From contig NC_088775.1 in NCBI RefSeq assembly GCF_954871325.1, forward strand, positions 29,675,561-29,739,560: a DNA stretch of 64,000 nt. Reading direction: 5' to 3'. Positions 1 to 64,000 of this stretch are shown piece by piece (position 1 is the stretch's first letter; each line of letters begins with the position of its first letter). The notes beneath the pieces are model-generated. The model was not told where the DNA came from and did not search any database. It was given only the letters and a program-made list of their open reading frames with translations. The position numbers and the translations under genes were made by a program. The DNA comes from Gordionus sp. m RMFG-2023 (Eukaryota > Nematomorpha > Gordioida > Chordodea > Parachordodidae).

Positions 1-629
1 ATAGTTCTGATCCGTTTAAAAATTACGACATATATACACTTTTATATTAGAATAAACAAAATTAGGTTTATTTGTGCATAGAAATTAAATTTATTAAAAA
101 TATATAGTATAAACTGTATATATTTCATATTACTAATAAGAATAATATATTTATTCTATAATTATGTTTGGATCTAAAACAAAATCTCTGAACAATTAAG
201 AAAAAGAATTTTTATGGTTTTTAAAGTATATACTTATTTAAAAAAAGACGAACTTATTCGTACTTAAAACAAACCAAATTAGGGTGTCCTAGTTCAAATA
301 CTTTTTAGCCTGTACTAAAAAACAACTAAGTATCCAAATTAAGCTGACTTAGGATACCGCCTTAAAATTTATTGTATATAAATTATAAAAAATGTTGTAA
401 ATATAGATTAATGCACAAAAATATTCTTAAGAATTATTATTATATATATAAAGTATAAACTTACAAATTATTCATGAACAAGAATATGGTGTAATAAAAA
501 AAGAAAAAATATAATTAAAGAGCATATAATATATTTATAATGTGAAATAAATTCGAGCCTCTTTGGGATTTAACAAATTTTTCAATGATCTGATTTGATA
601 TATTAACCTAGGTGAATTTAATAAATAAG
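1..629. other. AT-rich DNA, no gene seen
   Basis: Long A/T runs with stops in all frames. I see no coding similarity, RNA gene or clear repeat here. Confidence 0.5.
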
Positions 630-1350
630 GTCAAACAAAGTGACAATATTGAATTGGAAAGAGTTATTACAGCACTCAAGATATTTTAGATCGCTATAAG
701 GAAGACGGCTTTCAGAATTCTCTTGACTGAGCGAAAGAGCTTGCGCAGGAATCGAAAATGAGTTTAGAGGACAGTGCTTTACTTCAATAAGATTAATTCA
801 TAGACGGAAAGTTCAAAAACAATTTTCTTAACAAGGAGATGACACATCTATACATGATCCTCTAAAAGAATATGAAATTGAAATTTTCAATGCATTACTA
901 GCAGAGTTGTTAAAGGATCTAGATACAAGTATCTAGATATAAAAATGTGGTATCTGTATCTAGATAGATTTTTGATTAAAATGTCTGTATCTAGATATTA
1001 TTTTAGACGATGTATCTGTATCTTGATCCATTTAAAAAGTATCTTTTAACAACTCTGATTACTAGATTAAGCGAGAAATTCGTGAGGAATTCCAGCTAAA
1101 GTTCTTAAAGATCATTTTAGATTATTAATTAATATACCAAAATTGATAAATGTGCTTGAAAGAGAACTAAAAGAAAATGTTGTCTATTAAATATTTTATT
1201 CACAGATTGAGATACGTTAGAAAGCGATATTAATTCGCAAGATATACTAATTGAATTAAAATTTTTAGTGATTATATTAAGCAGACATCCCCTAAAGACT
1301 TCATTGAAATTTATGCTATATTAAGATTAGTATCTACATGAGCTGAAGGG
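630..1350 (+). pseudogene. Decayed hAT-family transposase fragment (ZMYM1-like group)
   Basis: Read on the plus strand with several stops and frameshifts, this stretch gives scattered phrases typical of the middle of hAT-type transposases related to animal ZMYM1-like proteins: AKELAQESKMSLE, then a basic RRKVQKQF-like stretch, then EYEIEIFNALL, and after the MITE at 902-1057 LSEKFV and later ILIELKFLVI. In the family these lie between the RNase H-like catalytic blocks. No intact reading frame survives, so the copy is dead. Removing the MITE and one copy of its target duplication brings the two halves together, so the MITE landed in the already inserted transposon. The family call rests on pattern memory, not an alignment. 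Confidence 0.5.
902..1057. mobile_element. hAT-type MITE with perfect 8-bp target duplication
   Basis: The element begins CAGAGTTGTTAAAGGATC and ends with the inverted match AAGTATCTTTTAACAACTCTG-like terminus. It is bounded on both sides by ATTACTAG (894-901 and 1058-1065), a perfect 8-bp duplication as expected for hAT transposition. The 156-bp interior is built from repeats of the palindromic word TATCTAGATA. It has no coding capacity and would need transposase in trans. It sits inside an older hAT transposase fossil. Confidence 0.9.
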
Positions 1351-1717
1351 GGTAAGGGGGGGGGGGGGTAGGAAGAGTTTGTCCAAATTTTTTGAGGAGG
1401 ATAGAAGTTTTTAAGGGGGGGGGATAAATTTATTGGGGTTATACAATGATATTGCTAATCATCGACCAAATATATATTGCATACAATCAAAATCAATCAT
1501 AGACATTATTTTCTTACTATCCATTAAATGTAATTTAAAAGGGTTAAACATTTTTAGCAAACTCATATTCATCTCAAACAATATCTATTATAATAATCCT
1601 CAAAAAACGTCAATCAAATTTAGCCAATTGTGATCTTTTAATAAATATTTGTCCAATAAAAATGATTATAGCGTAATCGGTCCAATAGTAATCACCTTAC
1701 CAAACTCAATATTCTTT
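1351..1717. other. No gene; G homopolymer runs
   Basis: A G-rich patch with a run of about 12 G near 1361 and another of about 9 G near 1417, then AT-rich sequence. Short open frames here have no recognisable content. Confidence 0.4.
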
Positions 1718-2543
1718 CAATTTAGCTATCAGTTCTATTTATAAATCATATGGAAAACTTTAAAATATTATTATGGACAGGGACAGAATAACTAACTAAA
1801 TTTTTTTATAATCATTCATTAATTTTATTTCTAGATTTACCATCAAATATACTTGATTTTGTTACAATTATGGATTCATATCATTTTAAATCCTATAAAT
1901 AATGATTAACATCAAAAATTTACTAATCTATTGAAACAAATACTCTAAAAAGATAAGCACACTATTTATTAATTATATATTTTCTTATTTCTCTATTCTT
2001 ACCAATAATCTATATAAATTACTGTCAATCATTGGATGCCTCTTACCTGACAGCAGGGTAAATTTTACTGCTAAACAGTGGATGATTCACTGCACTGGAT
2101 ACACCCTATTTTGGGTTACAAAGCATACAATCAATTTAGCTATCAGTTCTATTTATAAATCATATGGAAAACTCTAAAATATTATTATGGACAGAATAAA
2201 TAATAAAATTTTTTTTAATAATTCATTAATTTTATTTCTAGATTTATCATCAAATATACTTGATTTTGTTACAAATATGGATTCATATCATTATAAATCC
2301 TATAAATAATAATTACCATCAAATATTCACTAATCTATTGAAATAAATACTCTAAAAAGATATAAGCACACTATTTATTTATTATATATTTTCTTATTTC
2401 TCTATTCTTACCAATAATCTAAGTAAATTACTGTCAATCAGTGGATCCTGCCTCTTAAATTAAATGGGCCCTGACAGTAGGGTAAATTTTACTGCCAAAC
2501 AGTGGATGCAAATTCACTGCACTGGATACACCCTATTTTGGGT
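1718..2543 (+). repeat. Tandem direct duplication, period about 414 bp
   Basis: The segment beginning TCAATTTAGCTATCAG at about 1717 recurs at 2131, and the two roughly 410-bp units stay alignable to CACTGCACTGGATACACCC (ending near 2110 and 2535). They differ by scattered substitutions and small indels. The unit ends contain CAGGGTAAATTTTACTGC and an ACAGTGGATG box. No protein is evident. The unit may be part of a larger interspersed repeat. Confidence 0.85.
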
Positions 2544-4855
2544 GGTGGAAGCCACTTAATTGTGTGTTTCCTCAGTGAAGGACAACCAGTTTTAATACAT
2601 TTTACCCTGTATTTCTCTAGGAATTTAGGAGTAAAACAATTTATAAAATGTTCTCGAAATTTGTTATTAAAAGCATTTTTAAAGTTTACTTTGATAATAT
2701 CCATTTTAGGAAGAGGATTCTGAATATAATCTGAATGGCATCTATTTTGACTTCTCCCTTAACACTCAATTCTAATTGCTATGTATAACTAATATATTAA
2801 GACTCTGAATTTTGACCCATAACAATTATTTTTGCTAATAATCTTCTAAATAGCCAATTGCAATGGGATATATACCACCACAGAGATTTTGTTGAACAAT
2901 CAGGTTGACCCCATATTTAATTCTAATCTATTATAGGAGGTCTTTGTTTAATTATGAAGGTCAAGCATTTAAATTATTTTTTGAGATAAGTGTAGGTTTT
3001 ATATTAAATTCATGTGTATATTGAATAGTTCCTCATCACTTAATTATATAAAATACCATGCATGATATATTTCTTAAAAAATCATTTTATTATTATTCTA
3101 AAACTGGACATAGAATAAATACCAAATTTTATTTTTATTATTTTAAGAAATATTATTCTATTCTCCAAACAAGAATAATAATTACTATTTATTTCAAAAA
3201 TTTAAATATATTTTAATGGAATGAATAAAAATTAAATATTATTTTTCTTTAAATATTATAAAAAATATTCTTTTTAATTTTTTGTTTTTTGAACCCGTAA
3301 TATCAGGATCTTTATATTAAAACCATACAATCAGTTAAAAAACTCTTAATTCCATTTCCATTACATAATACTTGAAAAAGTTATTGATTATTTTTTGTTA
3401 ATGAATAATATATTTTTATCAATAAGAAAAAATAGGGAGATAGAATAATATAATACTAGCTATAATTTATTTATAAGTTAAAATTCTAACATTTTTTTAT
3501 GTAAATAGATTAATATATTCTTAAATAATCAATCATTTAAAAAAAACTATTTTTGACAAAAATGGAGATAGAATAACCTCTAGCTCAGGTGATAAAATAT
3601 TTTAATAATTGAAAATGGGTTAACATTTCAATCAGAGATATTCACGTGGAGGCTTGCAGCCCATGAGGTGCCAGGTATAATATATTTACTAACGTGGCTG
3701 GGCCAGGAGATGGTTTTTGATAAAAAGCCTAAAAAATTTTCATTAAAATTTAGACTATTAAATTGTTACTAACTTAAAAATATATTGCATTTTTTTTCTT
3801 CTAATAATAATAAATTTCAGTATTGCAAACAAAGCAATTGCCTAAATACACTTAAATATCCTAGTAATTAGTTATTCTTTTTTTAGGAGGCTTCTCAGAA
3901 ATCTTAATAGTCCAATGATTTTTTTTATTTTAAGCTTAGTCGAAATCGGGATCAACCCTCCCCTCCCCGTTTCCTATTTAGGGTGGGAGGAGTGTTAAAT
4001 ATGGTATTCCATATTTTGTTTTTGGCTATCCCTCTTTTGTTTAGCCATTTAAAAATAGTTTTTTTTATATACGATAAAATTTCCATAAGTCAAGTACTTT
4101 TCAAAGGATAAACTGTCTTTATAAGTTCACAGCTCCACAAATCGATAAAATTTAAAGCATCCTAACCTTTAATAAAAAAATTTTATATAAGCCAATATTT
4201 AAATGGTAATTTTTTGTGAGACGGTAAATTCGGTAACACAAAACCAAGATTTATCATAGGATTAAGTTAGGGACAAATAATATCCCATTAAACATATTTA
4301 TTTCAAGTTTTATTTACTCGAAAAAGTTATAAACTTCTAATTTTTGCTTGATTATTGAACTGATCTATATTTTTATTTAGCATTTTTAGAATTAATCATT
4401 AAAATGATAAAATGAGAGATTATACAACAATGGCAATAAGTTTCCCTGTCAACATTTTCAAATTAATTTACCCTCAATGTAGTTTTATGATTTGGTTTAA
4501 TTTGTATAATATGTATTTCAGGGATCATCATCTCCCAGTAAAAACCTGTTTAAAATTTTCACACATATTCCCCCCCCCCCATCCAAAAAAATTTCCCAGG
4601 CCGGAATTAGGATATCGCATATCCCTGATCTATTTTACACCTTCAGAGACAATAAGGGGTCGTACGACACTATGATTTTTGGTGAGATTATACTTGATTT
4701 AAATTATTCGGTATTTTGATATGGGGTTTTCAAATATATAGTTTAATAATTTTTACTAAACAATTTTTAATACATGATTTCTATTCACTTTGTTAATATT
4801 TTTTTTATATAATACTTTTTAGAAATTTTTAGAATGCTCTGATTTCAATTTGAAT
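2544..4855. other. AT-rich DNA, MITE scraps only
   Basis: No coding similarity found. A GC-richer patch at about 3645-3720 contains GGCTTGCAGCCCATGAGG and resembles the CTGCA-ended MITE group seen elsewhere in the window. A C10 run lies at about 4570. Short ORFs here look random. Confidence 0.4.
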
Positions 4856-5056
4856 TAGTATTGTTAGACGGCTCATTTTTAGCAGATTTTTAAAAACGGT
4901 TAACCTAATATTTGAGCCAGAAAAATATTGCCTAAGCCTCAAGATCTTTGTACCATGTATGAACAAAATCTTCAGGCTAGCGTATTATTTTCTGAATAAA
5001 ATATTGAGTTAGCCATTTTTAAAAATCGGCTCAAATCAAGCCGTTTAACAATGCTA
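4856..5056. mobile_element. hAT-type MITE, ACGGCTC family, copy 1
   Basis: Terminal inverted repeats start TAGTATTGTTAGACGGCTC on the left and, read from the right, TAGCATTGTTAAACGGCTTG. Flanking 8-mers ATTTGAAT and GTTTGAAT match at 7 of 8 positions. The inside is one large imperfect hairpin with the shared core AGCCAGAAAAATATTG. A second copy lies at 26969-27181. Confidence 0.85.
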
Positions 5057-5219
5057 GTTTGAATAAATATATTGGGCTAATTATTTTTTCTTACTATACA
5101 ATTGTAATTCAATGATAAAATAAATAAAGATCAAGATTTATTTGGTGTAAAAAAATAATTTAATTCGAAAAATGTAATACTTCTAAATTTTTTTAAAAAT
5201 AATATTTTTGACAACCTAT

Positions 5220-5549
5220 CAATGACATATAATAATACCTAGACTGACGATTCATTCATTAAAAGTGTACAACAATACAAATCAGTTAGAGACGCCATCT
5301 TGGTTACTGTAATAAATATTAAAATTTTAAACGAGAGCCTAATTTTATATTATATCTGATGCAAACTTTATTAAAGAATTGCCTGATCATCGAGATAATA
5401 AGAAAGTAAGTTATCAATTTAATATTAGTTTTTAACATGAAAATAATTATTATAAAGGTTACCAAATCCAGCTGATTTTGCTTTTAACGACGCTTAAAAA
5501 TGCATTTTAATGAATGAATCGTCAGTCTAGGTATTATTATATGTCATTG
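5220..5549. mobile_element. MITE with about 45-bp near-perfect TIRs and perfect 8-bp TSD
   Basis: The ends are CAATGACATATAATAATACC and its exact complement; inverted identity continues through CTAGACTGACGATTCATTC for about 45 bp on each side. The flanks are CAACCTAT at 5212-5219 and 5550-5557, an exact 8-bp duplication, pointing to hAT-like transposition. The 330-bp body carries no gene. The perfect TIRs and TSD suggest this is one of the younger insertions in the window. Confidence 0.9.
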
Positions 5550-5939
5550 CAACCTATAATTTCTCTTATATCTTTGTTATAAGAAAGAAAGAAAAGAAAT
5601 CTTTTCTAAAATGTTCTATGAATCAATTTTTAGGCTAAAGGAAGAGTTAGATGATTTAACAACAATAGAAAAATAAAATAGGTTATGGATTTATTGGCGG
5701 AATTTTTTTTATCTATCTTTATTCGCTTTTTCGAAATGATAAGGAGGGACGATGACTTGGTCTACTATTAAAACAGATTTTTAATTACTTAAGCAATTTA
5801 AATCTTCTTTCTCTTTTTTTTAAAAAATAGGCTAATAAAATAAAATAAATTTACATTAAATGTGCGAAACAAAAAATATAATTAATAAAATATACATTAG
5901 GTATTTCAGGGATGTTAAAATGTAAAATAAATATTTTCC

Positions 5940-6310
5940 TGACTTGTTAGATCTGATAATTCCCCTGATCCCATGAACTGGGTCAATCACTTTATATTAG
6001 CCCTATCCAACCAAACAACAAACTTACTTGAGCAAAAAGAACAGCTCAAAATTTTCAAATACTCCGAAATTTCAGAAGATCGCGTCTTTATTCCAATAAT
6101 ATCCACTAACCTAACTTTAGGTAAATTTGCCTTATCTTTCTTTGAATATTTAGGATCTCACATCTGCAAGCTCTCTGACGATCTTCGAAAAAGTTTCTTC
6201 CTAAGATAAAGACTGGCCATAGCGATCTTTAAAGCGAATCACATAAGCTTCAACGGCATTTTTCTTTCCAAACAGCTTTTCTAGACTTATTCCTTCTTCT
6301 CGTTTTATGC
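5940..6310 (+). pseudogene. 3' tail of a LINE, 5'-truncated copy
   Basis: Plus-strand translation near 6000-6210 (ALSNQTTNLLEQKEQLKIF, then YLGSHICKLSDDLRK) matches the end of the longer LINE fossil at 14.8-17.5 kb, including the upstream CCTGATCCCATG stretch and the TCCAACCAAAC segment. In this LINE family this is the C-terminal, endonuclease-like part that follows the reverse transcriptase. Only the last few hundred bases are present, as expected from incomplete reverse transcription. Stops interrupt it beyond the 78-codon open stretch. Confidence 0.7.
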
Positions 6311-6434
6311 TATACTTCCTATTTTATTTTTAATTTTGGATTTGTTTTTTTTATATGAACAATTTTTTTTTACAATAATAAATATTATTAATAACAACAA
6401 TATTATTCTTTTTAAATAGAAATTTGGATTTAAC

Positions 6435-6614
6435 AGGGTTGTTAAACGCTACTTTTAAAAGGAGCGCTACCGCTATTTGTCCTAAAAAGTAGCAAACTAC
6501 AGCTACTTTTAACTTGTCAAAACCAAGTAGCGCTACTTAGTTGCTTTAATAAAAGTAGCATGCTAACTCGATGCCTATTATTAAAATAAGTAGCGCGCTA
6601 CTTTAATAACTCTG
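6435..6614. mobile_element. hAT-type MITE, AGTAGCGCTACT family
   Basis: The left end CAGGGTTGTTAAACGCTAC pairs with the right end GTAGCGCGCTACTTTAATAACTCTG-type terminus. Inside are repeated palindromic words such as AGTAGCGCTACT. The flanks GATTTAAC and AATTTAAC match at 7 of 8 positions. No coding content. Confidence 0.8.
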
Positions 6615-9600
6615 AATTTAACATAATATGGTATATTTATAATTTTAGAAGATTGAGTAAAGCGTTCAATTATTTAATAAAAAAATTCTAAAAATTACAT
6701 TATCAAAATATTACATTTACGTATATAATATTTTTCCCAGAAAGGGGAGGGGTCAAGCGGTACCCCTTACCCGTCTTGGGGGTCGCCATGGCACATTACC
6801 CCTGTATTAATCGGTTCGAAATCATATATAGATTGATTGATATTTATTTACCTCTCATATAATTTTCTTATGACACAACTTACAAAATGGAGCCAAAAAC
6901 TATTCAAAATAACGAAATTTTAAAAATTCCTCGAGCCTTAAAATAATTTTAAAAAATCCGGGGGCCAAAAATTATAAGTATTTGAATTGTGATCGATAAT
7001 AAACACTTCTTTTTTTAAAAATTAAGATACGAGATTTTGATATAATGATTCAGATGCTCCTGTGATATCATTTATGCAAAATAGATATCAAAAAATGTTA
7101 TATATACTAAGGGTATTTGATGCAGCTGACGAACTAATTACAATTTAGACCAGGGATAATGCGGGCAACAAAAGACAAATGTCAATAAAAATCAACATAA
7201 CAATTCTAAATAAATAATATCTCATTTTGTTATTTCCCTTACCTACTTTTACTTTTATATTTATAGTATAGAAAACTTTTTAAAAAAATGTATTCGATTT
7301 TTACAATAAGATAAATCCGGGGGATGGATGCGCCATCCCAGGGAATGGTGCGAATGGTGCCACTGTGTGAGAGAGAGTCAAAGTTTTTATAATTTTTGCA
7401 CAAATTATATATAATATTTTATAAAATTGTATTAAATTATCCGTGGCCATTATTATAAATTTTGAAATTTGATATGCAATGTATATGGTTCATATATGAA
7501 CCTCTGAAAACTATCCCAGATCCTCTCTATCTTTTAGATAAAACGGTAATTTAAACACATTTTTTATTCAAATAATGTATTCTTTCTAATTAAAAAAGGG
7601 GTTTTAATACTTCTTTATGTAAGATTGCTAATAATATTATATAATTAAAATCTACATTATCTTATATTTTTTTTAAAATTGCAGCATTTAAAAAAGTTAC
7701 ATCTAAGGGTCAAAATTATATATTGTTCCAAAATTATAAATATGATCCAATATAAAAAATTTTACTATGCATAATATAGTTATAAATTTCTGGTAAAAAA
7801 AATTAACCAGTAGAGTTTAGTCTCTAAAAGAAACCAGCGCTCACTACTTGTGAGGTGAGTCACAAGAATCTTTAATCAATCTGGATAGACCAAAACTCAC
7901 CTTAAAAAATAGGTTTAAGCAAAGACCGTAAAACCAATTTTTTGTTTACTTTTTTGCTAGTTATGCTTCACTTGAGCTTATTTTTATTAAAATATAAAAT
8001 ATTAACTGCTAATATACTTGTTCAGAGTGCTTGGAATTGAATCAGATGACTTAGTGGGACTTGCTTATCTATTCTGTTTCTTAGTCAAGAGTTTCATACA
8101 CACACACCTTGATTGTCTTGATAGAAAAATGTTTCTCTATTTTATTAGTGTATTTGGGAAACAGGAAATTAAAAGTTAAAAATGTGAATAGAGTTAGAAT
8201 GTTTCACTTAAAAGGAATTTAAATAGGGAAATGTCATATATTATATTGGTATAAAGATTCTTGGGTCACAAAATCAACAAAACAACCGTAAAAATTATTT
8301 TAAGTGTGCATGTTGTCTTTTGGGGTTATCATTTGGTGACACTTCTTATTTTCGAATGTAAAATTAACTCTCGCTCTCGGCTTTGAGAATATTTTTTTAA
8401 AAAAGACATTTACTGATATCTCGTGATAAGATACTCAATCTTCCAAAATAATTTTAAAAAATATGCCTTGAAAATAGTTAAAAAATATATATACGAAATT
8501 TCATTTTTGCTGTCCAATTACATTTGTATAAATCCATTCAGAGCCGTGTCAAATCTAAGAATTAGAACCCTTTTTTTAGTGGGTGAGATCCAGGTTCCAA
8601 ACTTTGATATAAGTACAAAGTAACCCATTTTACTTAATTAATTAAAAAAATTTTTATTTTTTATTTAAAATTTACAATTTTATTTTTATTTTAGATTCAT
8701 ATTTCAATTTCAAAAAAAGGAAAAAAAAAATTATGTGTCAAAAATCTAGTTTTAGTATAAAATTAAATTTTTTTTTACTACTCTAATATTAAAAGGTCGA
8801 TTAAGGGTTGAAATATTGTGTGTTATAAATTTTTTTATTTTTATATCTATTGACATAAATATTTTTTGTGGGGTTATTTTTTTTTTTGTTTAACAAAATT
8901 ATACAAGTTATAAAAGTAAATGTTTATATTGCATAGTTAACGCCAATATGTTTTTTCTGGCAATGTGATGTTTTCAACTTTAAATATTTCTTGAGCCCTT
9001 TTAAATTTAAAAATCTGATTTACCAGAATGATATTCCAGCATGTTTAGAATATCTAACTTATCAATTGTAAACAATTTTGCCATTAATTTTTAAATTATT
9101 TATATATAATCTATGGGAAAAACTAATATATAATATTAAGTTAAAAAGTTCATATCAAAATTGACTGAAATTCATAGGGTAGGTGTATTTCAAACATGAT
9201 ATAAATTTTTTAAGTGAGAAAGTGTAGAGTATGAGATATTTGGCGCTAGAAACTCAATTGAGTTTCTGAGAATTTTCATACACTTCTAGAGGTTGAATAT
9301 AGAATCTATGTATAATGTTAAATTTTAAAACGTAATTGGTTTGAACGCAAAATAAAAAGAATTATTTTATAAGTTATTTTTTAATATTTATGAAAAAAAT
9401 ATATACACTCAACAATATTATTAGATTCAGTTCATAATCGTGTTTTATGAATAAATATCCTAGTGATTCCAAATCTATCCCCTAGATGTATAAATAAAGT
9501 ATCAGGAATATTTAATGGCAAAATGGAGGAAGGTGTTAAATATCGAGATATTTGCGAAATTACAGGATTTGTGGGCCTTTCGAAATTAAAATTTTAAATA

Positions 9601-11130
9601 AGAAAAATTTGAAAAACAGAAATATTAGCATACTATATTTGAAAATTCCTTAATCCAGTGAAACTTTGGTCTAATGGAAGAGGTAGTCTCTATAGGAAGG
9701 GGGAGGGTGAGGGAGTTTAAGGGCATAGAAACAAATATTTGGGATGAAGAAGAGGTAAGAAATTAGTGTGCTCCAATGTAGAGCGTGGGAAGAGAAGTTG
9801 TGTATAATTTTATAATAACATATTTGTTCATATTTTCTAATAAAAACAAAAAATGTAATCCAAAGATATCTTTGTTTCAAGATGATTCCGCCTATAATAC
9901 GCTATAGATCCGCTAATTTATAAAAATAAAATGGTATTATAACCCAAGCGCCCTCAAATTCCGAATAAAGCCATGTCCCATTCAAGGTCTGAATAGGAAA
10001 TAGATTTTATAAATTTTTATTTTGCATGAATATGACTATTCACTCATTCAGGCAAAATATAGATGATAGATAGCCAATACTCATACAAAACTTTGGTATA
10101 ATAGGAGGGAGAAAACCCAGGGAGCTTGGGGAAAAAATACAATGAATATCCTGGAAAAATTAATACACAGGAAATGCTAGTTTTGCACGTTTTTGAGATA
10201 TATGCATGGTTGGTTTTACTTAAACTAAATATAGACTAGAGGTTCCGGGCTGGGATATATCTGTATGAGACGGCCAGGTTTTTTTTAATATTGATTATTA
10301 AATAAATATTATAATATGATTTTTTGCGATGACAAATTTTATATTAAGCTCTAAGTTCCCTATATGAAAAATCAAACTTCGCCCTAAGGATCTGTTCTTT
10401 TTCACCGAAATTAAGTATATTAAGATTTGATCTTGGCTAAGGTTAGTGTGTGTAATATGAGATAGCTAGGAATAAATTAATATTCATTGATAATTCAAAT
10501 TCCTGGAGATTCTTTGGTATTACTATCAGTTATTAATGTGCAAGTCATAAAGAGGTGTTCCATAGATAACTTGGTAAGATATCTTCAGATATACTACACT
10601 TAGAAAGTTCATATATTAGACAAAAAAATGTAACATTTTATATTATGTCGATAGAATAAATTTTATATCACAAGTTTTGAAACAGAATCCTTCAAAGGGA
10701 AATTTTTATAAGTCACCAAAATTTCTCTTTCTGCGAATGTATGCCAAAATGAGTGATTTTAGCGCTGTTAAACGAACTTTTGTCACAATGTTTATAGTAT
10801 GCTCGAGGAAATGTCTCGAACATATAGAGAAAATAATAAAAAATTGTTAGCATATAACAGTGTCATAAGTGCAGAATGACTGCAGTTTAAATAATTATTG
10901 ACAAAATAATAAATAACATGTATTTTACATTCTAACCATTTTTATTATTAGATAATCAGATTATCATCAAAGATTGATTTTATCAAAATAAATATATGAT
11001 GAATCTAATTTTGTGCAATTTCGATTAAATTAATAAAAGCGGGTATTCTAGGTGTGGGAGCAGAAAATAAAACATCAGGAAAATAAAATAATTCAAAATT
11101 TTGTTCAGGTTGTCTGGTAATAAATTTTTT
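6615..11130. other. AT-rich DNA, no gene seen
   Basis: About 4.5 kb without recognisable genes. Small points: a GC patch with the inverted word GGGGTCAAGCGGTACCCC at about 6750; a short CA run near 8100; a 20-bp perfect palindrome AGAAACTCAATTGAGTTTCT at about 9248. The short ORFs at 8423-8623 (+) and 9671-9880 (-) have no recognisable motifs. Confidence 0.45.
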
Positions 11131-11137
11131 AAAAAAG

Positions 11138-11590
11138 GACTGAAGTGGAGGCTTGCAATGGGCTGACAGAAAACAATGGGCTAGCGAGTGGGCGGGATAT
11201 ATTTCTATTTTATAATAGTACTAGCTAATTGATTGCATTTTGTTATGAAAAACGGAAACAATGCTTTTCAAATGGTATCTTTTAAATTGATCAGCCCTTA
11301 AAAACATTTGTAAAAATGTAAACTGGTTTATTTTTTTCCAAAACGCTCAATTAAGTCGCACTATTATGCATATTTTGTAAGTTTATGTAAAAATATATTA
11401 AAATAAAATAAATAAAGAGCCAAACCAACCATTTAAATAATTTTTAAAATTATAAATTTTTAGATGAATGGGAGGGCGGACAGGTAAATTTTAAAAAAGC
11501 TATTGCGGGTGGGCGAGCGAGTTATAAAATTGGGTAGGCGTTTTAGGTTAAACCCCCCCCCCCTCCCCCAGTTGCAGAGCTCTAGTCGAA
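11138..11590. mobile_element. Decayed MITE of the CTGCA-ended, GGGC-rich group
   Basis: The left side has GGCTTGCAATGGGC and CTAGCGAGTGGGCGGG; the right side has CGGGTGGGCGAGCGAG and ends CAGTTGCAGAGCTCTA, the complement of a TAGAGCTCTGCAACTG terminus. Terminal words and G/C-rich blocks resemble the elements at 19264, 19577, 27629 and 33534. Target duplications were not resolved. Confidence 0.5.
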
Positions 11591-11799
11591 AAGTATACAT
11601 TTCTCTTTAAAAAATGTCCATTTTTTTAAACTTTTCTTAGTCAATTACATATTGAAATAAAACTGTTCAACCATCAACTTAAGATGTTTACAAAAATTAA
11701 AGTTTTAAAAAGATTATCTTTAGATTTAGGGGTAAAAAAATAATTAGTGTCCACATGAAAATTAACAACTAATTTTTAATAAATTCGTTTATTTTTCAT

Positions 11800-11873
11800 A
11801 AAAGTAAGTTACTGGAACCAGTTACTTTTCAATAATGTAACTTGTTAACGAAAAGTAACCCTAACAACACTAC
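11800..11873 (-). mobile_element. Truncated MITE end (AGTGTTGTTA terminus)
   Basis: Read on the minus strand it begins TAGTGTTGTTAGGGTTAC and continues with repeats of GTTACTTTTC and its complement. This is the same terminal word as the hAT-type MITEs at 902, 4856, 6435 and 26969 but with a different interior word. The opposite end was not found. Confidence 0.5.
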
Positions 11874-14815
11874 TCCATCCACAATGCTTTCCTTATTTCT
11901 AACTTTCTTACTGATTTTATGAGATTTCGGTGGAATAGGAGGTCATAAAATAGGACGATTTTAAGTTACCTCTATTAACTTGAACTTTATTTATTTTCAT
12001 ATAATCTGACTGAGTAATTCTTAGCTTCCTTATTAATATGCGAGAAAGGGCAACTAAGGTTACTTAAGGCAAAACCCATTAGATTCCCCTCCTAAGAAAA
12101 ATGACAACCCCCCCCCTTCCTTTATGAAATGAATACTGACTAGGTAATGTTGACTAAGAGAGAATTTCGCCTGAGGTACCCGGATAAAAATGTAAAGTTA
12201 TTATGAAGATCTGTTTTTAATGTTTTTTTTTACATTCAATTGCTTTTTTTAGAACATAATTTCTTTCAGGTGGATTATTTAATTTTTTTTAAAGGGAAAG
12301 AAGAAAGGGTAATAAAATGAAGACATAGCATTTCAATGACTAAGTAAAACCTTTTTGCCTGATCTGAACCATCATATCCCCACCCTCTCCTCACGGATAA
12401 AAAACCATAATATTTTTTTAAATTAAATTGAATTTTATTTTACTTTCTTTTTTTGTTTTGTATTTTTGAAATTCCTTAAGGCATCCTTGGAATAAATCTG
12501 ATATAAGAATTAGTCCTTGTAAGGTAGAACATTTTGGTCATGATATTAATTGAATATGCGAAGAAGAAAAATGTACCATATATAAATCCAGAAAATCGCG
12601 AAAAGGAAATAATATTTACAATTTTAAAAAATCATGACGATTACCTTTCAAATCAAATTTTTAATGATCATTTCAATTATGTAGCATCCCATTTTATCTA
12701 CTCTGATGAATTTGATATATAAAATATATTATTTACGAATATTAAATTTTGAAAAATCATTCAAAACATTTTTTTATTTATTTTTTAAATAAAAGCAAAT
12801 GACTCAATTTTAGAAATCAAACATGAAAATAAATTTCACGGGTACTTAAAAGATAAATATTAATTAGAAAAATTACTTTTAATAATTTTTTATCAATTAA
12901 CTAAAATCTAAGATAGTATTTTGAAATAATTTTTGCTAAATCAGAATTTAAAAAAAAGCACATCTATCCAATAATGGCGAGTCTTTGAACCTGTCAAATA
13001 ATATTCCTTTTTTATGTCAAAATATATGGGAAATGATTTTTCTTTTATTTATATTTTATTGGTGATATTATTCAATAATTCCGATTACGAGAAATGATAA
13101 AAATGATATAACAATTTATTATTTAAAAATTATTATATTTCGAAAAGAATAAGAAAAAATAAATAATTTTTTTAATGAAAAATAAAAGAATGAATGGAAT
13201 AAAAAAAGAGAAAGTTTAAAAAAAAACAATTAAAAATTAAAATAATTATCCAATTCCTATTAGGTAAAAAAAAAAAAATTAGCAAATAATCCATCATAAA
13301 TATATTTTTAAAATATTTTATATTTAAAGGTATAAAAAATAAAAGTTTAATTTATATATTTTATAAAATATAATTATTATTATTTTATAAAAATCACAAA
13401 TAAAATAAAATATCAAAAATCATAAAAATGATTTTTAATTTATTATTATTTTATATTCCTCCATCATAAGAGTTCAGTAATGAAAGTTCGGGTTTTGACG
13501 GGAAAAAAACACAATTCCTCGTGCTTTCATGACAACTTAATTTGATAATGAAAAAAATAAAAAGAGAAAAGGTAAAAAAAAATATATTTAAAAAAATAAA
13601 GGTAAGATAAACTTTTACTTTTGACCTTTTTTTTCATATAGAATATTTTGTCGTATACATATATTTTTTTTATATTTTATATTGTGTAATTACATTCGAT
13701 TTGAAATATATTTTTATCATTATACCTATTATATTATACATATTTACATATAATAATTATATATATGTAGTGATTTTGATTATCATTATAAACTTTGTTT
13801 TTATACAACAAAAATTTTATTAAAAAATTATTAGTTATAAAAATCAAAGGAAAGGAGGTGAGTTAGTGTTTAAATGGGACAAAATAAAAGTTAGGAGATG
13901 GGAACGAAATGAAGTTTTTCTTCAACGGCACCTTCTGCCTAGAAAAAATTGAAGTAAACATCTCTGAACTCCAACTTAAACATCGAAACGAATTTTTAGG
14001 ATAGCGAAAAAAAAAATTAGCAAATCTGTTTCAGAGTTGGCTAAGGATAGAAAATTAACAATAATACTAGTTGTAATCAAATTTTTCTTTCTATTTAAAA
14101 GTGAAATGCCAATAATGTCACCTATTATACGGGCGAATACCATTCTTAAATGATTAGTTAGTCAAATGCAATTAGCTCTGTCTCGTTAGATGTGATGACC
14201 ACTTAAATTTGATACAATCTTATGCCTTACTATCGGCGCTGGGAAGATTTTCGATAAAACGGGTTTTACATCTACATCCTAAGAAAACACGGCTGGAGGA
14301 AAAAGAACTGGTTAGGGGGTGGTGGAGGGCTAAAAAGTTAAGGCTACGAACAATTTTACATTATTTTTAGTCATAATAACCAATCAATGTCTACCAAATA
14401 TATTACAACCAGGAAATGATTAATTCAATCTGTCCAAAAATTAACAAATGACGTCACTTTTATCTACATTTCTTTATGGCACTTTGATTGTTTCGTTTTT
14501 TTTGTAGGCAAATAATAAAAAAATAATTCGCATTTCCGATTTGAACTTGTCAATCTATTTAAGGCAACTTTTTAAACTTATTATATTATCCATTCGCGTT
14601 TCTTTTTATTAATTTATATTTTTGCATCTGGATATTTTTAGTCTTAAATTCAATCATATTAGGGCCTTTTTTTTATCATTATTTTCGCTAATTCATTCAT
14701 TATCGCATTAATTCATTTTTCTTGCATGTAGTTGTGCCATTCACTCTAGTTATTTGCTTAGCATTCATATATTTAGCATTAAATTTTGCTTTATTCATGA
14801 TCTCGTTATGATATT
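11874..14815. other. AT-rich DNA; one unrecognised 60-codon ORF
   Basis: No repeat or gene recognised. An open stretch from an ATG at 12540 to 12722 (+) encodes a charged peptide containing NPENREKEIIFTILKNHDD. I do not recognise it and see no supporting signals. A less AT-rich patch at 13850-14340 has broken frames on both strands and could be old transposon coding sequence, but I could not place it. Confidence 0.35.
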
Positions 14816-14819
14816 ATAA

Positions 14820-17530
14820 CAATGGCCACCCCCCTTTAAACCCAAAATCTGCTTTTCTTTCCTAAAACTAATACATTTTACTTTATATGGATAAATCATT
14901 AACAGGTGCCCTCATTCAAGACTTTCACCTCTCTCCCAAAACGCTTCCCCGCTTCCCAGCCCTGTCAAAGAACCCCCTTTAAATCACGCTTCTAATACTT
15001 CTCAGACCTATTCCTCAATACCAGAAAACCTAACATCATATCAAGAATTCCCAAAGGTGCTAGGTTATAAGTCGCTAAGTCTCTCTCTCTGATTGCCCCT
15101 CTTCTCTGTTGCAAAACATTAACAATGAAACGGAATGGCTTAAATTTATATTATATTCTTTGGTTATAATACATTTAGGTTACCTGATAAATCCTCAAGA
15201 ATTTCTTTAAATGAACAAATTAAAGACGCCTCCTGCAACGTTTCTCCTTATCTCCTAAAGTTTAAGGGTTCCACAATGTTTAACAAAAAATAACTTCTCC
15301 TATTGAGATTAAAGCCAAACTTATTTTAAAGATAATCGATTGTTTAAATATTAAAAGTGCTCTCAAATTGGCCTCTTCTAATGATTCACTAGCTAACCAC
15401 TCAGGTGAGACATACATAAAACTCCTTTCAAAATACCCTTCTTCCACTTCAACACCAATCTCCCAACAACCTCATTCTCATTGTGCTTCCTATTTCACTT
15501 CAGATGAAGAAAGGAAGACAATCCTATCTTTCCATCGAGACTCCGCTCACGGCCTAGATGAAATCAAACCCATATTCCTGAGAACACAATTGATTAATCA
15601 GCTCACAAATTTCCATCCTTCTTAAAATAACAACTTGTGCAACAGAATCTCATATTGTGATGTTCCCAGCTTTGTCCCCTGCATTCATTCTGGAGCCAGG
15701 CTTATAGTCTTACAGAAGCCTAACAAGGATATCAAGCCAATAGCCATTAGCTCAACTTTCCGCCGCCTTGTCGCTAAAATAATTACATCCAGGATAAAAT
15801 ATAAGGCCTCTCACCTCATATTAATTACTGAGGAGTCATTGGCGGGTGTGAGACCGCTGTACATCTTACTCGTCTTTATTGGAGAGCAATCCCACAAATA
15901 AAACACTTATCAAAATTGATTTTGTTAATGTGTACAACACTCTCTCCCTTAATTCTTTTCTCGACGAGCACATTAATCCCATGCTATACCAAATATCTCT
16001 ATTTTTGTTACCAATTTCCATCAATTTTGCAATTCAGCTCTCAAAAAATACTCTCAACCGATGGCATCAAGCAAGATGATCCACTGGGATCCCTTTTATT
16101 TTGCCTTAAATTCATTCAATTATATAATTCAAACCATTAATAATTTAGAATGCTCACTTTCACTTCACGTCTGGTATATAGACAAAATTATTTTTGGAGC
16201 TCAATTGGAAACCAATAAGGCAATACACATTATCAAGGAAATGGGATGCGTTTTTGATCTCATTCTCCACCCCACAAAATCCAAATTTGTTTAAGTAAAC
16301 TCCTGCGATCAAAATTCCCACAATTTCACAATTACCTCCAAGGAAGAGCTAACACATTTAATATCCCCAGTAAGGCGATTCAATGAAATCAGTATCTTCC
16401 TCCACTCTCTTGATATCCTTCATAAGACCTCATTGACTTGATACCCTCTTATAAATTATTCATTCTCCTTAAGAACTTCTTTAACATTCCACGCATACTT
16501 TATGCTTTGCGCTCGACTATTTTTAATTATATTATCGCTCTCAGTATTTATGAAGGATTAAAAGATATATCCGAAAATATCTCGAATCTAAAATTCAATG
16601 AAACAGCATGGGTTTAAGCTCCATTATCCACCAAAAGTGGTGGATTAGGGATTAGATCTCTCACTGATCTTGCTTTCACTGCCTTTATTTAGAGCAGTCT
16701 ACTTTCGAAACCCACAACACGTTCCACACCTCACAAAATGGCTTTTCAATTCCTGCTATGAAGGACACGGGTTGATGATGTATCATCGCCAGAATCCAAT
16801 AGTCAGAAGGATTGGGACAGGCCAATTGTAGCATGCATCGTTAAATCCCTATTATCTAGCATGCTTCCAACAGACCGTTCATTCTTCACTTTACTTAATA
16901 GATCCGGGCATGAATTTTTGGAAGTCATTTCTTCCAGAAATCTTATCCAACTAACCAACAATAAGCTAACTCACTCTAATCCACCTAAATTGTATAACCT
17001 TTCCTAACTTTTGCTCTGTCTATAGAATCCCCATAGACTGCAAAGGAAGACGCAGTTTACATTGCAGATCGTGCAAAGGACGAATCCTCAGGCACACCTA
17101 ATGCAATTCTTCAGGGGCATTAAAATCCGCCCAAATACCTCCTATACTTGAGCCACCAGGACTTCTTAGATCCGATGGAAAGCGGCCTGAATCACCCTGA
17201 TCCCATGGAAATGAGGTTAATTTCTGGTTTGGGACTCTTCTTACATTGGCTTTATCCAACCAAACTCTAAACCTACTTGAGCAAAAAGAACAACATAAAA
17301 TTTCTAAATATTCGGAAATATCATAGGATCACATTTTTATCCCAATAATATCCACTACCTTAACTTCCTTTGGTGAATTATCCTTCTTCAGAGATTTAGG
17401 ATCTCACATCTGCAAGCATACTGAAGGCATCTTCCTCAGAGAGACCGGCTATAGCTATCCTTAAAGCGAATTATCGGAGTTTGAATGACTTTTTCTTACT
17501 TATTCTTATCATTTTACTTTATATTTCACC
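14820..17530 (+). pseudogene. LINE fossil with decayed reverse transcriptase
   Basis: Reading across many frameshifts and stops recovers a non-LTR reverse transcriptase in order: ALKLASSNDSLA (about 15360), an HGLDEIKP block, GARLIVLQKPNKDIKPIA (15690), RRLVAKIITSRIK, KIDFVNVYNTLSLNSFL (15914), DDPLGSLLFCL (16075), WYIDKIIFG (16172), GGLGIRSLTDLAFTAFI (16640), then the tail block with IRWKAA, TLIPWK and LVWDSS (17170-17230) and a final Q/N-rich end. The catalytic Y-x-D-D reads WYIDK, so the second aspartate is lost. The order matches a LINE family common in invertebrates in which RT is followed by a C-terminal endonuclease-like domain. The sequence just after 17460 is homologous to that after 6210. 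Confidence 0.8.
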
Positions 17531-19263
17531 TTTTATATTATTTAATTTGGAATTTATTTTATTTTTTTCGTATATAAATTTTGTGTTGACATATTATTTG
17601 ATAAATAAAAATTATTACTCAATATTATATAGATAAAAAATTAATTAAAAATATTATCACGAGGATAAAAAAAAATGATACACCTTATACCTTCTAATTA
17701 ATATATTAATCAATTTTTTTTTAAAATAAATCAATAACTTTCAAAAACTTTACTTTTTAATATGTCAATTTTTTTTTTATATAATATTACTATAAAAGTA
17801 AAAGTTAAAAAAATATAATAAAACTTAAAATTAGAAATATTATAATAAAAAATAAATATTAAAAGAAAAAAAAATTAAATGTTTCCCCTAAAAACCTATA
17901 TATTTTTAATTTCTAGATAGCACTTATAGCAAATATTTATGTTTTAGTTGACAAAAAAAAATTTATTTAAAAAATAAATAAATATAATGTAATACTTATA
18001 TTACCTGTTAAAACTTGTCTTAATTGATCTATTTCAATAAAATAATTGAAACTATAATTAAGTCAAGTTGCTTATTCGGAATGAGATGGTTTACTTTGTC
18101 GAATCGAATAATTGGATAAAGTTTCTTTTAGCTGGTTTAAATTGTGAATCGAAATAGGTGTTTTGTTCATATAGAAAATATTCTAAAATAGAGCTTAGGT
18201 TTAAGTAAATAGCATATAATTTCCTTTTTAGTTTTATTTCTATTTTTGCATATTTGAACTATTGAAAAATTAATTATGGATAAGCTATATAACCTGCCTT
18301 TTACATTTGGTAACCCACTCCTGTTCCCTGATTTTTTTTATAGAAATCCTACAATTTATATTTAAAAATTTGGGTATTTTAAAAATTTTTCACTTTATCT
18401 GCCGCCCCTTAGAAAATTTCGGGTTATGCCTTGTAATATACCTCAGTGGAATGGTAGAAAAAGGATGTGGATAAACTCGCAGGTACATGGAAGAAATTGA
18501 AAAAATTATATAAATTTTATTATCTGTGTGGAAAAGGGAATGAAAAAAAAAATTAATTATCTAATTAGTATATACTTTTCTATCTTCTCTTTTTTTCTTG
18601 CCAAACTTGTACGTAAAAAAAAATATTTTTAATTTAATATTTTTTTACATTAAACTATTATTTATTAATAAAAAATAATAATAATAAATTTTTATTATTA
18701 ATTAATTATTATTACCTATATTTTTCGTATTTTTGATTCCTATAGAAAATATTTTTATCTAGTTAAACTTGAATATATTTTATATATTTCTTTTAATAAA
18801 ACTATGGAATTATTCTATTTTCGAAAAAAAAGTTAGTGAAAGCAAGTTCGTTCTTTTCCTTTCTCTTTTCTTTTGTATTTTATACAATTCATTCATCAAA
18901 TATCCTTAGTATATCACGCATGCATAGTTATACTTGCAAGAATTATTTCTTATAATACTTTAAACACCTCTAGCCATTTTAAAAGTAAAAAAGAAAAAAA
19001 AACTGACCTTTTATGATTGGCATTACACATTTTAATATGATATAGGTATCAGCTAAATTAATAATGGGCTCGGTCAAAAATGTAAAGGGATCTTTATTAA
19101 ATTCCTTTTTTTCAGATCGATAAAATATATTATGTTAGTTTTCTTTATCTAATTTTTTAATAATTTTTTACCCCTCTATAGCATAATAACAGAATAAATT
19201 CTCTTTTATATGATTTATCTTAAACGCATTTCATCACGATTCTCAATTTCTTGGTAATTAACA
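17531..19263. other. AT-rich DNA, no gene seen
   Basis: Low-complexity A/T sequence with no coding similarity and no clear repeat boundaries. Confidence 0.45.
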
Positions 19264-19488
19264 CAAGACCTGCAGAGGTACCATTTGCATGGCTCGGCCC
19301 GGATTTTTTTAAAATACAATATATAGCTAATAATGAAGATTTAAAATATTTGGTTTTAAAATATACAGCCCAGTTTAGGTTTTTAAAAAAAATTTTTTAG
19401 GCCCGTCCCGGCCAGGGTATTTTTAAAAAATTAAAATACGACCTGGGTTGTGCCCGGGCCAGGCTTAAGGCCGTGCTGCAGGTCTCTG
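19264..19488 (+). mobile_element. GC-rich MITE, GGCCCGG family, copy 1
   Basis: Begins CAAGACCTGCAGAGGTACC and ends GTGCTGCAGGTCTCTG. The interior has CGGCCCGG and CCCGGGCC blocks separated by A/T stretches. It is the same family as the inverted copy at 27629-27850 and the fragment at 29510-29596. No clean target duplication was found. Confidence 0.7.
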
Positions 19489-19576
19489 ACCACAATATTT
19501 ATGTTTTGGCCTATTTTCTCAAATCTATCAGTCTGGATATATCTTATGATTATCAAATCCCCTTAGAGGTTTGAAT

Positions 19577-19790
19577 TAGAGATCTGCTGCAATGGGCAGG
19601 TTTTTAGAAGCTCACCCACTCGTTGCTTAAAATTTTTTTTAACCCGCCCACACACTTATAAATTTTATTTTAAATTTGCTGGCCCGTCCGCCCATTTGAA
19701 AAGAGAGTCAAACCAGCCTTAACATAATTTTTAAACATTAGGCGGGCGGGTTAAACAAAATTTATAACAGTAGAAGGCTTAGGCACGATT
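19577..19790 (+). mobile_element. MITE fragment, GAGATCTGCTGCAATGGGC terminus
   Basis: The left end TTAGAGATCTGCTGCAATGG resembles the terminus of the element at 33534-33922. The interior has AACCCGCCCACAC and GGCGGGCGGGTT in inverted relation. The right end seems lost. A shorter piece with AGAGATCTGTAACATGGCCC lies near 21155. Confidence 0.5.
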
Positions 19791-21850
19791 TGATTCTTCC
19801 ATTTTATTTCAATACTAAGTTCAAAGGCCTCTTTTCTTAATCAATTTAAAATCCGTTAATATTGCAATCAGTTTTCCCGATATTACTTTACAATCTAGCA
19901 CGTTTTATAACTCCTTCCTTGAGACCATTACTACGTATAATTTATCTAACATTTCTAAGTTACGATGCTCTACAAATAAATTTTTTTGAGGACATTTTAA
20001 ATTGCTAATTCAAATGTTCGAGCATCCTCCAATACTAAATAAAATATTCAAACTTATCTTATTCTCTTTCTCTACTCTCTCGTATAATTCGGATACATCT
20101 TTCTTCTAACATAGGCACTGCATCTACATGAAAGAGAAATATTGGAGGCGACGTTCCTAGATCTACTCCCTAACGCCCTCCCTAAAATATTTTATACTTC
20201 CTACCCCCATGAGCTTACTTATTATTCCCCTCAAAGATAAATGAAAACAAATATCTCTGAACCACCCCCCCCCCTCCTCCCACCTCATTCTTGTATACAC
20301 TGCCTAGGTCCATTCAAATTAGAAGCTATTATGATTTTACTTTTCACAAACTTAAACATAATTACTTCTATAATTAATCCCTGAACTCTTCTTTCTCTCA
20401 TATCCTATTTATAGAACATAAGCACAAAGTACTCACAAAATAATTTAACTTAATCTAAAGATCTCATATAAAACTTACTACTTAAACAATGAACTTTTGA
20501 AATTCCACACCTGTCACAATATTTAAAAAAAACACATTATTTATGGGAACAGACCTTACAAACAACGAATACTCGAATTTTGAATCTAATCTCGAATACA
20601 TTTGTTTTTCTTCTGTTATAATATAATATATTCGTATACGACGAATAATTAATGACTCAATTTAGAAATTCGTTGTAATTTTTTTTACTTAATATTACTA
20701 TTTCCCGTTAAAAATTAAATAAAAAAGAATACCATTTTTCCATGTCAAAGAGTTTAATTACAAATACTTTGAAATATATTATCTTTACTTTTTTATGATT
20801 TATTTAGAATTAATTTGAAGATTTTTGTTAAACCAATAAAATATTTAAATGGATCGATCTGTGGTGGTTTAATCTTTTAATCGGTTCAGGTTATGCAATT
20901 TCAATTTGTTTTGACCAGAGAGAAATATGATATATTATCTTTTTAAAAAATGTATAAACAATATCATGAAGTTTCACAATCTATTCAAGTTTTATTCATA
21001 CCAAAACTAGTTTACTTTTTATTCATATATTATATGCATATTCTTTTGTCATTAACGACTTTAAGTCTATATAAGTTTAAACTATGATAAAATATTCAAA
21101 TGTTAAGTTTAGATCTAGCGGAAAGTCAGCTGTCCAGTTTTATCGGCTTGGACTAGAGATCTGTAACATGGCCCGTTATGAATTTTTGCCAATCAATCCT
21201 TGTATTTGATAAAGAAATCCCTAAGACTTCCAAAAATTTTACATTTATTTATGTCGATCTCTACCTTTTTATACTTCAATTGCCTTTCCTTTCGAAATGT
21301 TAAAATCAACTTACCAAAAATTATTAGCTTCCATTTCTTATAGTTTAATTGAGCGATAGCCCAACTTCCGACGTGGTTTAAAATTTCTCCCTATTAATTT
21401 GGTATTGTCAGCCTTCCTTTCATTCCGTCTTCAATGAGAGAATATTAGTAAGGTTTTACATTTTTTAAACATTTTAGGGAAAATATTTGTCACATCCTGG
21501 GGATCATGTATCCACTTTTTAAAAATTTTCGAGGCAAATTTCTAAGTTTCCTCGGAGGCCTTCTTATCCTTATTTATATATTTTTTAAATATCAAATATC
21601 TCATTGCATTTTTTTCTATTTTATTTTAATTTAGTTTTTATATGTATACTTTTAAATAGTTTACATTTTATTTAAAAATATATACTATTTTGAGATTGAT
21701 TTCCATTTATTCATATAATATAACTTCATTTATTAATACGATATATAACGAATGAGATTATACAAAACCATACAATTATTCTATATTTTCATATCAACAT
21801 CACACATGACTTATCCCTCTGAAAGTTTGTCATGGATAATGATTGCTCTT
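19791..21850. other. No gene seen
   Basis: The stretch at 19800-20420 is pyrimidine-rich with a C9-10 run near 20266 and may be old LINE sequence, but I could not recover a convincing frame. The remainder is AT-rich. Confidence 0.35.
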
Positions 21851-21894
21851 CCATAAAGTGTTGGGTAAGCTCATCATTACCAAGGGTTCCATGT

Positions 21895-22200
21895 CAATTC
21901 AGCGAAACTTTTATCGCGAAACACTTTTTCGAGAAACTTTTATCGCGAATGAATTTTATAGCGAAACTTTTATCGCGAATCCACATTAGCGAATATTTTT
22001 CCGCGAAAACAATATAGCGAAACAAATATCGCGAATTTTTTATAGCGAAACTCTTATCGCTAAACCTTTAAAGCGAATACCTTAGAGCGAAATTTTTATT
22101 GCGAATCAATAATCGCGAAAATTTTATAGCGAAGTCAATATCGCGAAACATAAATCGCGAAGACAATATAGAGAAAACTATTTCGCGAAATATAACGCGG
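21895..22200 (+). repeat. Left terminal subrepeat array (ATCGCGAA / ATAGCGAA)
   Basis: About 20 irregularly spaced copies (roughly every 14-18 bp) of GCGAA preceded by ATC or ATA, as in CTTTTATCGCGAA. It is the left inverted terminus of the foldback-like element and local CG content is far above the surroundings. Confidence 0.85.
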
Positions 22201-22317
22201 CCTATTATTATTTTTTTATTTTTATTAAAATAATTTATTTTATTTATATTTTTTTTTTTCATTTATTAATGCCGCTAATATAATTCATTTTATTTATATT
22301 TAATGTTAATATTTTAT

Positions 22318-22406
22318 TTATCAACAAATAAACATATTATATAATATATATATTTTATTTATCAACAAATAAACATATTATATAATATATATATTTTATT
22401 TATATT
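22318..22406 (+). repeat. 44-bp tandem duplication
   Basis: The segment containing TTTATCAACAAATAAACATA is repeated twice back to back inside the left arm of the foldback-like element. Confidence 0.75.
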
Positions 22407-22834
22407 ATTATAATTATGAAATGAAAAATGGATTTCTTTTATTGATTATTTTTTTAATAAAAAAAATGATATGCTACTATTGTAATATTATTTTTGTTAC
22501 AATTTATTAGTGATTTTCACACGCCCAAAATTATAAGCAAAAAATATTTTCTGAAGTTCAAAAAGATTTTTAAACATATTTTGATAAAAATTTTAAATCT
22601 TTTTTGAGGAATTCTTTTGTGAATTATATTATAAATAAACAATCTTTTAGGTGAAATCTTTTATAGTTTTTTATCATTTTTGTAAAATTATCTATTTTTT
22701 AAGTATATTAAAAGAGGTGGGTTTTCTAAATAATATTTTTTAAAAATATTTTTATTTAACTTATTTATGTATATGATCTTTTTATGGATAATAATTTAAT
22801 CTAGCAATTTTTATATTCGTTATTGAAGATGTTC

Positions 22835-23640
22835 CTTGGAAAAATGACAATTATCATAATCGGTATTTTTAAACATATCAATTCTATTTACGGTAAAATA
22901 TGTATTTTTAACATGTTAAATTAAAATTTCATGAAGATGTACCACAGAAAAGTGACAATTGTTTATTTTTAAACTTTTTTTGACGTATATGGGCCAAAAT
23001 AAATATTGATAACATGTTTAAATAAAACTTCAGTGAAGATGTACCCAAGATAAGTAACAATTGTCATAATCATTTTAAAAGATTTTGAATTTTTTTGACG
23101 CAAATGGGTAAAAAATAAATTGCTAACATGTTTAAATAAAACTTCAGTGAAGATGAACCCTAGATAAGTGACAATTGTCATAATCGTTATTTTTAAAGTT
23201 TTTTGAATTTTTTTGAAGCAAATGGGCAAAAATAGAAAATTCTAAGATGTTAAAATAAAATATCAATGAAGATGTACCATAGATAAGTGACAATTGTCAT
23301 AATCGTTGTTTTTAAAGTTTTTTGAAATTTTATGATACAAAAGGGTAAAAATATAGATTGTAAAAATGTCAAATTAAAATTTCATGAAGATGTACCATAT
23401 AAAAGTGATAATTGTCATAATCGTTATTTTTAAAAGTTTTTAAATTTTTTTGAAGCAAATGGGCTGAAATATAAATTGCTAACATGTTAAAATAATATTT
23501 CAGTGAAGATGTACCCTAGATAAGTGACAATAGTCATAACCGTTATTATTAAAGTTTTTGAATTGTTTGACGCAATTGGACAAAATATAAATTGTTAACA
23601 TGTTAAAATAAAATTTCAGTCCAAACAAAAAAACAAATCG
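22835..23640 (+). repeat. ~120-bp satellite, left arm
   Basis: About seven diverged units. Each holds GAAGATGTACC, then GATAAGTGACAATTGTCATA and ATCGTTATTTTTAAAG, then a T-rich spacer with GCAAATGGG and ACATGTTAAA. The perfect 12-bp palindrome TGACAATTGTCA is the best conserved part. The same unit occurs inverted at 24000-25535 and again at 41780-42836. Confidence 0.9.
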
Positions 23641-23999
23641 ATATTTTCATTCTCATAATCGTTGTTCCTTTTTTATCCAGCTTAAAATTTGATAGAAATA
23701 TGCAAAGTGATTATTAAAGATAGTTGTAACCTATGTTAAATTCTAAACTTTTAAGATATGGATTTACAATCTTATTCCTTTAATTAATTAATTTTAATTC
23801 TACATTATAAAAATGTATAACCTTGCATTCAGTTAGCAAATATTTTTGTATACTCGTGATAAAATAGTGCTGAGTCTGAATTCAGGGTAGGATTTTTATA
23901 GAAAGAACTTAAAAACCATATGAATATTATTTAGTAATATGATACAATCAACATCCTATAAATTTAATGTTAAGATTTTATTATGGTTAGAATGGATTA

Positions 24000-25535
24000 C
24001 AATTTATATTTTAGCCCATTTACATCAAAGAACTTTAAAAATAACGATTATAAAAATTGTCACTTTTCAATGGTATATCTTCATGAAATTTTAATTTAGC
24101 ATGTTTACAATCTATATTTTAACCCATTTGCAACAAAAATATTCAAAAAAACCTTATTAACGACGATTATGACAATTGTAACTTATCTATGGTACATCTT
24201 CACTGAAATTTTATTTTAACTTGTAGGCAATTTATATTTTTGCCCATTGTCTAAAAAATTCAAATAATTTAAAAATAACGATTATGACAATTGTCACATT
24301 TCTATGGTGCATCCTCATGAAATTTTAATTTAACATGTTTACAATCTATATTTTTACCCATTTGCGTCAAAAAAATTAAAAATACTTTAAAAATAACGAT
24401 TATGACAATTGTCACTTATCTAAGGTACATTTTCACTGAAATTTTATTTTAACATGTTAGCAATACTTATTTTAGCCCATTTACGTCAAAAAAATTTAAA
24501 AAAGTTATAAAATAACGATTATGACAAATGTCACTTTTTTATGGTACATCTTCATGAAATCTAATTTAACATGTTTACAATCTATATTTTTACCCATTTT
24601 CGGTAAAAAAATACAAAAAATTTTAAAAATAACGATTTTGACAATTGACACTTATCTAGGGTACATCTTCACTGAAGTTTTATTTAAATATGTTATCAAT
24701 ACTTATTTTGGCTCATTTAAGTCAAAAAATGTTTAAAAATAATGATTATGATAATTGTCACTTATCTAGGGTACATCTTCACTGAAGTTTTATATAAACA
24801 TGCTAGCATTATTTATTCTAACCCATTTTGGTCAAAAAATTCAAAAAACTTTAAAAATAACGATTATGACAATTGTCACTTTTCAATGGTACATCTTCAT
24901 GAAATTTTAATTTAGCATGTTTATAATCTATACTTTTACCCATTTACAACAAAAGAATTCAATGGTACATCTTCACTGAAATTTTATTTAAACATGTTAG
25001 CAATACTTATTTTAGCCCATTTACGTCAAAAAAATTCAAAAAAGTTATAAAATAACGATTATGATAATTGTCACTTTTCTATGGTACATCTTCATGAAAT
25101 TTTAATTTAACATGTTTACAATCTATATTTTTGCCCATTTACGTTAAAAAAGTTTGAAAATAATGATTATGATAATTGTCACTTATCTAGGGTACATCTT
25201 CACTGAAGTTTTATTTAAACATACTAACAATACTTATTTTAACGCATTTTAGAAAAATCAAAAAACTTTAAAAATAACGATCCCTTCTCTTAATAACCCC
25301 ATTTATCGGATTTTCATCCCATCTACCTATTTTAACAATAATGACAGGGATAATTTTCAATGGTAGATCTTCATGAAATTTTAATTTAGCAAGTTTACAA
25401 TCTATATTTTTACCCATTTACAACAAAAAATTTAATAAACTTTATAAACAACGATTATGACAATTGTCACTTTTTAATGGTAGATCTTCATGAAATTTTA
25501 ATTTAGCAAGTTTACAATCTATATTATTCTTAAAA
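24000..25535 (-). repeat. ~120-bp satellite, right arm (inverted)
   Basis: About a dozen units of the same satellite in reverse orientation, recognised by CGATTATGACAATTGTCAC and GGTACATCTTCA. A short non-repeat interruption occurs near 25280-25345. ORFs crossing the array are repeat artefacts. Confidence 0.9.
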
Positions 25536-26109
25536 ATATCATAAAATAACATAAATAAGTTAAATATAAATATTTAAAAAAATATTATTTAGCCACCTCT
25601 TTTAATATACTTAAGAAATAGATAATTTTACAAAAATGATAAAAAAAACTATAAAAGATTTCACCTAAAAATTGTATATTTATAATAAATTTCACAAAAG
25701 AATTCCTTAAAAAAGATATATTTACAAAGAAGATTTAAAATTTTTATCATAGTATGTTCAAAAATCTTTTTGAACTTCAAGAAATATTTTTTACTTAAAA
25801 TCTTGGGCGTGAAAATCACTAATAAATTGTAACAAAAATAATATTACAATAGTAGCATATCATTTTTTATTAAAAAACATCAAATAATAAATATTTATTT
25901 TAAAAAAAATATGTGATATAGCCATATTTATAATTTTTATAACCGTTTGAACTTGTTTAAAACGATATGAAAGTATTTACAGCCTTATTTTATTAAATTG
26001 CAATAACACCCACGTATTTTTGTTTAATCACGCCCAACCTCCGAAATTCTATGCCACCCTTGTAGCATGAAACCTGTTGTTTTTTTTAAATAAATGCATT
26101 CACAATATA

Positions 26110-26400
26110 TTTATTGTTTCGCGGTAATGCGCTCGCGATAATGACTTCGCGCAAACATATTCGCGATAAAAAATTTGCTGTAAAATGTTCGCGTAAAATA
26201 TTTCGCTAAAATGTATTCGCTCTAATAAATTCGCAATTAAGGTTTTGTGGAAATAAATTCGCGACAATGGCTTCGCGAAATTGTCTTCGCTATAAATGTA
26301 TAGCGGAGATAAATTCGCAGAATTGGTTTCGCGATTTTACCAAAACTTTTCGCGATAAACGACATTTGAGATAAAAGTTTCGCTGAATTGACCTTGATAC
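26110..26400 (-). repeat. Right terminal subrepeat array (TTCGCGAT)
   Basis: The reverse complement of the left terminal array type, with repeated TTCGCGATA and TTCGCT words ending in AAAGTTTCGCTGAATTGAC. The subrepeats match the left end in kind but not unit for unit, except for the outer ~30 bp. Confidence 0.85.
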
Positions 26401-26968
26401 GTTACCAAGCACCATAATTATTTTTTAAAATAAATATAATGATTTAACTCTAAAAAAATATTTTATAATGAAAAATATCTCAATAGTCAATTGTGTTCCT
26501 TTGAGATATTAAAAAAGGAACTAGATTCTACATCACGATTATTTTATAAATAAAAAAAATTGAATTATTTGATTAAATCAGAAATAATTATCCAAATATG
26601 CGCTAAAAAGAAAATAACTCTTGATGCAAATTTATTAATGAAACGTGTATTTATTTTATCACATCTGTTTTCCTAAGAAATTTAAGAATAAACTATTTTT
26701 AATTTAACAATATTGAATTGACTAAAAATTATTCCATCATAATCTTATCAATATTTTATATTAGCCCGTTTATGATAATTTAAGCATTCTGAGTATATAA
26801 ATTACAATAAAATTTAATGTTAACAATATTAAAAAATTATTTAAATTAAATCAATATTATCCCACATAAAATGGAATTAATATTTATAAACTGCATTTTA
26901 ATAATCTAAGTCAGGGACTTCTACATTCCCCTAAGTAAATGGTGATTTGCCCCCTTCCCTCCCTCAAC

Positions 26969-27181
26969 TAGTGTTGCTAAACGGCTCGATTTTCAAAAAC
27001 GGCTAATTCGATATTTTAGCCAGAAAAATATTGTCTAAGCCTCGAGATTTGATCAATAGATATCTAAACCTTTGTGCCATCTTTGAGCAAAAGCTTCAGG
27101 CTTGCGTTATATTTTTCTGGATATAATATTGAGTTAGCCGTTTTTAAAAATCGGTTCAAATCGAGCAGTTTAACAACACTA
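26969..27181. mobile_element. hAT-type MITE, ACGGCTC family, copy 2
   Basis: Starts TAGTGTTGCTAAACGGCTCG and ends with the inverted match closing in TTTAACAACACTA. The interior AGCCAGAAAAATATTGTCTA aligns with the copy at 4856-5056. Flanks CCCTCAAC and CCTCCAAT match only 5 of 8, so the duplication is weak or decayed. Confidence 0.8.
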
Positions 27182-27628
27182 CCTCCAATCAAATCAAAAT
27201 TTGCAGAAAAATTCAATACAAATTAAACTACATGCCTTCAACATTAATGACGAAGTCCCGGATTTACATATTAACAAAAAATTAAATGGGACAAAAATAC
27301 TTAGATTTTAACTCTTAATTTTAACAATATAATTTTATAGGAGTTTATTATAACAAAATAAAATTTTAACACAACATATAATATCATTATAATAAAATTT
27401 AACAATTAACTATAATGTATATTACAAAATAGATTAAAGGTATAATGTTATCTATCATTTTTTATTTAATAAAAATAGAAGTCTTCAATAAATATTAATT
27501 TAATATCATAAGGGCCACAAAACGATTACCGAAATATGTTTCCATATTATTATGAAATCTTAGTATTATATATCATTAAGAAAATAATTATTATGGACAT
27601 CATCTTTACGAGTAATCATTTGGTTTAT
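27182..27628. other. AT-rich DNA, no gene seen
   Basis: No coding similarity or repeat recognised. Confidence 0.4.
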
Positions 27629-27850
27629 AGCACCTGCAGGCCCGGCCCGGCTTTAATTTTTATTTACCCGGGCCGGGCCTAAAATTCTTTTTTTTTTAAA
27701 TACCGTGCTGGGCCGGGTCTAAAAAAATTTTTTTGGCCTATTTTTAAAAAATATATTTTAAATCGTCATTATTAGCCATAAAAATTAAAAATAATATAAT
27801 CTATTTTTAAAAAATCCAGGCCGGGCCACGCAAATGGTACAGCAGGTAGC
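27629..27850 (-). mobile_element. GC-rich MITE, GGCCCGG family, copy 2
   Basis: The reverse complement aligns with 19264-19488: the ends read ACCTGCTGTACCATTTGC and GCCTGCAGGTGCT, with interior CCCGGGCCGGGCC. It lies about 0.3 kb downstream of the ALG3 stop codon. Confidence 0.75.
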
Positions 27851-28136
27851 ATTCATTATTTCCTAGATTTTGATTGATTTATCCTAAATAATTCGTAGGA
27901 AATTAATAGGTTTTAGTAAAATAGACTTGGTTATCTTGATATCTAGGAGATGATCATCACGTGATAACTAATTAGCATAAATTTAGAAATTTTAACAACC
28001 TTTTTTATTGTATAACAAATTTTTAAAAAGTAATTAAATAAGTAATATTTAAAAAAAAATTCCCGCCATAAACATCTATAATTAAGAAAAAATTATTAAC
28101 AATCAATTATAATCACGATTATTTATAAAAAATGTA

Positions 28137-28299
28137 TTAATTCAATTTGGCTATTTTAGTTTTCTCTTTTTTCAAGTTTAACAAGGGATATAAAAGTCCG
28201 ATTAATATAACACAATGACAAGCGTTAAGAGTCAGGCTGCTAACAACGGTGGAAGGGTAAACATTCCAGCAATATTCGATCAGGCCCCATATTAATAAT
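28137..28299 (-). CDS. ALG3: ALG3 last exon
   Basis: 163 bp ending in TAA. It encodes [20 protein letters not shown] and a final hydrophobic helix, then a lysine-rich tail EKTKIAKLN, compatible with a cytosolic ER-retention-type end (inference). No strong AATAAA signal was seen just downstream. Confidence 0.95.
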
Positions 28300-31200
28300 C
28301 TGATATAAAGAAATTTATGAAAAATGTAATCATTAATCGCTTTTCTCACTTTCTTTCTTAAGAAAAGAATGAGGGAAAGGAATGAAGGAAAAAAGGGAAT
28401 ATGAAAAGAAAGTTCCACAAATAAATTCAGCTCATATTTGCCTATATTTTTGTAATGAGACAATTTTTTTCCGTAGTCAAGATTTTTTTTTTTCTTATAG
28501 GGTAACTTTTATTTTCTTATTTATCAAATAATTTTTTTTTGTATATTCAAATCTATGGTGTGCGATAAAATATTTAAATAAATTTCACGACAAATTTAGT
28601 CATTTTTTCTGGTTCTAAAAATCAATTCCAAATAAGGTTTACTCTAACAAATCATTGAGGGGGAGGGGTTCATTTCGAAATCTAATTTTATGTAATGCAT
28701 TTTCGTAACAATGGATTTAGTTTCAAGGTTATACTAAACAAATTGCATTCATTCATATAATAATAATTTGAAGCATAGTCGTTTTAGTTGCTATTGGATG
28801 TGATACATAATGTGTGAACTATTTTGTTTTAAAAGGCATCAAATAATTACTATCAATAAAAATAAAATGTATGTTCTCTCACTTAAAATTGGTTCTACCG
28901 AATAATTTGTAAAAGGGATGACCAGGCGGGTAGGCTGTCCATAGCAAAAAAGGTATGGAGTAATAGTACCACACGTAAAATTGGTAATGCAACGATCGAG
29001 CGAACATTACTCCCAGGAAATTGCTTATAAACATGCAGGACATTATATCTAAATCGTTATCAAACATTTGAAATATCTATATAATTATAATTTTGAAATT
29101 AAAAATAAAAGAAATTGAAAGTTTATGACTATTATTTTTTGGAGTTAAATTAATTTACCATCAAAATTAAAATAAGTCATAAAGATTCAAATCTTTCTTT
29201 CCAAAAAAATTTTTTTTTAAATATTCTACCCATATTTACCTCAATTAAAAGGTTCTGCGCCCTATTTAGTATTTTTTTTTCTTAAAATAAGCTATCTAAA
29301 TACACTGTAATTTTTAGACTAAAAATAAAAATGAATCTTTAAGCGTATTTTAAATATATCACCACCTCGTGTCTAACTTTTGATTTAAAAAAAACAAAAA
29401 AAATATGTCCTAGCTGCTTTTTTTGAATATAATGCTTTAATCAGAATTAAGAACAAACATTAAGTAATAAGGTGTTGTTCAAAAGATAATATTTTTTCAA
29501 AATACAGGATATATTTTAGGCAGAATATTTTAAAAAAATTCGAATCAGGCCTTAAATAAAACTTGGCCGGGAAATGGTACCTCTGCAGGTCTCTAATTTT
29601 AAGAATAGGATAATAAAAATTATTAAGACTTTACCGTTAGCATCCATTTTGATAGAAGAGACGCGGCGATATAGCATTGACCAGATAGATAAGTTACATT
29701 TTCTAAAATTTAATAAAAATTTAATTTATAATATATTTTAAATGATAAAATCAGACAATAATTCGCTTAGTAAACATTTGACCATTCTTAAAAGTTATTA
29801 TGAGATAATTAACTTTAGAGAGTTATTTTTTTAAATAGAAATGGTTGAAATATATATTTTGACTCAATTTCGATAAATGGGGATAAGAGAATATAATAAC
29901 GCCAACGAAATACCTGCCATTTTTGTACATGAATGATTTTCCAAGGAAGTCAATTACACGCCAAGGAAATAATCGAATAAGTTAATAAATTAGGTATATA
30001 TTTTTTGGCGTAATAACCATGCCTTCAAAGTTATGTGAATTCGCGGGGAAGTATAAAAAAATATAGTCTATTTAGTATATTTCGCAGCATATTTTTTATA
30101 ATTCGCCGCGAATTCGCGCTAACTGTGAATGCAGGGTAAGGGAATATAATATCATTCTTCATCATGATACTATTATTTTAATTAAGTACTGTTCGCTAAA
30201 TTACCTATCGTTCATTCAACATTTTAAAAAGCAACCTCGAAATTTATCATCAGCATATGATATTTGATTTTTTATTATCTTTATGGGCTCACCTAATCCA
30301 TACCCCGCAAATGAAATAGGTTAAAAACGTTAGGTGGAGTGCTAATAAAGCGACGTGAAAACCGCGGGAGGAAAATAAGACGGGTGATACGAATCTCCAA
30401 TTGACGGTCCATTTGTAATCAAACTGTCGTCCGAGTTGGAAGGCCCTATTAAGGTAAGCTGGAGCCGATTCCAGTAAAAAAGATAATCCCAGAATGACCT
30501 GAAGTGTGTTTATGATTACAATACTTTAAAATAATGTACGTATATATAATATTAGAGAAAATCAGATTTATTTTAGCCTCCATATTAAAAATATTTTTTT
30601 TACTGACCGATTGTATTTTTTTTCAAATGTCTGAATTCGAAACCGGATAAAAAAATTAAAAGAAATCGTCAGAAGCGTCAGCTATATTACTTAAAAAAAA
30701 TTTTATATGCATTTTAAAAAAAAATCTTTTGTATTTTTTTAACTTAAATATAGGATCACATTGTTATTATGTAAATAAAGTAATTTATCGAAAAAATGCA
30801 ATTGGCAAAAAAATGGCTATAGCACTTATATTACTCAGTCTTTAAATATTGGATTGAAAAAAAAGTAAGTAAAGGGGAAAAATATAAGTGCTGGAATCAA
30901 ATAAACTTTTTTGGTGTTTTTCTTTAAAAAAAAAATTTAGAAAGGTATTAGGAAAAACAAAACAATTTAAAATTTTGCTGAGGTCCGAGTCCAAGAAAAA
31001 ATGTAAACGCTAAAAAAAACATATCTATTTATAACCTAAAAATTCCTTAAAAAAAATAAATTTAACGCCGAACGAATGTTGATCAAGCGATGCGATATTT
31101 AACGCTGCGTTATTTACAAAATCAAGCCAATAAATAGTTATAAATATGGAGCGAAACGATTAAAACAAACGCTATGATAAAATTTGAAAAACATGTTGTG

Positions 31201-34200
31201 ACGTTTATTTCAAAATTATCGCTGTGAAGAATCAGTCGTGATTTCGATAGCGTTAAATACCGAAACCAAAACGCGTTTAATATAATGATGCCTTAATCTA
31301 AGGCAAAACCTTAGGTATTTTAGGATTAAAGTTAGACAAGAATTAAGGATATTTATTTAAGTGGTGGTAAAATAATAATTTTTATTACAATTTATCAATA
31401 TATATACTTTCGGTAAAAGTTAATTGTATATAAAAAACATTTAAATATTATTTCAACAAGAAAATAAATTAACTTTTACAATTATCGATACTTTAAATAT
31501 TTGATTTACAGCCACATAAATAAAAGACCATTAAACTAGAAAGTAAATAAAAATTTAAAAAATGAGAAATGTATGTTATATAGGGAAAAAGATGAAATTA
31601 CAATAATATGCCAACGATTCATAAAAAAGAGGAAGGGACAATATAGATCTTTTAGCGTTTGAGTCGATAATGTTAAAAGATAGCAAGTTAAAAATCGAGC
31701 GTTACAAATTATTGTTTCCATAAATTTGTATATTTCGAACATTTGCACATTAAAAATTTTATCGTCTGATTACTAGTTGTATTAAATTCGAATAATTACC
31801 ATATTTTAAGATAAGAGCTATATAATCTATCTATAACTATGTATTCATTTAATTAATTTCTTTTATGTAATGAATTTTCAAAAGCTCAATTTTTCAATTG
31901 CTATAACATGTTGGATATGTATTTTCGTAAGGCCTCGTTTATAGTTAAGCGCGAAATATTGCAATATCGCCTAAGCGATGCGTAATTTATTGTGTTAACA
32001 TCCTGTATTTTGTAAATTAGGCACCGCTTGAGCGACATGTCATGGTCCCATTATGTAGCTCAAACCATGCGTAATTCATTTTATATTTTATAAGTTATGC
32101 ATCTTGAGCGGTGTGGAGGTATTTCGCGCTTACTATAGTAGGAACTAGGCAAGTTATAGGAAGGATTTTAAAAATAAGCTGATAAACAGAACAAAACTTT
32201 ATGCCTCGTTTATAATAAACGTGAAATATCGCGATTTCGCTCAAACGATGCGTAATAAACAAAATACACAATGCTAAATTATCCATCTATGTTATGGTTT
32301 AGCGATAAATTATGCATCGCTTGAGCGATATTGCGGTTATTATAAACGAGGCCTCATTCAACTCAACCTATCTGGCATATTTATTCTTAATAATCTTATA
32401 TATTTGATAATATCTCTTTCTATCAAATATTTGTATTTAAATTATATGCATATTCAGACTCATAACAATCTAAGGACTGTAATATCTCTTAAATAATTTA
32501 AATGGGATAACCTTAAAAAAAACTTGATGCATTATATCCCCTGCATCTATTGGTATATTTTTCTTTTTTTCTTAAAAAGGTAGTCTCGTTGCCTAAATGG
32601 TAATATAAATGTCATTCAATTGCCCTGTATGAAGATAAATATTTTATTGAAGTGGATTTTATTGAAGTGGATTTTATGCTAGAATAGATTAAAAAATTCT
32701 AACCAATGTAATAGATGAGTACTGATACCGTTTTTAGAGGTCGATCTGATTTTACCTATAATTGATTATCAATATCAGCCAATCCGATATTCAATAACAT
32801 GACTATGGGAAAAATGTCTATAAATAATGGAATAAACTAAAAATCAAAAATATTTTTAAAAATACAAATGATTCGGCCAATCCAATATTAAGGTGCATTT
32901 CTTCTATAAAATAAGATTTTTAATTGGTTAATTCCTAATATGAACTAATCAGTGGAATGTTAATGGTAATAGGGTTTTAAAATACCATTTGTATAAGATA
33001 TTATATAGGTATTTATCAAGCAGAAAAAGAAGTTAAGATTTGTCATAGTGGATAAATATGTTAGGTTTGAACAAAAAAGAAAAATGAACATTAATGAATC
33101 ATTTCTTAATTCTAATATTAATTAATCTCTGCTATTTTTAAAAAAATTCAATTTCTAAATCCTAATCGAGGTTGTCAGGTCTACCACAATGGTTAATAGA
33201 CATCTAAAAAAAATTTAAATTTTAACATATTTATGAAATTTCCACAAATTAATCACAAAAGTTACCACTTTTGAAGAATTTATAAATATTTTATTATAAT
33301 TTGTATAAATTATTGTCTTGCTTATTAAGAGACATTTTAAATTTTTGAAATTTTATTAATAATTGAAAAATAAATCTGTGATTAATTTGTATTATATTGT
33401 TTCCTACTCGACTGTTTTTATAAACTTTAAAAACTTGGGGTATACAACATTATTGAATTTATTTCTATTAAGAAGAATGAATAAACAAATTTTTAATTAA
33501 TATAACTTATTCAAGTTTGTATAAGGTATAAAATAGTGCTCTGCATTGGGCATAATTTTTCAAGTCCAGCATGGCCCAATTACCAGCTTGATTTTAAAAA
33601 GCTAACCCAAAACAAAAATAAAATTATTTGTCAGCTCAGCCCTAATTTATTTAAATATAGAAAAAATAAAATCTTATTTATTGAAAAAAAATATTCTACA
33701 AATGGAAAATATTCATGCCTTTTTTCTTGCAATAATTTTAAAATATATAAATTTATCTGATAAAATGTAATGATATCATATTTAAAATTTTCAACCTGAC
33801 TTAGCCCAAAATATTTTAAAATATATTAGGCCCGATCCAACTCGAACCAAAATTATTTTTCAAAAATAGACCCAGCCTGGCTCAAAATCTGTTTGGGTCA
33901 GGCCATGATTTGCAGATCTCTAGCACAAAATGTTATTATAAATCAAAATTGAATGTCACCATCACCAGTGAGACAAATCAGGGGTTCAGCCTTCAATAAA
34001 AAAAATATATTATAAAAATTTCTACCACAATTAAAAAATTTCAATCTGCCAACTCTGATTCTTATGTTAATGTGTCAAAATGCATTTTTTGTTAATTAGG
34101 AACTTAATTTTTGATAAATAAAAAAAAATATATAATAGAAGGAAGAATACACTAAGTACAATGTGATAATTACCTAAAATTATACTAACCTGAATAAATA

Positions 34201-34993
34201 ACATAAGGAAAGCTTGTAAAATTCCATATTCTATCCCCTTGGATAGGACCAATATTATGCCATATGCAGGAAAATATAATAAAATGTTCATCTTAACAGA
34301 AAGGGCTAAACTAAATTTAAATAATTGTAAAAAAATTATTGATTAGGATTTTTAAGAAATTGCAATATTAAGAATAGAATAGTAATTAGATTAATATAAT
34401 CATATCTTAATCAGGTGCAATGTATTGTAAAATATTTAATAACCAAGGCAAACTGATATGATTACATATTTACTATACCTCAAGAATATGGATGATAAAG
34501 TATATCTTTGATATAACAAGAAATTTAATCCAATATGTAAAAGTAATATTGATAAAGTGTCATTAAACATTCTTAATACATATATAGAATGAACACGATA
34601 AGAAGTTATTGAGATCAGTATCAAAAAATATATTGGAACCTATTTACTTTTTATATATAAATATATATAATTAATTACCCTTTTTGATTTTCTGTAAATA
34701 TTTAACACTAACATTAAGTTGAATATATAAATCATCGAAAAAATATATTGAGCCATTTTAAGGTTTTTTCCTTTATTAGTGATAGAATACATAGTTGAAT
34801 ATATATAAACAAATCCTGCAGGATATCTAAATTATTTGTATTATTAAAACTATTTTAGTTTAAACATACACACAAGGTCCAGTTGGGCCTTCAAGTTTAG
34901 TATAATTATAAATTCCTTTTTTATATATGGATATGTGTTTCATATATGTTTCCCAATCAATTTCAGTATCTAATAAATATATATAGTAATTGT
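28137..34993 (-). CDS. ALG3: ALG3, Dol-P-Man:Man5GlcNAc2-PP-Dol alpha-1,3-mannosyltransferase (8 exons)
   Basis: ALG3 is a multi-pass ER membrane glycosyltransferase (family GT58) that adds the sixth mannose to the lipid-linked N-glycan precursor, using dolichol-phosphate-mannose on the lumenal side. Exons in coding order: 34870-34993, 34679-34826, 34479-34639, 34190-34310, 30293-30498, 29635-29702, 28883-29048, 28137-28299. Every junction is GT-AG and the phases agree, giving 384 codons plus a TAA stop. Family landmarks appear in order: [97 protein letters not shown]. The known family is near 440 residues, so about 30-50 N-terminal residues are missing; a candidate first exon lies at about 35070-35145. 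SYRVHSI and SVKMN are more like animal than fungal ALG3. No internal stop, so probably functional. Confidence 0.93.
28883..29048 (-). CDS. ALG3: ALG3 exon with [11 protein letters not shown]
   Basis: 166 bp. It encodes [20 protein letters not shown] and [12 protein letters not shown], a family signature. The donor TTTTAA|GTGAGA was preferred over an earlier GTAGAA because only it keeps the reading phase into the last exon. Confidence 0.95.
29510..29596 (-). mobile_element. GGCCCGG-family MITE fragment in ALG3 intron
   Basis: The complement begins TTAGAGACCTGCAGAGGTAC, the same terminus as 19264-19488. Only one end is present. Confidence 0.55.
29635..29702 (-). CDS. ALG3: ALG3 short linker exon
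   Basis: 68 bp between good splice signals (TTTTAG acceptor, AACG|GTAAAG donor). It encodes a poorly conserved loop with [15 protein letters not shown]. It is accepted mainly because its length and phases bridge the flanking exons exactly. Confidence 0.8.
30293..30498 (-). CDS. ALG3: ALG3 exon with [15 protein letters not shown]
   Basis: 206 bp and noticeably less AT-rich than its surroundings. Starts after CTTCAG with [11 protein letters not shown], followed by [20 protein letters not shown], the best conserved block of the family. Ends in phase 2 at TTAG|GTGAGC. Confidence 0.97.
31931..32141. mobile_element. Hairpin MITE, GGCCTCGTTTATA family, copy 1 (ALG3 intron)
   Basis: GGCCTCGTTTATAGTTAAGC at the left pairs imperfectly with the complement of TTTCGCGCTTACTATAGTAGG at the right. 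Internal words such as AAGCGATGCGTAAT and ATGCATCTTGAGCGG also pair. It is related to copy 2 at 32203-32352. Confidence 0.7.
32203..32352. mobile_element. Hairpin MITE, GGCCTCGTTTATA family, copy 2 (ALG3 intron)
   Basis: A compact 150-bp inverted repeat: left GCCTCGTTTATAATAA, right its exact complement, with further pairing of CGCTCAAACGATGCGTAA with ATGCATCGCTTGAGCG. Target duplication not resolved. Confidence 0.8.
33534..33922. mobile_element. MITE with TAG[T/A]GCTCTGCA ends (ALG3 intron)
   Basis: The left end TAGTGCTCTGCATTGGGC and the complement of the right end TAGAGATCTGCAAATCATGG match as TIRs. Flanks GTATAAAA and GCACAAAA agree at 6 of 8. The interior has TGGCCCAATT and CCAGCCTGGC blocks. 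The short ORF across it is spurious. Confidence 0.65.
34190..34310 (-). CDS. ALG3: ALG3 exon with [10 protein letters not shown]
   Basis: 121 bp. The acceptor is AAATTTAG; the split serine codon is completed by T, giving [16 protein letters not shown]. It ends in phase 0 at CAG|GTTAGT, before the 3.7-kb intron. Confidence 0.95.
34479..34639 (-). CDS. ALG3: ALG3 exon with [15 protein letters not shown]
   Basis: 161 bp. It carries the conserved lumenal/membrane stretch [16 protein letters not shown] and ends in phase 2 at GAG|GTATAG. Confidence 0.95.
34679..34826 (-). CDS. ALG3: ALG3 exon with YPAGFVYIY motif
   Basis: 148 bp between a 43-bp intron (34827-34869) and a 39-bp intron (34640-34678). 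It encodes [30 protein letters not shown] and a basic end. It closes in phase 0 at AGG|GTAATT. Confidence 0.92.
34870..34993 (-). CDS. ALG3: ALG3 exon with TEIDW motif
   Basis: Follows acceptor TTTTAG and ends at donor GT|GTATGT. It encodes [12 protein letters not shown] and the start of the TGPxVYPAG motif; the V codon is split by the 43-bp intron. It needs one upstream base to complete its first codon. Confidence 0.9.
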
Positions 34994-35069
34994 CTAAAAT
35001 AAGGCATATTTACATGGTATAAATTTTATGATAAATACATTTAGGATCATTTCACACAACAATATTAAT

Positions 35070-35145
35070 ATATATATATAATAGTTATCATAACTAAATA
35101 AGCATTCGTTAAATTGTTTACATCTTTGAGCCAATTTTGAGACAT
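35070..35145 (-). CDS. ALG3: Candidate first coding exon of ALG3
   Basis: An ATG at 35145 opens MSQNWLKDVNNLTNAYLVMI and a hydrophobic continuation, the position and character expected for the ALG3 N-terminus. The frame meets a stop in an (AT)n tract, and I could not find a donor leaving the one leftover base required by the next exon, so an indel in the AT tract or a different first exon is possible. Confidence 0.3.
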
Positions 35146-35280
35146 TATTAATGAATTTATTTTTCATTTGAATTTAATAAGCCTGAAACTAAACGTCGGT
35201 GTGAAACTTAACAATTGATGTACAAATAAACTGATTGTAAGGTAAATTATAATCTTAGAAGTACGTGATACGTGATAAAA

Positions 35281-35497
35281 GCGTTTTCGCCCTCTGATTG
35301 TGGATACAACAAAGCTAAGCTAGGTTTTCCTCAAAAATCCATCAAACTGGATAGTTAATTTAGGGGAGATAAATGAGGAGCCCTTCACACGTTTGTGGGC
35401 AAGCCGCATGTACTTGTACGCGCAACAGTCCGAGAACTGTTGCTTAAACGTCTATAGGCTAATAAACAAAAAGAAATGGGCAAAACAAAAGCCTATA
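35281..35497 (+). ncRNA. Structured repeat copy A (candidate new RNA or RNA-bearing element)
   Basis: Successive helices can be drawn: GCG-TTTT-CGC (35281-35290); TTGT-ACAA (35298-35309); TCCTCA with TGAGGA (35328-35333 / 35374-35379) enclosing ATCCA-TGGAT; a conserved core GAGCCCTTCACACGTTTGTG then a CTTG-loop hairpin; GCAACAGT-ACTGTTGC (35422-35443); TATAGGCT-AGCCTATA (35453-35497). Copy B (59943-60163, opposite strand) keeps the core almost unchanged while the last two helices change by paired substitutions: three compensated pairs plus one wobble in the first, two in the second. I do not recognise it as U1-U6, 7SL, RNase P, 5S or a tRNA. The transcribed strand is undecided. It lies about 140 bp upstream of the proposed ALG3 start, on the other strand. 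Confidence 0.6.
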
Positions 35498-36029
35498 CCC
35501 AAGAACTGCAAAAATAATTTAATTACTTTAAGGGTGGGTGGTGGCTAATTTTAAGTTTAACATCTAATGTAAGCCTTGATAATTACTATCAATAATTGAG
35601 ATTAGAATTTATTCATGAAAATAAGAAAAAGCTAATGGGTTTACCGCAAATTGTTTAAATAGGTGAAAATTCCAGTGAATAGGCAAAAACTAGTCAGTAA
35701 TAGGTTTATGACTATCCAGCAACGAACACCACACAACAAAGGTTTTTTTTTCTTTTTCCTGAGAAACAAAATACTCGATGGAGTAGATAGATTATATAGC
35801 GAAAAAGGTCGATATTGATAAAGATATGAGATAAAGGAACTGACGCAGAAATAGGAACCAGCTCCGTAAGTTTTAGGAAATAGAAAAGTAATTGTTGGCC
35901 AGGATTATCAAAAGGCATTATGGCTTGATTGTTATATGATAGTCTATCACTCACGGAAAGACTCTACCAACAAAAATTACAAACCTCGCCAACCCCCCCC
36001 CCCCCCCTGTCGACTGGTTTCTCTATAAA
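35498..36029. other. No gene; C15 homopolymer
   Basis: Contains an 80-codon minus-strand ORF (35712-35954) without recognisable motifs and a run of about 15 C near 35993-36007, directly before the RT fossil. Confidence 0.35.
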
Positions 36030-37520
36030 TGAATAACAAGTGGTCAAAGACTAAGGGAAAACAAAGCTCCGGGGCTAGATAATATCACAGCAGAAAAACA
36101 AAAAATAGCACCTATAACAATATCTCGCTACCTATATGCCCTCTTTCAATAAAATATGGGAGAGCGAAACTACTGCAGTGGGATGGAACAAATCTTACCT
36201 AAGTAACTACCCAAAAAACTAAGACCACAGAAATTAAAGGGTTACTGAGCTATAGCCATCACATCCTGTAGCATGGGAAAAAAATTTTGGTTCACTCAAA
36301 AAACCACAAGCATATCACCTACACCGAATTTCCCCCCCCCCCTCCCCCCAAAAAAAATACATAAGTATATACAGGTCAAGAAAAGAATATACTGGAGCCA
36401 AAAATTAATTCATAAAAATAATCATGCAGAAAAAGTAAGTACAAACCACCTTCTACTTTACATTTGTAAATTATAGCAGAGCTATTGATAATGTTAACCA
36501 TGCAGCTTCGTTGTCAGAAAAGGGAAACCCCCAACATCTTCCAGATCCAGAAAACCACTAATACATGTTTGGTTGCTTCGAAATCAATGACGAAGAATAT
36601 CCCCTACCTCCAAGGTAAAAAGGAGTAAAACAAGGCTAAACTCTTGCCACTCCTAAATAAAAACATAAAAATAAAAACAAAAGAGAAACACTGGGAACGA
36701 CCAATGTATTAAATGTAGACTCCAATAAAATGTAATGTTTTGAAAAAAAGAAGTTAAAGACGTTAAATCTAGTTAACTAGCAATAATAAAGAAAAATAAT
36801 GATGAATAAAAATAAACAGTTTTCCTCCTTATTTTTCCCAAGAAAAACATGTAACCACTTCAAAAACTTATAGTTAGAACAGGGTAAATGTAGTCACAAT
36901 GTACTTAGGAAACATACTTAATAATAAAAGTAGTTGCAAAGAAGAAAAAAAATAAGAATACAAAGGCGAGTGGAAACTTTTAATCGTATATAAAAATATG
37001 GAAGATAAGAGAGAAATCGGTATTTTCTGGACTGAGGGCACATCCACAATTCCTATATTAGTCTATGGAGGGGGCGGACATGTTAGAGAGACCAAAGAAA
37101 CTGGGAAAGAAAAAAAAATAAAATAAAATAAATAGATGACTATAAACAAATACATAAACAAAAGAGGATACCTTCTACCCCAGAAACATTCCGAACTCAA
37201 AAACTATGGAAAAAAACAAAATATACCCAAAAACTAAGTTAAAAAGAGCCAAAGATTAATTCTAGCCCACATAAGAAACGCAAATCACAAACTATTTCTC
37301 AAATGCCATTAATATATCTTAACTCATATAATGGGAAAAGTATAGATGTACAACAACACCTAAGACATTGTATATGTAATGTATGTAATTAAAAATATGG
37401 GACGGACTGATTTAAATTAGTACATTAAGTCAATAAGATAAATAAAAGCTAATGTCAGTGAAGCAAGTAATTCAAGAAAAGGTGAAAGACAAAGTCAGGA
37501 GGTAAATTGAGAAATAAAGA
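36030..37520 (+). pseudogene. LINE reverse transcriptase fossil
   Basis: Aligned by eye with the intact LINE at 56867-59761, decayed counterparts occur in order: ENKAPGLDNITAEK (36075), an LSYSHHI-like remnant of the DYRAIALTS block (36245), IDNVNHAA (36490), RGKKGVKQG-like (36615), PILVYGG (37050) and LWKKTKYTQK (37205). Stops, frameshifts and homopolymer insertions are frequent, and the YxDD box is not recoverable. The endonuclease half is missing, consistent with 5' truncation. Divergence from the intact copy is large, so it is a related but older subfamily. Confidence 0.75.
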
Positions 37521-38725
37521 GATTAAATTACTTGAAATCCAGAAATAAAAAAAAATTTAAAAAATAAAAAAATTCTGAGAGGTTTAGGTAGTTCGATTTA
37601 ATTTTTAGTAATTTCTTTATAGATTTTTTGTTTTTATTTAGCCTTAGGGATTGTTTCAAATTTAAGTTTAGATCCATTATGTCCTAATCTTAGAAGTAGA
37701 TTTAAACTATACCTCTTTTTTAAATTAATAAAATCAGCTGATCAAATAATAAATATGCCAATTAAGTAAGCTGATAAATTTATACAAATTGATTAATTTC
37801 AAGGGGTAAAATTGGCTAAAATTTTATTTATTGCTTTATTTTTCTATCTATTTATACACAACTAAACTATAAGGCCATGCACTTTCTAAGGGGGAGACAA
37901 ATACAAAAATATCTTCGAAATGTTAATGTAAATGCCATTAAGCAAATAAAATCTCCTCCCCCCTCTTTACTGTAATAAATTATATTGAATGTTATTTATT
38001 GTATATTTTATAAAAAAAGAATGTAACATTCGAATTAATCATTTAATAAATATTGACAATTTTAAAAAAATAATAAAACGACTTATATTAAAATAGCTAA
38101 TAATTAGTCGTAGTCGTTAATTATATTAAAATAGCTAATAATTAGTCGTAGTTGTTAATCCTACAACTAGAAAAACGTAACCTTGCAAGAAAACAAATAT
38201 TTCAAAATAATCATTTAATAGAAATCGTTTTTTTAAATATATATTTAATTATTTCCTTACCCATTACCTTGTTTTTTGCTAATTAAAAATTATTTATAAA
38301 TATAAAAGAAAAAGAGTTTCAATGAAAAACTCAAATATCTTAACTAAAAAATAATAACTTTATTTTACTAAAATAATCAAATTTTTTGTTATAATTTTGG
38401 CAAAACATATTAAACCTTTTTTCTAAATTCATACATGAATTTTTTACAAAAAAAAGAATAATACCTTGTATGTGGTATATACAAAAAAAATCATATTTTT
38501 AAAAGTTTGGATGCCCCTAAAATTATCTAATTTTGGTGGCCCAAAGTGGCTGCCAAACTTGCACCCCCCCCCCCTCTGACTGCACGGAAACGTCGTGTTT
38601 GTAAACTTTATTCCATATTTTTACAACCACAATAATATCAAAATAATAAAATATCCAAATTATCTAAAAAACATTAAAACAATGATAGTATGTTTACACA
38701 ATTTTTTTTCACCAGTCACTCTTTG
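37521..38725. other. AT-rich DNA, small duplication
   Basis: No gene. A ~37-bp tandem duplication around AAAATAGCTAATAATTAGTC lies at 38090-38160 and a C10 run at 38562. CTTTG at 38721-38725 is the left target duplication of the LTR element. Confidence 0.45.
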
Positions 38726-38987
38726 TGTTGTGATGTCCTAATTGATCGCTATCTATTAACTAAAAGATTGATTTTTTTTAATTCTTTATATTAAACTTAC
38801 TTTAACCTCGCGGACTCGTTTTATAAAATTAACTCAATAATTCGATATAAATTACTTGATAGATTTTGTAAACTATATAAGCTTAGAAATTTATTGTTCC
38901 AGAAAAAATATTTTTATAATATATTTATTTAATAAAAGTTTTAAATCTTTTTGTTAAATCTTGTCTAACTTCCTGCCAACCTTAACA
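38726..38987 (+). repeat. 5' LTR
   Basis: 262 bp, TG...CA ends. Likely primer-binding site TGGTGGCTGCGGA at 38988-39000. Confidence 0.8.
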
Positions 38988-39339
38988 TGGTGGCTGCGGA
39001 ATTTATAATTTTAAAATCTTTTAAATTTTTTTTCTTCTACAAAATATAATTTAGATCAAATGGATAAATCAATAATGAGGAGAATTGTTAAACTAGATAT
39101 CAAACTAGACGAACTAATTAAATTGGGCTATGATGACTTACAAAATATTCTAAATCCACAGACAATATGATTTTAGCTACTGGAACATAGACAACTAGAT
39201 AAAAAAAAAAGTTCTATTTCATTCTAAAAACACGTAAGAAATGATTAATTTGAAAAAGGGAAAAATAATTAAAATTTTTAATTATAAAATCTCTAAAATA
39301 TTTATAAAATAAAGATATTGTAAAAAATAAACAAATATT

Positions 39340-39549
39340 ATGATATTATCTTTTCCGGAGTATAGCGGCGACATGCATTCTTATATTGCTAAAGCTGAGA
39401 TTTTTTTTAAAGATAGTAAGCTCAACAGTAGATGTGAGGCTAAGCTATTAACTATTAATTTACCTGATAACATCTTTAACTTAGTTAGGGCCATATCGAC
39501 AGATGATGAGTTTGAATCTCCAGATGTTTTGCTGAAAAGGCTAAAATGA
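39340..39549 (+). CDS. Gag-like ORF fragment of the LTR element
   Basis: 69 codons from an ATG with FPEYSGDMHSYIAKAE, KLLTINLPDNIF and LLKRL, the pattern of the N-terminal part of retrotransposon Gag, where a short S/G-D box precedes a helical capsid-like domain. A TGA ends it, but the same translation style (basic, N/K-rich) continues in frame patches to about 40130 with further stops, so this is probably a decayed gag. No zinc knuckle and no pol follow. Identity as Gag is inferred from composition and position between LTRs. Confidence 0.55.
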   Translation: MILSFPEYSGDMHSYIAKAEIFFKDSKLNSRCEAKLLTINLPDNIFNLVRAISTDDEFESPDVLLKRLK

Positions 39550-40106
39550 TTTTATAAAAGTAATAATATAAATCTTATAAATAAAAATATTGATAAACAT
39601 ATAATTAATACTTATAAATTAAAGGAAATTTTTGTTGACATAATATCATTTGAAATAATTTCAGTATCTAAAGATAAAAATGATGAAAATAGAAATAAAC
39701 CCATAAGATCACATGGTGAAAATAATGATATAAATCTTAGTATTGAAAAAATTAGTGAAAATGAAATAGATGAAGTTCCCATACACAAAATTTAAAAAAA
39801 AATAGAATCCAAATCATTAAAGCTTGACACATACAAACATAAAAAAATCAAGAGAATAGACTATACAAATAAACATTTGCCTTATATAATTAATGATAAA
39901 GTGGACGAATTTTCCAAATTTTAAATTTTAAAAACAATGAAATCTAAATTATGTTTAAAGGACAAAACATATATAAGTAATAATGACTACTTTAAAACAT
40001 TATTTTTATTGAAGATAAAAGAAAACAGTAATTTTGAGTTATTATTTGCTTTAAAAAATAAGGGCACAAAGTTTAAATCTCTGAAGAGAGATATGGATGT
40101 ACAGAC

Positions 40107-40265
40107 AGACATACATATCATCTTTTATTAAAAAATACATACATATCATCTTTAGTAAAAAATACATATAGTACATATCATCTTTTATTAAAAAATACAT
40201 ATAGTACATATCATATTTTATTAAAAAATACATATAGTACATATCATCTTTTATTAAAAAATACA
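40107..40265 (+). repeat. ~33-bp tandem repeat
   Basis: Five units around ATCATCTTTTATTAAAAAAT ACATATAGTAC inside the LTR element. Minus-strand ORFs over it merely translate the repeat. Confidence 0.85.
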
Positions 40266-40749
40266 TATAATATTAAAAAAAAAAATTTCAAAACGCTGTA
40301 TTAAAAAAAAATAAATATAAAATAATACATTATGAAATCTATTAATAAAACGCGAAATTGAGAAACGTAAAACGCTATTATCTAAAACGCAATATATATA
40401 ATATAAAATAAAAATAAAACGCGACCAATCATTCATTTTATTTCGATTATTTAATATTTGATAAATTTATTCTGCTTCAATTATTCTTAATCAAATTCGA
40501 TATTCGTTAAATTAATTTTATTTCGATTATTCGACGATTCTTATTTTATTACGACGTTATTCAATAATACCTTCATTCTAAAATTATTCAAAATCTTCGC
40601 ATATATATTTAATAACAAACAATTATAATAATTAACAGAAGGATGACAAAGTCAAATCATATACTAAATCGTTTTTCAAAGATTTGGAGGGAGTAAGACA
40701 AGATAAGAACGAACAAAAACCAACTAATACTAGATATGACAATACCCAG

Positions 40750-40940
40750 ATGTCATATATTGAGAACAACAGACTTTATGATTAACTCAATAATTCGATA
40801 TAAATTACTTGATAGATTTTGTAAACTATATAAGCGTAGAAATTTATTGTACTTTCCAGTTAAAATATTTTATATATATTTTTATAAATAAAAATCTTAA
40901 ATTTTTTAGTTAGATGTCTAACTCCCTGCCAACCTTAACA
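40750..40940 (+). repeat. 3' LTR, partly deleted
   Basis: Aligns with the 5' LTR from TTAACTCAATAATTCG to the end; the first part is shorter by about 55 bp, retaining only GATGTC- and GACTTTAT-like remnants. Confidence 0.7.
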
Positions 40941-41085
40941 CTTTGTTTTCCTCTTTTACCAATCGTCACCTCATATATTACTATATGACATCTCCCCTCT
41001 TTATTTTGACCTGCCCCCTTCTCTTGATTCGATTTCCCTTTCTTTTATGTTCATTTCATACATTCCATGCTTCTCACATTCTACT

Positions 41086-41730
41086 TAGTGTTGTTAAAAC
41101 GCCACGAGTCGCAACCCCGACCCAAAGCTCGGGTCGTTTTATTCGACTCCGACTCAATGTTTGGGTCGTTTTTTTCGACTTCGACCCAAGTTCAAGCCGA
41201 AAAAAACGACTTCGACCCAAGTTCAAGCCGAAAAAAACGACTTCGACCCAAAATATGGGTCGTTTTTTTCGACTTCGACCCAAGTCCAAGCCGAAAAAAA
41301 CGACCTCGACCCAAAATATGGGTCGTTTTTTACGACTCCGACTCAAAATTTGGGTTGTATTTTTCGACTCAAACTTGAAATTTGGGTCGTATTTTTCGAC
41401 TCAAACTTGAAGTTTGGGTCTATTTTTCGACTCAAACTTGAAGTTAGGGTCGTATTTTTCGACTCCAACTTGAATTTTGGGTCGTATTTTTCCACTCAAA
41501 CTTGAAGTTTGGGTCGTATTTTTCGACTCCAACTTGAAGTTTAGATCGTATTTTTCAACTCCAACTCAAAGTTTGGGTCGTTTTTCTGACTTAGACTCAA
41601 ACATCGGGTCGTTTTATTCAATCCGACCCAAAATATGGATCGTTTTTTTTAAAGACGCATTAAAGTTAGGGTTGCTTTTTTTCACCTAACCAATGATCTA
41701 GATCATTTTTTTCGACCAAAAGTCAAATAA
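41086..41730 (+). repeat. Tandem GGGTCG/CGACCC subrepeat array with MITE-like terminus
   Basis: Begins TAGTGTTGTTAAAACGCC, the terminal word of the hAT-type MITEs here, then runs into ~36-38-bp repeats of GGGTCGTTTTTTTCGACTTCG type with inverted CGACCC words. Long ORFs in several frames of both strands are by-products of the repeat period. The matching right terminus was not found. Confidence 0.8.
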
Positions 41731-41779
41731 CATTTAGTAGATATTAATATTATAGGCGGGAAAGTTTCTTAAAGCTTCT

Positions 41780-42836
41780 TTAAATTATAACGCTCTGGAT
41801 TAACTATTCCATCATAGTTATTTTTTAAAATTTTAAGTAAAGATGTACCATAGAAAAGAGCCATTTGTTATGATGGTTATTTATGAACTTTTTTAAATGA
41901 AATAGATAAAAATATATATTGTAGACATGTTAAATCAAAATTTCAGTGAAGATGTACCATAGATAAGTGACAATTATCATAATCGCCATTTTTGAACTTT
42001 TTTGAGTTTTTTTAAAGCAAATTGCTAAAAATATATATTCTGAACATGTTAAATTAAAAATTCAGTGAGGATGTATCATAGATAGGTGACAATTGTCATA
42101 ATCGTTATTTTTGAACTTTTTTCAATTTTTTTAAAGGAAATAGCTAAAAATATATATTCTAAACATGTTAAATTTAAAATTCAGTGAGGATGTATCATAG
42201 ATAGGTGACAATTGTCATAATCGCTATTTTTGAACTTTTTCAAATTTTTTTAAAGGAAATAGCTAAAAATATATATTCTACATGTTAAATTTAAAATTCA
42301 GTGAGGATGTATCATAAGATAGGTGACAATTGTCATAATCATTATTTTTGAACTTTTTCCAATTTTTTTAAAGGAAATAGCTAAAAATATATATTCTAAA
42401 TATGTTAAATTTAAAATTCAGTGAGGATGTATCATAGAGGTGACAATTGTCATAATTGTTATTTTTGAACTTTTTTTAATTTTTTTAAAGGAAATAGCTA
42501 AAAATATATATTCTAAACATGTTAAATTTAAAATTCAGCGAGGATGTATCATAGATAGGTGACAATTGTCATAATCGCTATTTTTGAACTTTTTCAAATT
42601 TTTTTAAAGGAAATAGCTAAAAATATATATTCTAAACATTTTAAATTAAAAATTCAGTGAGGATGTATCATAGATAGGTGACAATTGTCATATTCGTTAT
42701 TTTTGAACCTTTTTTAATTTTTTTAAAGGAAATAGCTAAAAATATATATTCTAAACATGTTAAATTAAAAATTCAGTGAGGATGTATCATAGATAGGTGA
42801 CAATTGTCATAATCTTTATTTTTGAACTTTTTTCAA
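41780..42836 (+). repeat. ~120-bp satellite, third array
   Basis: About nine units sharing GTGACAATTGTCATAATCG and GAGGATGTATCATAGATAGG with the foldback-element arrays, more homogeneous among themselves than those. The array stops abruptly at 42836 against Ty3 RNase H sequence. Confidence 0.9.
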
Positions 42837-43264
42837 TCATAAAGCTTCCCTCTCTATATTATTGTAATTAAACTCTGATTTTAATAAAGCTCTTGATGCG
42901 AAAGCAATGGGTTTCTCTTTGCCATCACCTTCAATATGAAATAAGACTGCGCCTAGACCTTTCTTTGAAGCATCAGTTGCAATACCTATTGGTAGATCCG
43001 GATTATAAAAATTTAACGTAGGCGGAGTACTTATCAGTTTTTTTAAGTCGTTGAAGCTTTCTTGATGTGTACTATCCCATAACCATTTGTCTTTATTAAC
43101 CATTTTGTATAAAGGATCATCTATGTCAGCAAAATTACATAAAAATTTTCGATAATAGCTCGCCATCCCCAAAAAAGTTGCCAATTCATCTTTTGTCTTC
43201 GGTTCAGCATGTTAGAAATAGCTTTTATCTTGTCTGAAATCGGATGTATACCTTTTTCGTCTAT
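42837..43264 (-). pseudogene. Ty3 RT thumb/connection and RNase H start
   Basis: Resumes after the hAT insertion as DIDEKGIHPISDKIKAI, with a 1-nt frameshift at about 43210, then ATFLGMASYYRKF and the RNase H entry ATDASKKGLGAVL with KPIAFASRAL. It ends at NNIEREAL where satellite sequence begins, so most of RNase H and all of integrase are lost. Confidence 0.88.
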
Positions 43265-43272
43265 ATCGTACC

Positions 43273-44945
43273 CAGTTTTTTGAACACTTAATTGCTTATA
43301 TTTTTGGATTTGTTAAAATTGTTTTATATTTTCATATAACAAAATTTTAGGGTATTTTATTATATATTTTACATTCCTTTCTTTAATCATGTATATATTT
43401 TTATTAATTAAAATATTTTCAAAATGTTGATATTTTATATAATACAGATTTTAATATTAAAAATTATAATGTATAATGTATAAAGACTCTATTTTTAAAA
43501 AAAGTAATTTTTTAAAATTATATAAAATATGTGTAATTCTTATGCAAATAATGGTCTTTAAAAAAATATGAGGATATTATCTTATAAATAATACTTTTTT
43601 TACAAAAAAAAATTGATTATTTATCAAAACTATTAAAATTTTATTGCTATTTTTTGATTTGAATTTAAAAAGAGAGATCTACTTTTCTCTGAGATTTTGC
43701 TAAAGAATCAAATTTTTATTTAAAATAATCTCCTTATAAATATTCAATAGGTCTAATTCATTTAAACGTTTTTCACTGGTTGTGTTTCTTAAATAGGTTT
43801 TTAACCTTTTTAAAGTTGAAAATGACAGGTATTAATTGGCAAGGTAGCTAAAATCATTACTAATGCTTTGAAATTAGGCAGGGAATCTAAAATGCAATTA
43901 CACATGGATAGGGCCTGCATAGCATTTTTTGTCTCAAAGAATACCCTATTCTGTCAAGATTTTTATACCAAAATTCGACATCACAAAGTAACTTATCATA
44001 TGAACCTACTACATCAGCATAAAACTCTGAGATTTTTTTAATATCCTCTCGTGTTTCAAGTGTAATCAACAGTTTAGACTCAACCGGCAAAAGAAAATAA
44101 AAACTTTTTAAAATATAATTATGACTAATAAATCTTTCTTTTAATTGAAATAAAAATGTATCAATAAGGGGAATAAAAATGTTTATTTTATAAAAATCCT
44201 CAATCGTAGATGCATCAATATTTGATCGATTGGATTGTCTAGAGACTACTCTAGGTTTCAAAATTTCAATTCCAAACATATTAGCAATCTCCTTTACTTT
44301 TTCATATATTTCATGAAATTTTTCATCCACATTCTCTCTGATTTGTTAATATTTCAACAATATTCTTTGCTCTATTCATAATCTCCCTTAAATCCAAATC
44401 AATTTTTTGTAGCATTTTGCTAAAATCATATGTATAATTAAATAAAAAATAAACACATTAAATTGAAATTAAAAACTGTGGCTTAATAATAGCCTGCAAA
44501 GATTTTCGGCAGAATCTTTTTCCTTGCTTGATATATAAAATTCTAGTGCTGCAAAGACAACATCATACAGTTCAATAAAAAGTTTCACCGACTCTTGTCT
44601 TTCGAGAATCTGGTCGGATAAAATCTTTTTAGTTTTTTTTTTTGATTTTTTGAGTCAATATCATGATACGTTTGAATAAATATCTCCCTTTTTTGGGTGG
44701 TGTGAAATTCTTATTGAAAATGAGAAATATATATTTTTATAAAATGGAATATGACAAACAAACTAGACAACTTTTATGAAATGCAAAATAATATAAAATT
44801 TATTTAATAAATATAAAAATAATCAAATGTGTATATCTATTATTATTTATAATAACATAAAAATCAAGCGTTTATTAAGAATTTATTTTAAAAAAAAATT
44901 TCATGGAGGGGGGGGGGTTTAACCCCCCCCATTCCTACGCCACTG
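43273..44945 (-). mobile_element. hAT element inserted in Ty3 RT
   Basis: The right terminus on the minus strand is CAGTGGCGTAGGAATGGGG, a typical hAT end. Flanks ATCGTGCT (44946-44953) and ATCGTACC (43265-43272) match 6 of 8, and deleting the element with one flank restores the Ty3 reading FLEHDIDEKGIHP apart from a 1-nt shift. The left end has only CAGT in common with the right, so that TIR is decayed. Confidence 0.8.
43722..44645 (-). pseudogene. hAT transposase, C-terminal half, decayed
   Basis: Minus-strand order: LERQESVKLFIELYDVVFAA (about 44615), a short gap, a 147-codon open frame (44330-43887) with VSRQSNRSNI and FYKINIFIPLIDTFLFQL, then past frame breaks ILATLPINTC and SFSTLKRLKTYLRN with LNELDLLNIYKEI. 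These are the RNase H-like catalytic region and the hAT C-terminal dimerisation domain. The N-terminal zinc finger and first catalytic block are not visible. Non-functional. Confidence 0.8.
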
Positions 44946-44953
44946 ATCGTGCT

Positions 44954-45750
44954 CCAAGAACCGTAGTTTTTAAAAAATATACTTTTTTCAAAGTTAGGTG
45001 TAAGCCCATATTTCGATATCTTATCAAATACCAATCTTATGTTGTTTAAATGAGCTATATCGTCGCCTCCGGTAATCAGTAGATCATCGATATAAAATAT
45101 TACATCATTCATGTCTCCGAAAATGTTATCCATAGTTTGTTGGAATATTGCCGACGAAGTTTTTAAACCAAACGGCAGTCTCGTAAACCTATAATAGCCC
45201 TTATGTGTCGAAATTGTAAGAAAATCTCTTGATTCTTTGTGTATAGGTATTTAGAGAAACGCGTTTTTAAAATCTATCTTGGTAAATTTTTTACCTTTAT
45301 ATAATTTTGCGATTAAATCATTAATGCGTGGTATAGGGTACTTGAAATCTTGTAAAACAGGGTTGATAGTATTTTTAAAGTCGGCACAGAGCCGAAGTGA
45401 GCCATCGCTCTTATAAACGGGAGTGAGAGGACTAGCCCATCTAACATCTTCAACAGGTTCATTAATTTTATCGTTTAACCACTTATGAAGTTCTTTTGTT
45501 ATCAAATCAATTCTAGAATATGGTATACGCCTTGGCGGTATGATTTTCGGTGTGGCATCGTGTTTTAAACGTAATTTGACATAGCTGCGAAGCATTAGCT
45601 TTTTGTTAAGTTTAAAATTGCATTGCTTAATTAATTCTTGTATAGTATTATCATAATCATCCTCGACCATATTCACAAATTTATCTAGTATATTCCCAAA
45701 AAATGTTATCCAGATCCTTCTTAACAGTGCAATCTTATCACTCTGGACTA
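44954..45750 (-). pseudogene. Ty3 reverse transcriptase, N-terminal part
   Basis: Two open pieces (45676-45251 and 45133-44960) joined across one in-frame TAA at about 45252. Motifs in order: WASPLTPVYKSDGSLRLCAD, FTKIDFKNAF (first catalytic Asp), RLPFGLKTSSAIFQQ, and VIFYIDDLLI with the catalytic IDD. The chain then runs toward FFKNYG and is cut by the hAT insertion at 44945. Apart from the stop and a 1-nt shift, the polymerase residues are intact. Confidence 0.85.
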
Positions 45751-45759
45751 CATAAGCAG

Positions 45760-46026
45760 TTAAGATTTGACTTTTGTCCTCGAATTTTGCCTTGCTTTGG
45801 TAGTTCTTAATGCATTTATTATGTTTCCATCATATCCAGTTAATTTAATATCTGATTTATTTAAGATTTTTACTCCAATCTTTTTCGCGATATGAATCGG
45901 TAGGATACTATACATTGAGCCGGTATCAATCTGCATCAAAATAGGCATGTCGTTCAAATATATTGTAACCTTATATGCATCGTTAGCTGTGTAATTATTA
46001 TCGGTAACCATATTGTTTATGTCCAA
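45760..46026 (-). pseudogene. Ty3 aspartic protease domain
   Basis: An 88-codon frame containing MQIDTGSMYSILP, the D-T-G catalytic loop of retropepsins, followed by AKKIGVKI and LTGYDGN. The C-terminal half of the fold continues past a frameshift as AYVVQSDKIALLRRIWI, similar to the flap-to-ILGRDWL end of the domain. It would process Gag-Pol. Now separated from RT by frame breaks. Confidence 0.8.
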
Positions 46027-46029
46027 ATT

Positions 46030-46725
46030 GTATAAATTATATTATTTTCTTTCTAGTTTGTCATTATCTTCTTTTATCTCTTCTATATTTACAGTTTTTA
46101 CTTTATTTGTATATCGTGATTGATTATTATCGTTGTTATGATATTTACAATTGCATACTTGATTTCTTCCTTGATTTCCAATATTATGATTATCGTTATG
46201 TCTTTGAAATCTTGAATCGTTATAATGTCTGTTATATCTATAATTATAATCATTATTAACCTATAATTATTATAGTTATTATTATTATAAATAGCTCTAT
46301 TTTCAAATCTCGAAGAATTATTGTACGATCCTGGATAGTTTGCTCTGACGTTGTTGTAAAAATTCGCGTTATAATTCTGATATCTAGGGTTGTAATTATT
46401 TCCTTGATATCTGGGGTTATAATTATTTCCTTGATAATTATTTCTTTGAAAGTCATGGCCACTTATTGTCCATCGTTGTCTGTTATCGTAATTAGATTGT
46501 AAATTTTGTCGTTCGTCATGGTCTCCATATCTCACCAATTGTTTATTTTCTTCTGTTTTCCTGCCTCTATGCCTTTCTACATGTTTCACGGTTGTATTAT
46601 CTTCTCTTTTTTCGTTTAAAGAAATATTTTCAACTTTAGCAATTATATTTTCTTTCAATTCTAACTCTTCAAAATCATCTCTTAAAGTAAGAAATTCTGA
46701 TAATGTAATGTTTTCTTTTATATTA
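46030..46725 (-). pseudogene. Ty3 Gag C-terminal region, N/Y/R-rich
   Basis: An open stretch (46658-46098) with repeated NNYNPRYQG units and runs of N, Y and R. After a frameshift near 46260 the polar reading continues with NQGRNQVCNCKYHNND, perhaps half a zinc knuckle. The basic, glutamine/asparagine-rich character suits a nucleic-acid-binding Gag tail. It lies just upstream of protease in the order expected for Ty3 elements. Confidence 0.6.
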
Positions 46726-46730
46726 CAAAA

Positions 46731-49009
46731 TATTATGTTTTGTTGGTGTAGATATCTTATACAATATTATATGTTTTGGTTTGTGATTATAACAATATGA
46801 TATATTTTGTTTGTGTGGGTATAGTATTACAAATTATATATATTTCCGCATTAGATAAAAATTTATGTTAAAGAAGAAGATTAAATTATTACTTAATTAA
46901 TAGCTATATATAGAAAATATAACTTAAAATTCCTGATTAAATGATATAATATACTATTCTCTGATTCCGAGAGTTATTATAAAATTTTATGTTAGAGTAA
47001 ATATAACTTAAAATTACAAATAATTGTGACTAATTAATTGAGATGGAGGAAAAGGAGAATTTATATTTCTAATAGATAAAATATAACAAAGTTCTAATCT
47101 TTATTACTCGCTTCTCGATTTTTTTGTCTTTAGTGCTAGTTGTAATTTTATCAATCCTTTCCTATCAGATTTTATATTTGGCAATTATTATCCCTTATAA
47201 ATCTTATTATTCCTTCTACTCTCTTTTCCCATTCCATTGTTTATTTTTACTTCATTATACTCTTCTTTCCCTTAATTTTGTTTTCTATCTCCCTCTCTTA
47301 CTTTCTTTCCCCTTTTTCCAATTCGAATAATTTCAATATTCGAGTCGTTCTTCGATGAATATTCCTATACTTCGTATTAGTCATTTACTACTTTATTTTA
47401 TAATTCGAATTGGATTCGAATTAAATACTTCTTCGAATTATTTGCCGAATTATATTACTTATCTAACGCTCAATTCAATCATTCTATTCTGTCGAATCCT
47501 TTTAATCAAATAAATTTCATATCTTGACTCTTACGAATATATTTATATTCACCAAATTCCTGATCGAAAATAATAATATATTTAATCTTCGTAATTCATT
47601 ATTAGTCTAACTGCTTAATTAACCTCTCTTCTTCTTATTCTCTTCTCCATGATTTTTCTTCATGCCTGGCCATACTAACCTCATTAACCAATACTAAATA
47701 TGTTATATACCTCTTACCTTATTTACTATGCTTTTCACCCATCTATTTATTCCCTAATTGTGAGAATTCTAGTCATCTTGATTCTCACTCCTTCTTTTAC
47801 TTTAATATTTAATTTTATATAAGAAAATTTAATCCTAATAAAATTATTATCCCTCTTAATTTTTTTCTCAAAGTTCCAAGTTATTCCTAAAATTTAATTA
47901 AAATCTCTATTATTTCCCTTATTGGAATTTCCGTGTTCCACTAAATTTATCTCAATTTTAGGTTTATCTGTTATATGATGTGGGCCTATATTTTGCTGGC
48001 TGAAAGATTATAATAAAGAGACCATACTTTATTTTCACCTTTATCCTTAAATTTTAGGCTGATTAGTACTATGATCTACACCTAATCTATTCTGGCTCCA
48101 TAGATGTGTTAAAGATTATGTGTTCTATATTAACTATTATTTTTATTAATACTCAATTTTTATTACTTTTAAATTGTTAATATGAGTTTGCAGCTATGTT
48201 TTATAACCGTAATTGATTTACATTTTATAAAAAAAATATATATATTAAGTTCGTGAAAATTATTACTAATTTAGCTATTTTTATATGATAAAGTAACCTT
48301 TTTCACTTGATTAATTAAATTCTTATATTTAAATTGAGCTAAATTCCTACTACTAATATCCATTCTACAAAGCAATTCCTCGCAATACAGACTACCAATA
48401 TTTTATTCTTCATTAAAGATAAACTTTGTTGCATATTTGTACATTTAATGTTTTTTATATGTTAATGTTTAAATTAGAAAGACATATTTATGTTATTAAG
48501 TTTTTAAAATATGTTTTGGAAAAAAATATTTATATACTAACCTGTCGTTGGCCATGTATTTTATTTAGTTGTTGGAAAAAAAAATACAATGGCAACAAAA
48601 GGATTTATGTTTTGTTTTTAATCGAAAAAGATCACCATTATTTTGATTTTGACCAATATGTCATTTTTTTATATCTGATGATATATCGCTATTAGTTTGG
48701 ATTTTTATATTTGAAGAATATTGTCATTATTTTTTACTATTAGATGGCCAGTCAAAAATGACGGGGAATGAGAATTTTACTTGTTCTTTTACAATAGATG
48801 TTACCTTTTATTTAAAATCCTATCCAATTTTTATTCTTTTTACCCCCCCCCCCCATTTAGGGGTCAAGTCCAACCCATTAAGACTAAGAGTGAATACTAT
48901 TTTTTGAGTCAAAATATATTTAAATTAGCTTTTACCCCATATAAAAATTCTTTGATAAAATATTACTGATTACCTATGGCTAATATTTAATATTAATAAA
49001 TCCCAATCC
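46731..49009. other. AT- and pyrimidine-rich DNA; LTR not resolved
   Basis: The 5' LTR and leader of the minus-strand Ty3 element should lie here but I could not define TG...CA ends. 47100-48000 is strongly pyrimidine-rich on the plus strand. A C11 run lies near 48844. ORFs at 47124, 48426 and 48781 have no recognisable content. Confidence 0.35.
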
Positions 49010-49470
49010 AGGTCCAAGTCTACAATAATTTTGAAAAAATTTTCTCAGGCCCTGTCAAAGACCATAATAATTTTGATAGTTCAGAAGTAAAATAAAATTT
49101 AAAAAAATCATAATGCATTTGATAATCATAATCAGCATGGTCCTTGGTTTTTTGATCAGGCCCAGTCCAAGCCTGCAAAAAATTGTTTTAGGTTAATGCT
49201 TGGCCCATATTATATATTAAAAAATTTCCAAGCGTTCAAGACTTTAATAATTTTTAAAAAATTTTCCCAAGTCCAGCCCAACCCATAATAATTTTGAAAA
49301 TTTTTCTCAACCCTGGTCCACCCCATAATAATTTTTAAAAAATTTCCCAAGCCCGGCCTATATTTGCAAAGGATTTTCCCAAGTCCAAGCCCATATTAAT
49401 TTTGAGGAATATTTTCCAAGCCCAGCTCAACCCATAATAAGTTTTGAAAAATTTTTCCTAAGCCCGAAGA
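49010..49470 (+). repeat. ~55-60-bp tandem array (CCCAAGCCC / CATAATAATTTT)
   Basis: Seven or so diverged units containing CCCAAGCCCGGCC or variants followed by CCCATAATAATTTT and AAAAATTTTTC. Possibly the subrepeated end of another MITE-like element, since a related unit TAGGGGTCAAGTCCAACCC lies at 48858. Confidence 0.7.
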
Positions 49471-50224
49471 TGGTTAAATTTCTAATTAATTTATCATCAA
49501 ATGAAGGGGAAATCTCCGATTTATCAGTTAGTCTACTGATTAACTCATAGTATACATACAAAAAAAACACGTGAATTCGTTATAGGGGAAATTGGGAAAG
49601 CCCGGGCAAACCACTTATTAGAGAATCATGACAAAATAAGGTCTGTCCGAATATCTTTTAAATGAAATAACAATCTTACCTAGTTTATTGGAGATAACCC
49701 GAAAAATTAAGTTATGGAAAAAAATATAGATTAAAATTGCGTCCAATACAACAATTCTTCAGACAAAATTGATTTTTTATAATGGAATGATTAATGTTTG
49801 CATCATTATTTGTTATCAATGAGATAAAAATAAATGATTTCTTATACTTTTTTTCCTATGATCAATTAAAATTATAACTAGAAAATAAATTGTTGTTTAT
49901 TATATTGGTTTACTGAAGTTTTTTAGATAAATTTGGAGTATATGTCTTGCTTTTTCGAAATTATTTATCAAAGAATTTGATAAGGGCAATATCTTTATGT
50001 TAAGTAACAAAAAATGCTATCTATTTAAATTATAAAAATGCCATTCAATATTAATGAAAGTTAATTGCAATTTATTTATACATTTTTTAAGAAATTTGTT
50101 TTTCTTGTCTTCCATATAAATTTAAGCTAATTTTTTTTAAAAAATGATGAGGATTAATTATTATTTTGTGTATCTGTTAAAATTTAGAGCAAATCCTTTT
50201 AAGACATTTTAATTTTTGATGAAA
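49471..50224. other. No gene seen
   Basis: AT-rich, no recognised coding or repeat content. Confidence 0.4.
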
Positions 50225-51100
50225 AAAAGCGACAAACTAGGGCGGTCGTTTGGAATCTGATGAGGAAATAGTTCACGCATAATTTTATCACCTTTAGGGT
50301 TTCAGGTGAAAATGATAAATAATGAAGGCTTACTAAAGCAACGTACAATAGCCATGGCGTCCCGATAAAGCTGATACATATTCCTTAGGCTACTGGTAAA
50401 AGATGAGCTCAAAATGATTCTTCTGCCAATAGTGTCAGCATTGGTATCCCCCTCTAAAATATCATCATGAATGCCTTGATAGAAATCTACGCGTAATTTG
50501 GAATGATTATTATGTATAAAATTTAATCGAGTTCCTGTTTGGCATAACTGTCCAAGATAAATTGATGCAAAAGACTTTCGGATTTTAAAATAATATTTTC
50601 ATCATCCTGCCTGACATAAAGCGATTGGCATAGTACTCTCTGTAGATAACATATTTATCATTTGAGTTTCAATAATGAATAGATGGGTGGTATCCAATAT
50701 CGCCTCTGGAAAAAGAGGAACATATTGCAAGGGATCGTAAGAGAAAAAAGCTCGTTAATACGTCTTAAATGACCAGCTATAGTTTTTAGGATAATATCAA
50801 TTTTCTTCTATTCTATTAAAAGATGGCGATCTAAAAAAGGAACCTGATTATGCCTATTTTGCATCTCATATTTACTATCATATAATATATATATTTGGGC
50901 AAATCTAGGTATGTCCCTTAAAGTTGGTAGGAGGGAACCAATGCGATGGTGAACCTGTCAATTAATTTGAAAGGTATAATTACAGGAGCGAGAATTGGAT
51001 AAAGTATTATTTGTATTAACCCCTAGTGAAGTGAATGATAGTTTGTCTGGTTGGGGACTTATTAAACCTATCATGTTCTTCTGAACGTTTATTTTGTATT
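50225..51100 (-). pseudogene. Helitron Rep (Helitron-like N domain) fossil
   Basis: The minus-strand reading, across several frameshifts and stops, gives the Helitron replication-initiator N-terminal region in order: YTFQINWQVHHRIGSLLPTL, RDIPRFAQIYI, ELFSYDPLQYVPLFPEA after a shift, FIIETQMINML, RVDFYQGIHDDILEGDTNAD, IGRRIILSSSFT, NMYQLYRDAMAIVRCFSKPS, LFIIFT then NDRPSLSL. The HUH nickase motif and the helicase that normally follow are absent, so this is a broken, partial copy. Family phrases such as YRDAMAIVR with GRRIILSSSFT are highly diagnostic. Confidence 0.85.
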
Positions 51101-51361
51101 TGTTTATTATTAATGGCAAATATATCAATATTTGAATAATTATAAGGAGGAAATAAGATGGGGACAGTTATCTAAAAAGAAATATATTAATGCGTTAAAC
51201 CTGTAGAGGAGTCAATATAAGGTTCAACTCTCTAGAAATAGTTGGAATATCATCAGTAGCTAAAATAGATGTAATCTAAATTGTAAGAAAGTGTAAGCAT
51301 TTTTAGCATATATATATGACTAACTTTATTTTGTATTGTTGGTAGATTTTGTTGGGTTTCA

Positions 51362-51720
51362 CGTCATATGACCCATTAGAATTGAATTTACTTGAATATG
51401 AGATGAATTTAGAATAGGATGATTTGAAGAAAATATTTATTTTTAATTTTTGATATCTAAAATACATATATATATAATTTGTTTCAATATAATATACTTG
51501 CCCACTATAATTAAAATTTCATATGACCCATTAGAATTGCATGAATATTGTTGAGTTGAATTTAGAATAGAATGATTTGAAGAAAATATTTATTTTTATT
51601 TTTTAATATCTAAAATACATATATATTTACTTGCATACTATAACTAAAATTTCATATGACCCATTAGAATTGAATTTACTTGAATACTGTTGATTGAATT
51701 TGTTTCAATATAATATAATT
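51362..51720 (+). repeat. ~140-bp tandem repeat, about 2.5 units
   Basis: TCATATGACCCATTAGAATT recurs at about 51362, 51521 and 51652, followed by GATTTGAAGAAAATATTTAT and ATCTAAAATACATATATAT in the first two. May be in the leader of the Ty3 element to its right. Confidence 0.85.
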
Positions 51721-52559
51721 AAGTTGCTAAAGTGTTCTAAAAAAATTTGAAGTGATGATACGAGTTTTCTAATATAAAAATCGTTTATTTATTTTAAATA
51801 AATAATTAAATTTTATACAATATATTTTAAAATTTTACATTGTTTCTTAAACTATAAAAAATCTGCTTTATATAACAATTTTCATATTAATATATAAAAA
51901 TCAATCTTTACAATTTATAAAAAAATCAATTTATATCAACATAAAAAAAACAGTTTAAAGGTTAGTATTAATCGGTCATATTAACATTCCACCCTTTAAA
52001 AAAATGATCTCCACTCAGGTTTTTCTTGCATGTGAATCTTATCGTGCAGTCAACGTTTCTTGATAGTTTGTCATTATTATATAAAAAATATAAAAACTTT
52101 AGATAGTACAGATAAAATTTTGCAGCTAATATTACATGAAATACAAAATAAAAAATACTATAATTTAAGAAACGGTTAATACCAATAATCCGTTGTAGAA
52201 AATAATTTAGGGTATCAGGAGGCAGAAATCTCGGGTAAAATTTTTTTGCATTTAATTTTTAAAGATTTGCAATAATAACTCACATATCTAGGAAACAATT
52301 CCCAGACAATGTTGTGAATAATCATATGCAAACCTTTAGGGGATAAGGTAATGTCAGGTGAGATGATTGTAAAAAATAGCACAACAAATATTTTACAATT
52401 AATTTTAAATGAGTTATGCAATAATAGAGCAATTTTTTAAGAGAAATATCCATCTAAATTGAATGATAAAGTATCTTCTCCAGAAGGTAAAATTTAGATA
52501 TAAATATTACATAAAATTCTCTAAATATAATTTAAAAGGAATTACAAAATAAAAGGATT
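51721..52559. other. AT-rich; possible Ty3 leader/LTR region
   Basis: No LTR boundaries could be set. Frames begin to look Gag-like only near 52560. Confidence 0.35.
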
Positions 52560-52932
52560 ATTAAAGGATATTTTTCGTGATTTGAATAAAATTATAAATA
52601 ATTGCAAAATATGTGACCATAGGGATCATAAAGAACAACATTGTTTATGTTTTTATAATAAGAATAAATTATCAGAAAATATAAGATGTAATAAATGTGG
52701 GTATAAGAGTCATACCGAAAATAAGTGTTAGGTTAATGAAAAATTATTTGTGAAGGATTTTCACTTAGGAATTCTAAAATTACTATTCCATCAATTTGCA
52801 ATATTAGATTTCAACAAAAATAGTGAAGTTAAGGAGCGGCGTTGTTTCAGGTGCAAAGATGGGCATTTAGCTATTAAAATTGCCATAATAATTGACAATG
52901 TGATGTTAAGAATCATACAAAAGTCGAGAGAC
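52560..52932 (+). pseudogene. Ty3-type Gag nucleocapsid with three zinc knuckles
   Basis: The plus-strand reading gives three Cys-His boxes: CKICDHRDHKEQHC, CNKCGYKSHTENKC and CFRCKDGHLAIK with the last Cys restored only after a frameshift (NCHNN). A TAG lies after the second knuckle. The basic asparagine-rich continuation runs QCDVKNHTKVERP up to the hAT-like terminus at 52933 and resumes after 61650 as NNHINNINNKSYY, showing the two parts were one gene. It would bind genomic RNA in the particle. Confidence 0.75.
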
Positions 52933-53256
52933 CAGTGTCTTCACTAGGGGGGAGGGCGCAGGGGCTCGAGCCCCCTGAAAAATTTGAATAGCCCCCTGAA
53001 GCAAAAATTTCTTAATGGCTCCTTAATATCCCTTTGAACTAAAAATAAATTTTTTTGATTGTGCCCTGAACGATTTCTTTTATAATTCTATTAAGTAATA
53101 TAGATTTAATTTTATTATTAAAAATTAATAAGACTATCTAAATTTTTATTAAATGAATACTTAGATTAGATTAATACATATAATTTATTTTTTCACTATG
53201 TCAGCTTGCAATCAAATTCTATATTAAAAATAGAATTTCAATATCACTCATTAAAT

Positions 53257-53340
53257 ATTAATTTAGCATTAACAGTTGAAGCCTATTTAACTTATATTAA
53301 TTTAGCATTAACAGTTGAAGCCTATTTAACTTATATTATT
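53257..53340 (+). repeat. ~42-bp tandem duplication
   Basis: AATTTAGCATTAACAGTTGA followed by AGCCTATTTAACTTATATTA occurs twice in direct succession. Confidence 0.85.
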
Positions 53341-54089
53341 TAAATTATTATTAACCCTAAATAAATATATATAATAATTTATTAATTGACAATTAACAAA
53401 TTTAATATTGGAATTAGCCGAGTTCAAAATCACTAATCAACTATTTAATTATTACCATGCCTCTTCCTAAAAATATTTTCGGCTTTTTTATCAAACTAAC
53501 TATTACATTGATCAAATGGAAATCACTGAATTGGAATTTAAAAATTTTTTATGGAAATGGATGTGTCTGGAAAATAGATTGATGGATTGATATTAAATAC
53601 CAAATGATTATGAAAGGGGATATTAACAGGAGACAATGTAATGTTCAGTCCAACTCTTTTGAATGGAACAAGAGTCAGGTTATCAAACTTTTTTCTTGAT
53701 GTCTCAGGTTAGTATTTACTTATTTCTTATAATTACTTATTTCTTCAATATACTTTATTCATTTTTTCATATTTATGTTTATTTACTTATTTCTTATATA
53801 TACTTTATTTATTTTCATATTTATGCTTATTTACTTATTTCTTGTATATACTTTATTTATTTTTCAGATTTATGCTTTATTTTCATGTATATTTTTCCTA
53901 TATATACCTCTTACATATATATACTTATGCTTTATCCATTTATGTATATTATTTTTATCTCTCATGTATATATTTCTCATATTTATGATGGGAAGGAATT
54001 TAATTCACTTAAAATTAATACAATAATTAGCTTTTGTGTCAGTAGATTAAACTTTATACTAGAAATTACATTATTTACATAGCATTGAG

Positions 54090-54400
54090 ACAAGTTTTGT
54101 CTACATCCCCTATACTTAAACAATTTAAAACTTTAACCTTAACAATAATCATAGTAATAACATAAAACATGTTAGTAGTTTTAAACTCTACATCCCCTTA
54201 TACTTAAACGATTTGAAACTTTAACCCTAACATATTATCATAGCAATAATATAAAACATATTAGTAGATTTAAACTTTTATACTAGGAATTATACTATTT
54301 ATAATTGTTTTGAGACTAGTGCTGTTTACATCCCCTTATACTTAAACACTTTTGAAACCTTCAATCTTAACATATAATCATAGCAACAATATAAAACACA
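54090..54400 (+). repeat. Diverged tandem repeat with TACATCCCCTTATACTTAAAC
   Basis: Three copies of ACATCCCCTTATACTTAAA followed by CTTTAACCCTAACATA and ATAAAACATATTAGTAG at about 54100, 54187 and 54327. Possibly leader repeats of the downstream LINE. Confidence 0.75.
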
Positions 54401-54544
54401 AATTTAGGATCAGTTTACCACGTACCTGACTAATTTCTAGTCTTTCCTTAGGCAATAAACCCTTAAACATAAATTTACTTCCTGGTCAACCTTCATAAAA
54501 TCTTGAATTTTTATAAATCTCCTTTTACTTAGGTTATTTTCTTA

Positions 54545-55080
54545 TTGACTATTAAATATTTTTATCACCCTTATCCTTTAACACTTTTCTATAATTTATC
54601 GTCCATCTTTAATAATTTGTTTCTTACCCCTTTGTATAACTTATTATTCTTCCACCTCCATTTTGAAATTTTTCCCTCCCTTTTTTATGACTTATTTTTA
54701 CTTTTTATTTTATTTATTTCTAGTTTCTCACATGGTTTTTGTTTTCCCTTTCGAAATAAACTTTTTACATTTTACGCCCTCCATCTTTTAATAAATTTTG
54801 TTTTACCCCTTCTTGCATAACTTTTATTCTTTTCGTCACCATTCTTTTTATTTTATTTATTTCTAGTTTCTCACATGGTTTTTGTTTTCCCTTTCAAAAT
54901 AAACTTTCTTACATTTTACGCCCTCCATCTTTTAATAATTTTTGTTTTACCCCTTCTTGTATAACTTTTATTCTTTTCGTCACCATTTTGGATTTTTCCC
55001 TCCCTTTATTATTTATAGTTATTTATTTATTTTTCCCCTTTATTTTTATTTTTGTCTCTTTCTAGTTTCCCATATGGGTT
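54545..55080 (+). repeat. Pyrimidine-rich tandem repeats
   Basis: TAGTTTCTCACATGGTTTTT and CGCCCTCCATCTTTTAATAA recur at about 146-200-bp spacing (54720, 54866, 55062). ORFs here are composition artefacts. Confidence 0.75.
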
Positions 55081-55379
55081 TAGATTTTCCTTTAAAATAA
55101 ATATGTAAATTTGTAAACAATTTTAAATAATACGAAATAGGATTTAATTGTTTTTTGGAAAATAAATTAGTATTGTTTAAAATTTATAAACATGTATGTC
55201 TCTCATGTTTCTAATTATTTTCTTGTGTTTATTATAAACGAACTAAAAAATCATTAAAAAAATAAAACTTTAATAATTTTCTACAAAAATTTTATTTCGC
55301 TAATTTTACTGTTACAATAATTTTTGCCTTATCTTGTTGCTTACCCAATTGAGTCGGATCCAAACTTACACATCGAAAC

Positions 55380-56045
55380 AGGTTAATTCCTTTTTACTAC
55401 TTTACTTCCCTTAATATAACTCCTTCGTATTTTCTTCCCCTGTTTTTGGCCCTATTAAATTTTTTTTTTCTTCTAGTTTATCTTAGAATCCATTATAATT
55501 GGTATCAAGTTCTATTATGACGTTTCCCTATGACCTTTTATTAGTTCTTATGTGACGTTTCCAAAGGACTACACCCTTTATTGATGACTTTTTACAAGGT
55601 GACCCAATTTTTCTCTAAGCTTGAATGTATAGCCACACTATTTGCTTCTCGACAAATTTCTTTTATCCCCTACAAAATATTTACTTGTACTCTAGTGTAT
55701 ATATTAGAATAGAGGTTTCGTAATCACGTTAGAAGAAGCAGCCTGAATCTGGGTCAAAAAAATTTTTTTTACTTAGCCAGGTAATGGCATTTAATGTACT
55801 TCCGTTCGTATTTTTTCCTACCCCTGTCTGCCCCTCTCAAATTTTTCTTTAATGCCTGTCTTTTCTTCTGAATTTATTGATCTTCATTCTGTTATGATTT
55901 CTATATAGTTCCATTTTACTCTCTGTATTGATGCCTCTGTATGCGATCCAATTTCACAGCTATCCTATCAGCTCCTCGATTTTCTATCCCCTAAAAAGAC
56001 AAACTCTGCTCGGTCCAAACGTATACCTTTGAATAGAGGGTAATA
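55380..56045 (+). repeat. Two diverged ~390-bp units upstream of the LINE
   Basis: TTCGTATTTTCTTCCCCTG (55427) parallels TTCGTATTTTTTCCTACCCC (55808); later parts share TTTCTATCCCCTA-like and AATAGAGG segments. The arrangement resembles 5'-monomer repeats of some LINEs. Confidence 0.5.
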
Positions 56046-56129
56046 TAATACAATATTACTTTTGCCACATTACTATAAAAGGCCTCTCTTCTCAAATCTG
56101 CATTTTGTAAAAGTTTTATTTTTATTTCT

Positions 56130-56420
56130 CCCTTCAAATTTTAAATCTTTTTCTACTAATATGTCTATGTCGATTCGATCTTTTTCTAAGAGCCGTAACT
56201 TGGATAATCTTGGGCGACTTGAACATTAGGATTGGGAAGGAGGAATACTATAGCTAATTTTTTCTTTTACTCACAAAACGTTTTTGCACTCTAATTTTAA
56301 ATCAACTTGCGTTCACAATAGCCTACCAAACCTGAGGTAATTTATTATTTCACTTTGTTGATGCTTATCTTATTTGTTTTAAGCGATCCTCAAATTATGT
56401 AGATATAATTTATTTTGGAT
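56130..56420 (+). pseudogene. LINE endonuclease remnant
   Basis: TWIILGDLNIRIGKEEYY resembles the GDxN block of the AP-type endonuclease in the intact ORF downstream (ILIGDVNTKIGLEE), and YVDIIYFG resembles its SQIDFF block. Stops and shifts separate them. This seems to be an older LINE copy just upstream of the intact one. Confidence 0.5.
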
Positions 56421-56866
56421 AAGAGATTATACTCCGTGAATAATCTCACCCCTTGCCCCCTTTCACCCAAATTACTTACAAAAATTCATACCCCTCCCTT
56501 TTCAATAGATTGTATAGGAAATCATTGATTTCCCCCACTTTTTAAAAGTTTAATCTAAATCTTACTGTAGAAAATTGGATAAATAATACTAAATCTCTAA
56601 TTTCCCAATACTGGATTAACTTCTATATTATTTAATACCTTTGTACCGTACCATTTCCCCGGTTGTGGTTTTAGAGTTGTATTACTTTTTACATTAAGAA
56701 ATTTAATAAAAAAAAAACCAATTTATAGCAATTAAGGATTTTAGATTTAAGGTGATAAATAAGTGTTATTTTTCTAAAGTTATTATATCCCAGAGATTAT
56801 TTTATAATTTATTCATCTTTCATTTCTCTTTTGTTTTGTGAATTTTTTTCTCTTGATTTAAGAGAG

Positions 56867-59761
56867 ATGTATAATCTTAAAGGACAATTACTTATTTCCT
56901 CAATAAATATTAATGGTTTATGTGAAAAGTTCGCTGTTCTTCTGAAACTCATGCTAGATGAAAATATGGACATCATTGCTATACAAGAAACCCACTGTCA
57001 GGGCAATTCCACCGCGTCCTTTAATAATTTTATTTTTTATGGCTCCGGAACCACTCTTAATAGCTGGTCGGGTGTTGGATTTCTGATAAATAAAAAAATA
57101 TACAAGTACATAGATAAATTTGTTCCAGTTTCTGAGAGATGCGGCCTATTATATTTAAACACTAATTTCAGGAAAACTATTTTTATTAATATCTATGTTC
57201 CTCCAAACAGAGGAGCTAGATTACTTTTCTTTGATGACTTGGAAAACATCATTTATGCTCTACCAATGAGATTTAATATCATTTTAATAGGTGACGTCAA
57301 CACCAAAATTGGTCTAGAGGAGACATACAAAAACAGAGGCATAATTGGTAATGCTACTCTCGTTCAACCTAACAGGGATGATAGCAGGAAACTACTTGAC
57401 CTATGTGATAGTTTTAACTTCAAAATTGAAAACACCTTTTTTCAACACAGGGAGACTAATACATATACCTTCTATAGAGGAAGTTTTAGATCACAAATTG
57501 ATTTCTTTATATCGAACGTCCATAGCTGGTTCAAAAATGTTACGGCGATGACGAATATTAACTTATCCGACCACAGAATGATTAAAGCCAAGATTCTAAT
57601 CAGGAATATTTGGGGAACCTTTGGTAGAACAAATCACACTTCTCACCTCCAGACAAATACTTTAAGTAGACTAAACGTTAGAAATTTACAAAATCCTGAA
57701 ATTAAAGATAGATTTAACCGTAATTTATGTGGCAAGATTATTAGTTTTGAGGACATTGCTCCATCTAAAACGGTCGAAGAATGCTGGTCTATTTTTAAAG
57801 AGCAGATCAATGAAGCAAGTAGGGCCTTAACAAATAACTATGCCCCGATGAGGAACGAGTGGATTTCGAGATCAACGTCACTTTTGATAGAGGAACTTCG
57901 TCGTAGGAACCGCTTCGATAGGGAATTATGGAAAACCATCCAGAGGTCTTTAAGGAGTGACAGAAGAATTTTCGTAGCCAGCAAAGCCTTTGAGGTTGAG
58001 GCGGACATGAGAGGTGGAAGATTACATGATGCATACAATAAACTCAGATATTTCTGTAAATCTAAATTTCTTAGGGATTTACCTTATATACGGTTAGGAA
58101 ATGATAAGATTATATTTGATCAGGATGATCAAGTTTCCCTCTGGACCGACTACTATATGACTATCTTCGAATCCAGAAAACCCATGATGGTTTCTCGAGA
58201 ACAAGATTTTACCACTCTATCTGCCTCCAATTTTACATTGGCTGAGATATCTAATGCCTTAAAGAAATTGAAAAATCATAAAGCTCCTGGTCCAGACAAC
58301 ATTGCTGGGGAACAATTGAAAGCTGCACTTGACGCGGTACCACGTTTTTTGCTTATTATTTTTAATAAGGTATGGGCCTCCGGGACAACTCTCAAAGATT
58401 GGAACTTATCTACGTTATGTAATTTTCCAAAGACTCCTAATCCCATTAACTTTCGGGATTATAGAGCTATAGCCCTCACATCTACTGCGTCTAAAGTCTT
58501 TATGGTTCTACTCAAGACGCGTATTTTACAAACATCTCATAATCTCTTCGCGAAATACATTTGCGCTTATCGTCCTGGTAAAAATATCTTAGAGCCTTTC
58601 CTTGCTCTTAAAATTATAATTCAAAAATGCGATAGATATAAATTACCTTTCTTCTTCACCTTTATTGATTTCAAACAGGCTTTCGACAATGTCAACCATG
58701 AAGCACTCTGGGCAACATTATCAGAGGTTGGAATCGACCCCAATATAATTAGAATATTAAGGCATCATTATAATAACTTGTTTACCACTTGCAGAATAAA
58801 TAACAATGTTTCCCCTCCGTTTAGGATAAGGAAAGGAGTAAAACAAGGCTGTGTCCTTTCTCCTATCCTTTTCAATATTATAATGAATAAAATTCTTAGA
58901 GATACACTAGGTGCGGCAAACTTGATGGAACTCAACGCTTCATTGAACAACACGTTTCACCTAGAAAATAGAATCATCTCCTACGCCGACGATGTGGTAA
59001 TTATCACAAGGGACCTTGAGGAAACTGTGAATCTAATCCAACTACTGAAACTTGTGAGTTTGAAAGCTGGACTAGAAATTAATTTTAAGAAAACTATGAT
59101 CCTCCCAGCAAGGCATACGCCTCCTGTGGGAAATATTGTTATCGGATTGGAGACTATTAAAGTGGTTACTCAAATCAAATACCTAGGTATTACTTTAAAT
59201 AACAGAGGAGGGTGTAAAGAGGAACTTAGGCTGAGATTACAAAAGGCCAGGGTAGCCTTCTATAAATATTTCAAGCTCTGGAACACGAGAGAAATTCCCA
59301 CCCTCACTAGATTACGAATCTTTAATTCTACGGTGATTCCTATTTTATTATACGGTTGTGAAACTTGGGAAATCACGAAAGCAGAAAACAAAAGATGCCA
59401 GACATTTATAAACAAATGTTTAAGGATAATAAACGGTGTTTTCTACCCCAGACTCATAACTAACGAAAGATTATGGAGGCAATCTAAACACACTCCTTTT
59501 CACAAAATACTCAAGAAGAAGCGTATACAATTTCTAGCTCATATCCTTAGACACCCCAACAATAACATAGTCCATGACGCTTTAACATGGCTCTTTACTT
59601 GCAGAGGTAAATCATATAGTAGATATAAAATGCTATGGTTTCACCGTGTCCTGAAAGACGTTGCTGATCTAAACATTAATTGGAAACAGTTCGTTAGACT
59701 GAATAATAATAAAAATTCTATTAAAAAGCTTCTGAAGATTAAGTCTAGATACCTTAGATGA
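56867..59761 (+). CDS. Intact LINE ORF: AP endonuclease plus reverse transcriptase
   Basis: 964 codons from the first ATG (56867); the frame is open upstream only to a TTG. Residues about 10-236 form the target-nicking apurinic-type endonuclease with its catalytic blocks SSININGL, IQETH (40-43), ILIGDVN (142-145) and LSDHRM (234-236). The reverse transcriptase follows: KAPGPDN, DYRAIALTSTASK, FTFIDFKQAFDN (catalytic Asp near 601), GVKQGCVLSPILFN, ISYADDVVI (YADD 706-709), IKYLGITLN, then the C-terminal ILLYGCETWE. All expected catalytic residues are present and there are no internal stops, so it may be recently active. Single-ORF layout and LYGCETW resemble RTE/CR1-like LINEs; I do not assign a clade firmly. 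In target-primed reverse transcription the protein nicks DNA and copies its own RNA. Confidence 0.95.
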   Translation: MYNLKGQLLISSININGLCEKFAVLLKLMLDENMDIIAIQETHCQGNSTASFNNFIFYGSGTTLNSWSGVGFLINKKIYKYIDKFVPVSERCGLLYLNTNFRKTIFINIYVPPNRGARLLFFDDLENIIYALPMRFNIILIGDVNTKIGLEETYKNRGIIGNATLVQPNRDDSRKLLDLCDSFNFKIENTFFQHRETNTYTFYRGSFRSQIDFFISNVHSWFKNVTAMTNINLSDHRMIKAKILIRNIWGTFGRTNHTSHLQTNTLSRLNVRNLQNPEIKDRFNRNLCGKIISFEDIAPSKTVEECWSIFKEQINEASRALTNNYAPMRNEWISRSTSLLIEELRRRNRFDRELWKTIQRSLRSDRRIFVASKAFEVEADMRGGRLHDAYNKLRYFCKSKFLRDLPYIRLGNDKIIFDQDDQVSLWTDYYMTIFESRKPMMVSREQDFTTLSASNFTLAEISNALKKLKNHKAPGPDNIAGEQLKAALDAVPRFLLIIFNKVWASGTTLKDWNLSTLCNFPKTPNPINFRDYRAIALTSTASKVFMVLLKTRILQTSHNLFAKYICAYRPGKNILEPFLALKIIIQKCDRYKLPFFFTFIDFKQAFDNVNHEALWATLSEVGIDPNIIRILRHHYNNLFTTCRINNNVSPPFRIRKGVKQGCVLSPILFNIIMNKILRDTLGAANLMELNASLNNTFHLENRIISYADDVVIITRDLEETVNLIQLLKLVSLKAGLEINFKKTMILPARHTPPVGNIVIGLETIKVVTQIKYLGITLNNRGGCKEELRLRLQKARVAFYKYFKLWNTREIPTLTRLRIFNSTVIPILLYGCETWEITKAENKRCQTFINKCLRIINGVFYPRLITNERLWRQSKHTPFHKILKKKRIQFLAHILRHPNNNIVHDALTWLFTCRGKSYSRYKMLWFHRVLKDVADLNINWKQFVRLNNNKNSIKKLLKIKSRYLR

Positions 59762-59942
59762 AATTCCTTAGCCGTTACCAAACCTCTTCTTTCCCCTCTT
59801 TTTCTACTCGATTACTTTATAGTACAGGTTTCTTCTCTCTTTTAATTATTACATTATATATATGACTCGCCAAATATTAACTTAAATAGCCCCCCACTTT
59901 CCAATTTTTGATTTAGATACAATTAGGTTTATAGGTATGGGT

Positions 59943-60163
59943 GTGGGCTGTCTTTTAGGCTTCCCCCTCTTAATCAGCCCACAGACGTTTAAATAATAGC
60001 TTATAAACTATTATGCGTACAAGTACGTGCGGTTTGCCCACAAACGTGTGAAGGGCTCCTCATATTTTACTTTATACCTTAACTTAATTTCTCCAATTAG
60101 ATGGAAATGAGGAAAACCTAGCGTAGCTCTGTTGTACCTACAACATTGAGAGGGCGCATGCGC
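59943..60163 (-). ncRNA. Structured repeat copy B
   Basis: The reverse complement aligns with 35281-35497 through the core GAGCCCTTCACACGTTTGTG and CGTACTTGTACGC-type hairpin. Helices here read ATAATAG-CTATTAT (59993-60014) and GTGGGCTG-CAGCCCAC (59943-59982), changed in both strands relative to copy A. It lies 180 bp after the LINE stop codon on the opposite strand; since copy A precedes a plus-strand LINE fossil, it is not simply that LINE's 3' end. Confidence 0.6.
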
Positions 60164-61555
60164 TTTATTCGGTATTCCGTATAAAATATTTTCAAGGTCC
60201 AAATAAGTATAAGAGATTTTTTTTTTATAAAAAGTAAGTAGATATATAGTTTATAATCCTCTATTATATATAATTGGTTATAAAATATTAGGTAAAATGC
60301 CACTTTTACAAGCGTATTTGACAATTATATAATATATTACAGTTAATATTTTAATAAATTTTACTAATAAATGCTTTTGATGATAAATATAAGTATCAAT
60401 TTATGTTCAATTTTTTAACGCCATCTATATATTTAAAAATATTAATAAAAATTGAATATATAAAAAAAAAATTTAGATGTAATAAATTAGCTATCTTTTC
60501 TTCTCTTTTTTTGCGTGTTTTTAGAAAAGCTATTTTTTATTTGAAAAACAGTTATGAGTTAAATTTTTAATACATTTTTTATTATTACAAACTACTATTA
60601 TTTTAAGTTGTAATAATATACCAACTAGAGGTGGTGCTACAATAGTATATAAAATCTTAATTGCTTTTATCTATCACTCTGGTTTTTATTTTATAGTTAC
60701 AAAATGTTTCATTTATAATATGGCATAATTGCTGTATAAATAACTTAAGGCTTCAATATATTTGCATAATTTCTTCTAAAGATTTTTAGTGTTTTAGTTT
60801 TCAATTTATCTAACATAATAAATTCTGATATGGGTTACCATCGTGAGTGTCATGACTATGACTGTAAATTAACCAGCATCTATTATTTGCTGGCTTAATT
60901 TAAGATTATTACTCCTGCTGCTGAGAGCATATGATTGCATATTTTAGATAAGCAATAATGGCCAACTCTTTAATCGTTTATATATCATTAAAAATGGAAG
61001 ATAATCTTATGGAAATTTAATATCTCACAATAATTTTCTCGATTATTTATCTAGCTTCCATCATGTCATCTAAGTGTAAGCTCTAACCATCATATAGTTT
61101 TATGATTTGGATTGTTCGTTTATATTCTCTTCTTCAAGAATTGTTGATTTGGTTTAGCCTCTAAATTTTTTCTTATTAGTCCATTCTATAAAACATTGTC
61201 TAAAATAGGAGTTATATTAGTTTCATGACCTTTTATCAATTTAAGTTGCTAATAATAATATTATATTATGTGGTTTTTAAAAACCATTATCAATTATGGC
61301 ATATGTTTTTTTATCACTTGTAATTCTTTAGACGCAGAATTTTTTATATCAGCAATCGAAAATATTTTATACTGTAATAAATAGATTTTGTATTAAAAAA
61401 TATTATTTTTAGAAATATCTTATATTGTTTAATTATTTATATGCGAGTTTATTTTTTATGCATAATATAATAAATGACAAAATATGAAATTTAGAATAAT
61501 TGTTCAGAGTTAGCAAATTTAAAAAAGTATAATATATTAATATAAAACCCCCCAG
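60164..61555. other. AT-rich DNA, no gene seen
   Basis: Lies between the structured repeat and the right hAT-like terminus. I looked on both strands for transposase blocks and found none. A G/C patch at 61550-61640 is the terminal part of the hAT-like segment. Confidence 0.4.
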
Positions 61556-61863
61556 CCTAGGGGGAATGAGGGGGGAAGCGAAGTCCCCATAATTTTTTTT
61601 TAGTTAAACTCCCTGAGATTGTAAAGGCTAGCGACGCCCCTGCGAGAGACCAAATAATCATATTAATAACATTAATAATAAATCTTATTATATTTTTAAT
61701 AATAAATTTTATAAAATGTTTTATAATAAATTTTATATTTTTAATCGTAGATTTTGCTATATTAATGATAATATAACAAAATTTAGGAAATATTGGGAAA
61801 GGGAACAAGCAATATAACATAAGGTAAATTACAAACGCAATACATACTGAAGTAACGAAGGTT

Positions 61864-62598
61864 ATGGTAGATTCAACAAGAATCAAATTAAATAAAATAT
61901 TGATTAAAAATATAAATGTAAAAGTAAAATTTTTTAAATTGGAAAAATATGAAAAGCACCAAAAAATTCCATTTGGTTTGACTAGCGCTCCGATAATATT
62001 CCAACGCTTTATGAAAAACCTATTAAAGGGAATTCCTATGGTTAGTGTATTTTTAGACGACATAATTATTGCAGGTGAGAATAATTCCGATCATATAGTT
62101 AATTTGGAAGAAGTATTAAGAAGATTTGAGAAGGCTGGACTGACCACGACGACCGATAAAATTAAAATCGAAGAAAAGTCAGTCACTTATTTAGGTCATG
62201 TTATTGACAGTTTCGGAATTCACCCTACAGAAGATAAGATTAGCGCTATAAAAAATTTTAAAACACCTTCCAATGTTAAAAAACTACGTTCATTTTTTGG
62301 AATAGTGAATTATCATGACGCATTTATTAAAAATTTGCATTCCATTTGTGGGCCTTTACACCGACTAACGAGTAAAAATGTTGGTTGGTTTTGGTCAGCT
62401 AAAGAAAATGAAATATTTACTAAAGTTAAAAATATATTGTCAAAAGAAGATACAATAATTCCTTATTCAGCCGATATCCCTGTCGTGATTTCTTGTGACG
62501 CTTCCGAAGATGGTCTAGGAGCTGTTATTGCACACCGATTTCTTACTGGCCAGGAGAAACCGATTGCTTACGCATCGAGGAACACTTTCGGCGGCTGA
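61864..62598 (+). pseudogene. Ty3 RT (C-terminal part) and RNase H start
   Basis: The ORF carries IPFGLTSAPIIFQRFM, the catalytic VFLDDIIIAG, VTYLGHVIDSFGIHP, LRSFFGIVNYHDAF and RNase H entry ISCDASEDGLGAVIAH with KPIAYASR. The first ~25 residues are not RT-like, and the fingers and first catalytic aspartate of RT are absent. A frameshift near 62585 moves the frame to the next ORF. The polymerase would be inactive. Confidence 0.9.
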
Positions 62599-63172
62599 AA
62601 AGAATAATGCCACAATTGATCGGGAGGCTTCGGCGATCATGTTCGCTATCGAGAAGTTTCATCAATATATTTTTGGAAGACATTTTATCTTGGTTACTGA
62701 TCATAAACCATTACAATATATTTTAGGTGATAAAAGAGATCTTAACAAAATAACAAATAACCGTTTAATACGGTGGGCGACGAAACTATTAAATTATGAT
62801 TATGAGATAATATATAGACCAGGTAATCAAAATAAATGTGCCGATGCTCTGTCCCGTTTGGGGGTAGAGAAAGCAAAAACCAATGAAGTTACAAAAAAAT
62901 TCGAAGAAGAAATCAGAGGATTAAAAATTAATTTAATAGAGGATTTATCTTTCACACGCAGTAAAGTCGTAAGTGAAACGAGCAATTATATAAACCTAAA
63001 AGAGATTATTAAATTAATAAAAAATCATTGGTATATTGATAATATAAATAATTATTCGGAGATTGTAAAAAAATATATTTCGATTAAAGATAATATTTCG
63101 TTCGAAGAAGGATTATTATTTTATAATGATAGAATTATTATTCCAGATATTTTAAAAAAGGATTATATGTGA
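62575..63172 (+). pseudogene. Ty3 RNase H remainder and linker to integrase
   Basis: Picks up directly after the frameshift: RTLSAAEKNNATIDREASAI, FHQYIFGRHFILVTDHKPLQ, IRWATKLLNYDYEI and GNQNKCADALSRL, the C-terminal RNase H and tether signature of Ty3 elements. Then a lysine-rich linker to a stop at 63172. RNase H residues D and H visible here look intact. Confidence 0.9.
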
Positions 63173-63870
63173 TTCATCGAGGACATCCTGGGATAGTGGG
63201 GATGAAATCATTGTGTAGATATTACGTGTTTTGGACAAATCTCGATACTGATGTTGAAGACTTTGTTAAATGTTGTAAGAGTTGTCAAGAAGGAAGGCCG
63301 GGAGCTAAAGAAGTGCCATTATACAATTGGAACATTCCTACCCGACCTTGGGAACGATTACACATTGATTTGACAGGCCCCGTATCTGGAAAATATTGGT
63401 TAATTTGCGTAGACGCTTTTACCAAATGGGTTGAAGTTACAATTTAACACATATTAATTCGGCGAGTGTAATAAATAATCTGCGTAATTATTTCGCTAGA
63501 TTTGGGTTACCTCGCTACATTGTCTCAAATAACGGTACTCAGTTTTCTGGATCTAAATTCAAAACGTTTCTTTTTAAAAACAATATAAAACATTTTAGAT
63601 CGGCCCCTTATAGCCCCAAATCGAATGGTTTGGCTGAACGATATATACGGACGATAAAGACGCGTTGATGTGGGACTCCGGACCAGTTAAATTTAGCAAA
63701 TGTTTTAATTACTCACCGAAATACTCCCAATGCAACTACTGGTAAATCTCCTGCCGAGATGATGTTTGGAAGGTCGCTTAGGACGACATTGGATCAGTGT
63801 AAATTATCAACGAGAGAAAGGACGGAAAACGCTCTATGGAAACAAAAGTACTACAAAGATAGAAGTGTTG
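63169..63870 (+). pseudogene. Ty3 integrase, catalytic Asp changed
   Basis: Starts with the HHCC zinc domain (HRGHPGIVGMKSLCRYYVFW, then CCKSCQ), then LHIDLTGP with the first catalytic Asp. A frameshift at 63447 leads to NYFARFGLPRYIVSNNGTQF, where the second catalytic Asp (normally SDNGxQF) reads Asn, then SNGLAERYIRT with the catalytic Glu. A TGA near 63666 and a TAG near 63906 follow. The enzyme would integrate the cDNA; this copy is dead by stops, shifts and the D-to-N change. Confidence 0.88.
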
Positions 63871-64000
63871 AACCTCGGGAGTTTGTAGAGCAGCAAAAAG
63901 TTGGATAGCAAACGAAAGGACGGCAGGGTGGCATGAAGGAAAAGTGTTACAACGAAAAAGCGCAATAGTGTACGATGTGGAATCAGAGGGGATCGTTAAA

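What the first reader, a model, noticed from the sequence alone, without database searches (positions are those of the whole stretch)
35281..35497. Two-copy repeat with compensatory base-pair changes: a candidate undescribed structured RNA
Copies A (35281-35497, +) and B (59943-60163, -) share an almost unchanged ~50-nt core, while two helices differ by matched substitutions. GCAACAGT/ACTGTTGC versus ATAATAGT/GCTATTAT shows three fully compensated pairs plus a U-A to U-G wobble; TATAGGCT/AGCCTATA versus TGTGGGCT/AGCCCACA shows two more. An outer TCCTCA/TGAGGA helix and a hairpin in its loop are also kept. Neutral decay of a dead repeat should not produce five paired changes. It does not match a known RNA class that I recognise, and the two copies lie in unrelated contexts. 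It could be a small RNA gene, a SINE-like element, or an RNA domain of a transposon.
Basis: partly seen in the sequence, partly recalled or inferred. Interest (0 to 1): 0.85.

Follow-up and report, generated by a model that had tools for sequence, protein, structure and literature searches.

The report
Structured 3' tail of horsehair-worm LINEs
The repeat is the folded end of the RNA made by a family of jumping genes in a horsehair worm, and it is probably the handle by which their copying enzyme picks its template, a handle that small parasitic elements have borrowed.

Summary
The repeat and its paired changes are real, but the finding's strand and context are wrong. Copy B lies 177 nt 3' of an intact 976-aa AP-endonuclease/reverse-transcriptase LINE ORF (56831-59761 +). 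Copy A ends a LINE 3' UTR on the minus strand whose ORF I could not detect. Both are the ~235-nt 3' terminus of one LINE group in a horsehair worm (Gordionus). All 20 LINE 3' flanks fetched (50-80% protein identity to B's) carry the domain in sense. Within families changes break pairs about as often as they keep them; between families they mostly keep them. So the source LINEs kept the structure, not the dead copies. G-U against A-C counts (117:25) support the LINE strand. Rfam has no match in the window. Short SINE-like elements with an unrelated head carry the same domain; one head family sits on three LINE tail types. Best reading: a template-recognition RNA for target-primed reverse transcription, a new member of a known kind, larger than the stem-loop tails of zebrafish L2 LINEs.

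The parts
56831..59761 (+). LINE ORF, 976 aa: N-terminal AP-type endonuclease, central reverse transcriptase, no RNase H family found
   Evidence: Pfam Exo_endo_phos 5.4e-10, RVT_1 3.4e-35
59762..60179 (+). 3' UTR of that LINE
   Evidence: between the stop codon and the end of the tail repeats
59939..60179 (+). copy B of the structured 3' domain, in sense, including tail repeats of the type TATTCCG
   Evidence: bit score 235
59942..59983 (+). B, P1: 59942-59949 with 59976-59983
59985..60018 (+). B, P2 (59985-59988 / 60015-60018) enclosing P3 (59993-60002 / 60005-60014, one C-A mismatch in B)
60036..60056 (+). B, P4: 60036-60039 with 60053-60056 (hairpin in the little-changed core)
60057..60113 (+). 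B, P5 (60057-60063 / 60107-60113) with P6 (60092-60095 / 60102-60105) in its loop
60120..60164 (+). B, P7 (60120-60124 / 60160-60164) closing P8 (60126-60130 / 60151-60155) and P8b (60131-60134 / 60141-60144)
35262..35500 (-). copy A of the structured 3' domain; sense strand is minus; tail repeats at 35262-35276
   Evidence: bit score 221
35280..35497 (-). helices of A: P1 35490-35497/35453-35460; P2 35448-35451/35418-35421; P3 35434-35443/35422-35431; P4 35397-35400/35380-35383; P5 35374-35379/35328-35333; P6 35348-35351/35338-35341; P7 35317-35321/35280-35284; P8 35311-35315/35289-35293; P8b 35307-35310/35297-35300
35262..37600 (-). long 3' UTR of an A-type LINE copy, of which A is the last part; no ORF of its LINE was detected further upstream on this strand
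   Evidence: 35262-36996 is 89% to L004; 35262-36508 is 83% to the 3' flanks of intact A-type LINEs L062 and L065, and 37432-37600 is 76-77% to the stretch right after their stop codon; no minus-strand protein match
35870..37195 (+). reverse-transcriptase fragment lying antisense inside the A-type 3' UTR
   Evidence: tblastn pieces, 30-60% identity

Best explanation
The repeat is the ~235-nt 3'-terminal RNA domain of a group of AP-endonuclease LINEs (non-LTR retrotransposons) in Gordionus. In the LINE transcript it folds into a chain of about eight helices ending just before a short repeated tail. The LINE protein most likely binds this fold, places the repeated tail at the nicked target and starts target-primed reverse transcription there, so the domain marks an RNA as a template. 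Short elements with an unrelated head use the same handle in trans. SHOWN: position, sense, helices with compensated changes in the source lineages, sharing with the SINE-like elements, target-site duplications for part of these. INFERRED: binding by the LINE protein, its role in starting reverse transcription, trans-mobilisation.
For: Position and sense: 20 of 20 fetched LINE 3' flanks carry it in sense after the ORF (L079 lacks its 3' end), and 0 of 12 fetched LINE 5' regions do. Changed pairs still pair between family majorities (1008 of 1300, 570 by double change) but not within families (45 of 95, 1 double). Strand: 117 G-U against 25 A-C cells in sense. Sharing: in 27 of 32 places with the SINE-like head the domain is matched 3' of it (20, seven; head places), on three LINE tail types. 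A match of 9 bp or more between the flanks in 9 of 15 tested copies, mismatched pairs 17.6% of 210. Known precedent: zebrafish L2 LINEs need and bind their own 3' stem-loop, and R2Bm starts TPRT only on RNA with its 3' UTR (passages).
Against: No binding or retrotransposition was tested. An all-pairs covariation screen with a tree-aware null called no single pair (best E = 0.72); support is at helix level. P3 is missing in L078/L080; P4 and P5 change shape in the L070/L071/L072/L088 clade (38-42 of 46-50 consensus pairs). Single-sequence folding is only mildly better than shuffles and not much better than the other strand (z -2.1 sense and -1.7 antisense for B; -1.5 and -1.2 for A). Flanks examined are 20 of the 47 candidates scored, and only one genome was available. 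Three of 32 head places show no LINE tail, and 6 of 15 copies show no clear target-site duplication.
Confidence: 0.83

Rival explanations
1. The domain is a host-facing signal of the LINE mRNA (3'-end processing, stability, export or translation), not the reverse transcriptase's recognition site.
For: It lies at the 3' end of elements that end in short repeats, not in a long poly(A) run; sharing with short elements would also follow if these need a 3' end.
Against: The same domain is on several LINE tails and on elements with an unrelated head, part of which show target-site duplications, which points to what they share in retrotransposition. In well-studied LINEs the 3' structure serves the reverse transcriptase (passages).
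Confidence: 0.1
2. Free-standing structured small-RNA gene or an autonomous SINE without LINE origin, as the finding proposed.
For: Hundreds of dispersed copies, and some copies are in short elements.
Against: 20 of 20 LINE 3' flanks contain it after the ORF; in the short elements some 75-100 nt upstream of the domain are also LINE-derived (332 nt in all at 90% to the LINE in L054).
Confidence: 0.02
3. Self-cleaving ribozyme in the 3' UTR that sets the RNA's 3' end.
For: Retrotransposons are known to carry ribozymes (R2 5' end, abstract start of PMC3414825 in the listing); the core is nearly unchanged.
Against: No Rfam ribozyme family appears in the window at gathering score, nor in permissive scans of nine loci and of five SINE-like loci; a 3'-terminal ribozyme would have to cleave at the tail repeats, whose number varies.
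Confidence: 0.03
4. Apparent compensation is an artefact of two related copies plus alignment.
For: The finding rested on two copies; related sequences inflate simple shuffles; no single pair passes the all-pairs screen.
Against: The tree-aware helix null and the slid-partner controls are exceeded clearly; the alignment was made without structure.
Confidence: 0.02

Closest known systems
Stringent-type LINE 3' tails (UnaL2 of eel, ZfL2-1 and ZfL2-2 of zebrafish) and their SINE partners
   Same: LINE with endonuclease and RT; conserved RNA structure and short repeats at the 3' end; such tails are shared with SINEs (passages of PMC4176376).
   Different: Those are single stem-loops, in ZfL2-2 read through the loop; here the domain is ~235 nt with about eight helices. 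No Rfam match in the window. Binding not tested here.
R2 retrotransposon 3' UTR
   Same: Similar size (248 nt in R2Bm) and multi-stem fold at the LINE 3' end that decides template choice (passages of PMC10499050).
   Different: R2 has a C-terminal restriction-like endonuclease and inserts in 28S rDNA; this LINE has an N-terminal AP-type endonuclease and dispersed insertions.
RTE-clade LINEs (RTE-1, SR2/SR3, BovB, lepidopteran RTEs)
   Same: One ORF of about 1000 aa with AP endonuclease and RT, no RNase H found, short 3' repeats, TSDs; SINE partners are known (passages).
   Different: RTE 3' UTRs are described as short or extremely short, 14 bp in one full-length case and 177 bp in SR3; here roughly 160 to 1150 nt lie before a large structured domain. 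Clade not placed by a tree.

Membership tests
Stringent-type LINE 3' recognition RNA | lies in sense at the 3' end of the LINE transcript | tested here: met
   20 of 20 fetched flanks, of 47 candidates scored
Stringent-type LINE 3' recognition RNA | conserved secondary structure with compensated changes | tested here: met
   helix level; single pairs not significant
Stringent-type LINE 3' recognition RNA | shared with SINEs of unrelated head | tested here: met
   27 of 32 head places; three tail types
Stringent-type LINE 3' recognition RNA | bound by the LINE protein and needed for retrotransposition | not testable with these tools
   needs binding and retrotransposition assays
RTE clade | single ORF with AP endonuclease and RT, no RNase H | tested here: met
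RTE clade | very short 3' UTR made mostly of simple repeats | tested here: not met
   177 nt in B, roughly 160-1150 nt in the 20 flanks, before a ~235-nt domain
RTE clade | groups with RTE in an RT tree | not tested
   no named reference set at hand; the closest protein listed outside this genome is 27% identical
R2 LINE | restriction-like endonuclease and insertion in 28S rDNA | tested here: not met
   AP-type endonuclease; dispersed sites
Known Rfam LINE elements (UnaL2, R2; recalled as Rfam families) or any other Rfam family | match to the covariance model | tested here: not met
   0 at gathering score in the window; six weak matches below gathering score on nine loci, none a LINE element
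SINE | short, dispersed, target-site duplications, LINE-derived 3' end | tested here: met
   duplications in 9 of 15 tested
SINE | head from a Pol III gene (tRNA, 5S, 7SL) | tested here: inconclusive
   no tRNA in seven loci and no Rfam match on the head in five; origin unknown

The most novel reading that the evidence does not exclude
AP-endonuclease LINEs can carry an R2-sized, multi-helix template-recognition RNA at their 3' end, kept while about half of the protein's residues changed, and it works as a portable module: one SINE head family has been joined to the tails of at least three LINE lineages, so a parasite can change its copying partner by changing its 3' domain.
Probability: 0.35. 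Interest if true: 0.62.

Novelty: new member of a known kind. Interest (0 to 1): 0.45.

Why it matters
How a LINE's enzyme picks its own RNA has been worked out for few elements (my own view of the field). Here is a natural series of LINE lineages (14 domain clusters under 93% identity, at least nine of them seen behind a LINE ORF) with one protein type, one large RNA fold with many compensated changes, copies identical enough to have moved recently (seven copies of a 222-nt domain, the query among them, are identical), and parasites sharing the RNA. That allows direct tests of which helices the enzyme reads. It would also make a new RNA family for annotating nematomorph genomes.

Tried and rejected
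Organism: I first guessed grape phylloxera from genome size and GC (paper search 43); wrong. Contig lengths (54603052 and 93749283) equal C3 and C1 of this genome, and the records are Gordionus sp. m RMFG-2023 (Nematomorpha). All-pairs covariation screen: no pair significant alone (best E 0.72). SINE head as a piece of the LINE 5' region: no convincing match in 13 LINE 5' regions (best E 4.6e-5, short and AT-rich). SINE head as tRNA or Rfam RNA: none. L119 looked like a fourth tail type when B- and L054-type tails were not in the comparison; with them it is L054-type. First P5 script anchored wrongly; its P5 search lines are void, redone: the expected P5 is the best local helix in 20 of 23 copies (not in L070, L014, L097), but shuffled 5' strands do as well in 2-49% of trials for these 20, so that test is weak and P5 rests on the compensated changes. 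Target-site duplications: 20 short copies taken, five dropped because the head motif was not found, 15 tested. Exact 19-base core in viral contigs: one hit (L127), no domain there, taken as chance. Bacterial/archaeal genomes: 0 for the 32-base pattern. Endonuclease-like words upstream of the window ORF gave no tblastn support (E 3). Nothing on this domain was seen in the listings of paper searches; these list only part of their hits and cover open-licence papers only.

Full report
CHECK OF THE OBSERVATION. The two copies are where the finding puts them and the quoted helix strings are present. They are 76% identical over 199 bases (L031 against the window). A covariance model from 14 copies (A and B among them) finds these two places and no other in the window. 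Real limits are 35262-35500 and 59939-60179. On the other strand these are 3'-terminal repeats of the kind LINEs and SINEs carry, which was the first sign that the finding reads the repeat backwards.

GENOME AND CONTEXT. The window lies in a 287-Mb genome. Two predicted proteins of Gordionus sp. m RMFG-2023 are listed with contigs of 54603052 and 93749283 bases, the lengths of C3 and C1 here, so the source is this horsehair worm, phylum Nematomorpha. Copy B starts 177 nt after the stop codon of a 976-aa ORF on the plus strand, 56831-59761, with an N-terminal AP-type endonuclease and a reverse transcriptase. B is thus in the 3' UTR of a LINE, in sense on the plus strand. Copy A is the end, on the minus strand, of an A-type LINE 3' UTR: 35262-36996 matches other such copies at 83-89%, and 37432-37600 matches, at 76-77%, the stretch right after the stop codon of intact A-type LINEs. 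Protein searches found no ORF of this copy on the minus strand, so it is cut off or decayed there.

LINES OF THE GROUP HAVE IT. The B-LINE protein finds 47 scored candidates in this genome (a capped list), many without stops. I fetched the 3' flank of 20 of them, 50-80% identical to the B protein. All 20 contain the domain in sense after the ORF; L079 lacks its 3' end. In A-type LINEs it starts about 1.1 kb downstream, elsewhere roughly 160-360 nt. Twelve fetched LINE 5' regions have none. The domain is better kept than the coding DNA in the pair compared: L009 and the B LINE are 64.7% identical over 1290 bases of coding DNA and 77.4% over 199 bases of the domain. A 32-base core pattern with one open base occurs 380 times in the genome, reversed control 0.

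STRUCTURE. From 105 domain hits on the sequence held, 100 were full length; 23 representatives under 96% identity were aligned without structure. Nine helices give 93.8% of 1145 cells and 20 of 51 pairs changed on both sides; slid 33-50%. Against this, an all-pairs screen finds no single significant pair (best E 0.72). Single-sequence folding is only mildly better than shuffles (z -2.1 for B, -1.5 for A in sense; -1.7 and -1.2 on the other strand). P3 is lost in L078/L080, and P4 and P5 differ in the L070/L071 clade.

STRAND. One pair is U-G in 23 of 23 copies.

WHY DEAD COPIES DO NOT CONTRADICT IT. Against their own family majority, 95 changed helix pairs were counted in the six families of at least four copies: 45 keep a pair, 50 do not, and only 1 is a double change. 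Between the majorities of the 16 families, 1008 of 1300 changed pairs still pair, 570 by double change (98 full copies, L001 and L031 left out as duplicates of the window; these family comparisons overlap and are not independent). Selection acted on the LINE lineages; inserted copies decay freely.

A SINE-LIKE ELEMENT USES THE SAME END. Copies such as L036, L037 and L041 are about 430 nt long (428-437 in these three): a head starting GGTTCGGTTTTTCCGG, then some 75-100 nt of LINE 3' UTR, the whole domain and the tail repeats. Other copies carry a longer or different head. The head search lists 32 places. In 27 the domain is matched 3' of it: 20 by the positions of BLAST matches, seven by the domain HMM (L101 and L120 weakly). 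Two more (L121, L123) match LINE 3' UTR; three (L122, L125, L126) show no LINE tail. The covariance model scores L123 and L120 weakly (E 7e-4 and 1.4e-3) and L121 not at all. Tails are of three types: L054/B-type, A-type (L101) and L071/L072-type; heads on the last two are only about 70-80% like the first. Nine of 15 copies tested have a match of 9 or more bases between the 3' flank and the 5' flank; mismatched pairs reach that in 17.6% of 210 (five further copies were dropped). The head is not from the LINE 5' regions examined, is no tRNA and matches no Rfam family in the loci tested; its origin is open.

MECHANISM. Zebrafish L2 LINEs need their cognate 3' stem-loop and the ZfL2-2 protein binds it, and SINEs share tails with partner LINEs, in the RTE clade too (passages of PMC4176376, and PMC3747384). 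R2Bm starts target-primed reverse transcription only on RNA with its 248-nt 3' UTR, modelled with at least 11 stems (passages of PMC10499050). By position, conservation and sharing, the Gordionus domain most likely does the same job: the LINE protein binds it and feeds the repeated tail to the nicked target. Binding and priming are inferred.

WHAT IT IS NOT. No Rfam family reaches its threshold in the window. A permissive scan of nine loci gave six matches, all below the family's gathering score; the only one on the domain is 5.8S rRNA at E 0.036 with 21.9 of 42 bits, on the strand opposite to the LINE (L072); a tmRNA match at E 0.0039 lies outside the domain. The LINE has RTE-like architecture, but RTE 3' UTRs are described as short or extremely short (passages), so I do not file it as RTE without a tree. 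I rate it a new member of a known kind; its size in an AP-endonuclease LINE and the head-sharing are the unusual points.

Noticed in passing
35870-37195 +: A-type LINE copies carry a reverse-transcriptase fragment antisense inside their long 3' UTR; it recurs in many A-type copies, e.g. L004, L010, L013, L022, L024.
   Followed up: partly
56120-56177 +: A stretch of about 60 nt in the region 5' of the LINE ORF is 83-88% alike with the 5' regions of LINEs L110-L112, L114 and L115, while the rest of that region did not align with them.
   Followed up: no
L037, L041, L036 (SINE-like copies): Between the target-site duplication and the start of the head lie some tens of nt that differ from copy to copy; could be filler from 5' end joining.
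   Followed up: no
L070 family, e.g. G000:C2:16407372-16407593: Seven copies of the 222-nt domain, the query among them, are 100% identical on four contigs, so this LINE lineage moved very recently.
   Followed up: no
G000:C2:23899613-23904936 and C1:14382420-14385194: Pairs of closely related domains in opposite orientation 2.5-5 kb apart; L040 and L051 also hold two opposed domains.
   Followed up: no
61864-63172, 45251-45676 and 43887-44330: ORF fragments that look like LTR-retrotransposon polyprotein pieces, judged by eye from their translations.
   Followed up: no
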